Part shown: positions 1 through 64,000 of the stretch, piece by piece
Layout: each line of letters opens with the position of its first letter
Numbering within the stretch: the first letter of the stretch is position 1
Source of the DNA: Pseudoalteromonas ruthenica
GTDB lineage: Bacteria; Pseudomonadota; Gammaproteobacteria; Enterobacterales; Alteromonadaceae
Reading direction: 5' to 3'
Length of the DNA: 64,000 bases
NCBI RefSeq assembly: GCF_008808095.1
Contig: NZ_CP023396.1
Coordinates: forward strand, 3,205,380 to 3,269,379
The notes under the pieces: model-generated
What the model was told of the DNA's origin: nothing
Databases searched by the model: none
Seen by the model: the letters and a program-made list of their open reading frames with translations, nothing else
Program-made: the position numbers and the translations under genes

Positions 1-2049
1 GTACCGATTTTTATTGATGGAAGTTTACAATCGACCCACACTAACCGTGGGTATATGGGTACTTCTGAGCGCACCTACATTGATTCAGATCTCCTCAGTA
101 CAGTGCACATCAGCAAAGGAACCAATGTCAGTGCAGCGCCTTTCTCAGCCGGTGCGATTGGTGGTTCCGTGACTATGACCACGCTAACACCCGCTGATAT
201 TGTTAGTGGAGGTAAGCAGTATGGTGGGCTAATTAAGCTTAAAACCTACAACAACAATAAAATGCCCAACGTCAGCGATGATGCAAGGCAACAAAGTTAT
301 TATCAGATTAGCAATGACAGCGATGTCACCGATTTTAATCACGGCTCTGTGCTTGTAGCCTCTGCGTTCGCCGGTCCACAACTCAGCGCCGTACTTGCGT
401 ACAGCGATAAGAAAACAGGGAATTACTTTGCCGGCTCTCATGGCTACCACGAATTTGTCGAACACAACGATTGGGGCGACGTTTTACCGCCAGTAAACCG
501 TGGCGGTGAAGTGGTTAATACTAGCTTTGAGAGTCAATCGGCTCTGGCCAAACTGAGCTACCAGCCCAGCGATGAGCACCTATTTGAACTCAATACCCGC
601 CACCATCAGCAAAAAGCCGGGGAGATGCTCGCGTCTTATTGGTATAAACAGCGGGCTGACGATATTTGGCAACTTCCAGATGGCTCTTGGGAAGTCATGC
701 CCGAAGGCGTCGAAACCATGCCACAGTGGCAGCCCGGCACGGCACAGGTTAATACAGTGAGTGCTAGCTACCGTTTTCTACCGACAAATAATGCGCTTTT
801 CGATGTTCGCGTGAACGCTTGGAGCACACATGCCAAGTTAGAACAATACAATGCGCTAGGCAGTAACTTTGGCCCCAATGCCCTGCAATACTTCCACAAA
901 TACACGAATAAACGTCATGGTATTGGCGCATACAATACCGCCTCTTTGATGCTCGCCAACACGTTACCGACTACGCTCACTTATGGCTTGTCTTGGCAAT
1001 CTGAACGTTTGCAGCCAGAAAAGGACGCTGCTAATTACTTTTATGGCGACCAGCCCACTTCTCGCAATGGTAAACAAGTTAAGCGCAGTGCATTTATAGA
1101 TGCTGAATTTGATCTTGCGCCGTTCGAGTTAGCCCTTAACTTTAGCCATCACGATTCCGAAACTGAAGATTACCAAGATCATTACAGACTCGAGTTCAAC
1201 GGCAAAACTGACGCAATCGCGCAGCTAACCTATCGCTTTTCCAATAACGCCTATGTATTGGCTAAATATAGCAGCGCCTATCGCATGCCGAATGTCTATG
1301 AAACAACCGTCTCCAACGAGGTGTTTTCATATTCACCGTACTACCCACTCTCACCGGAGCAAACGAAATCATTTGAACTAACTCTGGGTCAGCAACTCTC
1401 CGACTTACTAACGCCAAAGGACACCCTTGCCTGGTCAGCCACCTATTTCCACACCCGTATTGATGACATGCTAGGAACCGCGCAGTTAGCCAATCCAGAC
1501 CCTCAGGCGCAGGGATGGCAAAAATCAGCATTCACCTTTACCAATTACGATAGCTTTACCCTTCCAGGTATTGAATTAACAGTTAATTATCGCGGTGCCC
1601 AATTCTATGGCTCTATCGCTTATACCCAATATACGGGGGCACAGATCTGCGCCACTGATGCGGCTGCGTTTAACGACGCTCAGCGCTGCAGTGCGCAAGG
1701 TTTCTCTGGCAGCCTAACGCCACTGCGTATTCCACCGAAACGAAAGTTGGTTGCCACTCTAGGTAAAACCTTCTTTGCTGATACGCTTGATGCTGGCGTG
1801 ATTTACAAGGGGCATTCGCAAAAATATCATCCGGGCGGATTTTTAGTAGGCACCGGAGTTGATGCATTACAAAGGATTCCTGCCAGTTACCAGCTAGATA
1901 TGTACCTTGATTACAAGATAAATGACGCACTATCAAGCTCCCTTGCTATCACTAACGTAACCGATCGATACGTGGTTTCCTCGGGATCAATTGTTGCCAT
2001 GCCAGAGCCGGGACGAACTGTCACGGTCGCTTTGGAAGTGAAACTTTGA
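1..2049 (+). CDS. TonB-dependent haem-type outer-membrane receptor, 5' end outside window
   Basis: The reading frame is open from base 1, so the true start lies upstream; 682 residues are visible. It opens inside the plug domain (VPIFIDG, then KGTNVSAAPFSAGAIGG and SVTM) and continues through a long beta-barrel. A segment YRMPNVYE followed by LSPEQTKSFEL resembles the FRAP/NPNL region of haem and haemoglobin receptors. Such receptors import ligand across the outer membrane using TonB-ExbBD energy. The next gene, 87 bases on, is a haem oxygenase, which supports haem as the ligand. The first ATG in frame (base 55) is internal and is not the start. The ligand assignment is an inference; the receptor family is clear. 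Confidence 0.88.
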   Translation, partial: VPIFIDGSLQSTHTNRGYMGTSERTYIDSDLLSTVHISKGTNVSAAPFSAGAIGGSVTMTTLTPADIVSGGKQYGGLIKLKTYNNNKMPNVSDDARQQSYYQISNDSDVTDFNHGSVLVASAFAGPQLSAVLAYSDKKTGNYFAGSHGYHEFVEHNDWGDVLPPVNRGGEVVNTSFESQSALAKLSYQPSDEHLFELNTRHHQQKAGEMLASYWYKQRADDIWQLPDGSWEVMPEGVETMPQWQPGTAQVNTVSASYRFLPTNNALFDVRVNAWSTHAKLEQYNALGSNFGPNALQYFHKYTNKRHGIGAYNTASLMLANTLPTTLTYGLSWQSERLQPEKDAANYFYGDQPTSRNGKQVKRSAFIDAEFDLAPFELALNFSHHDSETEDYQDHYRLEFNGKTDAIAQLTYRFSNNAYVLAKYSSAYRMPNVYETTVSNEVFSYSPYYPLSPEQTKSFELTLGQQLSDLLTPKDTLAWSATYFHTRIDDMLGTAQLANPDPQAQGWQKSAFTFTNYDSFTLPGIELTVNYRGAQFYGSIAYTQYTGAQICATDAAAFNDAQRCSAQGFSGSLTPLRIPPKRKLVATLGKTFFADTLDAGVIYKGHSQKYHPGGFLVGTGVDALQRIPASYQLDMYLDYKINDALSSSLAITNVTDRYVVSSGSIVAMPEPGRTVTVALEVKL

Positions 2050-2056
2050 TGGTCAC

Positions 2057-2082
2057 TCACCAGTGCCGCCATGCGCTGGTGA
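2057..2082. other. hairpin between receptor and haem oxygenase genes
   Basis: TCACCAG at 2057-2063 pairs with CTGGTGA at 2076-2082 around a 12-base loop, directly after the receptor stop codon. There is no U-tract, so it looks like an mRNA processing or stabilising hairpin rather than a full terminator. It could lower expression of the downstream haem oxygenase. Confidence 0.4.
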
Positions 2083-2136
2083 CTTACATTCACACCTTAT
2101 ACCTATAAACCGTTTAAAGACTACCCGGAGTAATAC

Positions 2137-2730
2137 ATGACCCATAGCGATACCCTACTCTCTCGCAGTGAACGCCTTAAGCAAAGCACTCACGACTTGC
2201 ATGAGAAAATTGATACCACCATTATGGCCAAGCACCCCTTCGAAAGTACCGAAAACTATTTACGCTTCCTGTCTTTGCAGTTTTATTTTCTGCGCGATGT
2301 GGAGGTTCTTTACACTCATCCCGCATTGCTTGAATGCATTGATGATCTGCCCATGCGCTCACGCATCAGGTTATTGGAGCAAGATTTTTTCGACCTCGGC
2401 TATCCTTTACCCAGTGGTCGTTTAGAGCCAGTGTTAAGTGATACCACAGAATTAGCTCACGCTTTAGGTTGGCTGTACGTGGTAGAGGGCTCTAAAGTGG
2501 GCGCGGCAATGCTGGGTCAGCAAGTACAAAAGAAGTTATCTTTAAATGGTGAATACGGCGCACGCTTTCTTGCTGGACCGGGCGCAGGACGTGGCAGTGC
2601 CTGGCGACATCTAGTACACTTAATTGACAACATTGAGCTCGATGCGTACCAAGAAGAAGCCATTGTGTTTGGCGCGCGTCAAGCATTTACGCGCTTTCAG
2701 CTTTATCAAGCACAAGTGTATTCAGGGTAA
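2137..2730 (+). CDS. biliverdin-producing haem oxygenase (HemO/PigA-like)
   Basis: This 197-aa protein has the size of bacterial haem oxygenases. Near the N-terminus it has HDLHEKID, whose second histidine is the likely proximal haem ligand, and around residue 110 it has ALGWLYVVEGSKVGAAML, the distal-helix signature region. The enzyme opens the haem ring to release iron and biliverdin in the cytoplasm. It follows a haem-type TonB receptor on the same strand, so the pair probably imports haem and extracts its iron. A GGAG-like site precedes the ATG. Iron (Fur) control is likely for such genes, but any promoter lies outside the window. Confidence 0.85.
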   Translation: MTHSDTLLSRSERLKQSTHDLHEKIDTTIMAKHPFESTENYLRFLSLQFYFLRDVEVLYTHPALLECIDDLPMRSRIRLLEQDFFDLGYPLPSGRLEPVLSDTTELAHALGWLYVVEGSKVGAAMLGQQVQKKLSLNGEYGARFLAGPGAGRGSAWRHLVHLIDNIELDAYQEEAIVFGARQAFTRFQLYQAQVYSG

Positions 2731-2741
2731 CGGAAGTACAA

Positions 2742-3236
2742 GTGAGCAAAACCACTGCTGCGGGTCTGATGACCCGCTATAAAAACTACTGCTTACAAGG
2801 CCTAGGGCTTGGTTTTGTTGGCCTCGGTGTCATTGGTATTGCGCTGCCAGTGATGCCCACCACCATTTTCTTTATTCTCGCCTTGGCATGTTTCACTCAT
2901 TCCTCACAACGCCTGGAAGAATGGCTACTCAATCACGCGCGCTTCGGGCCAATTTTACACAACTGGCAGAGCCATAAAGTAGTGCCACATAAAGCCAAGT
3001 GGCTCGCCGCGATAGGAATGAGCATAGGCCTATATTTTATGATGCATTCCTCTGCCCCGACGTGGGCTGTTGCGATAGTTGCGGCAATTGAAGCCTTGGT
3101 ATTGGCCTATTTAGCTTATTGCCCAAGCTATCCTCAACAACCTGCGCACCGCGCTCGCGCCATCATTGCCGTTGTAAGCGCAATGCTATTTCTAGGTGGG
3201 TGTTGCCTTATGGCCTGGCTAATGAATAAATTTTAG
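2742..3236 (+). CDS. DUF454 (YbaN-like) inner-membrane protein
   Basis: This 164-aa protein has the DUF454 signature GLGVIGIALPVMPTTIFFILALACF, split by my reading into GLGVIGIALPVMPTT and the membrane helix after it. The conserved helix-end segment HARFGPILHNW follows, then two or three more hydrophobic helices. The start is GTG, 11 bases after the haem oxygenase stop, with GGAAG in front. Tight spacing suggests co-transcription with the haem genes; DUF454 genes are seen beside haem-uptake genes in other proteobacteria. The biochemical role is not known. Confidence 0.8.
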   Translation: MSKTTAAGLMTRYKNYCLQGLGLGFVGLGVIGIALPVMPTTIFFILALACFTHSSQRLEEWLLNHARFGPILHNWQSHKVVPHKAKWLAAIGMSIGLYFMMHSSAPTWAVAIVAAIEALVLAYLAYCPSYPQQPAHRARAIIAVVSAMLFLGGCCLMAWLMNKF

Positions 3237-3329
3237 TCACCCTCTTCACATGTTCTCGCTTAAACTTTAAGCTAGCTAAGGAAGGTGTTTCGCACCGCCA
3301 TTTTTTATTACTGTAAACAAGGATGTATT

Positions 3330-3773
3330 ATGCTTAAAACCATACCAGTGATACTGGCGCTGGCAGCCAGTGCTTCAATTGAAGCCAAAGAGGTGATTCA
3401 CGCCGATGTGAAAGTGCACTACCTAGTAAGCCAAGACGGGGAGCAGCTTTGGCAGCCACTTGATACCATAAATACCCCCCGCTACCCTATTGAACTAGCA
3501 CGGGATGGAATTGCTGGCTGTGCAGTTGTAGGCTTTGATATTAGCCCTGAAGGCAAGCCTAAAAATATCGAGGTCATTGCTCGCCAGCCACAGCGTCATG
3601 CTCGGGAGCTTCGTAAAGCAACACGCGAGTACATTCGCAATTGGCAATTGCCATCCAGAGAAAGTAGCGAGGATCTGCCTATGGCTTTACGCTTCGATTA
3701 TTGCATTGGCGGTAAAAATGACGAACAAGCCCAGGCTTTATGCGCTAAGGCGATTACCAAACCCTGCGCTTAG
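3330..3773 (+). CDS. small secreted TonB C-terminal-domain protein
   Basis: I chose the ATG at 3330 because AAGGA lies just before it and the product then begins with a signal peptide (MLKTIPVILALAASASIEA). The frame is open further upstream, to 3285. The mature part (147 aa in all) resembles a free TonB C-terminal domain: YPIELARDGIAGCAVVGFDI, then ISPEGKPKNIEVI and a C-terminal pair of strands. It lacks the transmembrane anchor and proline-rich linker of a true TonB, so it is probably periplasmic and cannot itself transmit energy from ExbBD. Four cysteines could form disulfides. Function unknown. Confidence 0.65.
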   Translation: MLKTIPVILALAASASIEAKEVIHADVKVHYLVSQDGEQLWQPLDTINTPRYPIELARDGIAGCAVVGFDISPEGKPKNIEVIARQPQRHARELRKATREYIRNWQLPSRESSEDLPMALRFDYCIGGKNDEQAQALCAKAITKPCA

Positions 3774-3785
3774 CCACGATCAATT

Positions 3786-5645
3786 ATGCGCCACAAGCCC
3801 ATCGTTATTGTGCTTATTACTGTTACGGCGATGTGGCTTGCTTGGCAGAAATTATTACCAATCGAGCAACAAACGCACGAAACCAGCACACCAAGGGTTA
3901 CAAGCTCAACGAGCTTTACGGTTGATAAAGAGCCAGTGCTATCACTCAGTGATGCGTCCACTTCACTAGCAAAGCCCAGCATCCATCAATGCACCAACGA
4001 ATTGGCCCAGTATGAAAATCAACGACTCAGGTATTTCACCACTTTGAACTACCAAGCCCTATTACGCCAAGGGTACTCCTTAGATCAAGTCACTCTCGCT
4101 ATCGCGCACTTTCTCGGGCCAAGCCATGCAACAACATGGCGCTATCAACAATTAAAAGCCAATACGCAAATGGCGCAGCGAATCGCGACTGCAAGCCAAC
4201 AATTCAGTGAAAATACCGCAACGGAGCTACTCGTTCAGCCCCACTCTCCACAACCTTGGCTACTGGAAAAGTTAGCTCATCCTTCATTCTCCCTCGCGCC
4301 AGGGCAACAGTTATATGTCGACGATATAGCCTGGCTAATTAGTAATATTGACATTTTAGATGCGCAGATTGTCACCGTTATTAAGCACTTTGATGATATT
4401 AACCTCGTCGTATCACAAGATTATGCTGATGCCTTGCGGTTAATTGATTTAGCCGCCAGAGCAGGACGAATAGAGGTGGTTAAAGCCCTATTAAACAAAG
4501 GGGCCACGCTGAGTGACGACAATTATCTGCCTTCCACATTAGAGTGGGCAATATGGGGGTTGAGTAACGCTCCACAGTCTCGTTGGCCGGATTATGTCGA
4601 GGTGATTGAGTTATTGACCAGCCAGGGGGCTAGAGCAGCATTTATCTACAACGAAAAGGGCGACATTATTGAAGCGCAGGGGCGTCGCTTTAAGTTGACC
4701 GCTGAGCGTATACAGCAAATATATACCCACCACCAACTCGATTTTGACAGCCTATGGCAAAGAGATGCTTTGCACTTGGACCTTGCTCAGCCGCTGATTC
4801 AACAACTGCAGCAGCGCGCCGACCAGCAACTGGTTATAAGCCAACAATTGAAGAGCCGTTTAAGCCAATGCCCTAGTTTACTGAGAGAGTTTCGTACTGA
4901 CTGGCAACCGCTCGGGTTAGCGCATGCTCTGGCACAGGTGAGTTACGAAGACGACGTTGATTTGGCCGCGTTGAATGCTCGCTCCGTGCAACTTTACGAG
5001 TGTTACACCCGCAACCAAGCGCGCAACGCCGAGCGTACCGTTCATCACAGTCAAGCTGCAAAAGCTTATTTAAAGGTGCTGCGCAGAGAGGGGTTAGAGG
5101 CCGCCTTAGCATCGTTATATCAGCAACCACTCACCGAGGCGTTACGCCGAGATCTATTTTACGCCTCACTGAGCCGCGTCGGGGCACAGTCATTCACACG
5201 ACTGCAGAGCTCACAACTGGGTCAATCCCAGCTGGACTACGTGCGCTTGCCCGCAGGTTTGACGCTCCCGCAACTACGGGAGTATTTGCCGCGATTCGAT
5301 AGTCACGGACATTCGCTACTGTATTATGCGATTAGCCACTACGATACCGAGCTACTAACGCAATTAGTGGCCGCTGGCGTCCCCTACCATCAAGGCATAA
5401 CCGCGATGGATCCGCTTGCCCTGAGCCTACAGGGCATTGAGCTATTCGCGGGCCAAGCACCGAGCTTGCAGGTACTCGATGAGGTGATGACCTATCAACC
5501 TCCGCTTACACCCTGGCACCGTAGTATGTTGGCACTCATCGCCCGCAAAAACCCAACACTATACCAGCAGTTGCACACTCGTCACCCACAGCTACGCCAT
5601 CAAGACGCGCCACTGCCTGAGTATGACTGTAGCAGCCAGTTTTAG
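3786..5645 (+). CDS. membrane-anchored or secreted ankyrin-repeat protein
   Basis: This 619-aa protein starts with a hydrophobic anchor or signal (IVIVLITVTAMWLAW). Ankyrin-like repeats can be seen around residues 215-280 (LIDLAARAGRIEVVKALLNKG) and again near residues 505-550 (GHSLLYYAISHYDTELLTQL, then VAAGVPYH). The region between is helical and rich in Gln and Leu, with no catalytic motif that I recognise. It begins 12 bases after the TonB-domain gene and is probably in the same operon. Ankyrin repeats bind proteins; its partner is unknown. Its stop is 18 bases from the convergent CMD gene. Confidence 0.6.
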   Translation: MRHKPIVIVLITVTAMWLAWQKLLPIEQQTHETSTPRVTSSTSFTVDKEPVLSLSDASTSLAKPSIHQCTNELAQYENQRLRYFTTLNYQALLRQGYSLDQVTLAIAHFLGPSHATTWRYQQLKANTQMAQRIATASQQFSENTATELLVQPHSPQPWLLEKLAHPSFSLAPGQQLYVDDIAWLISNIDILDAQIVTVIKHFDDINLVVSQDYADALRLIDLAARAGRIEVVKALLNKGATLSDDNYLPSTLEWAIWGLSNAPQSRWPDYVEVIELLTSQGARAAFIYNEKGDIIEAQGRRFKLTAERIQQIYTHHQLDFDSLWQRDALHLDLAQPLIQQLQQRADQQLVISQQLKSRLSQCPSLLREFRTDWQPLGLAHALAQVSYEDDVDLAALNARSVQLYECYTRNQARNAERTVHHSQAAKAYLKVLRREGLEAALASLYQQPLTEALRRDLFYASLSRVGAQSFTRLQSSQLGQSQLDYVRLPAGLTLPQLREYLPRFDSHGHSLLYYAISHYDTELLTQLVAAGVPYHQGITAMDPLALSLQGIELFAGQAPSLQVLDEVMTYQPPLTPWHRSMLALIARKNPTLYQQLHTRHPQLRHQDAPLPEYDCSSQF

Positions 5646-5663
5646 CTAAGCTGCTTGCCCTCA

Positions 5664-6089
5664 CTAAAAGTCAAAGCCGATGGCCACTCGATTCCAGCCG
5701 TTAATTTGAATAATAACCGCGCATAAAGCCACTATTTGCTCAGTATTGTAGTGCGCCTGCAGTCTTTCCATACTCTCTCCAAGCTGCTCATGTTTGCCAA
5801 GCACAGTTAATGCCTCAGCCCATTGCAGCGCCGCCCATTGAGTCGCTGTAAAAGTTGATGCCGCTGGCGAGTTTAGCAATGCAGCTATCGTCGCCTCAGT
5901 AATATTGCTTTGCTGGGCTTCACGAGTATGCATGGCAATACAAAAGCGGCAGCCATTAATAGCCGATACACGCAAACGCACCATATGTATTAACTCTGGC
6001 TCAAGTTGATGCTCTGCGGATTCGGTCATCGCCATCAATGCTTCAGGGAGTTGTGGTAATAGTTGATAAAGCTGCTGCTGAGATAGCAT
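5664..6089 (-). CDS. carboxymuconolactone decarboxylase / AhpD-like protein
   Basis: This 141-aa protein carries the AhpD-like active-site pattern INGCRFCIAMHTREA: a CxxC pair followed by His, as in alkylhydroperoxidase-type members. The flanking helices (LMAMTESAEHQLEP and WAALQWAEAL) fit the CMD fold. It is divergent from doxX; the shared 190-bp intergenic region holds a palindrome also found before the second pirin gene. A role in peroxide or electrophile reduction is inferred from CxxC and neighbours; the substrate is unknown. Confidence 0.8.
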   Translation of the reverse strand: MLSQQQLYQLLPQLPEALMAMTESAEHQLEPELIHMVRLRVSAINGCRFCIAMHTREAQQSNITEATIAALLNSPAASTFTATQWAALQWAEALTVLGKHEQLGESMERLQAHYNTEQIVALCAVIIQINGWNRVAIGFDF

Positions 6090-6161
6090 GGTTAGTTCCT
6101 CCTATGAATAATCACTATCAGCTTACAGCGCGCCACAGTGGAGCACTTGAACGTTTACGTC

Positions 6162-6188
6162 ATTTCATTCTTTTAAAACGAACGAAAT
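6162..6188. promoter_or_regulatory. near-palindromic operator, copy 1, between CMD and doxX genes
   Basis: A 27-bp near-palindrome spans this site. Its 19-bp core at 6167-6185 (ATTCTTTTAAAACGAACGA) matches 10388-10406 at 17 of 19 positions. Both copies are followed by TTTAACT and an ATTTT-type AT-rich stretch before a gene start. The LysR-family regulator encoded at 9481-10365 is the obvious candidate to bind both. The repeat is seen directly; the regulator assignment is inferred. Confidence 0.6.
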
Positions 6189-6279
6189 AGCGCAATTTAA
6201 CTAATTTTCATTCTCTCAGGTTAAACCTATAGTGATTACATCGCCACTGCGGTGGCACACTTTTATCGAGGAGAGAACC

Positions 6280-6699
6280 ATGAATATCATTAACATCATC
6301 CACACCGAAGCCTTTAACAACATTACCAAGCTACTTGCTCGTTTTGCTTTAGCAGCGCTGTTTATACTTACAGGACTCAGTAAGGTTGAGTTTTACGATG
6401 CTACCGCCCAGTACATGGCAACAATGGGTGTACCCGGCGTCTTACTGCCTTTAGTTATTGCTCTTGAGGTGATTGGCGGCGCAATGGTGGTACTAGGTCT
6501 ACTTACCCGCTTAACCGCACTGGCCTTCGCCATTTTTAGTATCGTCAGCGCCTTACTATTCCACTTTGACTTGGGTGAGCAAACACAGTTTTTGATGTTT
6601 TATAAAAATATCGCCATTGCCGGTGGCTTTTTAGCTCTCGCAGCTAGTGGCGCAGGAAAATACAGCCTAGATCAGCTATTACTTAAAGACCGCAGTTAA
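6280..6699 (+). CDS. DoxX-family membrane protein
   Basis: I chose the ATG at 6280 because GAGGAGAG stands directly before it; the frame extends back to 6232 without a ribosome site. The 139-aa product has the four-helix DoxX pattern: LLARFALAALFILTGLSKV in helix 1, IALEVIGGAMVVLGLLTR in helix 2, and two further helices ending in IAIAGGFLALAASG. DoxX proteins are integral membrane proteins often linked to redox or thiol stress genes. Here it lies between a CMD gene and a pirin gene and downstream of operator copy 1. Confidence 0.82.
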   Translation: MNIINIIHTEAFNNITKLLARFALAALFILTGLSKVEFYDATAQYMATMGVPGVLLPLVIALEVIGGAMVVLGLLTRLTALAFAIFSIVSALLFHFDLGEQTQFLMFYKNIAIAGGFLALAASGAGKYSLDQLLLKDRS

Positions 6700-6742
6700 G
6701 AGCACAGAGCCAGTGCTAAGGCGCTGGCTCACCCCATATACT

Positions 6743-7594
6743 ATGGCAAAAATACTAGAAGCAACACAGCACAACATTGGTGGCCTCACGGTCAAGCGGA
6801 TACTGCCGCACCTAGAAAAGAAAATGGTTGGCCCCTTTATCTTCTTTGACCATATGGGCCCCACCACCTTTGCACCTGGACAAGGTGTGAATGTTCGCCC
6901 GCACCCACACATAGGTCTCTCTACCCTCACTTACTTATTTACTGGCAGCTTGTTACATCGCGACTCGCTAGGAAATCACGTTGAGGTAAGCCCTGGCGAT
7001 GTTAATTGGATGACCGCAGGGCGCGGTATCGTCCATTCTGAGCGCGAGTCGATAGAAGTCCGGGCCAGTCACCACGATATAAATGGCTTACAATGCTGGG
7101 TCGCGCTACCGCCAACTTTATGTGAAATTGCACCTAGTTTTACACATATCAATAAGGCCGCCTTGCCACAGCGTATTGTTGATGGGGTCACCATGCGCCT
7201 TATTGCTGGCGATGCCTTTGCTATGAGTTCCCCGGTAAAAACCTACTCACCGCTGTTTTACCTCGATATTATCGCCACGGCTCATAGCCGTATTGCGCAC
7301 CCTAACCCGCTGCAAGAAGCGGCCATCTACGTTATTTTTGGCGCTGTCGAAGTAGGCGAGATCACTGCAACAGCTCATCAGTTTGTGCTTCTGCAAGAGG
7401 CGGACACCGAGCTCAAATGCCAAAGTGACTGTCGCTTTATTCTGCTCGGTGGCAATGCCTTTAATAAAGCGCCTTATTTGCACTGGAATTTTGTTGCTTA
7501 CAGCCGCGAGCGCATCGAGCAAGCTAAATCGGATTGGCAACAACGCCTCTTTGCCGATATTCCCGGAGACGATAACGAGTTTATACCGTTGTAA
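6743..7594 (+). CDS. pirin-family cupin protein (first copy)
   Basis: This is a two-domain bicupin of 283 aa. The N-terminal cupin holds the pirin metal-site pattern RPHPHIGLSTLTYL with two His, then ITHRDSLG-like LLHRDSLGNHVEV, and GRGIVHSER, whose His completes the site. I prefer the ATG at 6743; a GTG at 6713 lies inside a hairpin (AGCCAG...CTGGCT, 6708-6729) and has no ribosome site. Pirins bind Fe and some act as quercetinases or redox sensors. It follows doxX and precedes a Kef-type antiporter. Confidence 0.85.
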   Translation: MAKILEATQHNIGGLTVKRILPHLEKKMVGPFIFFDHMGPTTFAPGQGVNVRPHPHIGLSTLTYLFTGSLLHRDSLGNHVEVSPGDVNWMTAGRGIVHSERESIEVRASHHDINGLQCWVALPPTLCEIAPSFTHINKAALPQRIVDGVTMRLIAGDAFAMSSPVKTYSPLFYLDIIATAHSRIAHPNPLQEAAIYVIFGAVEVGEITATAHQFVLLQEADTELKCQSDCRFILLGGNAFNKAPYLHWNFVAYSRERIEQAKSDWQQRLFADIPGDDNEFIPL

Positions 7595-7650
7595 TTAGTT
7601 TGTAGTTCCGCCACTCTAAGTGGCCTAACCGTGATTGAGTAGGATAACCT

Positions 7651-9480
7651 ATGTTATTGATGGCCCTTATTTATTTGGGAGCAGCGATTATTGCCGTGCC
7701 CCTTGCAAAACGCCTTGGTTTGGGCTCGGTATTAGGTTATCTGCTCGCCGGTATCCTGATTGGCCCCTATGCCTTGGGCTTGGTCGGCGACCAAACCGAG
7801 GTGATGCACTTTGCCGAATTTGGCGTGGTGATGATGCTCTTTCTCGTCGGCCTAGAACTGCATCCGGCACGGCTTTGGCGCATGCGTCATGCCATTCTCG
7901 GCCTGGGTGGCTTGCAAGTCACCTTAACGGCGGCAGTGCTATTTGCCCTATGTTACTGGCTGTTGCCATTACCTTGGCAAAGCGCATTAGCCATTGGCTT
8001 GATGCTGGCGCTGTCATCCACCGCCATCGTCTTACAATCGCTCGAAGAAAAAGGCTGGTTGCGTATTGAGGCGGGACAAAACGCATTTTCGGTACTGTTA
8101 TTTCAGGATATCGCCGTTATACCCATGCTCGCCCTGCTGCCACTGTTGGCGTTTGCACCCACGTCCGAGGCAACGGCCCACAGTAACCTTATTCAAGACT
8201 TGCCAGTACTGGCGCAAGTAGGTATTTCCACCACTCTTATTGCCGCAATTATTCTCGCTGGCAAGTATGTATCCGCACCGCTGTTTAGGTTTATAGCAGA
8301 AACCCGTATGCGCGAAATCTTCACTGTGTTTGCGCTGTTCTTAGTGGTGGCGATCGCTTTGCTTATGCAGCTGGTGGGGCTGTCCCCGGCGTTAGGCACC
8401 TTTCTCGCGGGTGTGGTACTGGCAGAGAGTGACTTTCGTCATGAGTTAGAAGCCGATATCGAACCCTTTAAAGGGTTACTATTGGGGCTATTTTTTGTTG
8501 CCGTTGGCGCCAATATCGACTTTGCCTTGTTGGCCGACAACTTCGCTGACGTGTTGCTAATGGTGTTGATACTAATCACCGTTAAGGCAGTGATTCTATT
8601 TGCCCTTGCCCATATATTTAAGCTCGCAAGTGGTCACAAGCTGCTATTTACCCTGGCGCTCGCTCAAGGGGGCGAATTTGCTTTTGTGTTGCTGACCACC
8701 TCTTCATCACTGCAAATCTTAACCACCGAGCAAGTCAATCTAGTGACCTTGGTGGTGGCCATTTCGATGTTGATGGCCCCCCTTTTACTGATCCTTTATG
8801 AACGCTTACAACGTCGCAGCAATAGCAGTAATACACCGGCCTATGATAAACCCGAGCACATCGCGGCCAGCAAAAATGTGATCATCGCTGGCTATGGTCG
8901 CTTTGGCCAAGTCATAGGGCGCTTACTCAGCGCTCAGGGCTACGATATCACCGTGCTAGACCATAGCCCTAGCCAAATCGAGTTGTTGCGACGCTTTGGT
9001 ACGCAAGTTTTCTACGGCGATGCGGGCCGCAAAGAATTACTCGATGCTGCGGGTGCTGAACATGCGCAAATGCTCGTTATTGCCATTGATGATGCCGATA
9101 AAACCTTGACCATTATCGAGCTGGCGAAAAAACATTATCCGCACCTGAAATTGGTCGCTCGCGCACGTGATAGACGCCATGCTTACCAATTGATTGGTGC
9201 CGATATTGATGCCTTTAATCGTGAAACAGTCGACTCCGCCATTAACCTTGCCGTTGAGTCATTGCAACTACTAGGAAATAGCGAGCCCGATGCACAACGC
9301 GCCGGTGAGCTGTTTCGCAACCATGATCGGGAATCGCTATTGCAATTGGCTGAGTTGTGGGGCGATGATCACAGTTATGGTGTCGCGGTACGCCAGCGTA
9401 TGGACGATTTAAAACATGTGTTAGCGCAAGATAAGCAAGCACAACAGAAACTCAATACCTGTGATAATGGTGATTGTTAA
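7651..9480 (+). CDS. Kef-type K+/H+ antiporter (CPA2 family) with TrkA-N domain
   Basis: The 609-aa protein has about 12 N-terminal membrane helices (residues 1-385) with CPA2 landmarks such as GYLLAGILIGPY, LFLVGLEL and SSTAIVLQSLEEKG. From about residue 408 there is a RCK/TrkA-N domain with a Rossmann loop, VIIAGYGRFGQVIGRLL. Kef systems release K+ and acidify the cytoplasm when glutathione adducts of electrophiles bind, which fits the redox neighbours. AGGA lies 7 bases before the ATG. KefB and KefC cannot be told apart here, so no symbol is given. The next gene begins on the base after its stop. Confidence 0.88.
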   Translation: MLLMALIYLGAAIIAVPLAKRLGLGSVLGYLLAGILIGPYALGLVGDQTEVMHFAEFGVVMMLFLVGLELHPARLWRMRHAILGLGGLQVTLTAAVLFALCYWLLPLPWQSALAIGLMLALSSTAIVLQSLEEKGWLRIEAGQNAFSVLLFQDIAVIPMLALLPLLAFAPTSEATAHSNLIQDLPVLAQVGISTTLIAAIILAGKYVSAPLFRFIAETRMREIFTVFALFLVVAIALLMQLVGLSPALGTFLAGVVLAESDFRHELEADIEPFKGLLLGLFFVAVGANIDFALLADNFADVLLMVLILITVKAVILFALAHIFKLASGHKLLFTLALAQGGEFAFVLLTTSSSLQILTTEQVNLVTLVVAISMLMAPLLLILYERLQRRSNSSNTPAYDKPEHIAASKNVIIAGYGRFGQVIGRLLSAQGYDITVLDHSPSQIELLRRFGTQVFYGDAGRKELLDAAGAEHAQMLVIAIDDADKTLTIIELAKKHYPHLKLVARARDRRHAYQLIGADIDAFNRETVDSAINLAVESLQLLGNSEPDAQRAGELFRNHDRESLLQLAELWGDDHSYGVAVRQRMDDLKHVLAQDKQAQQKLNTCDNGDC

Positions 9481-10365
9481 GTGTTAAGAATAACGTTAGA
9501 ACAGTGGCGCATGTTTCGCGCCGTGGTGGAATATGGCGGCTTCAACCAAGCGGCCGCAGGCGTGCATAAAAGCCAGTCCAGTATCCATAATGCCGTGGCA
9601 AAAATAGAGGCCGCTTTAGGCGTGAAGCTATTTACCGTGCATGGCCGTAAAACCACTCTGACCGAGGCCGGTAATATGATGCTGCGCCGCGCTCAGTACC
9701 TGCTTGATGAGGCCGCCAAGGTCGAAGCCATGGGCCATACTCTAGGTGAAGGCATTGAATCACAATTGCGTATTGCCGTTGACGAGTTACTCCCCAAAGA
9801 GCTGCTCTTCAGTGTGCTTGAAGCCACCAGCAGCCAGTTCCCGCTGCTGCGCATTGAACTGTTTGAATCGGTACTAGCCGGTGCCAACGAACTACTGCAA
9901 GACAATAAAGTGGATATCGCCATCTCGCCATTGGCCAATGATGATTTTTGTGAGGAGCTTGGCCATTTTGAATTTATCGCGGTTGCGCATCCGCAGCACG
10001 CATTGCAGCAAATCCCCCGCGCCCTCACCTTTGAAGACCTCAAAGCACATCGGCAAATCGTGGTGCGCGATTCAGCGCTAAATGCACAACAAAGCTCCGG
10101 CTGGCTCGGCGCTGAGCAGCGCTGGACGGTCAGCCATTTACACACCTCTATCAATATGATCAGCAAGGGGTTGGGCTTTGCCTGGCTGCCCCGCATCGCT
10201 ATTACCGAGCAGCTTGAGCAGGGCACCCTTAAGGCGCTTAATATTGCCGGCGCAGACACCCGTACGGCGTTGTTATATCTGCTCTTTAAAGATGGCGATA
10301 ATCTCGGCCCCGCCGCGCGTACATTTATTGGTGAGCTGCGCTACCGACTGATGGCAGACGAATAA
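9481..10365 (+). CDS. LysR-family transcriptional regulator
   Basis: The 294-aa protein has an N-terminal winged helix (RAVVEYGGFNQAAAGVHKSQ, then SSIHNAVAKIEAALGVKLF) and a C-terminal substrate-binding domain. It starts with GTG immediately after the antiporter stop, so the two are translationally coupled. A LysR-type site with TTCGTT and AACGAA half-sites lies 22 bases downstream of its stop, before the second pirin gene, with a near copy before doxX. I infer that it controls both ends of this redox module, including part of its own operon. Confidence 0.87.
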   Translation: MLRITLEQWRMFRAVVEYGGFNQAAAGVHKSQSSIHNAVAKIEAALGVKLFTVHGRKTTLTEAGNMMLRRAQYLLDEAAKVEAMGHTLGEGIESQLRIAVDELLPKELLFSVLEATSSQFPLLRIELFESVLAGANELLQDNKVDIAISPLANDDFCEELGHFEFIAVAHPQHALQQIPRALTFEDLKAHRQIVVRDSALNAQQSSGWLGAEQRWTVSHLHTSINMISKGLGFAWLPRIAITEQLEQGTLKALNIAGADTRTALLYLLFKDGDNLGPAARTFIGELRYRLMADE

Positions 10366-10387
10366 GCCCGAGGCCTCAAGCAAATAC

Positions 10388-10406
10388 ATTCGTTAAAAAC
10401 GAACGA
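10388..10406. promoter_or_regulatory. operator copy 2, upstream of second pirin gene
   Basis: ATTCGTTAAAAACGAACGA contains a perfect inverted repeat, TTCGTT-AAA-AACGAA. It matches 17 of 19 bases with the element at 6167-6185. It lies about 80 bases before the pirin start and is followed by a TTTAACT/ATTTT promoter-like stretch similar to that before doxX. LysR binding is inferred. Confidence 0.6.
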
Positions 10407-10484
10407 TAAGTACTTTTTTAACTCATTTTATTCACTTTTGTATGCTCTTAAACTGGCTCTATCAACATACTTTTGGAGTCTACT

Positions 10485-11171
10485 ATGAACTATATTCGTC
10501 GCGCTGAGCAGCGAGGTCAGGTTAATCTAGGTTGGTTGCAAAGCCAGCATAGCTTTTCATTCGGTCATTACTATGACCCTCAGCATATGGGCCTGTCCAC
10601 CTTACGCGTTATTAACGAGGATAAGGTGGAACCGGGCCAAGGCTTTGCCACCCATGGCCACCGCGATATGGAAATCATTTCCTATGTCATTGAGGGCGCT
10701 TTAACCCATCAAGATAGCCAGGGCAACACTTTTACCCTCACTGCCGGCGAAGTACAACGAATGAGTGCCGGCAGCGGCATTATGCACAGCGAATATAACG
10801 CCTCGCAAAGCGAACATGCGCATTTCCTACAAATTTGGATTCTGCCAAAGTTTAAAGGGATCACCCCCAGTTATGAGCAACGGCGCATACCACAGCAGGG
10901 GGCGATGACCCCGCTAGTGACGCCGCAAGGTGAAGGCAACACCCTAAGCATTAACCAGCAAACGCGCTTATCGCGGCTGATGCTCACCGCGCAGCAAAAG
11001 TTTCGCTTACAAAGCGGTACCAACCTTGGCTATGTGCATATTGTCAAAGGTGCATTAACAGCCGATGGCGCGCATTTTTCCAGCGGCGATGGATTTGCCT
11101 TGGAGCGCGAGCAAAGTATAGAGCTACAGGCTGAAAGCGCGCTAGAAGCATTGTATTTCGAGCTGCCTTAA
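10485..11171 (+). CDS. pirin-family protein (YhhW-type, second copy)
   Basis: The 228-aa product begins at the ATG at 10485, with GGAG eight bases in front; an in-frame TTG at 10473 overlaps that ribosome site and is rejected. It has the YhhW-type N-terminus (GWLQSQHSFSFGHYYDP), the metal-site pattern FATHGHRDMEIISYV and SAGSGIMHSEYN. YhhW-like pirins have quercetin 2,3-dioxygenase activity in vitro. It differs from the first pirin at 6743 in length and subfamily, so this is not a recent duplication. Its stop overlaps the ATG of the TauE gene by one base. Confidence 0.87.
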   Translation: MNYIRRAEQRGQVNLGWLQSQHSFSFGHYYDPQHMGLSTLRVINEDKVEPGQGFATHGHRDMEIISYVIEGALTHQDSQGNTFTLTAGEVQRMSAGSGIMHSEYNASQSEHAHFLQIWILPKFKGITPSYEQRRIPQQGAMTPLVTPQGEGNTLSINQQTRLSRLMLTAQQKFRLQSGTNLGYVHIVKGALTADGAHFSSGDGFALEREQSIELQAESALEALYFELP

Positions 11172-11911
11172 TGACCTTACTGACTCTTGCTGTTATCGCT
11201 TTGGTCATGGTGCTGACCGGCATTTCCAAATCCGGATTTGCTGGCGCCCTCGGGGTGTTTGCTGTGCCTCTGTTACTGTTGGTAATGCCAGCGGTGGATG
11301 CTATCGCCCTGATGCTGCCAATTTTAATTGTTGCTGATGTATTGAGCTTAAAAAGCTACTGGCGTCAGTGGCGGGGGGATTTAATTACCCAGCTATTACC
11401 TGCGGTGATAGTGGGTGTAATTGTCGCGCAGTGGCTCATTACTGCGATCGATGGGCGCTGGTTAAGCGCGGCTATCGCCACTTTTAGTGCAGGTTTTGCC
11501 ACTCGCAGCCTATTTTTTGCGAATACTCGTTATGCGTTGTTGGCCAGTCATTGGGGAGCGAAAGCGATGGGCCTGCTCTGTGGTTTAGCCAGCACCTTGG
11601 TTCATGCCGGCGGCCCACCACTGATTATGTACTTTAATGCTAAAGCACTGCCGCCCCACCACTATGTTGCCACCGCCGCTGCCCTGTTTGCACTGATGAA
11701 TGGCGTAAAACTGATTGCCTTTAGCAGCCAAGGGTTGTTAACCCTCGATATCCTGCTGCTCGCCCTGGCTTTCTCCCCTTTGGCGCTAGTAGGTAATTGG
11801 CTGGGGGTCAAAATTCAGCAAAGGTTCGACGCCCAGCGTTTTGTGCGGGTGATGAATGGGTTACTGCTGTTACTGGCCGCCGTGTTATTTATCAAGCTCA
11901 TGCTCAGTTAA
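11171..11911 (+). CDS. TauE/SafE-family membrane exporter
   Basis: The 246-aa protein has about eight hydrophobic helices and the TauE/SafE pattern of two related halves: GISKSGFAGALGVFAVPLLL near the N-terminus and GLASTLVHAGGPPLIMYF after residue 135. Family members export sulfite, sulfoacetate or related sulfur anions. It overlaps the pirin stop by one base and is probably translated with it. The substrate is not evident. Confidence 0.82.
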   Translation: MTLLTLAVIALVMVLTGISKSGFAGALGVFAVPLLLLVMPAVDAIALMLPILIVADVLSLKSYWRQWRGDLITQLLPAVIVGVIVAQWLITAIDGRWLSAAIATFSAGFATRSLFFANTRYALLASHWGAKAMGLLCGLASTLVHAGGPPLIMYFNAKALPPHHYVATAAALFALMNGVKLIAFSSQGLLTLDILLLALAFSPLALVGNWLGVKIQQRFDAQRFVRVMNGLLLLLAAVLFIKLMLS

Positions 11912-11915
11912 CAAA

Positions 11916-11934
11916 GCCACAGCAATGCTGTGGC
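11916..11934. terminator. bidirectional terminator-type hairpin
   Basis: GCCACAGC (11916-11923) and GCTGTGGC (11927-11934) form a perfect 8-bp stem with a 3-base loop. It lies between the convergent TauE gene and the DUF1624 gene. On the minus strand it is followed by a short T-rich run. Confidence 0.6.
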
Positions 11935-11940
11935 CTAATG

Positions 11941-13086
11941 TTATAGATACTTTAGCCACCACTGATGATGAGTGCGCTTGTAATCGCTAAACCACTTCAC
12001 AGGCAAGTAAAGAGCCACGGCAAGCACCACAGCGATAAGCCATATCCAAGCGATGTGATTAACCCCCACATACTCGCCCTGGTTATTTCCCACCAGCCAA
12101 TAAGCAGCTTGGTACAATGCCAGTAACGCATACAAATGGACGACGTAAAAGAACATGGGTACCGAACCAAAAGTACGCAACATGTTGGTGACGCTTCCCA
12201 GCGGCTTTTCAAAGACATAGAGGCCGACAAACATACCCGCCAGAGTAATGAGTAAAAAGCTCAAAGATGGGGGATACTTAGTGATATTAAAAATAGACAT
12301 GGTCGTTTGCATCGCCGAGTCGAAAGAATGCCAAGGCAATGTTTCACCATAAATATTGCCACCGCGTAACAAAGCAAAGAGCAACACACAGATTAACGCA
12401 AGCCCTAATAGCCAAGCCTGACGTCGTGGCATCGCGATACCTTTGCCATACAGCGGTCCGGCACAATAACCAAGCAAGATTACGCCAATCCATGGTAACA
12501 CTGGATAACTGACCTTCACATTGAGCCAACTTGTTTCCAAGATGTAGCCGCGATCGTGCAAAATACGCCACAGCGTATACCCCCACTCATTTTCATTAAA
12601 CTCGATGGGGGTGAGCATGTTATGAGTAAATACAATGGTTAAACCTAAGGTCAGCAACACCGGCATAGGTAGCTTGTGCAATATCGCCAGCACCAGCATA
12701 CACAGGCCAATCGCCCACATAACCTGTAGCCATAGGGTGTGGTAACTGCCCATCCACGAGTAGCTAATCAGGGTTACTTCAAGGGCTATAATAAAAAGCC
12801 CACGTTTGAGCAAAAAACCGGTGGCACTGCGTGGTTGGCCTTGCCTAGCGTGCTGATATAACCACGCCGACATGCCAGTTAAAAAGATAAATGCAGGCGC
12901 GCAAAAATGAGCGGCGAAACGACTCCAAAATAACCCCGGCGAAGTCGTTTCTATGACCATAGGGTCGCTCACTTGCATGTGTAAAAAGAAACGCTCACGC
13001 ACGTGATCCACCAGCATCAGCAGAATCACCACACCGCGCATAATATCAATGCTATGAATACGCTTCTTTAGCTGCTCAGAAGTCAT
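11941..13086 (-). CDS. DUF1624-type multi-pass membrane acyltransferase-like protein
   Basis: This roughly 381-aa protein has about ten membrane helices and begins with RIHSIDIMRGVVILLMLVDH, the DUF1624/acyltransferase-like opening (R-x-x-x-D-x-x-R-G). FCAPAFIFLTGMSAWLY follows. Related proteins include YeiB-like and heparan-glucosaminide N-acetyltransferase-like families. I start it at the ATG at 13086; a GTG at 13095 is also possible. Either start overlaps the end of the upstream siderophore receptor, so the two are coupled. It might modify a siderophore or surface glycan, but the context is the only hint. Confidence 0.7.
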   Translation of the reverse strand: MTSEQLKKRIHSIDIMRGVVILLMLVDHVRERFFLHMQVSDPMVIETTSPGLFWSRFAAHFCAPAFIFLTGMSAWLYQHARQGQPRSATGFLLKRGLFIIALEVTLISYSWMGSYHTLWLQVMWAIGLCMLVLAILHKLPMPVLLTLGLTIVFTHNMLTPIEFNENEWGYTLWRILHDRGYILETSWLNVKVSYPVLPWIGVILLGYCAGPLYGKGIAMPRRQAWLLGLALICVLLFALLRGGNIYGETLPWHSFDSAMQTTMSIFNITKYPPSLSFLLITLAGMFVGLYVFEKPLGSVTNMLRTFGSVPMFFYVVHLYALLALYQAAYWLVGNNQGEYVGVNHIAWIWLIAVVLAVALYLPVKWFSDYKRTHHQWWLKYL

Positions 13087-15154
13087 AACCGACACTCAGC
13101 TTAAACTGTGTTGGCGCACCCGGATACGCCCACATAGCATTGTAACTACTGGCAATATAGTGCTCATTAAAAATGTTATCGACATTCAGCGCCACCGATA
13201 GCTGCTGTGATGCAAACCATTTTGCGTATAGACCAACAAGTTGGTAGCTGGGAATACGAAAACTGAGATCGGCGGGGTCGCCCAGGCGGTCAGAGCTATA
13301 CTTGTAATGAGCCCCTACTTTTATGTCTTGCTGCCACAGTGTCAGGGCATGGTTTATAGCCACAGCAGCATTATGCTTGGGTACGTTTACCAGCGGGCTG
13401 CCTTTGGGTATCGGTACTAACCAGTCAGCGTTAATTACGTCGTTGGCCGTTTTCGCATCAACATAGGCATAAGACAAGGTGTAATCGCTGTTACTACCGA
13501 GCGAGCCGGATAAATCAAGCTCAACGCCTCGGCTATTCGCCTCGCCTACCGGCGCTGAGTAACCGACATTGATTGGATCAGACACCAGCATGTTACTCTT
13601 GGTCGCATCAAACCACGCCAGCGTACCGCTAAGGTGTTCGGTACTAAATTTTATTCCGACCTCAAACGAGTCACTTTCCTCAAAGCCAAACGGCTTGCCG
13701 TTGGCATCGGTGCCACTGAGCGGTAAAAAGCCTTCTGAATAGCTGGCATATAAATTAATAGCGCTATTAACGTCGTAAACCACACCAAAGCGCGGGCTTA
13801 TACGGTTTTTAGTGCTTTTTGAAGCCACCCCAGACTTGGTTTCGAAAATATCTTGGGCTATTTCATCAAATCTGAGCCCGAGCATCACTTTTAGCGAATC
13901 ACCTAGGTCGAGCTGATCTTGTACATAGATACCATAGGCATCTTGCTGTTCATTGTTCTCATATTGCATGCTCACATCAGGGCCCGGCATAGAGTTATAA
14001 TCAGGCTCGAATATATCTAGGGTATAGGTGCCGTAGCCACCCCGATAGCGATATAGGCCCGTGCGCAACTCATAGTCATAACCATCCACACCGATCAGCA
14101 CATGGTTAATAATGCCGGCAACATCAAAGTGGCCGCTTAGCTCGATACGTGCCGATAGGTCATCAGACTTATAGTCGCGATAACGATGCTGACGCGTGAG
14201 AGTACGACCATCATCGTATACAGACTGTCTTGACGGCGACAATTCCGCATCAGAAGAATAACCCGTTAACGTGCCCGTTCGATAACTGGCACCGACAAGC
14301 AGTGACCAATCGCTATTTAAATCATTATGATATTGCAGCTGGTGGCCGCGCGAATGTACCTTGGTAGGCGTATCGTTGGGGTTTCCTAAAAATCGCGACT
14401 CAGGCAGGGTTTCAATATCACCATTTAAAACCACAATACCGCGATCGTACATTTGCTGCTGATCAACATACTCAAACTCATAGGTCAGTGAAGAGTCATC
14501 CCCCACTTGGTAGTACAGGGACGGCGTAATTGCGAACTTATCATGGTGCACATAATCCCGGTAACTATCACTGTCTTGCCAAGCCCCGTTGATGCGAAAA
14601 GCAACATCGTCGTTAACTGCATTCGTGTAATCTCCTTGCACACGCGTGTGATTGTCACTGCCTATCTCAGCTTGTAACTGTCCTTGCTGATAAAACTGTG
14701 GCTTTTTAGTAATAATATTAACTGTACCGCCCGGCTCTGAGCGCCCATATAATGCCGAGCCTGGCCCTTTAAGTACCTCAATATATTCAATATTGGATAC
14801 GTCTCGCGGCCCAGCAAAGCCACGGCCACCGCTGAAACCATTGATAAGGTACCCCGAGGGCATATTTTCGTTGCCCGACAGGCCACGAATCGAATAGCTA
14901 TCCCACAGCGCGCCACCATTATTTTTGCGCGAGATACTGGCAGAGAAATCAAGAGCATCACGAAAGCGTGTAATGCCGTTATCGGAAATTAAGTCTTTGC
15001 CCAGTGTGGTAATTGATTGTGGCAACTCTTGTGCGGGAATATCACCGCGAAAAGCTTGCTTGTGCTCAACGGTAATCGTTTCTATGTCATTGTTTTGCTG
15101 TGCAAATGCCCAACTCGGCAAAGCCAGCACTAAAAGCGAAAGTGGATACTTCAT
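13076..15154 (-). CDS. TonB-dependent siderophore receptor
   Basis: The 692-aa protein has a signal peptide (MKYPLSLLVLALPSWAFA), a TonB-box-like IETITV, and a plug domain with LPQSITTLGKDLISDNG and VLKGPGSALYGRSEPGG. The beta-barrel ends in a terminal Phe (SVGYDF), the usual outer-membrane assembly signal. The plug sequence fits ferric-siderophore receptors (FhuA/FpvA-like). The ATG at 15154 is chosen over an in-frame TTG at 15166 because the signal peptide starts there. An inverted repeat lies 23 bases upstream. No siderophore biosynthesis genes are nearby, so it probably takes up foreign siderophores. Confidence 0.9.
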   Translation of the reverse strand: MKYPLSLLVLALPSWAFAQQNNDIETITVEHKQAFRGDIPAQELPQSITTLGKDLISDNGITRFRDALDFSASISRKNNGGALWDSYSIRGLSGNENMPSGYLINGFSGGRGFAGPRDVSNIEYIEVLKGPGSALYGRSEPGGTVNIITKKPQFYQQGQLQAEIGSDNHTRVQGDYTNAVNDDVAFRINGAWQDSDSYRDYVHHDKFAITPSLYYQVGDDSSLTYEFEYVDQQQMYDRGIVVLNGDIETLPESRFLGNPNDTPTKVHSRGHQLQYHNDLNSDWSLLVGASYRTGTLTGYSSDAELSPSRQSVYDDGRTLTRQHRYRDYKSDDLSARIELSGHFDVAGIINHVLIGVDGYDYELRTGLYRYRGGYGTYTLDIFEPDYNSMPGPDVSMQYENNEQQDAYGIYVQDQLDLGDSLKVMLGLRFDEIAQDIFETKSGVASKSTKNRISPRFGVVYDVNSAINLYASYSEGFLPLSGTDANGKPFGFEESDSFEVGIKFSTEHLSGTLAWFDATKSNMLVSDPINVGYSAPVGEANSRGVELDLSGSLGSNSDYTLSYAYVDAKTANDVINADWLVPIPKGSPLVNVPKHNAAVAINHALTLWQQDIKVGAHYKYSSDRLGDPADLSFRIPSYQLVGLYAKWFASQQLSVALNVDNIFNEHYIASSYNAMWAYPGAPTQFKLSVGYDF

Positions 15155-15176
15155 AACATCACCCAAGTAGAATTTG

Positions 15177-15199
15177 TTATATCATAGCAAATGATATAA
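15177..15199. promoter_or_regulatory. inverted repeat upstream of the siderophore receptor
   Basis: TTATATCAT (15177-15185) and ATGATATAA (15191-15199) form a perfect 9-bp inverted repeat with a 5-base spacer. It lies in the leader or promoter of the receptor gene. It is not a canonical Fur box, although it shares the AT-rich TGAT/ATCA flavour. It may be an operator or a variant Fur site. Confidence 0.45.
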
Positions 15200-15308
15200 A
15201 GTAACAAAATACTTGTATGATAAATATGACTTATCGCGACCAACCGATGCAGTGATGGGCTAATTCTTATGGGCAGATTAAAGCGGCTCTGCGCTACCCA
15301 TCAGATAG

Positions 15309-15776
15309 CTAGTGCCAGGGAGTTTGGTTTTCTATATACAACAGGGCCAACATGTCTTCCTCATCGTCGTCCATGCCCTGTTCAATGAACCCAAACTGGC
15401 TGTAAAACTGCTTCGCAACAGGGTTGGAGGGGTTATAGCAAATTTCAATTTCTGTGATCTGTGGCTGTTCTTTAATTTCGGCAATGGCCAACGTTAAGGC
15501 ATAACGGCCATACCCTTGGCGCTGATAGCGCTCGTCAATCATAAACCGCCAGATTGAGACTTTGTGCGCACTTTCCTGTACCCACATAAAGAACCCGATA
15601 GGCTGCTCACCCAAGTAAATTGCCCGGGTGCTATAGCCGCTATTAAATTGCGCTTCAACTAAGGACCACATATTACAGGCCACATAATCTTGTTGCTGCT
15701 CACTTACATCAAGATCACATACGGCCTCATAGTTGCCTTTAGTAATCGCGCGCAACGACAAACTTATTGCTCCCAT
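15309..15776 (-). CDS. GNAT-family N-acetyltransferase
   Basis: The 155-aa protein has the GNAT acetyl-CoA loop RYQRQGYGRYAL (Q/RxxGxG/A pattern) near residue 85, and the C-terminal SNPVAKQFYSQFGF of motif B. It resembles spermidine/diamine-type acetyltransferases in size and in its opening segment, but the substrate cannot be assigned. Its start overlaps the end of the DUF3703 gene by 13 bases, so the two are co-transcribed. Confidence 0.83.
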   Translation of the reverse strand: MGAISLSLRAITKGNYEAVCDLDVSEQQQDYVACNMWSLVEAQFNSGYSTRAIYLGEQPIGFFMWVQESAHKVSIWRFMIDERYQRQGYGRYALTLAIAEIKEQPQITEIEICYNPSNPVAKQFYSQFGFIEQGMDDDEEDMLALLYIENQTPWH

Positions 15777-16141
15777 GTTGCGACCCTCTTTTTAGCGTTA
15801 GCAATGGTTTGAGCGTAATATGCAGGGATGGGCATCACTTTAAACGGGCTGACATTAGCACCACCGGTGTTGCCCCTAGGTACCCAGCCCAATGCGGTTT
15901 TGCTGGCGGCTCCGAGAATCCGCATAAGTTGCCCCGTAAACTCTGGTAAAACGCGGTTACACCACGCCCAACGGAGCATCAACATATGCACATAGGTATG
16001 CCAATAGGTGGACTCTTGACCCAATACATGGGCATTTTGTAAGTGAAAAAATTGCTTATTGGGGTCGTTGGCATACTCTGCTTGGCGTGCATACACCAAC
16101 TCACGTAACACACTAAACCGAATGGCTTGACTAAAGGTCAT
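15764..16141 (-). CDS. DUF3703-like protein
   Basis: The 125-aa protein contains HLQNAHVLGQESTYWHTYVH, a histidine-rich helix, followed by MLRWAWCNRVLPEFTGQLMR and LGWVPRGNTGG. These match my memory of the DUF3703 family of small soluble proteins. I prefer the ATG at 16141; a GTG at 16171 is also open. The histidines could bind a metal, but no function is known. It overlaps the GNAT gene. Confidence 0.6.
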   Translation of the reverse strand: MTFSQAIRFSVLRELVYARQAEYANDPNKQFFHLQNAHVLGQESTYWHTYVHMLMLRWAWCNRVLPEFTGQLMRILGAASKTALGWVPRGNTGGANVSPFKVMPIPAYYAQTIANAKKRVATWEQ

Positions 16142-16222
16142 GGACGCTCTTAAAAGTGAACAAACTTTCACCTAGCATACTACTTAGAGTTAGCTCCAAG
16201 GCAAGCATTAAATGGTGACTTC

Positions 16223-16705
16223 TTAATCGCTGAGCTGTACTCGCAATTGTTTTAAGGTATGTTGACTAAACACACTCACGTGATTTGCTCGTAGCAGTGC
16301 ACTCACGACCCCTTGCCCCGGCACCTTGCGAGCACCAAACTCGCCATTGTAAATGGTATTGCTACCACAGGAAGGGCTCGATTCTGTTAACACCGCATAG
16401 CGAATGTCGTGCTGTTTGCACAATGCTAGTGCCTGGCGAGCGCCTTGCAAAAACACCGCTGTGACATCTTCACCATCTGCGGTCACTATTTTAGCCCGCC
16501 CTGCGAGCACATCATCGCCATCACCCCCTACAATTTCTGCTGCCGCTCTGGGAATCGGCAAGCCCGCAGCAACCTCTGGGCACAATGGCATGATATGACA
16601 ATGGCTACGCAGCCATTGCATATGTTCGCACTCTGCACTTACGCAGGTGGCGTTATAACGCACTTTACTGCCCAACAGGCAGGCACTCACTAAAACTGGG
16701 GTCAT
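16223..16705 (-). CDS. DUF523 (YbbK-like) protein
   Basis: The 160-aa protein has the DUF523 features: VSACLLGSKVRYNA at the N-terminus, CPEVAAGLPIPRAAAEI in the middle, and TESSPSCGSNTIYNGEF near residue 115. The conserved cysteines (Cys in ACLLG, CPE and SPSCG) suggest metal or Fe-S binding. The family's reaction is not established. The ATG at 16705 follows one codon after a GTG. Confidence 0.8.
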   Translation of the reverse strand: MTPVLVSACLLGSKVRYNATCVSAECEHMQWLRSHCHIMPLCPEVAAGLPIPRAAAEIVGGDGDDVLAGRAKIVTADGEDVTAVFLQGARQALALCKQHDIRYAVLTESSPSCGSNTIYNGEFGARKVPGQGVVSALLRANHVSVFSQHTLKQLRVQLSD

Positions 16706-16846
16706 CACGATAATAAATGGCTGATATCAGCCAGTAACTTACCGAAAATATCAGCGCTCGGCTAGTAAGGCGCTGTAATGACCCGTAATGGTTAATAATT
16801 TTGAGGGTGTTGTACTAATTGGCATGCTTTTTCGGCTTTTTTTACT

Positions 16847-17464
16847 ATGTGTCAGAATCATCAACTCAGCGGCCAAGTAGCCGCATTTGCGCAGCTCTCG
16901 CTCTGTTTTTCGCCGTTGGATATTCTCAATTCATTGCCTAAGTTAACAACTCTGCCTTGGGTTCCTCATGTAAATACCCAACATTATCAGGGCCAGTGGG
17001 ACGTTGTTCCGTTACGTTGCCAAGCCCACCATAAAAGCGCCCATGAGATCTTACAAAGCTTTAGTATTGACCAAGGCGAACATTGGACCAACTTAGCGTT
17101 ATTACAAAACAGTCATGCGCTTGTTGAGGTGTTGGCGAGTCTGCCTTGTCCGGTAAAAGCTGTGCGACTCATGCGCTTACGAGCCGGCGCGGAAATAAAA
17201 CCCCATCAAGACCCTGGGCTCGCACTGGAATTCGGCGAGGCCAGATTACACTTACCATTGCGTAGCGACGAGCACCTTATATTCAACGTAGCTGATCATC
17301 GTGTGCCGATGCAGTGCGGAGAGCTTTGGTATCTCAATGCCAACATGACACATAGCGTGCACAACCGCAGTACTGAAGACCGCATCAATGTGGTGATCGA
17401 CTGCCAAAGTAACACCTGGCTTACTCACCAAGTTTATAACAGTGCTAATTGCCTGTGGGTATAA
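16847..17464 (+). CDS. aspartyl/asparaginyl beta-hydroxylase-domain protein
   Basis: The 205-aa protein has a cupin-type 2-oxoglutarate/Fe(II) dioxygenase core. IKPHQDPG gives the HxD pair, MTHSVHNRS gives the distal His and EDRINVVIDC gives the 2-oxoglutarate-binding Arg. RLHLPLRSDEHLIF matches the family's central strands. Bacterial members hydroxylate proteins or small molecules; the target here is unknown. No clear ribosome site precedes the ATG. Its last 31 bases overlap the convergent gene that ends at 17434. Confidence 0.8.
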   Translation: MCQNHQLSGQVAAFAQLSLCFSPLDILNSLPKLTTLPWVPHVNTQHYQGQWDVVPLRCQAHHKSAHEILQSFSIDQGEHWTNLALLQNSHALVEVLASLPCPVKAVRLMRLRAGAEIKPHQDPGLALEFGEARLHLPLRSDEHLIFNVADHRVPMQCGELWYLNANMTHSVHNRSTEDRINVVIDCQSNTWLTHQVYNSANCLWV

Positions 17465-17946
17465 GCGTCATCACGAAACCACTGTTGCATAACGGGAAAC
17501 CCCTGTGGTTGCTCGGGTGCAAGACACATAAACCAACTATAAAGTAGCGGCACACCCGGGCCTAGGTTAGTGCTAAAGGCAGTAATTAAGTTAGCGGCAG
17601 CGCCGCGATAGCCGTGTTCGTGAAACACGACACTAGGCGGCAGACCTATCGCTTGAAGTGCTGCCCACGACCACGCCATTGCCGCCATTTCTTCGCCGCC
17701 TTGGTGACCCCATTGTTTAACATCACCGCTGAGTGTGGCGCGGTGATGTCGGTCTGTAACCGCTAAGTGCCCAGCCTCATGGAGTAAATCCCCTTCATGG
17801 GCTAAGCGCTTTTTATCAATCACTAATATCCCTTGATGAATATTGATACCCGGAAGAAAGCTCTCTTCAGCCACTGGAGCAAAGCGATAAGGCAGCTCGA
17901 TATCATCGAAGAACTGCAAAATAGCAAGCAAGTGAGTGTGCACCAT
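17434..17946 (-). CDS. protein with HEAGH zinc-metalloprotease-like motif
   Basis: GAGGTGAT just before the ATG at 17946 decides the start and gives 170 aa. The striking element is DLLHEAGHLAV near residue 55, an HExxH zinc-binding motif as in minimal metallopeptidases such as the ImmA/IrrE group. MVHTHLLAILQFFDDI precedes it, and a hydrophobic AMAWSWAALQAIGLPP segment follows. I do not recognise the family. It overlaps the convergent hydroxylase gene by 31 bases. Confidence 0.6.
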   Translation of the reverse strand: MVHTHLLAILQFFDDIELPYRFAPVAEESFLPGINIHQGILVIDKKRLAHEGDLLHEAGHLAVTDRHHRATLSGDVKQWGHQGGEEMAAMAWSWAALQAIGLPPSVVFHEHGYRGAAANLITAFSTNLGPGVPLLYSWFMCLAPEQPQGFPVMQQWFRDDAYTHRQLALL

Positions 17947-18016
17947 GATCACCTCGTCAGCTGTTGTGATACTTGCAGCTTACAGCGGCGACACTCACGC
18001 TTGCTATTACAGGCCA

Positions 18017-18259
18017 TTACCCGGCTTTTGAGCTTAATGCCGCGTAGAGAGTGTCTAAATGTTTCACTAAGTCGAGACCTAAATCGGTTAAATAACCCCC
18101 ATCGGGACTATCGGTAATGCCTTTATCGAACAACCGCTGCGCGGCATCACGCAACGCTGCATCAGCATCACTGTGTACCTTTATGCCCTGCATATGGCTA
18201 GCACGTGGAAACTTTGCCAACAGCTCCATTTCATCAATCATGGTTTTATTTATGCGCAC
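18017..18259 (-). CDS. small TIGR02647-type putative DNA-binding protein
   Basis: The 80-aa product matches the TIGR02647 pattern as I know it: QGIKVHSDADAALRDAAQRL, then LFDKGITDSPDGGYLTDLG and a C-terminal helix. The start is GTG, with AGGA six bases upstream. Members are annotated as DNA-binding, but their role is unproven. Confidence 0.7.
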   Translation of the reverse strand: MRINKTMIDEMELLAKFPRASHMQGIKVHSDADAALRDAAQRLFDKGITDSPDGGYLTDLGLDLVKHLDTLYAALSSKAG

Positions 18260-18430
18260 GGTGATTCCTTATAATTGTTGTTGCTATCACTTTAATGCTA
18301 GTTGAAGATCAAATTTATGCCGCTTTTTTAAAGTACTTTATTTCTTGCTAAGTAGATGAAAGTAAATGCTTTACAAGGGCAACTAATGCGCCCATATTAA
18401 GGCCATAAAAGCCAAGATGGCGGAGGAACA

Positions 18431-19396
18431 ATGTTGCTTGCAATAACAGCGATTTTAGCTGGTTTTATACTACTGGTTTACAGTGCCGGACGCTTTGTAG
18501 ACGGCGCTGCGGCCACAGCGGCACACGCAGGGTTACCCACTATTTTGATCGGTATGCTTATAGTCGGGTTTGGCACATCCGCACCGGAAATGGTTGTCTC
18601 GGCGATGGCTGCGAGTGATGGCAATCCGGCGCTAGCACTAGGCAACGCTCTTGGCTCAAATATTGTCAATATTGGCCTAATTTTAGGGGTCACTGCACTG
18701 ATTGCTCCCATCACAGTGCACTCGAATATTGTTCGCAAAGAGCTACCTCTGCTTTTGGCTGTGGTGTTGCTGTGTGGCTATTTGCTCTACGATGGTCAAT
18801 TGACCACATTCGACGCCACCTTGCTGCTTGGTGGCTTTGTTAGCGTGGTGGCATGGTCAATATATTCAGGCCTGCGCCACCACAACGACCCACTGGCAAG
18901 CGACACCGAGCAGGGTGTCACCAGCCAAACCATGGGGCTAAAGAGCGCACTGTTTTGGTTAGTTTGTGGCTTAGTGGTTCTAGTGCTAAGTTCACGCATA
19001 TTAGTGTGGGGTGCGGTGCAAGTCGCCTCGGCATTGGGAGTCAGTGATTTAGTCATTGGCCTGACTATTGTCGCTTTGGGCACTTCACTACCAGAGTTAG
19101 CTGCGTCTATTATTGCGGCAAAAAAAGGCGAGCATGATATCGCCATTGGCAACGTGGTAGGCTCGAACATGTTTAATATTCTTGCCGTTATTGGTATTGC
19201 TGGAGCGATTGAGCCCTTCGGCCTTGGCGCAGATATTTTTTATCGTGATTGGGGAGTGATGCTGGTGTTAACGCTTGCTTTGCTGGTCATGGCCTATGGC
19301 ATCGGCCGTCAAGGCCGTATCAACCGGGCAGAAGGTGGGCTATTGCTCAGCGGTTATCTCGCCTACAACGGCTACTTGCTGTGGACCTTAGTGTAA
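18431..19396 (+). CDS. Na+/Ca2+ (calcium/sodium) antiporter, YrbG-like
   Basis: The 321-aa integral membrane protein contains the two alpha-repeats of the CaCA superfamily: GFGTSAPEMVVSAMAA with NALGSNIVNIGLILG in the first half, and ALGTSLPELAASIIAAKKG with NVVGSNMFNILAVIG in the second. The paired acidic residues (SAPE, SLPE) form the cation site. About ten helices are visible. GGAGGAACA stands before the ATG. It probably expels Ca2+ in exchange for Na+ across the inner membrane. Confidence 0.9.
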   Translation: MLLAITAILAGFILLVYSAGRFVDGAAATAAHAGLPTILIGMLIVGFGTSAPEMVVSAMAASDGNPALALGNALGSNIVNIGLILGVTALIAPITVHSNIVRKELPLLLAVVLLCGYLLYDGQLTTFDATLLLGGFVSVVAWSIYSGLRHHNDPLASDTEQGVTSQTMGLKSALFWLVCGLVVLVLSSRILVWGAVQVASALGVSDLVIGLTIVALGTSLPELAASIIAAKKGEHDIAIGNVVGSNMFNILAVIGIAGAIEPFGLGADIFYRDWGVMLVLTLALLVMAYGIGRQGRINRAEGGLLLSGYLAYNGYLLWTLV

Positions 19397-19454
19397 ACGC
19401 GAGTGCGAGCAAACCCACTCTCTAATCATTGAACACCTTAGTTAAGGACAACCT

Positions 19455-19808
19455 ATGCAATATAAGAAAACATATTATGCAATTAAGGCACTCGCTGTTT
19501 TATCTTTTGCTGCCATTGCTTTTACATATTGGGGAGCCGGTCTAGCTCTGTTATTGCTGCTATCGCCCTATGCTATCTTGTATTTTTTGGCCAACAGTCA
19601 CAGCTATCGCAATACAAAATTAGCCGTGATGCGAGCCACGCCGGCGATATTCAGCTTTTTCATCATGCTGGGATTAGTGTTTGGGATTCAATCAGACCCA
19701 CAGTCAGGTATCGGCGTTATGCTAGGCTTAACGGCGCAATTGGCTGCCATTAGCCTCGCCGAGTTAATCATCCTGTTTTTCTTGCGAACGCCAGAATACG
19801 CACCTTAA
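19455..19808 (+). CDS. small hypothetical inner-membrane protein
   Basis: The 117-aa protein has four hydrophobic segments, including VLSFAAIAFTYWGAGLALLL near the start and FSFFIMLGLVFGIQSDP later, and no recognised motif. AAGGACAACCT stands before the ATG, so translation is likely. It follows the antiporter by 58 bases on the same strand. Confidence 0.6.
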   Translation: MQYKKTYYAIKALAVLSFAAIAFTYWGAGLALLLLLSPYAILYFLANSHSYRNTKLAVMRATPAIFSFFIMLGLVFGIQSDPQSGIGVMLGLTAQLAAISLAELIILFFLRTPEYAP

Positions 19809-19843
19809 TCTGTACGATAAACGCATAACTGTTACCCTTTGAT

Positions 19844-19972
19844 ATGGTGTGCGCTGTAATCAAGTACTGCCCGGGTGATGCAGATGCAAAACGCCAACGC
19901 TTCTGCCCGCTACACCACAGCCATTGTTACCAGCAGGTATTCTCTGGCTTTAACGTCGCCCTAGGTAACTAG
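19844..19972 (+). CDS. possible 42-aa Cys/His-rich small protein
   Basis: A frame of 42 codons encodes MVCAVIKYCPGDADAKRQRF then CPLHHSHCYQ. Four Cys and three His are packed in the first 28 residues, which would suit a zinc-binding mini-protein. There is no convincing ribosome site, so this is only a candidate. It fills the 174-base gap between the membrane protein gene and the lipoprotein gene. Confidence 0.2.
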   Translation: MVCAVIKYCPGDADAKRQRFCPLHHSHCYQQVFSGFNVALGN

Positions 19973-19983
19973 GGCAATGATTG

Positions 19984-20772
19984 TTAACTCTGTGGGCACG
20001 CAGGGTGTTCTAAAAGCACTTGCGTGACAATTTGCCCAAACAGCGCTTGCTGCTGCTGGTCTAGCTGAAGCGCCGGGTTATAGGGAATGGCGTCCGCCAA
20101 TTCGCCAGTAATGATTTCATAAAAGGTCATTGCCGTGAGCACCTTCCCTGCATAAGATGCATGATTACCATCTGCGTGATGTAGCTCAACCGTTGGCATA
20201 ACGTCTAATACACGGTTCCAAACCAAGCCTACGGGCGCGACACAGCTAAGCTCTTGTTGACTAATGGATTGATGTAAATTGTACACCCGCTCTGCCTCAG
20301 ATGGGTCACCACGTTGTGGGTGCTCTGGAAATAATATCGGTGTGATGTTGTTTGATTTAGCCTTTGCAATTAAACGCTCAGTTGCGTGCGTTGGATAGTC
20401 GGTTGCGCCGGACTGAGAGTACTTTTGCCCTTGAAATATGGCGTGGCTCCAAGTGCTTTTTTCTAATTGCTCTACGTTTGCAGTAACCGCAGCAATTTCA
20501 TCTAAAAACCGCCCACTAATTGTTACCGTTTCAATCGTCTTATTTGGAAGTTGGTCACTGATCAGTGTTTCAATGATTGAACCTAATTGTGAGCTATGAC
20601 TGTTACCATAAATAACCAACCGATAGTCAGCAACAGCACTATTATCAACGATGTTACCTGTCGGTGTTGGTGTCAGTTGCTTCGGCTCATCATTTTTTGT
20701 GCCAGAGCCACAGGCCGTTAGGTTTAGCCCTATAAAGGCTATGAAGGATATCGCTAAAGGTTTTATCGACAT
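19984..20772 (-). CDS. SGNH-hydrolase-like lipoprotein
   Basis: GGGAGGTGATC before the ATG at 20772 decides the start and gives 262 aa. The N-terminus is a lipoprotein signal with lipobox LTAC (Cys near residue 21). The mature part shows an SGNH/GDSL-like frame: VIYGNSHSSQLG resembles block I with a Ser, and HHADGNHASYAGKVLTA resembles block V with Asp and His. Such enzymes hydrolyse esters, often on glycans. The catalytic assignment is inferred from these two motifs. The gene is AT-richer than its left-hand neighbours. Confidence 0.65.
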   Translation of the reverse strand: MSIKPLAISFIAFIGLNLTACGSGTKNDEPKQLTPTPTGNIVDNSAVADYRLVIYGNSHSSQLGSIIETLISDQLPNKTIETVTISGRFLDEIAAVTANVEQLEKSTWSHAIFQGQKYSQSGATDYPTHATERLIAKAKSNNITPILFPEHPQRGDPSEAERVYNLHQSISQQELSCVAPVGLVWNRVLDVMPTVELHHADGNHASYAGKVLTAMTFYEIITGELADAIPYNPALQLDQQQQALFGQIVTQVLLEHPACPQS

Positions 20773-21056
20773 GATCACCTCCCTGTTACATTGCGCAAAA
20801 GCGCATAGACGATAGATATATGATTCTTTTCGAAAATACACACATTAGTAGGCAACTGCAACAGTAAAAAAGCACAAATAATGTGCAGCGCCAGATAAAA
20901 AAATCAAAGGTTTACTATGATAATTAAGCGCGATAAAAACCCATAATGGCAATAACTTACATTATTTGATATTAATAAATCAGCGACCAAAGTAAACTTA
21001 TCATCATTTTAGTCAGTGGAGGTTTTGTGCGCAGTTTTGAAAGTCACGGAGGTCAT
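20773..21056. other. AT-rich intergenic region
   Basis: This divergent region between the lipoprotein gene and the small membrane protein gene is AT-rich and must hold promoters for both. I see no clear operator, RNA gene or open frame here. Confidence 0.4.
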
Positions 21057-21272
21057 ATGTCTCAACGGGAAAAGGTTACAACATGGTTAATGTTAGTGAT
21101 CTCATTCGCTGTATTTATTGCTGCAACATATATAATTGGTTCGCTTATTGGCAGTCTATTTATCACCGCAACGGTTGAGCTATCAATTCTGCAAATCGGC
21201 ATTATTTGTGGGGGGATCACAGCAATATCAGTATTTATACGTTGCGTGAAAAAAGTTAAAAAATCATGCTGA
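21057..21272 (+). CDS. small two-helix membrane protein
   Basis: The 71-aa product from the ATG at 21057 has two hydrophobic helices (TTWLMLVISFAVFIAATYII and LQIGIICGGITAISVFI) and a lysine-rich tail. GGAGG lies four to nine bases before this ATG. A GTG at 21027, also with GGAGG in front, would add ten residues, so two starts are possible. Function unknown. Confidence 0.5.
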   Translation: MSQREKVTTWLMLVISFAVFIAATYIIGSLIGSLFITATVELSILQIGIICGGITAISVFIRCVKKVKKSC

Positions 21273-21545
21273 ATTAGCTCGCATTTCTAGGTCATAACAG
21301 AGGTAGCTTAGAGCGAGCGACAGACGGTCATCCACCGAAATCACAGTGATACATCCATAATCATTGAGTTTCTCACACAGTCAGGTAAACGACCCAGAGG
21401 GTCGTTTTTGTAGTGCCCACGCTTAGAGCAATGTCGCGTAACTTCAGCGCTGGTAAGTATTTCCTAAATTTGCTATCAATGGTCTAAAGACTAAAACGAG
21501 ACAGGTTGCGGCAGAAAAACGACCCAATCGCTCGATATTAAATTG
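21273..21545. other. intergenic region with terminator, ending at the cassette boundary
   Basis: This stretch has no plausible gene. It holds a strong terminator at 21387-21409 and ends at the G of GTTAGCT (21545), where the first integron cassette begins. I searched the 120 bases before that point for attC arms and found no matching R''/L'' pair, so the left boundary is not an obvious attC site. Confidence 0.5.
21387..21409 (+). terminator. rho-independent terminator
   Basis: AAACGACCC and GGGTCGTTT form a 9-bp stem with a 3-base loop followed by TT. It probably ends transcription from the small membrane protein gene and insulates it from the cassettes downstream. Confidence 0.75.
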
Positions 21546-22128
21546 TTAGCTGTACACCAATCTGAAACAGTAGAGAAATAAATGGAATCAATACTCGGAA
21601 GTGTTATCTGGCGTTTTTTCAAATGGTTGCCACCATTCATTCTGAGAAGAATATTCTCGGCCGAATGGATGATGAAAAACATCTATATTGATATTCGCCC
21701 GAGGCATACTTCTGTAGAAATTTGTCAGCCTGATAACCCGAGGGTAAGCATCTATTTAGACATTAGAAATAATACCCACTTCAATGTAGAGATTGATCGG
21801 ATATTGCTCAGCTTTACATATGGTACAGAGCTGGCTAATCCACAGCATTTTAAACGAGAATACTTAAAGCCCGGCGAGTCCCGAACAATATATTTCACTG
21901 GCAATATAGATCACAGTAGGTTTCAAGGGCTGGCGTTCCAGTACCAAAATAATTTTCGGCACTGCAATTTGGGTATTCTAGCTGAGTGCAATACACGACT
22001 GCATAAATTGTGCATAGAAAGAACTCTCGAGGGTATCAAGCCTGAAATATTAAATGCCCACCTTCTAGAAGCAGCTAACAAGTCAAGCAAAATGGACGCG
22101 CAAACAGCGCGCGCCTCTTCTTGAGGCG
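21546..22128 (+). mobile_element. integron gene cassette 1
   Basis: The cassette begins after the G of GTTAGCT at 21545-21551. Its own attC left arm, AGCTAAC at 22073-22079, is the exact reverse complement of that GTTAGCT. This pairing is expected for a cassette that was once a circle. It holds one gene, in the cassette orientation, whose last codons lie inside the attC site, as is typical. No integrase gene is visible within 21 kb to the left or 39 kb to the right. Confidence 0.85.
21582..22124 (+). CDS. cassette gene 1: membrane-anchored protein of unknown family
   Basis: The 180-aa protein starts 36 bases into cassette 1. Residues about 8-28 form an amphipathic or membrane helix (VIWRFFKWLPPFILRRIF). 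After it comes a predicted beta-rich domain with alternating strands (VSIYLDIRNNTHFNVEIDRI, then LKPGESRTIYFTGNI). I recognise no enzyme motif. The final residues, MDAQTARASS, are encoded within the attC site and are probably not functional. The ribosome site is weak (GAGAAATA). It may act with the helicase of the next cassette, but only their adjacency supports this. Confidence 0.7.
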   Translation: MESILGSVIWRFFKWLPPFILRRIFSAEWMMKNIYIDIRPRHTSVEICQPDNPRVSIYLDIRNNTHFNVEIDRILLSFTYGTELANPQHFKREYLKPGESRTIYFTGNIDHSRFQGLAFQYQNNFRHCNLGILAECNTRLHKLCIERTLEGIKPEILNAHLLEAANKSSKMDAQTARASS

Positions 22129-22134
22129 TTATAC
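22073..22134 (+). repeat. attC recombination site of cassette 1 (62 bp)
   Basis: The site runs from R'' AGCTAAC (22073-22079) to R' GTTATAC (22128-22134). L'' contains TCAAG and L' contains CTTGA, which are complementary. The centre holds CGCGC-AAACA-GCGCG, forming the hairpin end. Recombination cuts between G22128 and T22129. R'' and R' match imperfectly, as expected at a junction between two different cassettes. Confidence 0.85.
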
Positions 22135-25078
22135 GGTTGGTTTAGTAAGTCCGATTTTGACCCAAAGCGGAAGTCGAAATCATAGTTACTCTGACCTCTT
22201 AATTTATAAGGAGTTAAACCATTGATGGCTACCGTATTTAATCAAGTTCAAAACGCAAGCAGTGCTATTTCTCATAATATCGCCAATCTTAGCGATAACA
22301 GAGAGCTTCTGTCTCAGAATGTACTCGCTCAAGTTAGAAATTTGGTTGAGGGGGTAGCCGTATTGTTTTATCGGGACTCATTAGATGCCGAATTTTCCTA
22401 TCCCGAAATTAATCCAGCACTGCAGCATATTAGTGGTAATGGAAGATTAAATTTTGTTTGTCGGTTCCATAAGCTACTTCAAAAGGTAGCTTCTCACTAC
22501 ACTTTTGATGGGGATGCATCAGAAAGATTAATGCTCAAATACTATGAATATTTGTATAGAATTAGAGCCGCTGTTTATAAAAACTACTCTCTCCAGTTAA
22601 TACCCAACCTTGAATCATTTCCTGTCGATTTGGATCCTTCTTTACGCGAATATCATGAAAAAATAACTGCTAGAATTGAATGTTCACGCAGCACTAATTA
22701 TGTTGGAGATAGAAAAGACCGTTACTATGTTCAAAAAAATCGTCCATTTATATTCAATGGCCGGATCTACTATGAGGTAACGTTTTGTCGTGCGGTAAAT
22801 AAGGTAAGCAAGTTTGATCGAGTAATTGCTTTTACTGATCTTGAGATATCGGATAAGTACGCGGTTAATCTAACGCTCAGGCGCGATCAAATTGAAGTAC
22901 TAGGCCAGATTATGCCTATTACTTTAATCCTTGCATGGGAAGTTTCTATTCGTTCCTGTGAGCTAAAAAACTTCGCCCGTTTACTCGGTCACTCGGTAAC
23001 AGGGAGTACGTCTTCACAGGAATATCGATATTTAATGAGCTTTTTGACACAAGGTTATCGAAATTTGAATGACCTGATGTGTATGAGTGATCAAGATTAC
23101 CAACAGGTGAAACTAGGGGCGCTAGTTACAAATCACTCCTCTCAAATATTTGTTTTTTTGGATAGAGCGCGACAGATCATTAAAGCATCTCTCCCAGGCG
23201 GTAACATTCTTCGCTATCTTCTTTTGAGGATGAACAACCAATTACTGAAGTCTCAATATAATCGTGACGGATGTGAGCTACTATCTAATCTAAAATTTTC
23301 CTTTAGTAGTATTCCATTTGATAAGATGCCTTTTTGTACATCTCTCCCTAAGCATAATCCGAGGTTTTGGGATCTCTCTGATTGTATCGATATGGTGGGG
23401 CGCCAACATGAACTTCTGGCTAGACGTGTTAGAAATAACGTTGAAAGACATGGGGTTTTGTATACCCCAATCGGAGATTTAAGCGAATTTGGAGATGTTG
23501 AGGCATTAATAAACGACTTTAATAATCGAATTTACAAAACACACAAAGAAATTCGAAGTTTAGTTTCTGATAAAGGACACGTGTTTATAAATGGCTACGA
23601 AGAAGATACTTTCAGTATTATTGAAAGGTTAAAAACATTTTCATCTTCTGGGATATCAGGATATACCCAAGCAGTAACACGCTGGATAGATGAGTCAGCT
23701 CACAGTATCGATGATACCGTGAAGCATCAGGCTTTAACTCAATTATTTAGCGATTCAAAGGTTGCTATTATATACGGCGCGGCAGGAACAGGTAAATCCA
23801 CAATGGTTGACCATATTGCTCACTACTTTAGCGACAAGAGAAAGCTATTTTTGGCTCATACGAACCCTGCTAAAGATAACTTAATGCGTAAGGTGACGGC
23901 GCAGAATTCTGAGTTTCGAACCGTAAGTAGTGAAATTCATAGTGGTTGTAACCCTTTCTTGCCTGACTATGACCTTCTTGTGATTGATGAGTGCAGTACC
24001 GTTAGTAATTCTGATTTTTTGAAGGTATTAGAGAAGAACACCGCAAAATTGATAGTTCTTGTTGGTGATGTGTATCAAATTGAGTCAATACAGTTTGGTA
24101 ATTGGTTCGAAGTGATTCGTTCTTTTATTCCTAGTTCCTCAGTCTTTGAATTAACAACGCCATTTAGAACACAGAATCATTCGCTATTAGATTTCTGGAA
24201 TAAAGTTCGAAATATCGATGATGACTTAACTGAAGTTATGGTTCGGCATGGTTATTCGTCGATATTGGACTCGAGTATCTTCCAGTCTCAAGGTAATGAC
24301 GAAATTATACTGTGTTTAAATTACGATGGTTTGTACGGGATTAATAACATTAATAGATTTCTTCAAAGTAGTAACCCTAATCCGGCGATAAACTGGAGTG
24401 ATTCGACTTACAAAGTAGGAGATCCTGTTCTCTTTTATGAATCTGAACGATTTAAACCTGTTATATACAATAACCTAAAAGGCCGAATAATTAGAATCGA
24501 ACAGTTTGTCGGCTATATTCAATTTGATATTGAGCTAGATCGTCCGTTGACTGAACTTGACGTTGCAGGGAATGAATTAGAGTGGGTAGAAGGTTCGACT
24601 GTTAGGTTCCAAGTTTTTGAAGTAAAGAATAGTGATGACGACGATGACTCATTAAATATTGCGATTCCGTTTCAAGTTGCCTACGCGGTATCTATTCATA
24701 AAGCGCAAGGGCTTGAATACGATTCCGTCAAAGTGGTCATAACAGATGCTAACGAAGATGACATTTCTCATAGTATTTTTTATACCGCAATTACAAGGGC
24801 TAGGGAAAATTTAAAGATTTTTTGGACACCGGAGACTCAGCAAAAAGTTATTCAGCGTCTGCAACGAATACCTAGAAATAAGGATGTTGCTTTGATATCA
24901 CGTCGGCGAGGTCTTACATCTGTTCTGATTTAATATGATTATTAGAACCGTGGATCAGAGCAACTTGATCTAAACGTCCGCTTATAGAATAGCGAAGTTG
25001 ATGCAGGTAACGTATAACAAGCGCAAGCAGTCGGAAAAAGTGCTCGCTTACGCTCTCAATTCTCCGCTGTTGCGGGCG
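22129..25078 (+). mobile_element. integron gene cassette 2 (unusually long, about 2.95 kb)
   Basis: The cassette begins at T22129 in GTTATAC. The left arm of its attC, GTATAAC at 25012-25018, is the exact reverse complement of that core, so both boundaries are confirmed by sequence. It carries one gene, the 902-aa helicase. Typical cassettes are a few hundred bases to about 1.5 kb, so this one is large. Its coding sequence is clearly AT-richer than glmS next to it. Confidence 0.87.
22225..24933 (+). CDS. cassette gene 2: SF1 (RecD/Dda/Pif1-like) helicase with unknown N-terminal region
   Basis: The 902-aa protein is cytoplasmic. Counting from an in-frame TTG at 22222 as residue 1, the C-terminal helicase core has Walker A GAAGTGKST (519-527, Lys 525), Walker B VIDE (Asp 589, Glu 590), motif III GDVYQ (Gln 619), motif IV PFRTQN (Arg 649), motif V SIHKAQG (824-830) and motif VI TAITRAR (855-861). 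This order fits SF1B helicases with a UvrD_C_2-type end. Residues 1 to about 490 match no family I know and contain no visible nuclease motif. AAGGAG at 22208-22213 serves either the TTG at 22222 or the ATG at 22225. It probably translocates on DNA. A phage-defence role is a hypothesis. Confidence 0.85.
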   Translation: MATVFNQVQNASSAISHNIANLSDNRELLSQNVLAQVRNLVEGVAVLFYRDSLDAEFSYPEINPALQHISGNGRLNFVCRFHKLLQKVASHYTFDGDASERLMLKYYEYLYRIRAAVYKNYSLQLIPNLESFPVDLDPSLREYHEKITARIECSRSTNYVGDRKDRYYVQKNRPFIFNGRIYYEVTFCRAVNKVSKFDRVIAFTDLEISDKYAVNLTLRRDQIEVLGQIMPITLILAWEVSIRSCELKNFARLLGHSVTGSTSSQEYRYLMSFLTQGYRNLNDLMCMSDQDYQQVKLGALVTNHSSQIFVFLDRARQIIKASLPGGNILRYLLLRMNNQLLKSQYNRDGCELLSNLKFSFSSIPFDKMPFCTSLPKHNPRFWDLSDCIDMVGRQHELLARRVRNNVERHGVLYTPIGDLSEFGDVEALINDFNNRIYKTHKEIRSLVSDKGHVFINGYEEDTFSIIERLKTFSSSGISGYTQAVTRWIDESAHSIDDTVKHQALTQLFSDSKVAIIYGAAGTGKSTMVDHIAHYFSDKRKLFLAHTNPAKDNLMRKVTAQNSEFRTVSSEIHSGCNPFLPDYDLLVIDECSTVSNSDFLKVLEKNTAKLIVLVGDVYQIESIQFGNWFEVIRSFIPSSSVFELTTPFRTQNHSLLDFWNKVRNIDDDLTEVMVRHGYSSILDSSIFQSQGNDEIILCLNYDGLYGINNINRFLQSSNPNPAINWSDSTYKVGDPVLFYESERFKPVIYNNLKGRIIRIEQFVGYIQFDIELDRPLTELDVAGNELEWVEGSTVRFQVFEVKNSDDDDDSLNIAIPFQVAYAVSIHKAQGLEYDSVKVVITDANEDDISHSIFYTAITRARENLKIFWTPETQQKVIQRLQRIPRNKDVALISRRRGLTSVLI

Positions 25079-25084
25079 TTAGAC
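25012..25084 (+). repeat. attC recombination site of cassette 2 (73 bp)
   Basis: R'' is GTATAAC (25012-25018) and R' is GTTAGAC (25078-25084). L'' GCGCAAGCAG and L' CTGTTGCGGGC pair with one or two unpaired bases, the usual strand-choice signal of attC. The centre, TCGGAAAAAG to TTCTCCG, completes the hairpin. Cleavage is between G25078 and T25079. This is a near-textbook attC. Confidence 0.88.
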
Positions 25085-25192
25085 CAGCATCTGCTTTCTC
25101 ATAACATAAAGCTTGGGTGACTAATGGTTGAATGGCGGTTAATGGCTTTGCGCTGACCGTCGGGCCAGCTACTAATAAACGTTCGGTCTAAC
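25079..25192. mobile_element. probable remnant of a third cassette, no gene
   Basis: GTTAGACC at 25078-25085 has an exact 8-base reverse complement, GGTCTAAC, at 25185-25192. This is the relation expected between a cassette start and the R'' arm of its own attC. No ORF lies between, and no L'/R' end follows before the glmS terminator. It may be a truncated cassette whose attC was lost, or the original junction with the host chromosome. Confidence in the repeat is high; the interpretation is uncertain. Confidence 0.4.
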
Positions 25193-25211
25193 ACTTTATG
25201 CTATTGCAACA

Positions 25212-25235
25212 AAAAAGGCGCTTTCGCGCCTTTTT
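25212..25235 (-). terminator. glmS terminator
   Basis: AAAAAGGCGC, TTTC and GCGCCTTTTT form a perfect stem with a 4-base loop, beginning 11 bases after the glmS stop. The minus-strand copy ends in T residues. It separates glmS from the cassettes. Confidence 0.9.
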
Positions 25236-25245
25236 CAATTCCTTC

Positions 25246-25281
25246 TTATTCCACCGTTACCGATTTGGCTAGGTTTCGGGG
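25246..25281 (-). other. attTn7-type target sequence in the glmS 3' end
   Basis: The last codons of glmS encode the conserved [10 protein letters not shown] segment that TnsD recognises in Tn7-bearing bacteria. Tn7 inserts about 25 bases past the stop. No Tn7-type end or tns gene is visible here. The integron cassettes lie just beyond the terminator instead. Confidence 0.5.
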
Positions 25282-27066
25282 TTGGTCAACGTCGGTGCCT
25301 TTAATAACCGCAACATAGTACGAAAGCAATTGCAGTGGGATGGTATAAACCACTGGGGCAATGATGTTTTCCACATGGTTTACATTGATTACGCGCATGG
25401 TCTCGTCCGATGCAAAGTGTGAGTCCTTATCGGCAAACACGTAAATAATACCGCCACGGGCACGCACTTCCTCTACATTCGATTTCAGCTTTTCGAGCAA
25501 CTCGTTATTCGGTGCCACGACGATGATCGGCATATCGGCGTCAATCAAGGCTAATGGGCCATGTTTGAGCTCACCCGCAGCATAGGCTTCGGCGTGAATG
25601 TAAGAGATCTCTTTGAGTTTCAATGCCCCTTCCATAGCAATAGGGTACTGCGAGCCACGGCCTAGGAATAACGAGTGGTGTTTATCGGCGAACTCTTCCG
25701 CTAACTCCTCAATGCCCTCGGCCAGGGTCAAGGCTTCTTCAAGCTTGTTTGGCAGGGTCTTAATCGCACTTACAATAGCACGTTGATTAAGGCCTTTTTC
25801 TTGGGCGATGGACGCCGTTAGCATCAATAAGCCAACCAGTTGTGTGGTAAAAGCTTTTGTTGAAGCCACGCCAATTTCAGCCCCTGCTTTGGTCATAAAG
25901 GCTAAATCAGACTCGCGTACCAGCGATGAGCCCGGTACGTTACAAATGGTCATCGACGCCATGTACCCCTGCTCTTTAGCCAAACGCAAGGCAGCCAAGG
26001 TATCAGCCGTTTCACCCGATTGGGAAATCGTTACTAATAGGCTATTTTCGTGCACGAACGATTCGCGATAGCGGAATTCTGAGGCAATTTCGACATTACA
26101 GCTGACGCCGGCAAACTGCTCTAGCCAGTAACGCGCGACCATTCCCGAATGATACGAGGTACCACAGGCGATAATTTGCACGTGTTTTACGTCTTTAAAA
26201 ATTTGCGTTGCGCCCTCACCAAAGGCATCTACACTGACGCGCTCATCGTGTAAACGACTATCCAAGGTATTACGCACTGCCAATGGCTGCTCGTAAATTT
26301 CCTTCAGCATATAATGGCGGTAGTCGCCCTTGCCAGAGGCGTCTTGGGTAATGTTAGATTCCACCACTTCACGCTCAACACTGTGGCCGTTGCTATCGAA
26401 TATTTCCACGCTATCGCGGGTAATACGAGCCACATCGCCCTCTTCTAGGAAGATAAAGCTGCGAGTCACAGGCAATAGTGCAAGCTGATCAGAGGCAATA
26501 AAGTTCTCGCCGAGTCCTAAGCCGATAACCAGCGGGCTTCCTGAGCGCGCAACAATCACTTCATTATCGTTGGCTTTATCAAATACCACCGTGCCGTAGG
26601 CACCTTCTAGTTGTTTCACCGCCGCTTGTACGGCACTGAGCAAGGAGTTGTGCTGTTGGCGCAATTGATGGATAAGGTGCACCATAACTTCGGTATCTGT
26701 TTGCGATACAAACTCGTAGCCATCGCCTTGCAACGCTTCGCGCAAACTGGCATGGTTTTCGATAATGCCGTTATGAACCAATGCTAATTCACTGTTAGAG
26801 ACATGCGGGTGGGCATTGGCTTCGGTAACGCCACCATGAGTAGCCCAGCGAGTGTGGGCAATGCCCGTTGTGCCAGAAACATTGGCTTCATTGAGCGCAC
26901 TTTCCAACGCCGCCACCTTACCTACAGCTTTAACGCAATTTAAGGTGCTTTGTTGCGATAGCGCTACGCCTGCTGAGTCGTAGCCACGGTATTCAAGGCG
27001 CTTAAGGCCTTCAATTAAAATTCGGTTCACAGGGCGTTCGGCAACAGCCCCTACTATTCCACACAT
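25246..27066 (-). CDS. glmS: glutamine-fructose-6-phosphate aminotransferase
   Basis: The 606-aa protein is full length. The N-terminus MCGIVGAV supplies the catalytic Cys after Met removal, and the glutaminase domain continues with AHTRWATHG and HNGIIENH. Two SIS isomerase domains follow (CGTSYHSGM near residue 300 and [20 protein letters not shown] near 455). The C-terminus is [11 protein letters not shown]. GlmS makes glucosamine-6-phosphate, the first step to UDP-GlcNAc; GlmU encoded at 44868 performs the last steps. The 3' end is the conserved attTn7 target in other bacteria. Confidence 0.97.
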
Positions 27067-27129
27067 AGATTCTCCATTTGCACAGTATGTGTTGTTAAAA
27101 AGCCCGATGTTGTCGGTCGGGTTATGTGT

Positions 27130-27894
27130 TTATACCTTGGCACAAATTAAATGTACGCCATGCGCGCTGATCTCTTGGCGCAAGTCTGCAGCCAAGGTGT
27201 TGTCGGTGATCAGAGTGCTGACCTTGTGCCAAGGCAGTTCTAAATTTGGGATACGGCGGCCTATCTTGTCAGACTCCACCATCACCACCACTTCACGGGC
27301 CGCTTCAGCCATCACTTGGCTTAGGCCGATAAGTTCGTTGAAAGTAGTGGTTCCACGGGAAACATCGATACCATCAGCACCGATAAATAAGGTATCGAAA
27401 TCATATGAGCGCAATACCTGCTCTGCTACTTGCCCTTGAAAAGACTCTGAATGTGGGTCCCAGGTACCACCGGTCATCAATAAGGTCGGCTCGTTCTCTA
27501 ACGCCAGCAAGCGATTAGCAACATTAATGGCATTGGTCATCACCACTAGGCCTCGTTTGCTCGCCAGTTCAGGGATCAAGGCGGCGGTGGTGCGCCCGCT
27601 ATCGATGATAATGCGGTGATGATCTTTAATAAGCTGAGCGGCTGCCTTGGCAATGGCGCGTTTACGGGCTGAGTCTTGCGGCTCTTCACTGGCAACGATT
27701 TCATTGGGTAAGGCAATCGCGCCACCGTATCGGCGTAGCAAGAGGCCGTTTTTTTCAAGTGTTGCTAAGTCCTTTCGAATCGTAACTTCTGATGTTTGCA
27801 GCTGCTCCGCTAACGCCTCTACTGAGACTTCACCCATTTCATTAACCTGGCTAAGAATACTATGGCGGCGTTGCTGGGTATTGCGCTTGGTCAT
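27130..27894 (-). CDS. DeoR-family transcriptional regulator
   Basis: The 254-aa protein has a DeoR winged helix (RRHSILSQVNEMGEVSVEAL, then LQTSEVTIRKDLATLEKNG) and a C-terminal sugar-phosphate-sensing domain with DSGRTTAALIPEL and FIGADGID. It lies 63 bases upstream of glmS on the same strand, an arrangement common in marine gammaproteobacteria. It probably controls amino-sugar synthesis in response to a sugar phosphate. Confidence 0.9.
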   Translation of the reverse strand: MTKRNTQQRRHSILSQVNEMGEVSVEALAEQLQTSEVTIRKDLATLEKNGLLLRRYGGAIALPNEIVASEEPQDSARKRAIAKAAAQLIKDHHRIIIDSGRTTAALIPELASKRGLVVMTNAINVANRLLALENEPTLLMTGGTWDPHSESFQGQVAEQVLRSYDFDTLFIGADGIDVSRGTTTFNELIGLSQVMAEAAREVVVMVESDKIGRRIPNLELPWHKVSTLITDNTLAADLRQEISAHGVHLICAKV

Positions 27895-28135
27895 TCAGTT
27901 ACACTTAAGTTTCGATTCGAAAGATAGACCATTATAGTCGAAACTTTATGTCAAGCTCAATGCACAAATGGTATGCGCATAAAAATAGTCGCAAAACGCT
28001 TAATTACGGCTTAAGCACAATCAGTGAGTGATCAACACTGATACGAGCAACGTAATAATTTCATTACTTAATTTGCGCTTGCTCTTGCCAGCGCCTAGCC
28101 TAAAACAACGGAGTGTTTAATAAAGGAAGTTCAAC

Positions 28136-29608
28136 TTGGTTAAATCCTCATCATTGTTCATATCGCTGTTTATTATTCTCACCATTGAGTCACTGGCGCT
28201 GGGTTTGTATTACGACAATATCGGGCAAGGCTTAGTCATCAGCTTTATTATCGCTTCTTTACCCATATACCTGCTTAAAAGCGCCCCGCAAAGTCGGCTG
28301 ACACACCATGTGAGTGCTGCCGCATTGATGATGTTCTCATTTTTGCATATTCATCAAGCCTACGGCCTGATTGAAGTGCATTTTGAGATTTTTATCTTTA
28401 TGGCTATTTTGGTCATTTTTAAAAACTGGCGCATTTTTATCACCGCACTTTTATTAGTCGCTGCGCATCACATCAGTTTTTACTTTATGCAAACGGGCGA
28501 TGTGGGCGTTTACGTATTCGATCCACAAAGACTCGCCTTTAGTACCGTGCTTATCCACGCTGTATACGCCACAGCAGAAGCACTCATTGCTGCTTATATC
28601 GCACACATGTTGTATCAGGAATATCAAGGTGGAAAAGCGCTGGAGTCTGCCATAGAGAAGATAGCCCGCGACCCAATGAAGCTAGACCTTTCTGTGCGTG
28701 TTGATGCGAAAGATAGCAATGCACTGGCACAATTCAATACCCTACTCGATCAACTCAGTAGCGTTGTTGATTCGGTCCATAAAGAGCAGCAAGCGCTTAT
28801 TCAAGGCGCAACCAAGGTGGCTGAGCTACAACAATTACTCACCCAAAACGCCGAACATAAGCAAACGCAAAATAACCTGATTTCTCAAGCAGGAGAGCAA
28901 GTGAGTGATGGCTTTAGCCAAGTTCAAAGCCAAAGCGAGCACGTGGCCGACCAATACGCGATGATTTCAACGCAACTGCAAGGTGCCATGAAAGAAGTCC
29001 ATGAGACCGATGCACAAAGCCATGCTTTAGCGCAAATGCTCGACACCACGCAGCAGCAGTTAAAGGATTTGGAGTCTAGCTGTGCGCTTATCTCTAACCT
29101 GCTCAATGACATAAATGCCATTGCCGAGCAAACCAATCTATTAGCATTGAATGCCGCTATAGAGGCAGCCCGGGCGGGCGAACAAGGCCGGGGCTTCGCG
29201 GTAGTCGCCGATGAAGTAAGATCGCTTGCCAATACCTCAAAGCAAGCCACCGACAAAATAGCGCATACGCTTAAAGAGCTGGTCGCAAACAGTGATAAAT
29301 CGACCACCTCCATGGGGCACTGCATTGATAAAGTGAATATTGTCGAGCAACTGAGTTCCTCGGTCCTGGAGGCTATCTCAGCGGTGGAACAAACCATGAT
29401 AGTGATTAAGGATGATTCTGATAATGTTAAAGAAATTGTTTTGCAGCAAGCCAGCAATACTCAGCAAATAGCCCAGCAAAGCGTTCATGTACGCGAACTA
29501 TCAGAAAAAGACAGCATCAACATCCATCAGCTTGATGAGCAGGTGGCCAATATGCTCAATGCTTTAGATGGTTTGAAGGCTCAAGTATCTCGTTTTGTCC
29601 AGCGCTAA
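28136..29608 (+). CDS. methyl-accepting chemotaxis protein with multi-helix His-rich sensor
   Basis: The start is TTG, chosen because AAAGGAAG lies just before it and no ATG follows until about residue 62. The N-terminal 190 residues form six or so membrane helices with several histidines ([16 protein letters not shown] and [11 protein letters not shown]), a layout suited to haem or metal binding. A HAMP-like or linker helix follows. The signalling domain has the MCP hairpin [20 protein letters not shown] and [17 protein letters not shown]. No periplasmic ligand-binding domain is present, so it probably senses membrane or redox signals. Confidence 0.87.
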
Positions 29609-30113
29609 CAAACAAATATTGAAGTTGGTTATCAGCGGCCTATGGCTGCTGTGCAGTGCAGTGGCTTTATGGTTTGTGGCCGACAAACGGGGCACTGTAT
29701 TTGATCCAAACAACATGTTGCAGCAGCCACAGTGGCAACGCTCGTTACTGCCGGTATTAGCGGATATTGATAGTGAAAAGCACGGCACCACCTTGCTGTT
29801 GGTGGGCAATGAGCAATGTCATTGCCAACGGGTCGCTGCGCCTCACCAAAATAAGGTCATAGCTGATGCTCGCCGAGCAGGAATAAAGGTTCGCCAGGTC
29901 GATGCATCGTCACTGCCCACAGGCCTGATACCCGCTGTGCCCGCAGCCATTATGTTAGCGCAGGGCAGCGTGCTTTACGCTGGCCCCCTCTCTGTGGGGC
30001 TCGGGTGCGCCATCGAAGATGGCATTATTGATACCGTTATAAGCAACTACGAAAATGGCTTTCACAGCTCGATGCTAGTAAGCAAGGTCTCTGGCTGCTA
30101 CTGCCGTGTGTAG
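29595..30113 (+). CDS. membrane-anchored thioredoxin-like hypothetical protein (DUF6436-like)
   Basis: The frame overlaps the chemoreceptor end by 14 bases and has only TTG starts near the front (29595, 29619 or 29625), so the exact start is uncertain. Residues about 12-28 form an N-terminal anchor ([17 protein letters not shown]). The soluble part contains [14 protein letters not shown], with a CxC pair in place of CxxC, and a later PAAIM segment like the cis-Pro loop of thioredoxins. A C-terminal CYC pair is also present. It resembles DUF6436 from memory, without proof. Confidence 0.55.
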
Positions 30114-30118
30114 CAGCG

Positions 30119-30439
30119 CTACACCGTTGAGCCGGCTCGCTTGAGCTGACGAATTTCCATATTGCTGATGCCATCACCACAAAAATCACTGGGTCCTATT
30201 TCTTCATAAGCAGACTGCATTTTCAATAACGCTTGAGTCGCGCCGAGTTCAACCAGCGCACACTCGGCTTCACGCAAAGAATTAAAGGGTTTCAATGTGT
30301 CGTTGTTATCGCTCAGAATATGATAATTACCTTCGGTATCAAGGGCTCCGGCTAAATAATGATTAGCATCGGCATAACTAAGGATGATGGCGCGATATTG
30401 GCTATCGGCTAACGCGGCTTTAAGTTGATTTGCTTGCAT
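30119..30439 (-). CDS. small hypothetical protein (possibly DUF6482)
   Basis: GAGGAG eight bases before the ATG at 30439 decides the start and gives 106 aa. The sequence ANHYLAGALDTEGNYHILSD, then LKPFNSLREAECALVELG, looks like the DUF6482 group of small soluble proteins, by memory only. It is convergent with the thioredoxin-like gene, five bases away. Function unknown. Confidence 0.5.
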   Translation of the reverse strand: MQANQLKAALADSQYRAIILSYADANHYLAGALDTEGNYHILSDNNDTLKPFNSLREAECALVELGATQALLKMQSAYEEIGPSDFCGDGISNMEIRQLKRAGSTV

Positions 30440-30497
30440 AGGTTGCACTCCTCACTCTATTAACTGTTAAACGCAGCAACAGCGGGAATGGATTAAA

Positions 30498-30520
30498 AAA
30501 AGCGCACTTTCGTGCGCTTT
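30498..30520 (-). terminator. terminator of the efflux operon
   Basis: AAAGCGCAC, TTTC and GTGCGCTTT form a 9-bp stem flanked by an A-run, giving a T-run on the minus strand. It lies 18 bases after the stop of the last permease gene. Confidence 0.85.
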
Positions 30521-30537
30521 GAGTAGGGTTGGGTTAA

Positions 30538-32943
30538 TTATTCATAGCGCAGCGTTAACGAAGGCCGGGTGCTAGCCGCTCTAAAGGCGAGGCTAGCCAC
30601 AGTTAACCAGGTGATCATGGCTACCAAAGCGGCGGCGACAACGTAAAACCACATAGCCTGATCAATACGCTCGTTAAAGTTGGCCAGCCAGTCACCCACT
30701 AGCCAGTAGGTTAACGGAAAGGCAATAGCAGTACTTATGGCCACCAGCAGTAGGAACTCTTTGGCGAGCAAGTTAACGATACTTAACCTAGATGCACCGA
30801 GCACTTTGCGCACAGCCACTTCTTTTTGACGGCGTAAGACAGAGAATGCAGCTAATCCAAAGGTACCTAGGCAGGTTAATAAGATTGCCAAAATACAGAA
30901 GATGGCAACTAAGGTAGAAACACGTTCATCGTTTTTATATAACGCGCGGTAGTTATCTGCTACCAGCTCAATATCAGCATTGTGCAAATTTAACTGGTCA
31001 CTGACGATCTGCTGCACCTGCGTTTTTACTGCGTTAAGCTGGCTCGGCTCAAAGTTGATAATCAACTTGCCCTCGTTGGCCCAGCTAAAGCCGCACACCA
31101 AGATTAAAGGCGATGCTGAAGCCTCACGTGCTGAACCAATGGTGACATCATTGATCACGCCCACAATTTTGAGCACTTCCTGGTTGTCTCCGGAGCTGCT
31201 GTAAAGCTCTTTGCCAATGGCTTGCTCAGCACTGTCATAACCGGCCACTTTAACGAATGATTGCGATACCAGCACCCCAGCCCGGCCGTTGCCATCGTCG
31301 CCTAAGCTATGCCAATCACTGCCGTAGTCGGCGCTCAGGTCGCGCCCAGCGATAACCTCTAGCCCAGCGGTTTCAGCAATATTAAAGCCCACGCCAATAA
31401 AAGGGATCACAGCATCATTTAACTCACCGTTATCCGAAGTCACAGTAAAGCTGGTGTTGAATGACGAGGTAAAAGAGGCATCGGTAATGCTGCTAGAGAT
31501 CACGCCAGGTACAGCATTGATGCGCTGATTCAAGACATTGTTGTGCTTGAAGTACAATTGCCTAGCCGGGATATCATCCACCTCTAAACGGTATTGTTTT
31601 TCATAGCCAACCGCGAGCGATTGCAAGTGACTAAGTTGCTGATGCAAGGAGAATGCACCGATGATCAGGGCAATAGATAAAGAGGCTTGCAAAGTCAGCA
31701 ACAACTTGCGCACCAAAATAGCAGTACGACCGCGCTGAATATCACCGCTGAGCACGCGTTTCGCGCTAAACGCTGACATAAAAAATGCGGGGTACGCGCC
31801 AGCTAACACGCCCACCGATACTACGACCGCGACTAAAATAATGCCAAACTCTGAAAAATAGTTGATCACCAAAGTACGTCCTACCAATTGGTTAAACGCT
31901 GGTAATGCTAATTCCAGTAACGCGCACGCAAGCACTGCAGCCACACTGGTTACCAATAAGGATTCCACTAGGAATTGATTAATAATTTGCGCCTTGCTCG
32001 CCCCCAGCGCCTTACGTACACCCACTTCTTTGGCTCGTTTAGCCGACTGCGCGATGCTCATATTAATGAAATTAAAAGCCGCCAACACGATTAATAGAAT
32101 ACTCAGCGAAAAGCTGATCAACACCACGGTGTACGAGCCATTTTCTTTAAGCTCATAACGGCTATCGGAATGCAGGTGAATGCCAGGTAGGTGCTCAAAG
32201 GATAAGGTCACGAAACCGAGCGGCTGATCTGGGTAAACAAGTTCAGGGTAAGCCTCGGCAAAACGTGCTTGCTCGGCTTTGATATCAGCGTCGGCAGCAA
32301 AGCGTACATACACATAAAAGTTATTGAGCTGGTAATTGGGGGTTTCGTCCTGCATTGCCACTAACCCGGAAAAAGCAAAGTGGGTATTATCTTGCAAATC
32401 GGCGAATACGGCGGTAACTGTGTAGGTCGTTTGCCCTTTGCTTAAAGTCTCACCAATGGCATTAGCCTGGCCAAAAATACGTATGGCTTCATGTTCGCTC
32501 AACGCGATTCTGTTCGGTGCGCTCAGCGTGCGCTGCAAATCACCAAACAGCACATCGAGCGCAACAAAGTCGGTGATATTGGTGCCTGTAGCAAATAAAT
32601 CTTTCATTTTGTAATAGTTGCCATGGGCACTAAAATCCCCAGATAGCCGAGGGTGCATTTTCAAGGCAAAGATATCCTCTACCGCACCATTTTTTGCCAC
32701 CTCTTGCGCTGCGTAGTAATTAGTAATCGGCGCATTCACTCCCATTTCACGAAAGTGTTGCGATAACCGATAAGTGTGCTCAAAGTGGGGCTGATGCGCG
32801 TCGACACTGGCCTCAAAACGGGCAAACAGTGCCATTAAAATAGCCGCAGCCAAGCCCACCGCCAAGCCAAATACGTTTAATAGAAAATGTTGTTTATGGG
32901 TTACGAATGCGCGTAGCGCAGCCGATAAGTAACTAGTGAGCAT
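30538..32943 (-). CDS. MacB/FtsX-type ABC permease, second of two
   Basis: The 801-aa protein has an N-terminal helix (FLLNVFGLAVGLAAAILMAL), a large MacB_PCD-type periplasmic region, three FtsX helices (for example SLSILLIVLAAFNFINMSIA and SAKRAKEVGVRKALGASKAQ after it) and then a second copy of the unit ending in RRQKEVAVRKVLGASRLSIV. Two FtsX units in one chain mark the large fused permeases of this class. GGAG stands before the ATG. It is a clear paralogue of the gene at 33114. The pair probably forms a heteromeric permease with one ATPase. Confidence 0.9.
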   Translation of the reverse strand: MLTSYLSAALRAFVTHKQHFLLNVFGLAVGLAAAILMALFARFEASVDAHQPHFEHTYRLSQHFREMGVNAPITNYYAAQEVAKNGAVEDIFALKMHPRLSGDFSAHGNYYKMKDLFATGTNITDFVALDVLFGDLQRTLSAPNRIALSEHEAIRIFGQANAIGETLSKGQTTYTVTAVFADLQDNTHFAFSGLVAMQDETPNYQLNNFYVYVRFAADADIKAEQARFAEAYPELVYPDQPLGFVTLSFEHLPGIHLHSDSRYELKENGSYTVVLISFSLSILLIVLAAFNFINMSIAQSAKRAKEVGVRKALGASKAQIINQFLVESLLVTSVAAVLACALLELALPAFNQLVGRTLVINYFSEFGIILVAVVVSVGVLAGAYPAFFMSAFSAKRVLSGDIQRGRTAILVRKLLLTLQASLSIALIIGAFSLHQQLSHLQSLAVGYEKQYRLEVDDIPARQLYFKHNNVLNQRINAVPGVISSSITDASFTSSFNTSFTVTSDNGELNDAVIPFIGVGFNIAETAGLEVIAGRDLSADYGSDWHSLGDDGNGRAGVLVSQSFVKVAGYDSAEQAIGKELYSSSGDNQEVLKIVGVINDVTIGSAREASASPLILVCGFSWANEGKLIINFEPSQLNAVKTQVQQIVSDQLNLHNADIELVADNYRALYKNDERVSTLVAIFCILAILLTCLGTFGLAAFSVLRRQKEVAVRKVLGASRLSIVNLLAKEFLLLVAISTAIAFPLTYWLVGDWLANFNERIDQAMWFYVVAAALVAMITWLTVASLAFRAASTRPSLTLRYE

Positions 32944-33113
32944 AGGTGCACTCCTGCTGATGTATATACAAGCTGAGTAATGCCAATATCTGTCTGCTTC
33001 GCGCGCTATTGTTCGCCACTTCGAAGTCGTTATTGTTGTTCGTCGGCATATTGCATATGTTTTTTATCATTGTGATTTTTTTGCGGCGACGCCCTAATGG
33101 CGCCGCCTACACC

Positions 33114-35507
33114 CTATTCGTATCTCAGTGTTAATGAAGGGCGCGTACTGGCCGCTTTAAAGGCTAGCCCCGCAACCGTCAGCCAGGTAATACCGGCAAC
33201 AGCGAGAGCGGCGATGCCATACACCCAGATAGCCTGCTCAATACGGTCGTTGAAGTTTGCTAACCAGTCACCCACCAGCCAGTAGGTCACTGGATAGGCT
33301 ATGGCAATGCTCAGCGCCACTAGCAGTAAGAATTCTTTAGCTAAAATGTTGATAATACTGGTTCGAGAGGCGCCAAGAACTTTGCGTACAGCAATTTCCT
33401 TTTGTCGGCGAATGGTCGCGAATGACGCTAAACCAAAGGTGCCTAAGCAGGTTAAGAACACGGCCAACGCAGTGAATATAAACACCACTTGCGACACGCG
33501 CTCATCGCCACGCAGTAAGTTTTTATAGTCCTCTGAGAGTAAACTGATTTTAGGCTCATAAATCTTGGCATGATTGGCTAATACCGTTGTTACTTGCTGC
33601 TGAATGTATGGCAAGTTTTGCTGATCGATATTCATTATCACCTCAGCCACAGGGCCATAACTCAGCCCACATAGGAACATGATGTTCGAGTTGGCATCTT
33701 GGGCATTGCCCACTTTTACATCGGCTACCACGCCGACCACTCGCATTGCCATCCCTTGCCCTTGAGTGGTGATGGTTTTACCCACCATCTCACTCGGCTG
33801 TGAATACCCCGCTTGCTTAGCAATAGATTCGGTTACCAAGGTGCCAACCTGAGTGGTACCGTTAATTCGCTGCGCCCAATCACCAGCATACTCGGCGCTA
33901 AAGCCACGACCGGCAACGAGCTTAAGACCTAAGGTTTCCACAACATTAAAATCGGTGCCTATAATTGGCGTTAAGCCTTCGGTGCTCTCACCATTAGGCC
34001 ACACCGGTGCCACGGTATTGTTGATTGAGACAGTAAGCTGAGTATCCACCACACTGACATTGTTTACGCCTTCAATTGCAGCGAGATTTTTAACTAAGGC
34101 GCTGGGCTCTTTGGTCAGCACCATTTTGCGCGGCAACTCAGAGATAACTAAGCGCTGTTGCGTTTCATACCCCAAAGGTAAGCTTTGTAAGTAGGCTAAT
34201 TGCTGCTGCAAAGTCACAGTGGCGATAATTAAAGCTATAGATAACGAGGCCTGCAAGGTAAGTAAGCTCTTACGAACAAATATTGCTGTATTACCTCGCT
34301 GTAAATCGCCACTTAACACCCGTTTCGCGCTAAATGACGAAATAAAGAAGGCAGGATACAGCCCTGCAAGTAAGCCCACCGCTACGGCCACCGCAAGCAC
34401 CACAACGCTAAACATAGAGGCGTAGTTAACCACCAGTTCTCTATCTACCAAGGCATTAAAACTAGGGAGAATAAGCTCAACGGCAATGCATGCGAGCACC
34501 ATAGACAGCAATGATACCAATACCGACTCTGATAAGAACTGCGTCACAAGCTGAGCTTTACTTGCACCTAGGGCCTTGCGCACACCCACTTCTTTGGCGC
34601 GTTTAGCCGATTGCGCCACGGTCATGTTAATGAAGTTAAAGCCAGCGATAAGAATCAGCAATACACTCAGCCCGGCACAAATCACTACCACCTGTTTGGC
34701 ACCCCCCGTTTTCATTTCAAACGGTGATTTGGCAGTTAAATGCAGATCACGCAGTGGATGTAACTCAATGCTCACCTGATAGCTTTCATCGTTAGCGAAG
34801 TACTGCTCTGTGAGCGTTTGGGCCAGAGCCTGGGTGTCGGTGTTAGGAGCCAGCTTTAAATACACATAGCTGTGGTTGGCACGCAGGTTTTCCGGGTTAT
34901 GTTCAAAATAGGCCAGGGACTTGAAAGCAAAATGGGTGTTGTCGGCCAAATCGGCGAACACGGCTCGCACGGTGTACTGGCCATGCTCGTGCACCAAGGT
35001 TTCACCCACTGCATTCACCTTCCCGAAGATACGCAGTGCCTCGGATTCGCTCAATGCCAAGCCATTTGGCGTACTCAACGCCTGACTTAATGAACCATCT
35101 AAGGTGCGTAAGGCAATAAAACGCTCAATATTAGCGGTGGCGCCAAACAAGCCATCCAACTTATAACCTTGAGAGCGATAGGTCACATTGGCAGGGGTGG
35201 CCTGAGTTTGTTCTGACAAAGTTAGGGCAAACACATCCTCGATTTGACTGTAACTTTGCGCATTTTTTGCCTGCGTGTAGTTAGAGATAGGGATCACCGC
35301 CAAGCCAAGTTTGCTAAAGTCTTGGCCCACGCGATAAACCCGCTCAGCGTCAGGCTGCTGCGCGTCATAGGAAAGCTCATTGACGGCAAAAAGCGCTACC
35401 AAAATAGCTGCGGCTAAGCCCACGCTCAAACCAAACACGTTGAGCGCGAAGTGCTGCTTTTGTAGCTTAAAAGCACGCAGCGCTGTAATTATGTAACTTA
35501 AGATCAT
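33114..35507 (-). CDS. MacB/FtsX-type ABC permease, first of two
   Basis: The 797-aa protein shares the two-unit FtsX layout of its neighbour: FALNVFGLSVGLAAAILVAL at the N-terminus, SAKRAKEVGVRKALGASKAQ in the middle and RRQKEIAVRKVLGASRTSII near the C-terminus. Both proteins end in the same ASTRPSLTLRYE. The ATG lies two bases after the ATPase stop. The substrate of this transporter type may be a lipoprotein, peptide or antimicrobial; nothing here decides which. Confidence 0.9.
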   Translation of the reverse strand: MILSYIITALRAFKLQKQHFALNVFGLSVGLAAAILVALFAVNELSYDAQQPDAERVYRVGQDFSKLGLAVIPISNYTQAKNAQSYSQIEDVFALTLSEQTQATPANVTYRSQGYKLDGLFGATANIERFIALRTLDGSLSQALSTPNGLALSESEALRIFGKVNAVGETLVHEHGQYTVRAVFADLADNTHFAFKSLAYFEHNPENLRANHSYVYLKLAPNTDTQALAQTLTEQYFANDESYQVSIELHPLRDLHLTAKSPFEMKTGGAKQVVVICAGLSVLLILIAGFNFINMTVAQSAKRAKEVGVRKALGASKAQLVTQFLSESVLVSLLSMVLACIAVELILPSFNALVDRELVVNYASMFSVVVLAVAVAVGLLAGLYPAFFISSFSAKRVLSGDLQRGNTAIFVRKSLLTLQASLSIALIIATVTLQQQLAYLQSLPLGYETQQRLVISELPRKMVLTKEPSALVKNLAAIEGVNNVSVVDTQLTVSINNTVAPVWPNGESTEGLTPIIGTDFNVVETLGLKLVAGRGFSAEYAGDWAQRINGTTQVGTLVTESIAKQAGYSQPSEMVGKTITTQGQGMAMRVVGVVADVKVGNAQDANSNIMFLCGLSYGPVAEVIMNIDQQNLPYIQQQVTTVLANHAKIYEPKISLLSEDYKNLLRGDERVSQVVFIFTALAVFLTCLGTFGLASFATIRRQKEIAVRKVLGASRTSIINILAKEFLLLVALSIAIAYPVTYWLVGDWLANFNDRIEQAIWVYGIAALAVAGITWLTVAGLAFKAASTRPSLTLRYE

Positions 35508-35509
35508 GG

Positions 35510-36220
35510 CTATGCCACCTCTGTATTAACCGCAGGGTTAGCGGCATTGGCTTTATCCACCATGATTTGGCCATCAAGCAGGCGAACTAGACGGTCGGCA
35601 TAGTTCCCTTCTTTCTCTGAGTGCGTCACCATGATCACTGTGGTGCCCTCGCGATTAAGTTCACGCAGCATGGTCATGACTTCATCCCCGTTTTTAGAGT
35701 CCAAATTACCGGTGGGCTCATCGGCGAGGATCAGCTTAGGATTAATTACCAGTGCTCGCGCGACGGCGACGCGCTGCTGCTGACCACCGGAAAGCTGTTG
35801 CGGTAAGTGGTCGCCACGGTGATCGATGCCAACGCGCTTTAAAATAGCTTCAACACGTTGCTTGCGCTCAGCTTTATCTATTTTTTGATATTGCAGCGGC
35901 AGCTCAACGTTTTCATACACGGTGAGCTCATCGATAAGGTTAAAGCTTTGGAACACAAAGCCAATGCTGGCTTTTCTCAGCTGCGCTAATTGCTTTTCGT
36001 TGTAGCCAGCAATGTCCTCACCCAGAAACTCAAACTGTCCGCTAGTTGGCGAATCAAGCATGCCAAGGATAGATAACAAGGTAGATTTACCACACCCTGA
36101 AGGGCCCATAATGGCCAAGAAATCACCCTCTTTAACACTGAGGTTAATATCGTTAAGTGCAGTTGTTTCAACGTCTTGAGTACGAAATACGCGCGATAAG
36201 TTAGTTAGCTTGATCATCAT
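35510..36220 (-). CDS. ABC transporter ATP-binding protein (MacB/LolD-type)
   Basis: The 236-aa ATPase has Walker [10 protein letters not shown], signature [15 protein letters not shown], Walker [14 protein letters not shown] and the switch His in VTHSEK. These place it in the MacB/LolD/FtsE group, which powers FtsX-type permeases. AAGGAA precedes two consecutive ATG codons, either of which may serve. It sits between the adaptor gene and the two permease genes. Confidence 0.93.
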
Positions 36221-36227
36221 TGTTCCT

Positions 36228-37481
36228 TTAAAATTGTAATTGTTGTGCTTTATCGAAGTTGGCGTAGCTTGAGGTGATCACTTTGTCACCGGGCTCAAGA
36301 CCGCTGAGCACTTCGTAATAATCTTGGTTTTTTCGACCTAGGCGGATGTCGCGGCGAACGGCGCCACTGTTATCATCATTCATGACATACACCCAGTTAC
36401 CGCCTGAGCTGCTAAAGAATGCGCCTCGCGACAACAACAGCGCATTATCTTGACTACCGCCAAGCATCAGCTCGACATCCAAGCTCTGTCCCCGCTTGAT
36501 GTTGCTCGCTTGCTCTGGCAGTTCGACTTCAATTTGAAATTGTGATTGCTGCACGCGACTGTCTATTTTGGTGACTGTGGCGCTGACATCCCCTTGTTCA
36601 AGTTCAATAATGACCTCCATACCAGAGCGTACTTGGCTGAGATAAAACTCATCTAAGCGGATCACTAGCTTGTACTCGTTGGGTATATCAATCTGACCTA
36701 AACGCGCGCCACGGCTCTTTGATGCGCCAATTTCAACATCCAACTCACTCAAATACCCGTCCACTGGGGCAGTGATCAGCAAGTTATCGAGGTTGCGGCG
36801 CGCAAACTGAAGGTTTTTCTCGAGCATTTCAGCACTATCTTGTAGCTGTGCCAACTGCACTTCGCGAATACTTTTCTCTTGCTGTTGACGCTCAATGGTG
36901 AGCTCTTTACGCGCTTGATAATAAGCTAAGTCTTCTTTTAGCTCAGAGAGCTGCTCTTGAGAAAGCATGCCTTTTTCTACCAAGGGCGCAGTTTGCTTAA
37001 GGCGGCGAGTTAGATGAGTGATTTTCAGTTCAATTTCTAATAAATCTCGACGTAAGTTTAAGCGGCTGGTCTCCATATTCATCTGGGTGTTACGCAGAAA
37101 GTTAAGTTGCTCAGTAACTTGTGCTTCCCGGCTCATTACATCAAGTTGCAAATTGGTGTTACTTAAACGCACCAGAGGCTGACCTTTTTTGACAAACTCA
37201 CCCTGCTCTACAAGACGCTCTTCCACCTGACCACCGGCAATAGTGTCGAGGTAGATGGTGGTTTTTGGTACTACTTGTCCACGTAAACTTAGTGCATCGA
37301 CAAATTCGCCTTGGTTTACGGTGCTTACCGTTAAATTACTGGCATTAACCGTTTGGCTCCGACCTTGTGAAGAGCTTTGACTAAACCCGTAAGCAGCGGC
37401 CGCAACACTGAGAGCAATAACCGACATTGCGACTTTCTTCGCGTGCTTTTTTAAGCCTGATGATTCTATTTTTCTATCCAT
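36228..37481 (-). CDS. HlyD/MacA-type periplasmic adaptor
   Basis: The 417-aa protein has an N-terminal membrane anchor (VAMSVIALSVAAAAYGF), a lipoyl half-motif (GQVVPKTTIYLDTIAGGQVE), a long coiled coil with many Gln, Glu and Leu (about residues 115-235), the second lipoyl half (ITAPVDGYLSELDVEIG) and a beta-barrel. It would connect the permeases with an outer-membrane channel such as TolC, which is not in this window. I start it at the ATG at 37481; a GTG at 37490 is possible. A sigma-54 promoter lies upstream. Confidence 0.88.
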   Translation of the reverse strand: MDRKIESSGLKKHAKKVAMSVIALSVAAAAYGFSQSSSQGRSQTVNASNLTVSTVNQGEFVDALSLRGQVVPKTTIYLDTIAGGQVEERLVEQGEFVKKGQPLVRLSNTNLQLDVMSREAQVTEQLNFLRNTQMNMETSRLNLRRDLLEIELKITHLTRRLKQTAPLVEKGMLSQEQLSELKEDLAYYQARKELTIERQQQEKSIREVQLAQLQDSAEMLEKNLQFARRNLDNLLITAPVDGYLSELDVEIGASKSRGARLGQIDIPNEYKLVIRLDEFYLSQVRSGMEVIIELEQGDVSATVTKIDSRVQQSQFQIEVELPEQASNIKRGQSLDVELMLGGSQDNALLLSRGAFFSSSGGNWVYVMNDDNSGAVRRDIRLGRKNQDYYEVLSGLEPGDKVITSSYANFDKAQQLQF

Positions 37482-37523
37482 CTCAGTCACCCAATATATG
37501 TGTTCGCTATATAAGGGGTAACT

Positions 37524-37539
37524 ATCAAGCTCCGTGCCA
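37524..37539 (-). promoter_or_regulatory. sigma-54 (-24/-12) promoter for the efflux operon
   Basis: Read on the minus strand, the sequence is TGGCACGGAGCTTGAT. It matches the consensus TGGCACG-N4-TTGCW except for A in place of the C of TTGC. GG and the -12 region are correctly spaced. It faces the adaptor gene about 35 bases away. The divergent gene encodes an NtrC-type sigma-54 activator, which is just what such a promoter needs. Confidence 0.8.
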
Positions 37540-37598
37540 AAATTTAAATTCCATAAATTTCAGTTACTTAGCTTAAAATCGAGATTGTTCTGAGCTAT

Positions 37599-37623
37599 GA
37601 GGTGTCCGCTTATAGAACACCTC
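37599..37623. promoter_or_regulatory. palindrome, probable activator (enhancer) binding site
   Basis: GAGGTGT (37599-37605) and ACACCTC (37617-37623) form a perfect 7-bp inverted repeat, 11 bases apart. It lies about 60-100 bases upstream of the sigma-54 promoter, the usual place for an NtrC-family binding site. It also overlaps the 5' leader of the regulator gene and could allow autoregulation. Confidence 0.55.
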
Positions 37624-37700
37624 AATTCTTTACAGTGCCCATTTGTGGACAGGGAATGAATAACTGGGGTAGGCTAAAAAGAAAAAGCCAAGGCAGGGAT

Positions 37701-39098
37701 ATGAAACAGGCAGGCTCTATATTAGTGGTTGATGACAACCCCGATATTCTTATCGCCGCGCGTTTATTACTTAAACAGCATTATCAAAGCGTTAAAACCA
37801 CAGACAACCCTTTTGATATAGAGGGTATCGTTAACGAGCAACAGCAGGCTGACCAGCCCATTGATGTGATTTTATTGGATATGAACTTTACCCAAGACTC
37901 CATCAGTGGCCAAGAGGGATTCTACTGGCTAAAAAAAATCGCCGCGCAAGACCCCACGATTGTGGTGCTGCTTATGACCGCGTACAGCGATATTCAACTG
38001 GCTGTAGATGCAATAAAGGCTGGAGCCGCAGATTTTATCGCCAAGCCATGGCAAAACGACCAGCTGTTAGCCAGTGTCGCTGCTGCTTTTAGCCACGCCA
38101 AAGACAAGCGCCAAGTGGGTCAGCTCAAGCGCCAAACCCAAGGCTTAAACGATGCATTAAATAGCAATAAGTTTGCCTTTTTAGGGCAAAGCGATGCGAT
38201 GTTAAAAGTATTCGATACCATCGAACGAGCAGCCCAAACCGACGCCAATATTCTTATCACCGGTGAAAGTGGTACCGGTAAAGAGCTCACTGCCCATGCT
38301 ATCCACCAGCAAAGCCTACGTCATAGCGGCCCCTTTATTAGCGTTGATATGGGAGCCATGAGCGCATCACTGATGGAGAGCGAATTATTTGGCCATAAAA
38401 AAGGCGCTTTCACCGATGCCAAAGAAGACCGCGTTGGCCGCTTCGAACTTGCTGGCGGTGGCAGTTTATTCTTGGATGAACTGGGTAATTTGCCGCTGGA
38501 GCAACAAGTGAAGCTGTTGGCAGCATTGCAAAATCGGCAAATCACGCCCATTGGCGGCAGCAAAACCATCGATGTCGACATTCGTTTAATCAGCGCCACC
38601 AATGATAATTTACATGAGGCAGTCGGCGAAGGCCGTTTTCGTCAAGATTTACTGTATCGAATCAATACCGTAGAAATCGCCCTGCCGCCGCTGCGCGAGC
38701 GTCATCAGGACATTCCTTTACTCGTTGACTACTACCTCAACCATTTTGGCCAAAAATACAAACGCGAACTTAGCGTTAGCAACTCCAGCATGCAGGCGTT
38801 AAGTAGCTATCAATGGCCAGGCAATGTACGCGAATTAGCGCATGCAATAGAACGAGCGGTGATCCTCTCTACCGGCACTGAGCTAGATATTGGCTCAGTT
38901 ATTAGCGCACCGGCGACCACCGGTAGCGCAGCACCACAGCAAGGTGAGCAGTACGATACCTTCAACCTAGAAGAGCTGGAACATCGCGCAATTCGCGCTG
39001 CGCTCACTCACTTCCAAGGTAATGTGAGCCACGCCGCTAAAGCATTAGGGCTGACTCGTGGTGCCATGTATCGACGCTTAGAAAAATATGGGCTTTAA
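37701..39098 (+). CDS. NtrC-family sigma-54-dependent response regulator
   Basis: I start it at the ATG at 37701, where the receiver domain begins (MKQAGSILVVDDNPDI) and AGG stands in front; the frame is open back to 37602 but that part overlaps the palindrome. The 465-aa protein has a receiver (LLDMNF holds the phospho-Asp, AKPW the Lys), a AAA+ domain with Walker A GESGTGKE, a GAFTDA loop in place of the usual GAFTGA, and a Fis-type HTH at the C-terminus (VSHAAKALGLTRGAMYRRLE). It probably activates the divergent efflux operon. Confidence 0.92.
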   Translation: MKQAGSILVVDDNPDILIAARLLLKQHYQSVKTTDNPFDIEGIVNEQQQADQPIDVILLDMNFTQDSISGQEGFYWLKKIAAQDPTIVVLLMTAYSDIQLAVDAIKAGAADFIAKPWQNDQLLASVAAAFSHAKDKRQVGQLKRQTQGLNDALNSNKFAFLGQSDAMLKVFDTIERAAQTDANILITGESGTGKELTAHAIHQQSLRHSGPFISVDMGAMSASLMESELFGHKKGAFTDAKEDRVGRFELAGGGSLFLDELGNLPLEQQVKLLAALQNRQITPIGGSKTIDVDIRLISATNDNLHEAVGEGRFRQDLLYRINTVEIALPPLRERHQDIPLLVDYYLNHFGQKYKRELSVSNSSMQALSSYQWPGNVRELAHAIERAVILSTGTELDIGSVISAPATTGSAAPQQGEQYDTFNLEELEHRAIRAALTHFQGNVSHAAKALGLTRGAMYRRLEKYGL

Positions 39099-39103
39099 CA
39101 CTG

Positions 39104-40399
39104 ATGTCTGCAAATACAAAACTGTCGTTATTGTTAGCTGGCGTTATACTCACGGCATTAGGCGCCCAATATAGTTGGTACAGCTTACAATTACCGGCGC
39201 TAACCACAGGCATGGTATTGGTCGCACTGGCCTGCATTTGCAGTATTTTAGTGCTGTTTAAACGCCAAAGCCGCCAAGCGCAATTAGCACTTAAAGCCCT
39301 AGCTAACGGGGATAGTAGCCTAGGGTTGCCTCGCAACCATCCTATGCGGGTACAGTATAACGAAGTTAAAGAGCAAATCTTGCAAGCCCGGTTGGCTGCG
39401 GAGCAACAAGCCCAGTTTATGCAAACCCTGCTAATCCATATCGATATGGCGGTGTTAGTGTTCGATGCGCAGGGCAATATTATTGAGCAAAACCCGGCTG
39501 TCGCAAGGCTGCTCGGGGCTCCCGTGAAAGATCTGCAATCGTTAGCTCAGCTCGGTGAGTTTATTAGTGAAGCACAAAGTCAGTGTCAATCAACCGCTCT
39601 ATGGCAGCGAGGAGAACAGCAGGACACCTTGTCTATACAAATAAGCTTGGCCACCATCCAAGGGCAAGAGCTAAAAATTGTCACTTTGCAGTCGATTCAT
39701 GAGCAATTACTACTGAAAGAACAACAAGCCTATAAGCGCTTAACGCGCGTTCTCACGCACGAAATTGCCAACTCGATTACCCCGCTGTCATCATTGGCAC
39801 ACACCTGCACCGGTCTGTTGCCACAAGGCCTGAGTTTTACCGATAGCGAAGATAAAGAAGACTTAGCACTCGCCTTACAAACCCTGCATAGCCGCACTGA
39901 AGGGTTAAGCGCCTTTATCGCACGTTTTCGATCCATCAGTAATCTGCCCAAGCCAGATCTCAAGGCGCAATCTCTTGCAGATGTGGTAACACGTTGTTGT
40001 GCCCTATTCAAAACAGACTTGGAGCAACAGCATATTGCTCTAAAGCTACAAACCCACAGCGACACTTTAGTGATGTGTGATGCCCAGCAAATTGAGCAGG
40101 TATTAATTAACCTGATCAAAAATGCCATAGAAGCGATGAGTGTGAACTGTGCAGACAAAACCTTGTCTATGGTTGTTGATAAAAATAACCAAGGGCAGTT
40201 ATACATTGCCGTGTGTGATACCGGTGGTGGCATCAGTAAACAAGCTCAAGAAATGATGTTTGTGCCTTTTTTCACCACTAAACAGCAAGGTTCAGGGATA
40301 GGTTTAGCGCTAAGCAAACAAATTATGGTTAGCCATGGTGGCGACCTAACCTACCATGAACAACCCCAAGGGGCATGTTTACGCTGCGTCTTTGGCTAA
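39104..40399 (+). CDS. sensor histidine kinase, partner of the NtrC-type regulator
   Basis: The 431-aa kinase has two N-terminal membrane helices (LSLLLAGVILTALGAQY and GMVLVALACICSILVLF) with almost no periplasmic loop, a PAS-like cytoplasmic region, a phosphoacceptor box LTHEIANSITPLSSLAHT and an HATPase domain (LINLIKNAIEAM, CDTGGGIS, GSGIGLALSKQ). The gene lies five bases after the regulator stop. The missing periplasmic domain suggests that it senses membrane stress. Confidence 0.9.
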   Translation: MSANTKLSLLLAGVILTALGAQYSWYSLQLPALTTGMVLVALACICSILVLFKRQSRQAQLALKALANGDSSLGLPRNHPMRVQYNEVKEQILQARLAAEQQAQFMQTLLIHIDMAVLVFDAQGNIIEQNPAVARLLGAPVKDLQSLAQLGEFISEAQSQCQSTALWQRGEQQDTLSIQISLATIQGQELKIVTLQSIHEQLLLKEQQAYKRLTRVLTHEIANSITPLSSLAHTCTGLLPQGLSFTDSEDKEDLALALQTLHSRTEGLSAFIARFRSISNLPKPDLKAQSLADVVTRCCALFKTDLEQQHIALKLQTHSDTLVMCDAQQIEQVLINLIKNAIEAMSVNCADKTLSMVVDKNNQGQLYIAVCDTGGGISKQAQEMMFVPFFTTKQQGSGIGLALSKQIMVSHGGDLTYHEQPQGACLRCVFG

Positions 40400-40538
40400 C
40401 GCCAATGGGCTCTGAGGGCGCAGTTAGCAAGCCTTCGCTTCAGCGGCCGCTCAGATTTAGCTCACCTTATGTTAAGGTGTCAACGCTAAGCTGATTCGCC
40501 GAAATGACCGAATTCAGTTTATAATTTAAGTAGCATTT

Positions 40539-41816
40539 ATGTATCGAATTTCAGCGCTATTAGTTTTTTTGTTCCTCGCGGGTTGCCAGAGCATGAGCTC
40601 GAAGCCCCCTGTAAACAATGACATCGTAAAAACCGAGGCTCAGTCTCCAAGTGTAAGTGAAAAGGCGGTACCGCCGTCAGTGCAACCGAAACAGCCGCAA
40701 CAAACGCCGCAACAAGTGGACGATGTATGGCAGCGTATCCGTATGCAATTGAGCTTTGCAGACTCGACTCACCCGGATGTGATGAAGCGCGTTGACTGGT
40801 ATTTATCACATCCTAATTATATGGATGAAATAAGCCGTCGTGCCGAGCCTTACTTGTATCATATAGTGACAGAGGTAGAAGCGCGAAACCTGCCAATAGA
40901 ATTAGCGCTAATGCCGCTGATTGAGAGTGACTTTGATGCCAGCGCCTACTCTCACAAGCATGCTAGCGGCCTATGGCAGTTAACGCCTTCGCTTGCTCAA
41001 TACTTTGGCGTTAAAATCACGCCTTGGTACGACGGCCGTCAAGATGTATTCGACAGCACAGCGGCGGCGCTGGACTTTATTGAGTACCTGTATAAGCGTT
41101 TTGATGGCAACTGGTATCATACTATTGCTGCATACAATGTTGGCGAAGGTCGAGTGCGCAATGCTATTGCAGCCAATAAAAAAGCTGGGAAAAGCACGGA
41201 CTTTTTCGCGCTCAAACTGCCCAAACAAACACGCAAATATGTGCCCAAACTGCTTGCTGCAGTGCATTTGCTAAAACATGAAAAAATGGACTTCCCAGCA
41301 ATTGATAACAGCCCAGCCATTTCGCCTCTCCCCATCAAAGGCGCAGTTATTTTAGCCGATAAGTCGCAATGGCAAGATGTGCAAGACCTCAATCACGGCG
41401 TAATCCGCTTTCCTGCGATCATCGACGCTCCGCATTTAGTCGTACCCAAGGCTAAACAGCAACACTGGCAGCAAGCCATTGCCAAACAACAAAGTAGTGA
41501 TTACAGCCAATGGCAGCATTACACCATTGCCAAGGGGGATAGTTTAAGTGTTATTGCCGAGCGTTATGCTCTTAGTGTTAAGCAGCTAAAGACGTTTAAT
41601 AACCTTAGCTCCGATCGCATTCGCATTGGTGATAAGCTGATTTTACCGGTATTAGCCGATGAGCAAATCGAACATAAGGTCAGCTCGGGGGAGAGCTTAT
41701 GGAAAATTGCCCGCCATTACCAAGTGAGCATTGCCAAATTAAAACAGTGGAACAACCTTTCAAGCAATATATTACAGGTTGGCGACACTCTCACCGTGTT
41801 TCTATCACGCAGTTAA
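40539..41816 (+). CDS. mltD: membrane-bound lytic murein transglycosylase D with two LysM domains
   Basis: The 425-aa protein has a lipoprotein signal (LLVFLFLAGC), an SLT domain with the catalytic Glu in ALMPLIESDFDASAYS and the SGLWQL and AYNVGEGRV motifs, and two C-terminal LysM domains (HYTIAKGDSLSVIAERY and HKVSSGESLWKIARHY). This is the standard MltD layout. It cleaves peptidoglycan glycan strands while anchored in a membrane. Its last four bases overlap the convergent gene at 41813. Confidence 0.92.
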   Translation: MYRISALLVFLFLAGCQSMSSKPPVNNDIVKTEAQSPSVSEKAVPPSVQPKQPQQTPQQVDDVWQRIRMQLSFADSTHPDVMKRVDWYLSHPNYMDEISRRAEPYLYHIVTEVEARNLPIELALMPLIESDFDASAYSHKHASGLWQLTPSLAQYFGVKITPWYDGRQDVFDSTAAALDFIEYLYKRFDGNWYHTIAAYNVGEGRVRNAIAANKKAGKSTDFFALKLPKQTRKYVPKLLAAVHLLKHEKMDFPAIDNSPAISPLPIKGAVILADKSQWQDVQDLNHGVIRFPAIIDAPHLVVPKAKQQHWQQAIAKQQSSDYSQWQHYTIAKGDSLSVIAERYALSVKQLKTFNNLSSDRIRIGDKLILPVLADEQIEHKVSSGESLWKIARHYQVSIAKLKQWNNLSSNILQVGDTLTVFLSRS

Positions 41817-42487
41817 TCCTGCAACCATTTACTCATGGCCGCATCAAAGGCGGCCTGCTTTCTTTGTTTGAGATGCGGGCAAATGACTTCACCTGCGGGC
41901 ATATCCGCTTGTGCCATCGGTGAAGAAGCATCCATGACAAAGCAGCGGCCATCTTGGCGTAATAGATAGTTACCCGTCACCTTGTCACCGGCGAGCACCT
42001 GCATCGCGCCTGTTGATTGCTGCACTGATGTGATATCTGGACCGGAGTAACGAGGAAGCTCATCAAGCTGTACCTTGCCCACCCCAGCTGATGACTGAGT
42101 TTTTGCAAACGCACGAGTGACGCGTTGCTCAAAGTGCGCATAAGGGTTTATTCTCACCGGGGGCTTGTCTGCTTTTTCAGCAGCAGCCGCTCGGCTTTTT
42201 AGAGCTTCACTGTGCTGATTAGCTTTTCCTTCACCTTCCTCTTTTTGAACGGGCGTGGCTGAGTGAGAGTCATTATTTACTGAGCGCTGCGGCTTAATCG
42301 GCTCTGGCTCATGCACGGGCTGCTCTATCTTATTTTCTGGCGGAGGCAAGCTAATCATCACCACCTGCATTGTTGCCGGTGGCTCTTCCTGATGCGCTCG
42401 CATTACCGCCGGAGTGGCAGTGCTCAACACAAACCCAAGAATTAGCATATGGCAAGTAATTGAAATGAGTAAGGCGCGTAAAAACAT
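41813..42487 (-). CDS. TonB/TolA-like periplasm-spanning protein of unknown role
   Basis: The 224-aa protein has an N-terminal membrane anchor (FLRALLISITCHMLILGFVL), then a Pro/Glu/Lys-rich stretch (LPPPENKIEQPVHEPEPIKP) typical of TonB and TolA linkers, and an Ala/Glu/Lys segment. The C-terminal part, with YLLRQDGRCFVMD and GEVICPH, is not a canonical TonB domain. It may link inner and outer envelope layers. No exbB or exbD genes are nearby. Confidence 0.6.
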   Translation of the reverse strand: MFLRALLISITCHMLILGFVLSTATPAVMRAHQEEPPATMQVVMISLPPPENKIEQPVHEPEPIKPQRSVNNDSHSATPVQKEEGEGKANQHSEALKSRAAAAEKADKPPVRINPYAHFEQRVTRAFAKTQSSAGVGKVQLDELPRYSGPDITSVQQSTGAMQVLAGDKVTGNYLLRQDGRCFVMDASSPMAQADMPAGEVICPHLKQRKQAAFDAAMSKWLQD

Positions 42488-42565
42488 ATCCCTATGCTAC
42501 AAAAATAACATCACCTTATAAGGACTGCAGATACGACGATTTAGTTCATGGGGCTACGTAAAAAT

Positions 42566-42590
42566 AGAACGAGCCGCATAGCGCGGCTTG
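42566..42590. repeat. 25-bp repeat with hairpin, left copy
   Basis: AGAACGAGCCGCATAGCGCG, continued by GCTTG, matches 44812-44836 at 23 of 25 positions. The AGCCGC...GCGGCT part forms a hairpin that probably ends transcription of the paralogue array. The two copies flank the three-gene array exactly. Confidence 0.7.
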
Positions 42591-42611
42591 CTTAACTGCT
42601 TTAAAACCTAA

Positions 42612-43148
42612 CTACTTCAGGTTTTCAATAAGCTTATTGGCACGCAGTACAGTCTCACGCAAGCTGTTTTCCAATACGGCATCAACCTTGTCATTATGAC
42701 AGATTTCAATATCTGTCACCCATGCGGTGACGAGGGGCTCTCCCCAAAATAGAGTAAAACTTGGGCAGGGCTGATAGCCATTGTGCGACGCCCATAGTGG
42801 CCAGATAAAATAATACGCCACAACCATAAAAATGGTTAACAGAAGTAGTATTGCTAAAGTCCATATCAGCCAATTTAAAGCTAAATTGACATGGTCATTT
42901 TCTAGCCATAATGCTTTTACAGAGTTTAATGCACCATATACAAAAAGAACGACACTAAACATCCAGCCTAAAACTAAACAAGATACAGCAGGTTCAAACA
43001 TAATCAGGGCTAGACCGCTGGTTGGGTACGTAAAGTGTGTTGTCGTTATGTCAAACCCAGCAGCAAACATAAACCACGTTAGTCCAACAACGACTAATGA
43101 CATACCTGCCAGGCAGTACAAATAGAAAGAATCAACTTCATGACGCAT
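42612..43148 (-). CDS. tandem membrane protein, paralogue A (DUF1240-like)
   Basis: The 178-aa protein has three membrane helices (LAGMSLVVVGLTWFMFAAGF, MFSVVLFVYGALN and AILLLLTIFMVVAYYFIW) and a soluble C-terminal tail with two Cys (YQPCPSF and IEICHND) that could form a disulfide. It is closely related to the next two genes. The resemblance to DUF1240 is from memory. Such tandem small membrane proteins are sometimes immunity proteins, but no toxin gene is adjacent. Confidence 0.65.
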   Translation of the reverse strand: MRHEVDSFYLYCLAGMSLVVVGLTWFMFAAGFDITTTHFTYPTSGLALIMFEPAVSCLVLGWMFSVVLFVYGALNSVKALWLENDHVNLALNWLIWTLAILLLLTIFMVVAYYFIWPLWASHNGYQPCPSFTLFWGEPLVTAWVTDIEICHNDKVDAVLENSLRETVLRANKLIENLK

Positions 43149-43200
43149 TTAGCTTTCCTATAAAAATTCAAAAAGTGGGCAAGTAACCTTTAATAAAGTG

Positions 43201-43740
43201 CTATTGATGCTGGCTTTCAATAAGCTCATTGGCACGCAGTACAGTCTCATGCAAGCTGTTTTCTAATACGGCATCAACCTTGTTATTATGACAGATTTCA
43301 ATATCTGTCACCCATGCGGTGGCAAATGATTCATTATGCAACAGGGTGAAATCCGGACATGACTGATAACCACTATGCGATGCTCTGATAGGCCAGGCTA
43401 CATAATTGGCACTCACAACAACGAGAATTAAGACAAAGAAAACCACTGAGGCCTGTCCTAATCTTTTTAATGCTAATTTAAGATGTTTATTGTCTTGCCA
43501 TATTTCATTCATAGAGCCAAAAATACCTACTACAAAAGCGAATATGGTAATAGCCCAACTTATAGGTATGAGGGGGAATAGAGGTTCAAATACTACGAGT
43601 GACAAACCACTTGCTGGGTAATTAAATTGTACAGCTGATAGCTCAAACCCAAGCGCTAACATAAACCATGTCAGCGCAATAACGACGAATAAAAGAAATA
43701 CCGTAGCGTACAAGTAAAAAGTATCCACATCCCTGCTCAT
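43201..43740 (-). CDS. tandem membrane protein, paralogue B
   Basis: This 179-aa member has the same layout: helix 1 VFLLFVVIALTWFMLALGF, helix 2 WAITIFAFVVGIFGSM, helix 3 VVFFVLILVVVSANYVAW and a tail with YQSCPDF and IEICHNN. Its first two thirds are diverged from A and C, but the last 35 codons are almost identical to A. The gap to its neighbours is 50-60 bases, so the three form one transcription unit. Confidence 0.65.
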   Translation of the reverse strand: MSRDVDTFYLYATVFLLFVVIALTWFMLALGFELSAVQFNYPASGLSLVVFEPLFPLIPISWAITIFAFVVGIFGSMNEIWQDNKHLKLALKRLGQASVVFFVLILVVVSANYVAWPIRASHSGYQSCPDFTLLHNESFATAWVTDIEICHNNKVDAVLENSLHETVLRANELIESQHQ

Positions 43741-43799
43741 TGTACTTTTCCTTCAAAAACACATTCAAAAAAGTGACTCAGCACACTTCTTATACAGCG

Positions 43800-44339
43800 C
43801 TACTGTTTTATATTTTCAATAAGCTTATTGGCGCGCAGGACGGTCTCATGCAAGTTGTTTTTTAATACAGCATCAACCTTGTCATTGTGACAGATTTCAA
43901 TATCTGTCACCCACGCAGTAGTAACAGGCTCTGTAAAAAATAAGGTAAAACTAGGGCAGGGCTGATAACCATTGTGTGACGCCCATAATGGCCACAGTAA
44001 GTAATCAATAACTAGCACAGAAATAGTCAATATTAGTAATATTGGGAGTGTATTCCCAAGCCACTTTATAGCTATGTTGATATGTTTGTTGTCTAACCAA
44101 AGCTCCCGTATGGCCTTCAATAGACCAAATATAAAAACTATTACACTGATCACCCAGCCCAAAGCTAAACAAGACACAATGGGTTCAAACAAGATAAGGG
44201 CCAGACCGCTGGTTGGGTACGTAAAGTGTGTTGCCGTTATGTCAAACCCAGCAGCAAACATAAACCACGTTAGTCCAACAACGACTAGTGACATTCCTGC
44301 TAAACAGTACAAATAAAAAGAATCAACTTCCTTGCCCAT
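43800..44339 (-). CDS. tandem membrane protein, paralogue C
   Basis: GGAGAGGCAAG before the ATG at 44339 decides the start and gives 179 aa; an upstream start at 44360 is rejected. Its N-terminal 60 codons are nearly identical to paralogue A, while its middle helices differ. The tail keeps YQPCPSF and IEICHND. It is the first gene of the array in the direction of transcription. Confidence 0.65.
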   Translation of the reverse strand: MGKEVDSFYLYCLAGMSLVVVGLTWFMFAAGFDITATHFTYPTSGLALILFEPIVSCLALGWVISVIVFIFGLLKAIRELWLDNKHINIAIKWLGNTLPILLILTISVLVIDYLLWPLWASHNGYQPCPSFTLFFTEPVTTAWVTDIEICHNDKVDAVLKNNLHETVLRANKLIENIKQ

Positions 44340-44811
44340 CTTGCCTCTCCTGCAATACAACCAAACCCATAAATATTGAGTATGCTCTAGGTACTCAGCT
44401 AGTGTAACAGTGGGTATTAGGGGCTCGATTTATAACGAGTGACATTTCATTCACAGTGCCAGACAATTCGCCGCCATTGCTAAAAATTCAGATGATACGC
44501 AAGAATGTTTTATTCTTTTGCTCTACTTCATTACCCACTGAGTTACACGTTGAGCACTATTTATCTCTAAATGAGCCGTTAACTAATATTTAATTGGCCA
44601 ACGAATGATATTCGAGTATTGGTAGGTTTTTGATGTAAGAATGGATCTAACATTTCGCGCTCCTTGCTAATGATTAATACTTAGATCTCTATCATAGGAT
44701 CCCTTTGAGTAAGTTATCAGTTTTGAGGCATAAATAAAACGTATGTCGAAGTACTATAGAAGTACTATAGATATAGCAAGCTACACAAACCTAATAAGGA
44801 TGGCTTTACAC
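44340..44811. other. gene-free AT-rich region upstream of the paralogue array
   Basis: This stretch lies between the array and glmU. I see no convincing gene. It must contain the promoter of the array. An 11-bp unit, GAAGTACTATA, is repeated twice in tandem at 44748-44769. Confidence 0.45.
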
Positions 44812-44842
44812 AGAACAAGCCGCATGGCGCGGCTTGTTTTAT
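44812..44842. terminator. hairpin terminator and right copy of the 25-bp repeat
   Basis: AACAAGCCGC (44814-44823) and GCGGCTTGTT (44829-44838) form a perfect 10-bp stem with a 5-base loop, followed by TTATT on the plus strand. It lies 26 bases after the glmU stop and probably terminates glmU. The 44812-44836 segment matches 42566-42590 at 23 of 25 bases. Confidence 0.75.
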
Positions 44843-44867
44843 TATCACTTGGCAAGTGCTTAACAGC

Positions 44868-46229
44868 TTAGCTCTTTTTTGTAGGTCGTTGCCAGCCATC
44901 TAAATTACGTTGCTTGCCCCGCGCTACCGCCAGCTGCTTATCGCCCACATTAGTGGTCACGACTGAGCCGGCACCCACTGTGGCAGTGGCGCCAATTTCT
45001 ACCGGAGCCACCAGCGAGGAGTTAGAGCCAATAAAGGCATGATCGCCGATAATAGTTTGCGACTTATTAACGCCATCGTAATTACAGGTGATTGTGCCGG
45101 CGCCTATATTCACCTTTTCGCCTATCTGTGCATCGCCCAAGTAGGTCAGGTGGTTTGCTTTTGAGCCCTTTCCTAGACGGGACTTTTTCATTTCCACAAA
45201 ATTGCCGATATGAGAGTCTTCTTCCATAACTGCCCCGGGGCGTAGGCGCGCATATGGGCCTAAGGTGCACTTCGCAGCGACACTGGCATCTTCAATCAAG
45301 GTATTAGCCTTGATCACCACACCATCACCAATTTTGCAGTCTTTTAATACGCAGTTCGGGCCGATAACAACATCGTCGCCGAGTTCTACCTGACCTTCAA
45401 AGATGACATTAACATCAATGTGTACATCCTGACCTGTGGTCACTGTGCCACGTACATCGATGCGGGCCGGGTCGGCTAGACTCGCACCGTTGATCATCAA
45501 CTGTTCGGCTTGCCAACCTTGATAGGCACGCTCTAACTGAGCGAGCTGTACGCGATTGTTAGCGCCTTCTACTTCCATAGGGTGCGATGGTTGGCTTGAA
45601 CTGATTTCAACGCCTTCTGAATGGGCCATAGCGACAATATCAGTAAGGTAGTATTCGCCTTGAGCATTACTGTTCGATAGATTGCCCAACCACTTTTTCA
45701 ACAACCCGCCATGACAGGCCATGATACCGGTATTAATTTCGGTAATTTTCAGTTGCTCTTCATTGGCATCTTTTTGCTCGACAATGCCCACCAGTTTGCC
45801 ATTATCGCGCAGCATACGCCCATAGCCATTAGGGTCGGCCAAATCCACGGTAAGCACCGCTAGGCCACGCTCAGGAGTAGCTTTTAATAACCCTTCTAAG
45901 GTTTCTTGCTTGGTCAGTGGTACGTCGCCATATAAGATTAGTACTCTATCGTCATCACCAATATGTTCTTTGGCTACAGCCACAGCATGGCCCGTGCCTA
46001 GCTGCTGCTCTTGTAGCACCCAATTGACCTCATTATGACCGAGTTGTTGTTTAAGCAACTCGCCACCATGGCCATAAACTAGGTTGGTGCTGGTGGCCCC
46101 TAAGGCCTTAGCATTATCAATGACGTGTTGAACCATCGGCTTGCCAGCAACCGGATGCAGCACCTTAGGCAACTTAGAACGCATGCGTGTACCTTTACCC
46201 GCAGCTAAAATTACAGTCGTTAAATTCAT
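44868..46229 (-). CDS. glmU: bifunctional GlcNAc-1-P uridyltransferase / GlcN-1-P acetyltransferase
   Basis: AAAGGATATTAGA before the ATG at 46229 decides the start and gives 453 aa, the normal length. The pyrophosphorylase domain opens with [20 protein letters not shown]. The C-terminal left-handed beta-helix shows hexapeptide repeats (for example [20 protein letters not shown]) and the acetyltransferase active-site region [11 protein letters not shown]. It makes UDP-GlcNAc from glucosamine-1-phosphate. It follows the ATP synthase operon but is separated by a terminator. Confidence 0.97.
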
Positions 46230-46403
46230 TCTAATATCCTTTTTTCGCGACGTGACAGCGCACACTCAGCTCACGCTTTAAGTTGGCACATCCTGTGTCC
46301 GAACACAGCTGGCTAAAAAGCCGCCAGCGATGTTCTGGTATGGCTATCGACAATACCAACCATTGTATCTGCAACAGTGTGAACATAGAAAGAACAGACA
46401 TAA

Positions 46404-46432
46404 AAAAACCCGCGCTTAAAGCGCGGGTTTTT
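46404..46432 (-). terminator. terminator of the ATP synthase operon
   Basis: CCCGCGCTT and AAGCGCGGG form a 9-bp stem with a one-base centre, flanked by an A-run and T-run. It begins 25 bases after the atpC stop. Confidence 0.9.
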
Positions 46433-46456
46433 GCAAACCTATGAGGTTGGAAGCGT

Positions 46457-46879
46457 TTAGCTGTTACGCAATTGACGAATAACACGAAGCTGCGCAAGCG
46501 CCTCTTCGAGTTGGATCGCAGCTTTATGGTAATCAAGCTCGCCACTGCCAGCTTTATCCATTTGCTCTTGCGCTTCACGCTTAGCCTGCTCTGCCGCTTG
46601 TTCGTCAAGCTCTTCAGCTCGTACAGCGGTATCTGCAAGGACAGTTACATTATGAGGTTGTACCTCTAATGTACCGCCAGCAACATAGATGATTTCTTCA
46701 CCACCTAGTTGCTTTACTAAACGGACCATTCCAGGTTTGAGGGCAGTTAGTAGCGGTGCGTGGCCAGGCATAATACCAAGCTCACCTTCACTACCTGTCA
46801 CTTGAAGTGATTCTACGCGGCCAGAGAAAATCATCTCTTCAGCGCTTACAACATCAAGATGTACGGTCATAGCTGCCAT
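46457..46879 (-). CDS. atpC: F1F0 ATP synthase epsilon subunit
   Basis: The 140-aa subunit has the family opening [20 protein letters not shown] and [21 protein letters not shown]-terminal helical hairpin contains [25 protein letters not shown] five bases before the first ATG supports the start at 46879. It regulates F1 rotation. It is the last gene of the atp operon. Confidence 0.96.
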
Positions 46880-46892
46880 ACTCCCCTCCTAG

Positions 46893-49171
<2,279 letters not shown>

Positions 49172-49224
49172 GACTCTCTCTCCGAATCTCGGTGAGCGCA
49201 ATGCACTCACCTTAGATAACTAAA

Positions 49225-50766
49225 TTACCAAGTTTGCGTTGACTTGAACTTCTCAAGAAGTTCTTTCAACTGTGCTTCAATCTCGGCGTTGTAGTTACCA
49301 GTTTCATTGATTTGCGCCATTAGCTCTGCGTACTCGCTTTTAGCGAAGCCGATTAGGCTTGCTTCGAAGTCCATGATTTTGCTTACTTCGATGTCAGCAA
49401 GGAAGCCTTTTTCAGCAGCGAAAAGTGATAGAGACATTTCCGCAACAGACATTGGCGTGTACTGTTTCTGCTTCATTAGCTCGGTTACGCGCTCACCATG
49501 CTCAAGTTGAGCACGTGTTGCTTCGTCAAGGTCAGAAGCGAACTGCGAGAACGCCGCAAGTTCACGATACTGAGCAAGCGCTAGACGGATACCACCACCT
49601 AGTTTCTTAACGATCTTAGTTTGCGCAGCACCACCTACACGCGATACAGAAATACCGGCGTTAACAGCAGGACGAATACCTGAGTTAAACAAGTCAGTTT
49701 CCAAGAAGATCTGACCATCGGTGATTGAAATCACGTTGGTTGGTACGAAGGCAGAAACGTCACCACCTTGAGTTTCAATGATTGGCAATGCCGTCAATGA
49801 ACCTGTTTGACCTTTCACTTCACCATTGGTGAACTTCTCAACGTAGTCAGCATTTACACGTGCTGCACGCTCTAGAAGACGTGAGTGAAGGTAGAAAACG
49901 TCACCTGGGTATGCTTCACGGCCCGGTGGACGCTTAAGTAGAAGTGAAATCTGACGATACGCTACCGCTTGCTTAGACAGGTCATCGTATACGATAAGCG
50001 CGTCTTCACCACGGTCACGGAAGAATTCACCCATAGTACAACCAGCAAACGGTGCTAGGTACTGTAGGGCTACAGATTCAGAAGCCGATGCAACAACAAC
50101 AATCGTGTTTTCTAGGGCACCGTGCTCTTCTAATTTACGTACTACGTTAGCAATAGTCGATGCTTTTTGACCAACCGCTACATACACACACTTAATGCCT
50201 GTGTCTTTTTGGTTGATGATAGCGTCGATTGCTAATGCAGTTTTACCAGTTTGACGGTCACCGATAACCAATTCACGTTGGCCGCGACCAACTGGAATCA
50301 TGGCATCGATAGACTTATAACCAGTTTGAACTGGCTCATCTACTGATTGACGGTCGATTACACCTGGGGCGATTTTTTCGATTGGCTCGAAACCTTCGCT
50401 GTCCAGTGCACCTTTACCATCGATAGGCTGACCTAGGGTGTTTACTACACGACCTAGAAGACCATTACCGACTGGTACTTCAAGAATACGACCTGTTGAT
50501 TTAACTTTTACGCCTTCTTTAAGGTCAGCGTAAGGACCCATTACTACTGCACCTACTGAGTCACGCTCAAGGTTCAATGCGATAGCATAACGGTTGCCAG
50601 GAAGCTCGATCATCTCACCTTGCATACAGTCAGCTAGACCGTGGATGCGGATGATACCGTCAGTAACAGATACGATAGTACCTTCGTTACGTGCTTCACT
50701 TACAACTTCAAACTGCTCAATGCGTTGCTTGATCAGCGCAGAAATTTCTGTGGAATTAAGTTGCAT
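49225..50766 (-). CDS. atpA: F1F0 ATP synthase alpha subunit
   Basis: The 513-aa subunit has Walker [26 protein letters not shown] and [24 protein letters not shown] C-terminal sequence. The N-terminal [20 protein letters not shown] is typical of gammaproteobacteria. It alternates with beta in the F1 hexamer and has non-catalytic sites. Confidence 0.98.
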
Positions 50767-50780
50767 GCTCTTTTTCCCAA

Positions 50781-51314
50781 TTACGATTGTAGTGTGGCCG
50801 CTAAGCGGTCAACTTGGCCGCGTATAGACCCGTCGATTACGGTGTCACCGGCACGAATTACCAACCCGCCAACGACGGAGGCATCAACACTACAATTCAG
50901 CTTAACTTTGCGTGCGAAACGTTGTTCAAGTGCCGCGCCTAGTTTCTCTTGCTGCGCTGCAGCAAGCTCCGTTGCAGAAATCACTGTGACTTCGATTTCT
51001 TTGTCGAACTCAGCCTTAAACTCGGCAAATAGTTCGGCAACGTCAGGCAGGGCGGCTAAACGTTCATTTTCGGCCATTAGCTTGATAAGATTTTGACCCT
51101 GTTCGTTGAGTTGGTCAGCACAAACCTTGATGATTACATCGGCTTGGTCAGACACAGACGGCAGGCTGCCAATGACTGCATTAACCTGCTCATCGCTGGC
51201 CACTTGGCCAGCGAAGTGCAGCATTTCATGCCATTGGGCAACCGCGTTTTTCTCAACGGCAAGCTCAAAAGCCGCTTTAGCGTATGGGCGAGCGATGGTA
51301 GTCAATTCAGACAT
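50781..51314 (-). CDS. atpH: F1F0 ATP synthase delta subunit
   Basis: Two ATGs lie behind AGGAGG. The first (51320) is only two bases from it, while the second (51314) has normal spacing and gives the conserved [20 protein letters not shown] start. I choose 51314, 177 aa. The C-terminal region has [20 protein letters not shown]. It links F1 to the b subunits. Confidence 0.96.
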
Positions 51315-51330
51315 GCTCATACCCTCCTAG

Positions 51331-51801
51331 TTACAGCTCTGCGACAAGTTTTTCAACGATGTCGCTGTGTGCGGCTTGGTCGATCTCGCGCTCAAGAATA
51401 CGCTCAGCACCGACTACTGCTAGAGTAGCAACTTGCTTACGTAAATCTTCTTTCACGCGGTTACGCTCTGCTTCAATCTCAGAGTGACCTTGAGCTATGA
51501 TGTTTTCACGCTCTTGCTGACCACGAGTTGTCTCTTCGTCAACAATAAGCGAGGCACGCTTTTTAGCTTGCTCGATGATTTCAGCAGCTTGAGCTTTCGC
51601 TTCTTTTAACTGTTCCGTGGCTTTTTGACGAGCCAGTTCCAAGTCTTTCTCAGCTTTATCAGAAGCAGCTAAACCATCTTCAATTTTCTTTTGGCGAGCT
51701 TCAATCGCACTATTTAGCGGTGGCCATACGTACTTCATACAGAACAGCACGAACACCGTAAATGCGATTAATTCACCGATAAGAGTGGCGTTAATATTCA
51801 C
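51331..51801 (-). CDS. atpF: F1F0 ATP synthase b subunit
   Basis: The 156-aa subunit has one N-terminal membrane helix ([20 protein letters not shown]) followed by [18 protein letters not shown] and a long charged coiled coil. It is the peripheral stalk. Length is standard. Confidence 0.97.
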
Positions 51802-51846
51802 GACCGCTCCTCCTTATTGACAGTTGTTCTAAGAGCTACTAGTGAA

Positions 51847-52107
<261 letters not shown>

Positions 52108-52137
52108 TTAAAAAATAAAAGTTAATAAATCAGTTTA

Positions 52138-52998
<861 letters not shown>

Positions 52999-53010
52999 TT
53001 ATCCCAAAAG

Positions 53011-53391
53011 TTAATGATTAAAAAAAATCGGTGCTATCCACTGTGTGGCAAATATCAGCACATAAGCGCTAAAAAAGGGTACTGGAAGCAATAAAAAATG
53101 TTTAAAAGCCAGTACGAACATACACACAGTGAGCAAAAACTTTAACGCCTTTCCTCGTTTCAACGAGCTTAGGACTTGTTCTGATTTGCTTGCGCCCATA
53201 TATCTAAATGCATAAGCGGCAAATACAAAATTAGGGAGTACAACAGTCAAGCCTCCAAGCCATGCTGAGAGACCGGCTTCTACTCCCCAACCTACTAAAA
53301 CTATTACTGCAGCGATTGTTGCTACGACACCCTGAAAAAGAACGCCCTTAAATGCGGCGCGGCGATACGGGCCTGCTAACCTTTGCGTCAC
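53011..53391 (-). CDS. atpI: ATP synthase accessory protein I
   Basis: The 126-aa protein has four membrane helices, as usual for AtpI (for example GVVATIAAVIVLVGWGVEAG and SAWLGGLTVVLPNFVFAAYA). It is the first gene of the operon and helps c-ring assembly or Mg2+ supply. Sequence conservation is low in this family, so the position adds weight. Confidence 0.9.
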   Translation of the reverse strand: MTQRLAGPYRRAAFKGVLFQGVVATIAAVIVLVGWGVEAGLSAWLGGLTVVLPNFVFAAYAFRYMGASKSEQVLSSLKRGKALKFLLTVCMFVLAFKHFLLLPVPFFSAYVLIFATQWIAPIFFNH

Positions 53392-53500
53392 TTTTTATTA
53401 ACCTTAATAACGTTAAATTTTATTAGGGTGTGAAAACTGGCGAAATTATACTTGTTTTTGGCTGATTTGCAACTTGAGTCAGTGCGATTTGGGGGAATTT

Positions 53501-53521
53501 CACCCCCGCGAAACGGGGGTG
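53501..53521. terminator. GC-rich hairpin between parB and the atp operon
   Basis: CACCCCCG (53501-53508) and CGGGGGTG (53514-53521) form a perfect 8-bp stem with a 5-base loop. It follows the parB stop by 15 bases. No strong U-tract is present on either strand, so termination would depend on the stem. Confidence 0.6.
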
Positions 53522-53536
53522 AGAGCGCCTTAGCGA

Positions 53537-54457
53537 CTAATCTTTAAACTGTGGGTCAATACGGTGAAGAATTCCGTCTAACTCTTCGAGATTTGTATAA
53601 GAAATCACCAACTTACCTTTACCTTTTTGGTTGTAGTTAATTTCTACCTTAGCGCCGAGATTATCTTCGAGCTTTTGCTCTAACTGTATGACATCTGGAT
53701 CTTTTTCTTTCTTCTGCGGCTTTTCTACGGGCTCCAGAATAGAACGCACGAGTTTTTCGGTTTCACGCACGGTTAGCGCTTTAGCTACGGCAGTGCGTGC
53801 CGCTTCAGACTGCAACTCACCACTTAACGCTAATAAACACCGAGCATGACCCATTTCAATATCGCCATGCTCTAACATGATTTTAACATCATCGTTAAGG
53901 TTATTGAGTCGTAATAAGTTAGTGACAGTGGTGCGCGATTTGCCAACGGCATCAGCCACTTGCTGGTGCGTTAACTCAAATTCATCAATCAGTCGACCTA
54001 AAGCGATGGCTTCTTCCATAGCATTTAAATCTTCACGTTGAATGTTTTCAATCAACGCAATAGCAACTGCTGCTTCATCCGGAACTGCCTTGATAAGGCA
54101 AGGCACCACATCAAGTTTAGCTAACTGAGCGGCGCGCCAACGGCGTTCACCGGCGATGATTTCATAGCTGTCAGGTGCAACTTGGCGCACGACGATGGGC
54201 TGAATAATACCTTGTGCACGAATGGAGGAAGCAAGTTCTTCTAACGCTTCCTCCGACATATCTTTTCGCGGCTGATACTTTCCAGGACGTAAAAATTCGA
54301 TCGCTAACTTTTGCAACTCACCACTTTGCGCATTCGCTTGCGCTTGTGAGTGTTCTTCAACAGGTGCATCTGCGCTTGGCGCTGGGCCAGGAGCTGGCTT
54401 AGATGACGTCAGTAGGGCGTCTAGACCCCGTCCTAATCCACGTTTTTTAGCAGACAT
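53537..54457 (-). CDS. parB: chromosome-partitioning protein ParB
   Basis: The 306-aa protein has the ParB N-terminal box (FLRPGKYQPRKDMSEEALEE), the CTP-binding GERRWRAAQLAKL motif, an HTH (LTHQQVADAVGKSRTTVTNL) and a C-terminal dimerisation region. It binds parS near the origin, spreads on DNA and works with ParA encoded next to it. A long Pro/Ala-rich segment follows the MSAKKRGLGRGLDALL start. Confidence 0.97.
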   Translation of the reverse strand: MSAKKRGLGRGLDALLTSSKPAPGPAPSADAPVEEHSQAQANAQSGELQKLAIEFLRPGKYQPRKDMSEEALEELASSIRAQGIIQPIVVRQVAPDSYEIIAGERRWRAAQLAKLDVVPCLIKAVPDEAAVAIALIENIQREDLNAMEEAIALGRLIDEFELTHQQVADAVGKSRTTVTNLLRLNNLNDDVKIMLEHGDIEMGHARCLLALSGELQSEAARTAVAKALTVRETEKLVRSILEPVEKPQKKEKDPDVIQLEQKLEDNLGAKVEINYNQKGKGKLVISYTNLEELDGILHRIDPQFKD

Positions 54458-54477
54458 TGGTTGGCTTACCTCTACGT

Positions 54478-55263
54478 TTAGGCGACTGCAGGTGTTTGTT
54501 TTTCTTTTCTGCGCAGTATTTCACCGGCCAAGGCAAGGTAGGCTTTGGCGCCTGCAGAGGCTCGGTCATAATACATGGCCGGCGCACCAAAGCTAGGGGC
54601 TTCTGCGAGACGAACATTGCGCGGAATAACGGTTCGGTAGACCTTATCGCCAAAGTGCTGTTTCAATTGCTCAGAAACATCATTGGCAAGGCGGTTGCGC
54701 GGATCGTACATGGTTCGCAAGATGCCTTCAATCTGTAATTTAGGGTTCACTAACTGCGCCAATTGCTCGATGGTTCCCATCAGCGCTGTAATTCCCTCAA
54801 GGGCATAGTACTCACACTGCATAGGCACGAGTACCGAATCAGCGGCGGCCATGGCATTAACGGTCAGCATATTCAGTGAAGGTGGGCAATCGATGAAGAT
54901 ATAATCATATTGCTCCAGAATTTTCTCCAACGCGTTGCGCAGGCGCACTTCGCGTGCGAATAATTCCATAAGCTTAACTTCAGCGGCAGTCACATCGCCA
55001 TTGGCAGCAATTAAATGATACTCACCCGAGGTTTGCTGGATGACAACGTCATCAAAAGGTTGCTCTTCAATGAGTAAGTCATAAATAGTGGCGACATCAT
55101 CGTACTTATCAACGCCGCTACCCATGGTCGCATTGCCTTGAGGATCGAGATCGATAAGTAAAACTTTACGCTTGGTCGCAGCCATAGAGGCCGCCAAATT
55201 CACGGCTGTGGTGGTTTTACCCACGCCTCCTTTTTGGTTTGCAATTGCAATGACTTTAGCCAC
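54478..55263 (-). CDS. parA: chromosome-partitioning ATPase ParA
   Basis: The 261-aa ATPase has the deviant Walker A KGGVGKTT, LLIDLDPQGNATMGSG and FIDCPPSLNMLTVNA. It is a ParA/Soj protein that moves ParB-parS complexes after replication. The gene lies 20 bases upstream of parB in the same operon. Confidence 0.97.
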   Translation of the reverse strand: MAKVIAIANQKGGVGKTTTAVNLAASMAATKRKVLLIDLDPQGNATMGSGVDKYDDVATIYDLLIEEQPFDDVVIQQTSGEYHLIAANGDVTAAEVKLMELFAREVRLRNALEKILEQYDYIFIDCPPSLNMLTVNAMAAADSVLVPMQCEYYALEGITALMGTIEQLAQLVNPKLQIEGILRTMYDPRNRLANDVSEQLKQHFGDKVYRTVIPRNVRLAEAPSFGAPAMYYDRASAGAKAYLALAGEILRRKEKQTPAVA

Positions 55264-55279
55264 GGTGATCCTCTGCCAA

Positions 55280-55900
55280 TTAAGCTTTTTTTAGAATTAT
55301 AAGATGACGTTCGCCCTGAAGCTCTGGAACTGATAACTCAATGTCCTGGGTAAACGAAAATCCAGCAGGGAGGTTGGCAAGTTCCTGCTCAGGATATTGG
55401 CCTTTCAAAGCTATAAAACGTCCATCTTGATCAATTAAATGCGCGCACCAATGCAACATATCATCAATAGAGGCAAAGGCACGAGAAAGCACTCCATCTA
55501 ATTTAACACTTGGCTGATAATCTTCAACTCGACTCTGTACGGCGGTTACATTTTTTAGGCCAAGCTCATGTTTTACTTGCTTAAGAAAAGTCACACGCTT
55601 GCCAAGGCTATCCAGTAGTACAAATTCGGTGTCGGGTAGGGCAATGGCTAACACCATACCCGGTAAACCTGGGCCGGTGCCAACATCAATGTAATGTTTA
55701 CCCTCTAAATGTTCAGCTACCACCAAACTATCCATAATATGCTTTACCAGCATCTCATTAGGGTCGCGAACAGACGTTAAATTGTATGCTTTGTTCCACT
55801 TGTTTAATAAAGCAACATAGGCGAGCAACTGATTAATTTGTTGCTCGCTTAGAGAGATATTGGCTGCGGCCAATAACTGCGTAAATTTTTTTTCTAACAT
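55280..55900 (-). CDS. rsmG: 16S rRNA (guanine527-N7)-methyltransferase
   Basis: The 206-aa enzyme has the SAM-binding motif [17 protein letters not shown], and [20 protein letters not shown] before it, both typical of RsmG (GidB). It methylates G527 of 16S rRNA. It lies between mnmG and parA as in most proteobacteria. Confidence 0.97.
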
Positions 55901-55915
55901 GGATGTGTTATGTGG

Positions 55916-57805
55916 TTACGCTGATTTGCGTAACATGCCCTGCTTTTTCAGATACACCAATAATAGCGAAATCGCCGCTGGAGTAATACCAGAAATACGC
56001 GATGCTTGGCCAATGGTGTCCGGGCGAGCTTCGCTCAGCTTGGCAACAACCTCATTTGATAAGCCAGATACTTGGCTGTAATCAAACTCCGTTGGCAAAA
56101 TAGTTTGCTCATGGCGCAACTGCTTTGCGATCTCGTCTTGTTGGCGAGCAATGTAACCAGCATACTTTGTTTGAATCGCTACCTGTTCAAGTGCTTGCTG
56201 GTTGTCTGACTCACTCGCTAAACCTTCGATAGCGGTAAGATCGCGATAATTGATCTCAGGGCGACGGATCAACTCTTCTAAACTGGCTTCACGGGTCATC
56301 GGTGATTTTAATAACGCGTTCACTGCGTCCTGTGCTGGGTGATCTTTATGGATCCAAGTGGAACGAATACGTTGTGTTTCTTGTTCCATCACTTCTAATT
56401 TTTCATTAAATGCAGCCCAACGCTGGTCATCGACCAAACCCAGTTCTCGGCCTTTCTCGGTAAGGCGCAAGTCAGCATTATCTTCGCGAAGTAGTAATCG
56501 GTATTCGGCACGTGAAGTAAACATGCGATAGGGCTCTTTGGTACCTAGCGTGGCTAAGTCATCAATTAATACCCCTGTGTATGCTTCATCACGGCGTGGA
56601 GTCCAAGCTTCTTTGCCTTGTACTTGCAACGCGGCATTCATACCTGCAATAAGCCCTTGTGCTCCGGCTTCTTCATAGCCTGTGGTGCCGTTTATTTGCC
56701 CAGCAAAGAAAAGCCCTTGAATAAACTTCGTTTCTAATGACGGCTTAAGATCCCGAGGGTCGAAAAAGTCATACTCAATGGCATAACCAGGGCGACAGAT
56801 GTGGGCTTGCTCAAATCCAGCGATGCTGTTGACTATTTGCATCTGCACGTCAAATGGCAAACTCGTGGAGATACCATTTGGGTATAGCTCATAAGAGGTT
56901 AACCCTTCTGGTTCAACAAAGATCTGGTGCTTATCTTTATCGGCAAAACGAACTATTTTATCTTCAATCGATGGGCAGTAACGCGGACCGATCCCCTCAA
57001 TCACGCCTGAATACATAGGCGATCGGTGCAGATTGTCATTGATAATCTCGTGCGTTTTGTCGTTTGTGTAGGTGATATAACAAGGGATCTGCTGCGGATG
57101 ATCTTCCACCTTACCCATAAACGAAAACACAGGTGTGGGCGTATCGCCAGGTTGTGTTTGCATTTTGCTGAAGTCGACGGTGCGAGCATCAATTCGTGGA
57201 GGCGTACCTGTTTTTAGACGATCAACGCGAAAAGGTAATTCACGCAAGCGCTGTGCTAACGCAATTGAAGGCGGATCCCCAGCGCGGCCACCTTTAAAGT
57301 TTTCTAAGCCAATATGGATTTGGCCACCTAAAAAGGTTCCTACGGTAAGTACCACGGATGGCGCACTGAACTTCAATCCCATCTGGGTAACAACACCTGT
57401 AACTTTGTCACCCTCTACAATCAGATCATCACAGGATTGCTGGAAGATCTTTAAGTTTTCTTGGCGCTGCAGAATCGCTTGTATTTCCGCTTTGTACAAC
57501 GCTCTATCAGCTTGGGCACGAGTTGCACGTACAGCAGGGCCCTTCGATGAGTTTAATGTTCGAAATTGGATCCCGCCTTTGTCGATCGCTTTTGCCATGG
57601 CACCGCCAAGAGCATCGATCTCTTTCACCAAATGGCCTTTGCCGATCCCACCGATTGCAGGGTTGCATGACATTTGCCCTAAGGTGTCCATATTATGCGT
57701 TAGCAATAGCGTATTCATGCCCATTCGTGCAGAGGCCAAAGCGGCTTCTGTACCAGCGTGACCGCCGCCAACGACAATGACATCAAAGTGCTCATGAAAA
57801 ATCAT
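55916..57805 (-). CDS. mnmG: tRNA uridine-5-carboxymethylaminomethyl enzyme MnmG
   Basis: The 629-aa flavoprotein has the FAD loop [19 protein letters not shown], the segment [14 protein letters not shown] and the C-terminal [18 protein letters not shown]. With MnmE it modifies U34 of several tRNAs. It is transcribed away from oriC, directly to its left. Confidence 0.98.
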
Positions 57806-57905
57806 TTAATGCTTCCTACAACCAGTGAAATATTAAGAGGAGGCGTATTCTACCTAGAAATTAGCTTAAGGGAAATGGTTAAATAATGTTCACCCAAGGT
57901 AAAGA

Positions 57906-57960
57906 GATCTTATATATAAAAGGATCTTTTAAAGAGATCTTTTATTGATCTTACTATTAG
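57906..57960. repeat. DNA unwinding element with GATC-led AT-rich repeats
   Basis: Four units begin with GATC at 57906, 57923, 57936 and 57947 (for example GATCTTATATATA, GATCTTTTAAAGA, GATCTTTTATTGA). They correspond to the L/M/R 13-mers on the mnmG side of enterobacterial oriC. This is the likely first opening site. Confidence 0.8.
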
Positions 57961-57973
57961 GATCCTACTTTTC

Positions 57974-57982
57974 TGTTGATAA
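57974..57982 (-). promoter_or_regulatory. DnaA box, R1-like
   Basis: TGTTGATAA is one mismatch from the reverse complement of TTATCCACA. It is preceded by TATTAGGATC, as is R1 in E. coli. Confidence 0.7.
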
Positions 57983-58079
57983 CCCTATAAAACGTATGAT
58001 TAACAACAAATTAAGCGATCTAAGTTATTGTGAGTATGATCGGATCTAGTAGGGGAGAACATCTGATCAAAAAGCCCTT

Positions 58080-58088
58080 TTATACACA
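58080..58088 (+). promoter_or_regulatory. DnaA box, R2-like
   Basis: TTATACACA is identical to the R2 box of the E. coli origin and lies at the matching place. Confidence 0.8.
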
Positions 58089-58152
58089 GGCAAGATTCGC
58101 TTCGATCTTATCAAGTGTATAGTCATGGTTAAGATCGCAAGATACCAAGCTT

Positions 58153-58161
58153 TTATCCACA
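58153..58161 (+). promoter_or_regulatory. DnaA box, R4-like (perfect consensus)
   Basis: TTATCCACA is a perfect high-affinity DnaA box at the mioC side of the origin, like R4. Confidence 0.88.
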
Positions 58162-58215
58162 TACCGATCGAAAAAACAATAAATATGTGCATAACTTTTT
58201 AGTAAGATCGTTTTC

Positions 58216-58653
58216 TTACAAGTGTTTTAATAGTTCTGGTAACCACCGTTCAGCCGTATCTTCAGGTAGATCTTCGCTAAGAACATCTATCTCCAAGCGA
58301 GGTAAGAGTGGCTGAGCTTGTTTTGATAGCAACAACTGCTCGATGTTTTTGGCTGCATAGTTATAGGTATCGTAACTAGAATCTCCTATGCCAATGATCG
58401 CAAAGCGAATATTGTCGAGATTAGTGAGGCCATTGAGATCTTCAACAAAAGGCTGCAAATTATCAGGATAGTCGCCAGCGCCATGGGTTGATGTGCAAAT
58501 CAACCACGCAGCCTCCATTTTCATATCCTTAAGATCAGGTTGCTCATGTAAAGTACAGCTTATGCCTTGATCTTCCATTAAGTCACTTAACTGTTCGGCC
58601 ACATATTCAGTGCCGCCCATTTGACTACCAATAATAATTTCGAGCTGGCTCAT
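58216..58653 (-). CDS. mioC: flavodoxin-like protein MioC
   Basis: The 145-aa flavodoxin has the FMN loop ITIGSQMGGTEY-like IIGSQMGGTEYVAEQL, the THGAGDYPDNLQPF loop and GIGDSSYDTYN. It is transcribed toward oriC, as in E. coli and Vibrio, so its transcription may affect initiation. A perfect DnaA box lies about 270 bases upstream of its start. Confidence 0.92.
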   Translation of the reverse strand: MSQLEIIIGSQMGGTEYVAEQLSDLMEDQGISCTLHEQPDLKDMKMEAAWLICTSTHGAGDYPDNLQPFVEDLNGLTNLDNIRFAIIGIGDSSYDTYNYAAKNIEQLLLSKQAQPLLPRLEIDVLSEDLPEDTAERWLPELLKHL

Positions 58654-58921
58654 TGTTACTACGCCTAAATGTTGTTGCGCTCATGATACCTGATCTGTGG
58701 TTAGGCTCAATTGATCTTAATCCCTGTGTGTAATTCTGAACACCAATAGCTGTTTGAAATGAATATATAGTGATGATAAATATAGAGTTTTTTATTTTTA
58801 AAACTGTTGATAAAAAGTCGATAAGCTTAGGTTAAAAAGCCATACCCGTTCATCATAACTGGGTAATTTCACGCTATTTTCTACTGATAAAGAAAAATTG
58901 CATGGGTGTGTATGCTTTGCT

Positions 58922-58930
58922 TGTGGATAA
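58922..58930 (-). promoter_or_regulatory. DnaA box upstream of mioC
   Basis: TGTGGATAA is the exact reverse complement of TTATCCACA. In E. coli the mioC promoter is repressed by DnaA through such a box, so a similar role is likely. Confidence 0.7.
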
Positions 58931-58952
58931 TGATCAATGGAGATAATCTCGG

Positions 58953-59055
58953 CGTATTTTTGGATCTATAAAACCCATTTAATAGATCCAATACTTCTAT
59001 AAATTTTCTATTTATTGGCTTCATGTCTTTTGTGAGTGCCCGTATTTTTGGATCT
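58953..59055. repeat. 15-bp direct repeat pair with an internal inverted repeat
   Basis: CGTATTTTTGGATCT occurs at 58953-58967 and 59041-59055. The first copy overlaps the perfect inverted repeat at 58961-58990. No other copy was noticed in the window. Confidence 0.6.
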
Positions 59056-59517
59056 GATGCCCTTAATGTGCCAAGTCTCCAGCCTCAAATGCTTTGTTAA
59101 TGTTAAAACGCATGAATGACTGCTACCCAAACTAGCTATGTCTGACTGATCTTTTCACTGTTAATCACGTTTTTTGGTGCAGATAGGCATGTCAGTTTTT
59201 AATTGATCGCTATAAAAATTGCTTAGTAACGAGTCGCTGGTAGCTAATATTCACACAAAATAGCGCCGATATTTGTCGCAAATATGCATCATCACTATTG
59301 TTGTTGCTGTGGGCACCTAGCATCGGTGAGATCTTATTTAACGCTAGTTTAGCGTTGTTTTATGCCAATAAATTAGGGAGTGACGAGCTCACTTATGTGT
59401 TCGTTTTGCCCTGATAGCTGTCATTTTTGGATTGAGTTGTTGACTATTAGGTGAGCCGAGCTTTGTTTTGCTGATGATGAGCGTGTTTTGGAGTGTTGAG
59501 TTACAGAGAGGGAGCTG

Positions 59518-59542
59518 AAAAAAGCCCACACAAAGATGGGCT
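59518..59542 (-). terminator. mnmE terminator
   Basis: AGCCCA (59523-59528) and TGGGCT (59537-59542) pair around an 8-base loop and are flanked by an A-run that gives a T-run on the minus strand. It follows the mnmE stop by 17 bases. Confidence 0.75.
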
Positions 59543-59559
59543 CGCTAGACTTTATTAAT

Positions 59560-60924
59560 CTATTTACCGATACAAAAGGAGCTGAAGATCTTGCCGAGCA
59601 GATCGTCAGAGGTGAATTCGCCGGTGATCTCGCTTAAATACTGCTGGGTTAAACGCAGCTCTTCTGCCAAGATCTCCCCGGCAACATGGGCTTCAAGTTG
59701 CTCTTGACCGGTATACAAGTGCTGCTGCGCTCGCTCTAATGCATCTAAATGACGGCGGCGAGCCATAAAGCTGCCTTCTTGGGTGCCCTCAAAGCCAATG
59801 CATGATTTAAGGTGCTCTCGCACATGGTCAATGCCTTGTGCTTGTTTGGCGCTGAGGCGAATGACCGGATGAGTAGGGTGGTCGTCAAACCCCGGTTGCT
59901 CGCCACTGAGATCGACCTTATTCCTGATCACGGTAATGCCCATATTGGCGGGCAGCTTAGCGGTAAACTCTGGCCAAATTTGCTCTGGAGTGGTGGCATC
60001 CGTCTCCGTGGCATCAACCATAAACAGCACACGATCGGCTTGGTTGATTTCTTCCCAAGCGCGTTCTATTCCTATTTGCTCGACCTTATCTGGGCTTTCA
60101 CGTAGTCCTGCGGTATCAATAATATGCAAAGGCATCCCATCGATATGGATATGCTCTTTTAATACATCACGAGTGGTGCCTGCGATATCGGTGACAATGG
60201 CGGCATCACGCCCAGCAAGGGCGTTAAGCAAGCTTGATTTACCGGCATTAGGGCGACCAGCAATGACCACGCGCATACCATCACGAATAATGCTGCCTTG
60301 CTTCGCTTGTTTGCTAACTGCCGCGACCTTATCGAGAATGGCTTGCAAGTCGTTGCCAACCTTACCATCACTAAGAAAATCGATTTCTTCATCAGGGAAG
60401 TCAATGGCCGCTTCCACATACATGCGCAAGTGAATAACTTGCTCCACCAGCTCTTCAATATGTTTTGAAAACTCGCCTTGTAGTGAGTGCAGGGCACTTT
60501 TAGCCGCTTGTTCTGAGGTTGCATTAATTAAATCGGCAATTGCTTCGGCTTGGGTTAAATCAAGCTTATCATTGAGAAAAGCACGCTCCGAGAATTCACC
60601 GGGCTTGGCCAAGCGTACGCCCTCAAGTTGGCTAATCTCTTTTAACAACATGTCGAGAATCACAGGGCCGCCATGGCCTTGTAGTTCTAGCACGTCTTCG
60701 CCGGTGAAAGAATGTGGGCCTTGAAAGAACAGCGCTATGCCCTGGTCTAATTGTTGTTGCTGCAGGTCATTAAAAGGCAGGTATTCGGCGTAGCGGGTAC
60801 GTGGGCAGCGTCCTAAAATGCGCTCTGCGACCAGCTTTGCATGGCTGCCAGAAACACGAATAATACCCACACCACCACGACCTGGCGCGGTGGCTTGAGC
60901 AACGATTGTATCTTGTGAAAGCAT
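59560..60924 (-). CDS. mnmE: tRNA modification GTPase MnmE
   Basis: I start it at the ATG at 60924 ([20 protein letters not shown]), which gives 454 aa, the family length; the frame is open back to 60981. It has the THF-binding N-domain, the G-domain with [27 protein letters not shown] and NKVDL, and the C-terminal FCIGK with the catalytic Cys. It acts with MnmG on tRNA U34. Confidence 0.97.
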
Positions 60925-60982
60925 AGAATTACTCGATAAAGCCTGAATGGATGTATTGTAACCTAATGTTGTTATAAACAAT

Positions 60983-61010
60983 AAAAAAGCGGCTCTTAGG
61001 CCGCTTTTTT
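60983..61010 (-). terminator. terminator after yidC
   Basis: GCGGC and GCCGC pair around a 6-base loop between an A6 run and a T7 run. It lies 20 bases after the yidC stop and ends the rpmH-yidC transcription unit. Confidence 0.88.
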
Positions 61011-61029
61011 TAGCTTCAATAGCGGGTTA

Positions 61030-62655
61030 TTAACCGCGTACTTTCATGCCTTTTTTCTCCATACCGCGATAAATAATCAGCATTTGCGCAATGGAGATAA
61101 GGTTAGACACGAGCCAGTATAGAACCAGACCTGATGGGAACCATAAGAAGAAAACCGAGAAGATTACTGGCATCCAGGTCATCATCTTTTGTTGCATCGG
61201 GTCGGTAACCGTCATTGGCTGTAGTTTCTGCATCAAGAACATACTCGCACCGAACAAGATAGGCAGTACGTAGTAAGGGTCTTTTGATGACAGGTCAGTT
61301 AGCCATAGGCCGAACTCAGCATGACGTAGTTCTGGCGATTCTAGGAATACATAGAACAGCGCCAAGAAGATAGGCATTTGCAGTAACAGCGGGAAACAGC
61401 CACCCATCGGGTTTACTTTTTCCTTCTTGTACATTTCCATCATGGCCTGACCGAACTTCTGGCGGTCATCACCGTAGCGCTCTTTCAGTGCTTGCATTTT
61501 CGGTTGCAGGGCACGCATCTTCGCCATAGAGGTGTACTGCGCTTTCGTTAATGGGAAGAGTAATGACTTCACGACAATAGTGATGGCGATAATAGCCAGA
61601 CCCCAGTTACCTAAGAAGCTGTAAAGGAACTTAAGTAGGGTGAGCAATGGTTGTGAAATAAACCACAGCCAGCCATAGTCAACAGCCAAATCAAGGTTAG
61701 GGTGAATGGCTTCAAGGGCATCAGTGTCTTTAGGGCCCATATAGTAAGTGGCGCTGATGTCTGCGGTGCTATTGGCTGCCACTGTAATTGGCTCTGATTT
61801 TACACCAATTTGCGCAACTGAAGGCGTGATAAGGCGCATATAGACGGTGTTTTGTTGCTCTTGGTTTGGTACCCAGGCACTGACAAAGTAGTGCTGAAGA
61901 AAAGCGATATAGCCGCCTTGGGTGGTTTTATTTAATTGTTTGTCTTCAATATCAGAGAACGAGTATTTTTCATAATTTATCTCGTCTGTACCGTAAGCAC
62001 CACCAAGGTAGCTTTGATCAATTAAACTGCCTTTTTCTTGCACTGTACGCTTAACTTGTGCAAACAACTGCACTTGCAGTGGCGCTGCGGTGGTATTTTC
62101 TACGTTGTAGTCCATCGCTACATCGTACTGACCCTGTTTAAAGGTGTAAGTTTTAGTAAAGCGAACGCCTTGTTCATCAACGAAAGTCAGTGGCACCGTT
62201 AAGGTATCGCCATTGAGAGTATATTGTAGCTTCTCAGAGTCATACACTGGACGTTCGGCCTGCGCATCAGGACCATTTAAACCAATTAAGCCACTTTGTG
62301 AGAAGTACTGATTGCCATCAAACTCCCCCAATAATAGGTAAGGAGTATCGCTGCCATGGGTTTCAGCGTGCTTAAGCAACTTAGTTTCGATGATGTCACC
62401 GCCCAAGGTATCAATTTTTACGGCAAATACATCGGTAGTCACTTCGATAATTTTACGGTCCACAGCAGTGGCAGTAAGGGAATTATCAACGTCTGATTGC
62501 GGTACATCTGACTGACCGGCCTGCTGGCTTTGCGTCTTTTGTTGCGTTTGGGCACTAGGCTGCTGCGGTTGGTTGTAGTCATTATTCCACTCTTGGAATA
62601 ATAAAAACGACACCAACAACAGGCCGATTATTAAAAACGTGCGTTGCGATTCCAT
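61030..62655 (-). CDS. yidC: membrane protein insertase YidC
   Basis: The 541-aa protein has the N-terminal helix (FLIIGLLLVSFLLFQEW), a large periplasmic beta domain and the C-terminal 60KD_IMP core (WGLAIIAITIVVKSLLFPLT, then MQALKERYGDDRQKFGQAMM and YKKEKVNPMGGCFPLLLQMP). It inserts proteins such as the ATP synthase c subunit into the inner membrane. Confidence 0.97.
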   Translation of the reverse strand: MESQRTFLIIGLLLVSFLLFQEWNNDYNQPQQPSAQTQQKTQSQQAGQSDVPQSDVDNSLTATAVDRKIIEVTTDVFAVKIDTLGGDIIETKLLKHAETHGSDTPYLLLGEFDGNQYFSQSGLIGLNGPDAQAERPVYDSEKLQYTLNGDTLTVPLTFVDEQGVRFTKTYTFKQGQYDVAMDYNVENTTAAPLQVQLFAQVKRTVQEKGSLIDQSYLGGAYGTDEINYEKYSFSDIEDKQLNKTTQGGYIAFLQHYFVSAWVPNQEQQNTVYMRLITPSVAQIGVKSEPITVAANSTADISATYYMGPKDTDALEAIHPNLDLAVDYGWLWFISQPLLTLLKFLYSFLGNWGLAIIAITIVVKSLLFPLTKAQYTSMAKMRALQPKMQALKERYGDDRQKFGQAMMEMYKKEKVNPMGGCFPLLLQMPIFLALFYVFLESPELRHAEFGLWLTDLSSKDPYYVLPILFGASMFLMQKLQPMTVTDPMQQKMMTWMPVIFSVFFLWFPSGLVLYWLVSNLISIAQMLIIYRGMEKKGMKVRG

Positions 62656-62682
62656 AACAGCTCTTATTTCTCGTCGTTTAGA

Positions 62683-62934
62683 TTAATGATGGTTACGTTT
62701 GCTGGGTACGGGGTCATCCCCACCAGCATGTAAAGGATGGCATTTTACTATTCGTTTCGTTGCCAACCAACTGCCTTTTATTGCTCCGTGCATTTTTATA
62801 GCTTGCAGAGCATACGAAGAGCAGCTCGGATTAAAGCGACAACTGGGCCCAAGTAGGGGACTTATCCACTTTTGATAACCTCTAATTACAATAATGAGGC
62901 TGTGTTTTGGTATAGCCAAAATATGGGCGATCAT
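62683..62934 (-). CDS. yidD: membrane protein insertion efficiency factor YidD
   Basis: The 83-aa protein has the family pattern [34 protein letters not shown] and [17 protein letters not shown], with the conserved Cys residues. It aids YidC-dependent insertion. It lies between rnpA and yidC. Confidence 0.95.
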
Positions 62935-63027
62935 AGGTAAGCCTCAGTACTGAGCAGAGTGATTGTGAATACTCAGTGAGTGTCGATTAAAAGGTGAGCT
63001 AAAGATACCTGAAAAAGACGCTAAATT

Positions 63028-63453
63028 CTATGATTGCTGGCGCTTTTGCTGCCCATTAGGACGCTTTTTGCCATGATGTCTGGGTGGTGGCTTGTATCCT
63101 GGTTTACAGCGCTCATTGATTTTTCGCCATAACTTATCAAGTTCAGCACGAATCTCGGCATTAGAACGCTCGTCAATACCGCGCTTAACCATAAGCACAA
63201 TATCAATGTTATCTAACTGATGTTGATTGAGACGAAAACTCTCACGGGCGATACGCTTAATGCGGTTACGTTGGTTGGCTTGCTTCACATTTTTTTTAGC
63301 TACGGTTAAACCAATGCGAGGATTATCTAAGTCGTTTGGTTTAGCTAGTAATGTGAATAGGGCGGTTGCTGCCCGAGCGGGCTCGTTAAAAATGCGGGAA
63401 TAATGCGAGGGAGTTAACAGTCGTAACTCCCTGCCAAAGCGAAAGTCTTCCAC
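63028..63453 (-). CDS. rnpA: ribonuclease P protein component
   Basis: The 141-aa basic protein has the RNR motif KQANQRNRIKRIARESFRLN and begins EDFRFGRELRLLTPSHYSRI. It supports the RNase P RNA in 5' tRNA maturation. A C-terminal extension rich in Lys, Arg, Gln and Pro makes it longer than the usual 115-120 aa. It starts three bases after the rpmH stop. Confidence 0.95.
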   Translation of the reverse strand: MEDFRFGRELRLLTPSHYSRIFNEPARAATALFTLLAKPNDLDNPRIGLTVAKKNVKQANQRNRIKRIARESFRLNQHQLDNIDIVLMVKRGIDERSNAEIRAELDKLWRKINERCKPGYKPPPRHHGKKRPNGQQKRQQS

Positions 63454-63456
63454 TAA

Positions 63457-63591
63457 TTAAGCAGAAAGTACTTTGCGGCCTTTAGCACGACGACGTGCTA
63501 GCACTTTACGGCCATTTGCTGACGCCATGCGAGCACGGAAACCGTGAGTACGCTTGCGCTTAAGTACGCTAGGTTGAAAAGTTCTTTTCAT
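63457..63591 (-). CDS. rpmH: 50S ribosomal protein L34
   Basis: The 44-aa protein [20 protein letters not shown], then a basic tail ending GRKVLSA, is canonical L34. The ATG at 63591 is chosen by family length; the frame extends further upstream to 63747. It is the first gene of the rpmH-rnpA-yidD-yidC unit. Confidence 0.97.
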
Positions 63592-64000
63592 AACAATTCC
63601 ATCCGATCGGTTAAGGTTTAAATTAACTGTGTGGGTCGCGATCCTCACACAGACGCAGACACTGCACAAAGCCAAGTGATTTACACCGGACAATAAGCGG
63701 TGCCTTAGCGAGCGCGGAATTCTATAGATAGTCTTGGTCAAAGTCAATGAAAATAACAGTGCTATAGGAGTAGGGGAGCGAAAAAATTGTGCTCAGATCG
63801 GCAAGCGATCCTAAAAAGATCGGTGATTAATTGAAGTTTTCCACAGGCTCTGTTTAAAAAGTGCATAAATCCACTTAATAACCTTAATTGATCTTAAAAA
63901 TTGAATACGATCAAACCCTAATTAATGGTCTGCCTAACTTCTATTTTTAAAATTTATATTAAATAAAAACAATATCTTATGTAAATTTTGCGCAGGGAGC
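63592..64000. other. rpmH promoter region and probable dnaA upstream region
   Basis: No gene is visible. It is AT-rich, has five GATC sites between about 63797 and 63911, and holds a DnaA-box-like TTTTCCACA at 63837-63845. In related genomes dnaA lies just beyond rpmH in the opposite direction, so this is probably the start of the dnaA control region; dnaA itself is outside the window. Confidence 0.55.

Follow-up and report, generated by a model that had tools for sequence, protein, structure and literature searches.

Clusters of attC cassettes with no integrase nearby (CALINs) are usually accounted for either as degraded integrons, in the accessible part of PMC9024848, or as the outcome of attG insertions, in the accessible parts of PMC12444791 and PMC11023631. 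In a three-region integron of Alteromonas, expressed attC arrays lie at two further regions without an integrase, an arrangement termed unexpected in the accessible text of that report (PMC4119200). About half of Xanthomonas genomes carry integrase-less, off-site CALINs at relatively conserved positions, whereas attG insertions, by the authors' contrast in the accessible text, are spread broadly (PMC12444791). According to the accessible part of PMC9024848, IntegronFinder does not detect attI sites outside class 1, so that integrase-less arrays anchored on such sites are invisible to the standard tool. In the open-access literature we found no account of attI copies that are dispersed or lack an integrase.

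Here we analyze an array of this kind in a 64-kb stretch of the Pseudoalteromonas ruthenica genome (hereafter, the window). The preliminary description of this DNA had proposed two consecutive integrated cassettes downstream of glmS, and this is confirmed. A covariance model, R1, was built from 21 attC sites, none of them from the window and many from arrays of the attI family f1 described below. Run over both strands of the window, R1 gave exactly two matches with E values up to 5, at the coordinates originally assigned to the two sites (Table 1). Simple pairing rules, tried as an attC finder, produced numerous false sites and missed true ones, and R1 was used instead; Rfam gave no matches in the window.

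Table 1 Features of the cassette array and its surroundings (window coordinates).
Feature	Coordinates	Strand	Remarks
Dispersed attI element, copy W	21311..21548	+	Left end approximate (GAGCGA...); right end conserved GTTA
Inverted (hairpin) repeat AAACGACCC AGA GGGTCGTTT in copy W	21387..21407		
Invariant attI core GCAGAAAAACGACCCAATCGCTCGATATTAAATTGTTA	21511..21548	+	100% identical in the 6 copies of the source genome
attI/cassette 1 junction GTTAGCT	21545..21551	+	Complements the attC1 R'' arm, 7/7
Cassette 1, 583 bp	21546..22128	+	
ORF of cassette 1, 180 aa	21582..22124	+	End overlaps attC1; no match in Pfam, NCBIfam or PADLOC
attC of cassette 1	22073..22134	+	R1 34.0 bits, E 4e-6
Cassette 2, 2950 bp	22129..25078	+	Same cassette start in Marinobacterium marinum (L065)
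Helicase (superfamily-1 type) of cassette 2, 903 aa	22222..24933	+	PADLOC candidate defence family PDC-S53
attC of cassette 2	25012..25084	+	R1 37.8 bits, E 4.2e-7
glmS	25246..27066	-	Neighbouring housekeeping gene, outside the element

As the preliminary description had stated, each cassette starts with the reverse complement of the R'' arm of its own attC: the attC sites open with AGCTAAC and GTATAAC, the partners of GTTAGCT and of GTTATAC (22128–22134), respectively, and GTTAGAC stands at 25078–25084. The R''/R' and L''/L' arms pair in both sites, the latter also as described. Within the GTTAGCT junction, the crossover presumably falls at G|TT, following the standard integron rule. Cassette 2 is also found on a Marinobacterium marinum contig, with 94.2% DNA identity over 2820 bases; because the homology begins two bases ahead of GTTATAC, and the preceding attC there differs from that of the window, the 5' boundary of this cassette is independently supported.

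The cargo of cassette 2, a candidate PDC-S53 defence protein, matches the profile PDLC05035 over its full length (1332.5 bits, E 0; residues 2–899 on profile positions 1–897 of 900) and contains the Pfam domains AAA_30, Viral_helicase1 and UvrD_C_2. Its TTG start at 22222 is conserved in the M. marinum copy, and the next ATG is not. Among 24 loci encoding relatives of this protein, several of them short, R1, which is tuned to the genus, found an attC only in M. marinum, giving no indication that PDC-S53 habitually travels as a cassette; the name PDC-S53 is absent from the open-access literature searched. For the ORF of cassette 1, 31 related proteins were listed, including itself, and the three with source names are called "hypothetical protein".

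No trace of intI was detected in the 2.2 kb upstream of cassette 1, and the locus thus lacks the adjoining intI and attI of a complete integron. The one intact intI of the genome (G000:C1:770481–771425; TIGR02249, 445.9 bits against a cut-off of 265), which is the sole match above the cut-off, lies on the same chromosome at a distance of 2.46 Mb. The claim that no integrase adjoins the cassettes therefore holds, and the genome-wide search adds a possible source of the enzyme. The label CALIN holds in part: at least two attC sites stand without a neighbouring integrase, but the cluster is not bare and begins at a copy of attI. This copy, W, occupies about 190–240 bases immediately ahead of cassette 1 and, over 128 bases, shares 94% identity with the attI that adjoins the only intact intI and lies at about C1:771420–771665. 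The 152 alignment columns ahead of its 38-base core average 83% identity, whereas the core is invariant; the comparison covers the six copies of the source genome and an alignment of 27 full-length copies, of which two are linked to intI. The sequence TCGATATTAAATTGTT forms the attI end in all 13 intI-adjacent loci examined. No promoter of strict consensus and no intrinsic terminator were found within 21280–21620. Copy W also contains a degenerate LexA-like box.

As far as sequence comparison can tell, the locus is likely to be an integron array that has become separated from its integrase, in which a dispersed attI copy was filled by attI x attC recombination. Six copies of the window attI are present in the genome, five of them without a nearby integrase; the four besides copy W lie on C1 at 1077, 1830 and 2785 kb and on C2 at 119 kb. 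Nor is the cassette pair unusual in this genome, contrary to the original assessment, since it has about 16 or more attC clusters. Of these roughly 16, 14 can be linked to any of three attI-type sequences, in a single case by a copy about 4.6 kb upstream only; L206 has only a degenerate attI-like end, L209 only a distant copy of the f2 sequence and L210 none. Most integrase-less attC clusters of the source genome are thus anchored on attI, and those not headed by the window attI mostly on the two further attI-type sequences. The two attC sites of the window are not among the best 150 of 1349 attC candidates in one genome listing.

Beyond this genome, the attI family of copy W (f1) gave at least 147 matches in 52 of 108 Pseudoalteromonas genomes, the counts being lower bounds for the best 8, 7 or 3 candidates scored per genome, and the weakest matches (26–36 bases) possibly including sequences other than attI. 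Seventeen matches have an intI match at E ≤ 1e-60 no more than 2 kb away, and these intI are complete and free of stops in 10 cases and partial or carrying stops in 7. Since all 17 point away from intI, which is the canonical layout, the repeat is identified as attI; the exact joining of cassettes at the crossover agrees with this. The remaining matches, at least 130 in 51 genomes, have no intI match within 2 kb. In 12 of these 51 genomes no intI match at E ≤ 1e-60 was found, and platforms there would be frozen or have been filled earlier. The f1 unit occupies up to at least seven places per genome, and the attI core recurs at scattered sites in no fewer than three genera of the family.

Are the integrase-less copies occupied? 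For 53 f1 copies from 26 genomes, an attC on the same strand starts within 3.5 kb downstream in 44, and an attC within 2 kb upstream was seen in one of 51. The copies were chosen from 130, with priority for those of full length, followed by the top-listed ones and by some from genomes with an intI-linked attI; L185, with intI pieces at a contig end, was excluded, L187 was counted as intI-linked, and four matches to the hairpin only were dropped. At 33 of the 44 loci the cassette-start 7-mer matches the R'' arm of the first attC at 7/7 positions, compared with a mean of 4.1 and a maximum of 10 in 5000 permutations. In the other nine, no attC was detected within 3.5 kb; for L195, which is among these, less than 2.5 kb of downstream sequence was available.

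A second attI family, f3, behaves in the same way and provides a test independent of the training of R1, which included no f3 site. All 10 intI-adjacent f3 matches are divergent. Among 20 integrase-less copies, 19 have a same-strand attC downstream (18 within 3.5 kb) and none has one on the opposite strand; at one copy (L264) an attC also lies upstream. The cassette start and R'' match exactly in 16 of the 19 (permuted mean 2.1, maximum 9 in 2000). The 20 were taken from the 22 best-scoring copies that lie away from intI and outside the source genome, G096:C34 and G064:C44:114546 having been skipped; the full set comprises 101 match rows, some of them fragments of a single copy. The third family, f2, is named attI-like only, because in a comparison by eye it was never seen beside intI.

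The main rival is that such arrays are degraded integrons, with a local intI that inserted the cassettes and was later deleted. We consider this explanation unlikely for the window locus, yet it evidently applies to some others. Pieces of intI persist at 5 of the 53 f1 copies (L186, L241, L242, L246 and L247) and at 4 of the 20 f3 copies, for which a few hundred bases upstream were seen. Moreover, L168 and L179 are orthologous to L214 of G101, an integron with an intact intI, so that some attI copies have clearly lost intI in place; at its far left, the orphan unit may begin with a shortened intI start, to which it bears a weak resemblance. Against this, 48 of the 53 f1 copies show no intI trace in the 1.5–2.2 kb searched upstream. 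In addition, copies at unrelated places have a common left half, searched in six genomes, which is missing from intI-linked attI, and for this reason the orphan copies probably descend from a unit that was already without an integrase. A pristine empty site for the whole unit was not recovered, the nearest candidates (L216, L217, L218 and L219) being replaced or rearranged, so that the left boundary of the unit was placed mainly by comparing loci with one another.

The cassette content of orthologous platforms also speaks against simple degradation. Five pairs of such integrase-less platforms in related species (L164/L169, L166/L176, L172/L173, L165/L177 and L168/L179) share upstream pieces at 90–97% identity and the last 30 attI bases, save one base in L177. 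Behind attI no matching stretch follows until the downstream flank, which is again 87–97% identical, except that L172/L173 have one attC-like and one short flank match. Such differences suggest that cassettes were exchanged after intI was lost, or that intI was lost separately in each lineage after the exchange. Near-identical cassettes are found at L173 (f1, G100) and L207 (f2, source genome; 99.5%), at L231 beside an intact intI (G098) and L246 beside intI remnants (G121; 97.1%), and at integrase-less L180 (G098) and L235 (G095; 99.8%), the latter adjoining a broken intI.

Arrival of the attI-cassette segment as a block at glmS, by homologous recombination or with a Tn7-like element at attTn7, is somewhat less probable still. 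The 3' ends of glmS genes are Tn7 targets, and in two relatives (G019 and G022) the glmS 3' end occurs a second time nearby. However, no transposition protein, and thus no Tns gene, was found among the five proteins scanned with Pfam between 19984 and 27894, and the other four integrase-less f1 copies of the genome are away from glmS. Nor is the glmS/attTn7 hotspot, named in the preliminary description, supported as the cause of capture. Stretches of 4.6–14.9 kb from 24 relatives of the same genus gave no match to the window from 18.3 kb to the glmS end; apart from glmS, these relatives and also G100 and G101 share with the window nothing but DNA at a distance of more than 6 kb from that gene. 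No relative with a comparable flank was thus found, and cassette exchange at the window is judged from the other loci.

Insertion of cassettes into ordinary genomic sites without any attI, as Loot et al. 2024 reportedly described for attG, may fit L206, L210 and L209 of the same genome but is highly improbable here, where the sequence ahead of cassette 1 is not a short triplet but a long copy of attI whose 38-base core is invariant.

In the preferred reading, that of an array split from its integrase, a dispersed attI copy of about 240 bp, whose left end can be recognised and whose right end carries the crossover, would have received the two cassettes. The recombining enzyme would most likely be the IntI whose gene lies 2.46 Mb away, or a related one. 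From the sequence comparisons we infer that IntI fills the platforms in trans and still does so, and one enzyme may serve many landing sites. The integron would then be a network of many attI platforms and one or few integrases. Phage-defence genes may also be mounted at such platforms, since the window helicase is a candidate anti-phage protein and the first cassette of the intI-linked array of the source genome encodes a PifA-like protein.

A broader reading, for and against which we see the balance as even, is that of a distributed integron. The attI unit of about 240 bp would stand on its own as a repeat, mobilised in some way, that has its own left end and is found at up to at least seven places per genome, with its core in at least three genera. 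A single integrase per genome, probably under SOS control, would load and swap cassettes at all platforms in trans, placing many cassettes in the first, best-expressed position at once. If so, CALINs would largely be working arrays rather than ruins, and, should a single integrase serve many attI platforms, the integron would be a genome-wide network and not a single array with one first position. This would bear on the number of expressible cassettes, on the origin and persistence of CALINs and on the spread of cassettes.

The elements of the system are those of a sedentary chromosomal integron, which combines intI, one attI and attC cassettes: attI, the attC type and the integrase family (TIGR02249) are the same. 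In contrast to that arrangement, attI occurs here in many dispersed copies, mostly without intI. Like CALINs, the window array consists of attC cassettes without a nearby integrase, and it differs from them in being anchored on a real attI copy. For the three-region integron of Alteromonas, which is likewise marine, the accessible text reports no attI at the extra regions (PMC4119200), whereas up to at least seven attI copies per genome are found here. The accessible text on the off-site CALINs of Xanthomonas, unlike what is seen at the window array, mentions no attI anchor (PMC12444791). Cassettes of the delta-attI type, as the accessible part of their description presents them, also place attI sequence at unusual positions; there, however, pieces of attI serve as cassette recombination sites in mobile integrons, whereas in Pseudoalteromonas whole attI units head separate arrays (PMC12901181).

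The preliminary description placed two integron cassettes downstream of glmS in a window without an integrase, and both cassettes were borne out. The core sequences GTTAGCT (21545), GTTATAC (22128) and GTTAGAC (25078) are in place, and an attC covariance model trained on 21 sites, all from outside the window, matched at both predicted attC sites and, with both strands of the 64 kb searched, nowhere else up to E = 5. At 25078-25195, 3' of the second attC, GTTAGACC is followed ~110 bases on by an inverted partner, GGTCTAAC, which directly precedes an inverted repeat downstream of glmS. The covariance model matched no attC in this region. Cassette 2 also occurs on a Marinobacterium marinum contig (locus L065; 94.2% DNA identity over 2820 bases), where the homology starts two bases 5' of GTTATAC and the preceding attC differs. 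This copy independently supports the 5' boundary of cassette 2 and points to transfer between distant genera. In L065 (3612-3706) the similarity breaks off just past the stop codon and gives way to other DNA, in which a transposase gene possibly starts.

The cassette 2 product has a superfamily-1 helicase core and matches over its whole length the PADLOC family PDC-S53 (1332.5 bits), a candidate defence family whose name was not found in the open-access literature. To our knowledge, no activity is known for it. The 180-aa product of cassette 1 is one of 31 listed proteins, and the three with source names are each called 'hypothetical protein'. At the intact integrase of the same genome, a PifA-like protein is encoded by the first cassette of the array.

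Features of the window and of the P. ruthenica genome (G000; contigs C1 and C2), and near-identical cassettes on different platforms (attI copies heading cassettes)
Feature	Location	Remark
Cassette 1	window 21546-22128	
First attC	window 22073-22134	E 4e-6
Cassette 2	window 22129-25078	
Second attC	window 25012-25084	E 4.2e-7
intI	C1:770481-771425	344 aa, no stops
f1 attI	window	
f1 attI	C1 771 kb	beside intI
f1 attI	C1 1077, 1830, 2785 kb	
f1 attI	C2 119 kb	
Short intI-like fragment, stops	C1:1084433-1084823	adjoins f3 attI and four-attC array
Short intI-like fragments, stops	C1:1151130, 1980497	
Cassette pair	L173 (f1, G100) / L207 (f2, G000)	99.5%
Cassette pair	L231 (intact intI, G098) / L246 (intI remnants, G121)	97.1%
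Cassette pair	L180 (integrase-less, G098) / L235 (broken intI, G095)	99.8%
Cassette pair	L237 (broken intI) / L245 (integrase-less), both G121	96.5%
Cassette pair	L211 (f3, G000) / L214 (f1, intact intI, G101)	93.2% over shorter body

Outside the window, the two-contig, 4.12-Mb genome holds one intact integrase, the only integron integrase above the family cut-off. Comparison of its surroundings with the window revealed that this integron's attI region (family f1) recurs directly 5' of cassette 1, and a genome search found six f1 copies. Their last 38 bases, the core, are identical, and the sequences diverge after it; the preceding 152 columns average 83% identity. The full unit is ~240 bp. 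Its left half (GAGCGA...CATCC...) is common to copies at unrelated places, is absent from intI-linked copies, and has a degenerate LexA-like box where these carry a better one, judged by the LexA consensus. In the six genomes searched, the left half adjoins attI. The exceptions are two weak matches, each next to an f3-type tail, and a short repeat, known from the outer left edge of some f1 units, at four further places, two of them ~170 bases upstream of units of the attI-like family f2 (G000:C2:62135 near G000:C2:61769-61963; G011:C11:73103 near G011:C11:72732-72926), which hints that different attI types spread with a common left part. Three shortened units (L172, L198 at position 12319, L201) have the hairpin repeat AAACGACCCAAT fused straight to the core repeat, the product that recombination of the two direct repeats would be expected to yield.

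Across Pseudoalteromonas, at least 147 f1 matches were found in 52 of 108 genomes; in plasmid records, both matches (2/2) belong to this genus. Seventeen have an intI match (E<=1e-60) at most 2 kb away, always divergently (17/17), with ten of these intI genes complete and free of stops and seven partial or with stops. For the others, at least 130 from 51 genomes, no intI match lies within 2 kb. Of the 33 matches that span 100 bases or more (13 genomes), 30 have no intI nearby, including L185, with intI pieces at a contig end. Of 53 integrase-less copies fetched from 26 genomes, 44 are followed within 3.5 kb by the start of an attC on the same strand, while only one of the 51 with enough sequence has an attC within 2 kb upstream (L198, where it belongs to a second, tandem attI). 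The seven crossover bases complement R'' of the first attC exactly in 33 of the 44 and in at least six positions in 41; permutation among loci gave a mean of 4.1 exact starts and a maximum of 10. In several species, chromosomal repeat families of ~80-180 bases crowd just 5' of attI units, many f1 platforms among them (e.g. L169, L173, L166, L176).

Orthologous integrase-less f1 platforms from related species (G011, G100, G101) could be read through in five pairs. Their upstream pieces are 90-97% identical. In four pairs these pieces extend to within 2 bases of the crossover; in the fifth, L172/L173, the alignment stops 14 and 144 bases short, because L172 is a shortened unit, and the last 30 attI bases are identical. 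Past the crossover, different cassettes follow: in four pairs nothing matches until the downstream flank, and L172/L173 has two matches, one attC-like and the other a short flank match. The same chromosomal flank then returns at 87-97%. A sixth pair (L171/L178) is alike as far as the crossover but runs into a contig end. The near-identical cassettes on different platforms (table) show that cassettes have passed between platforms that have an integrase and platforms that lack one, and from one attI type to another. In several genomes, two other kinds of DNA abut attI exactly at GTT, GTTG followed by AACTAAGCCGCTACGCGGAGAT and GTTC by TGATGGAATTGGAAA (L238, L239 in G071, L259 in G095; L188, L189 in G120, L240 in G089). 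They look like mobile elements targeting attI; in L259, a reading frame with 27% identity to IntI begins ~90 bases downstream.

Most other attC clusters of the genome start at two further repeated sequences, f2 and f3. Among the matches listed there are about 16 clusters: one at the intact intI, five at integrase-less f1, three at f3 (one beside intI remnants; the start match failed for L211), four at f2, one (L209) with nothing but an f2 copy ~4.6 kb upstream, and two (L206, L210) with no clear attI. In other species f3 adjoins intI (e.g. L212, L213, L225). It is dispersed as well: 44 of the 108 genomes have at least 101 matches between them, of which 10 lie no more than 2 kb from an intI match, all divergently (10/10), and 91 do not; for the 74 matches of at least 100 bases, the figures are 10 and 64. 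Twenty orphan f3 copies outside the P. ruthenica genome were sampled: 19 are followed by an attC on the same strand (within 3.5 kb in 18 of them), none has one on the opposite strand, and the start matches R'' exactly in 16 of 19 (permuted mean 2.1). Copies of f2 were found in 10 of 108 genomes, and none was seen next to intI.

At E<=1e-6, f1 was found in 4 of 295 genomes of the order and 3 of 99 genera, Pseudoalteromonas included. With the best three candidates per genome scored, G290 has at least three copies on three contigs, G331 at least three and G213 one; intI above the cut-off lies elsewhere in each, and G213 has an intI fragment ~3 kb from its copy. A same-strand attC follows in five of these seven loci (L268, weakly, L270, L271, L272 and L273); in L274 it lies upstream, and in L269 none was found.

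We propose that IntI from the intI-linked locus, given the identical recombination end, would bind the dispersed attI copies just as it does its own attI and would insert circular cassettes at them. Site identity, exact attachment, differing cassettes behind a common core and cassettes common to platforms are observed; we infer that IntI acts in trans and is active at present. For integrase-less attI, two origins can be seen. One is loss of intI in place, as in L168/L179 versus L214 and in the 5 of the 53 copies that retain intI pieces; the other is a separate and probably older unit, itself integrase-less, of which copies were spread.

The array had also been described as lying beside the glmS/attTn7 hotspot. 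Its position agrees, and no tie to attTn7 emerged beyond that: none of five proteins scanned around the array is a transposition protein, and the other four integrase-less f1 copies of the genome lie away from glmS. In two relatives, L050 (G019) and L057 (G022), glmS is followed ~1.3-1.6 kb downstream by a second copy of its 3' end, the kind of trace that site-specific islands leave there. The definition of CALINs, attC clusters without a neighbouring integrase, rests on attC alone. Two integrase-less arrays in Alteromonas, described as unexpected by their authors, reportedly have fewer new cassettes than the region beside the integrase (PMC4119200), and off-site CALINs in Xanthomonas are reported to occupy relatively conserved positions (PMC12444791). 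No report of dispersed attI was found in searches of the open-access literature. Every part is one known from the integron family, and what is new is that one integrase is accompanied by many attI.
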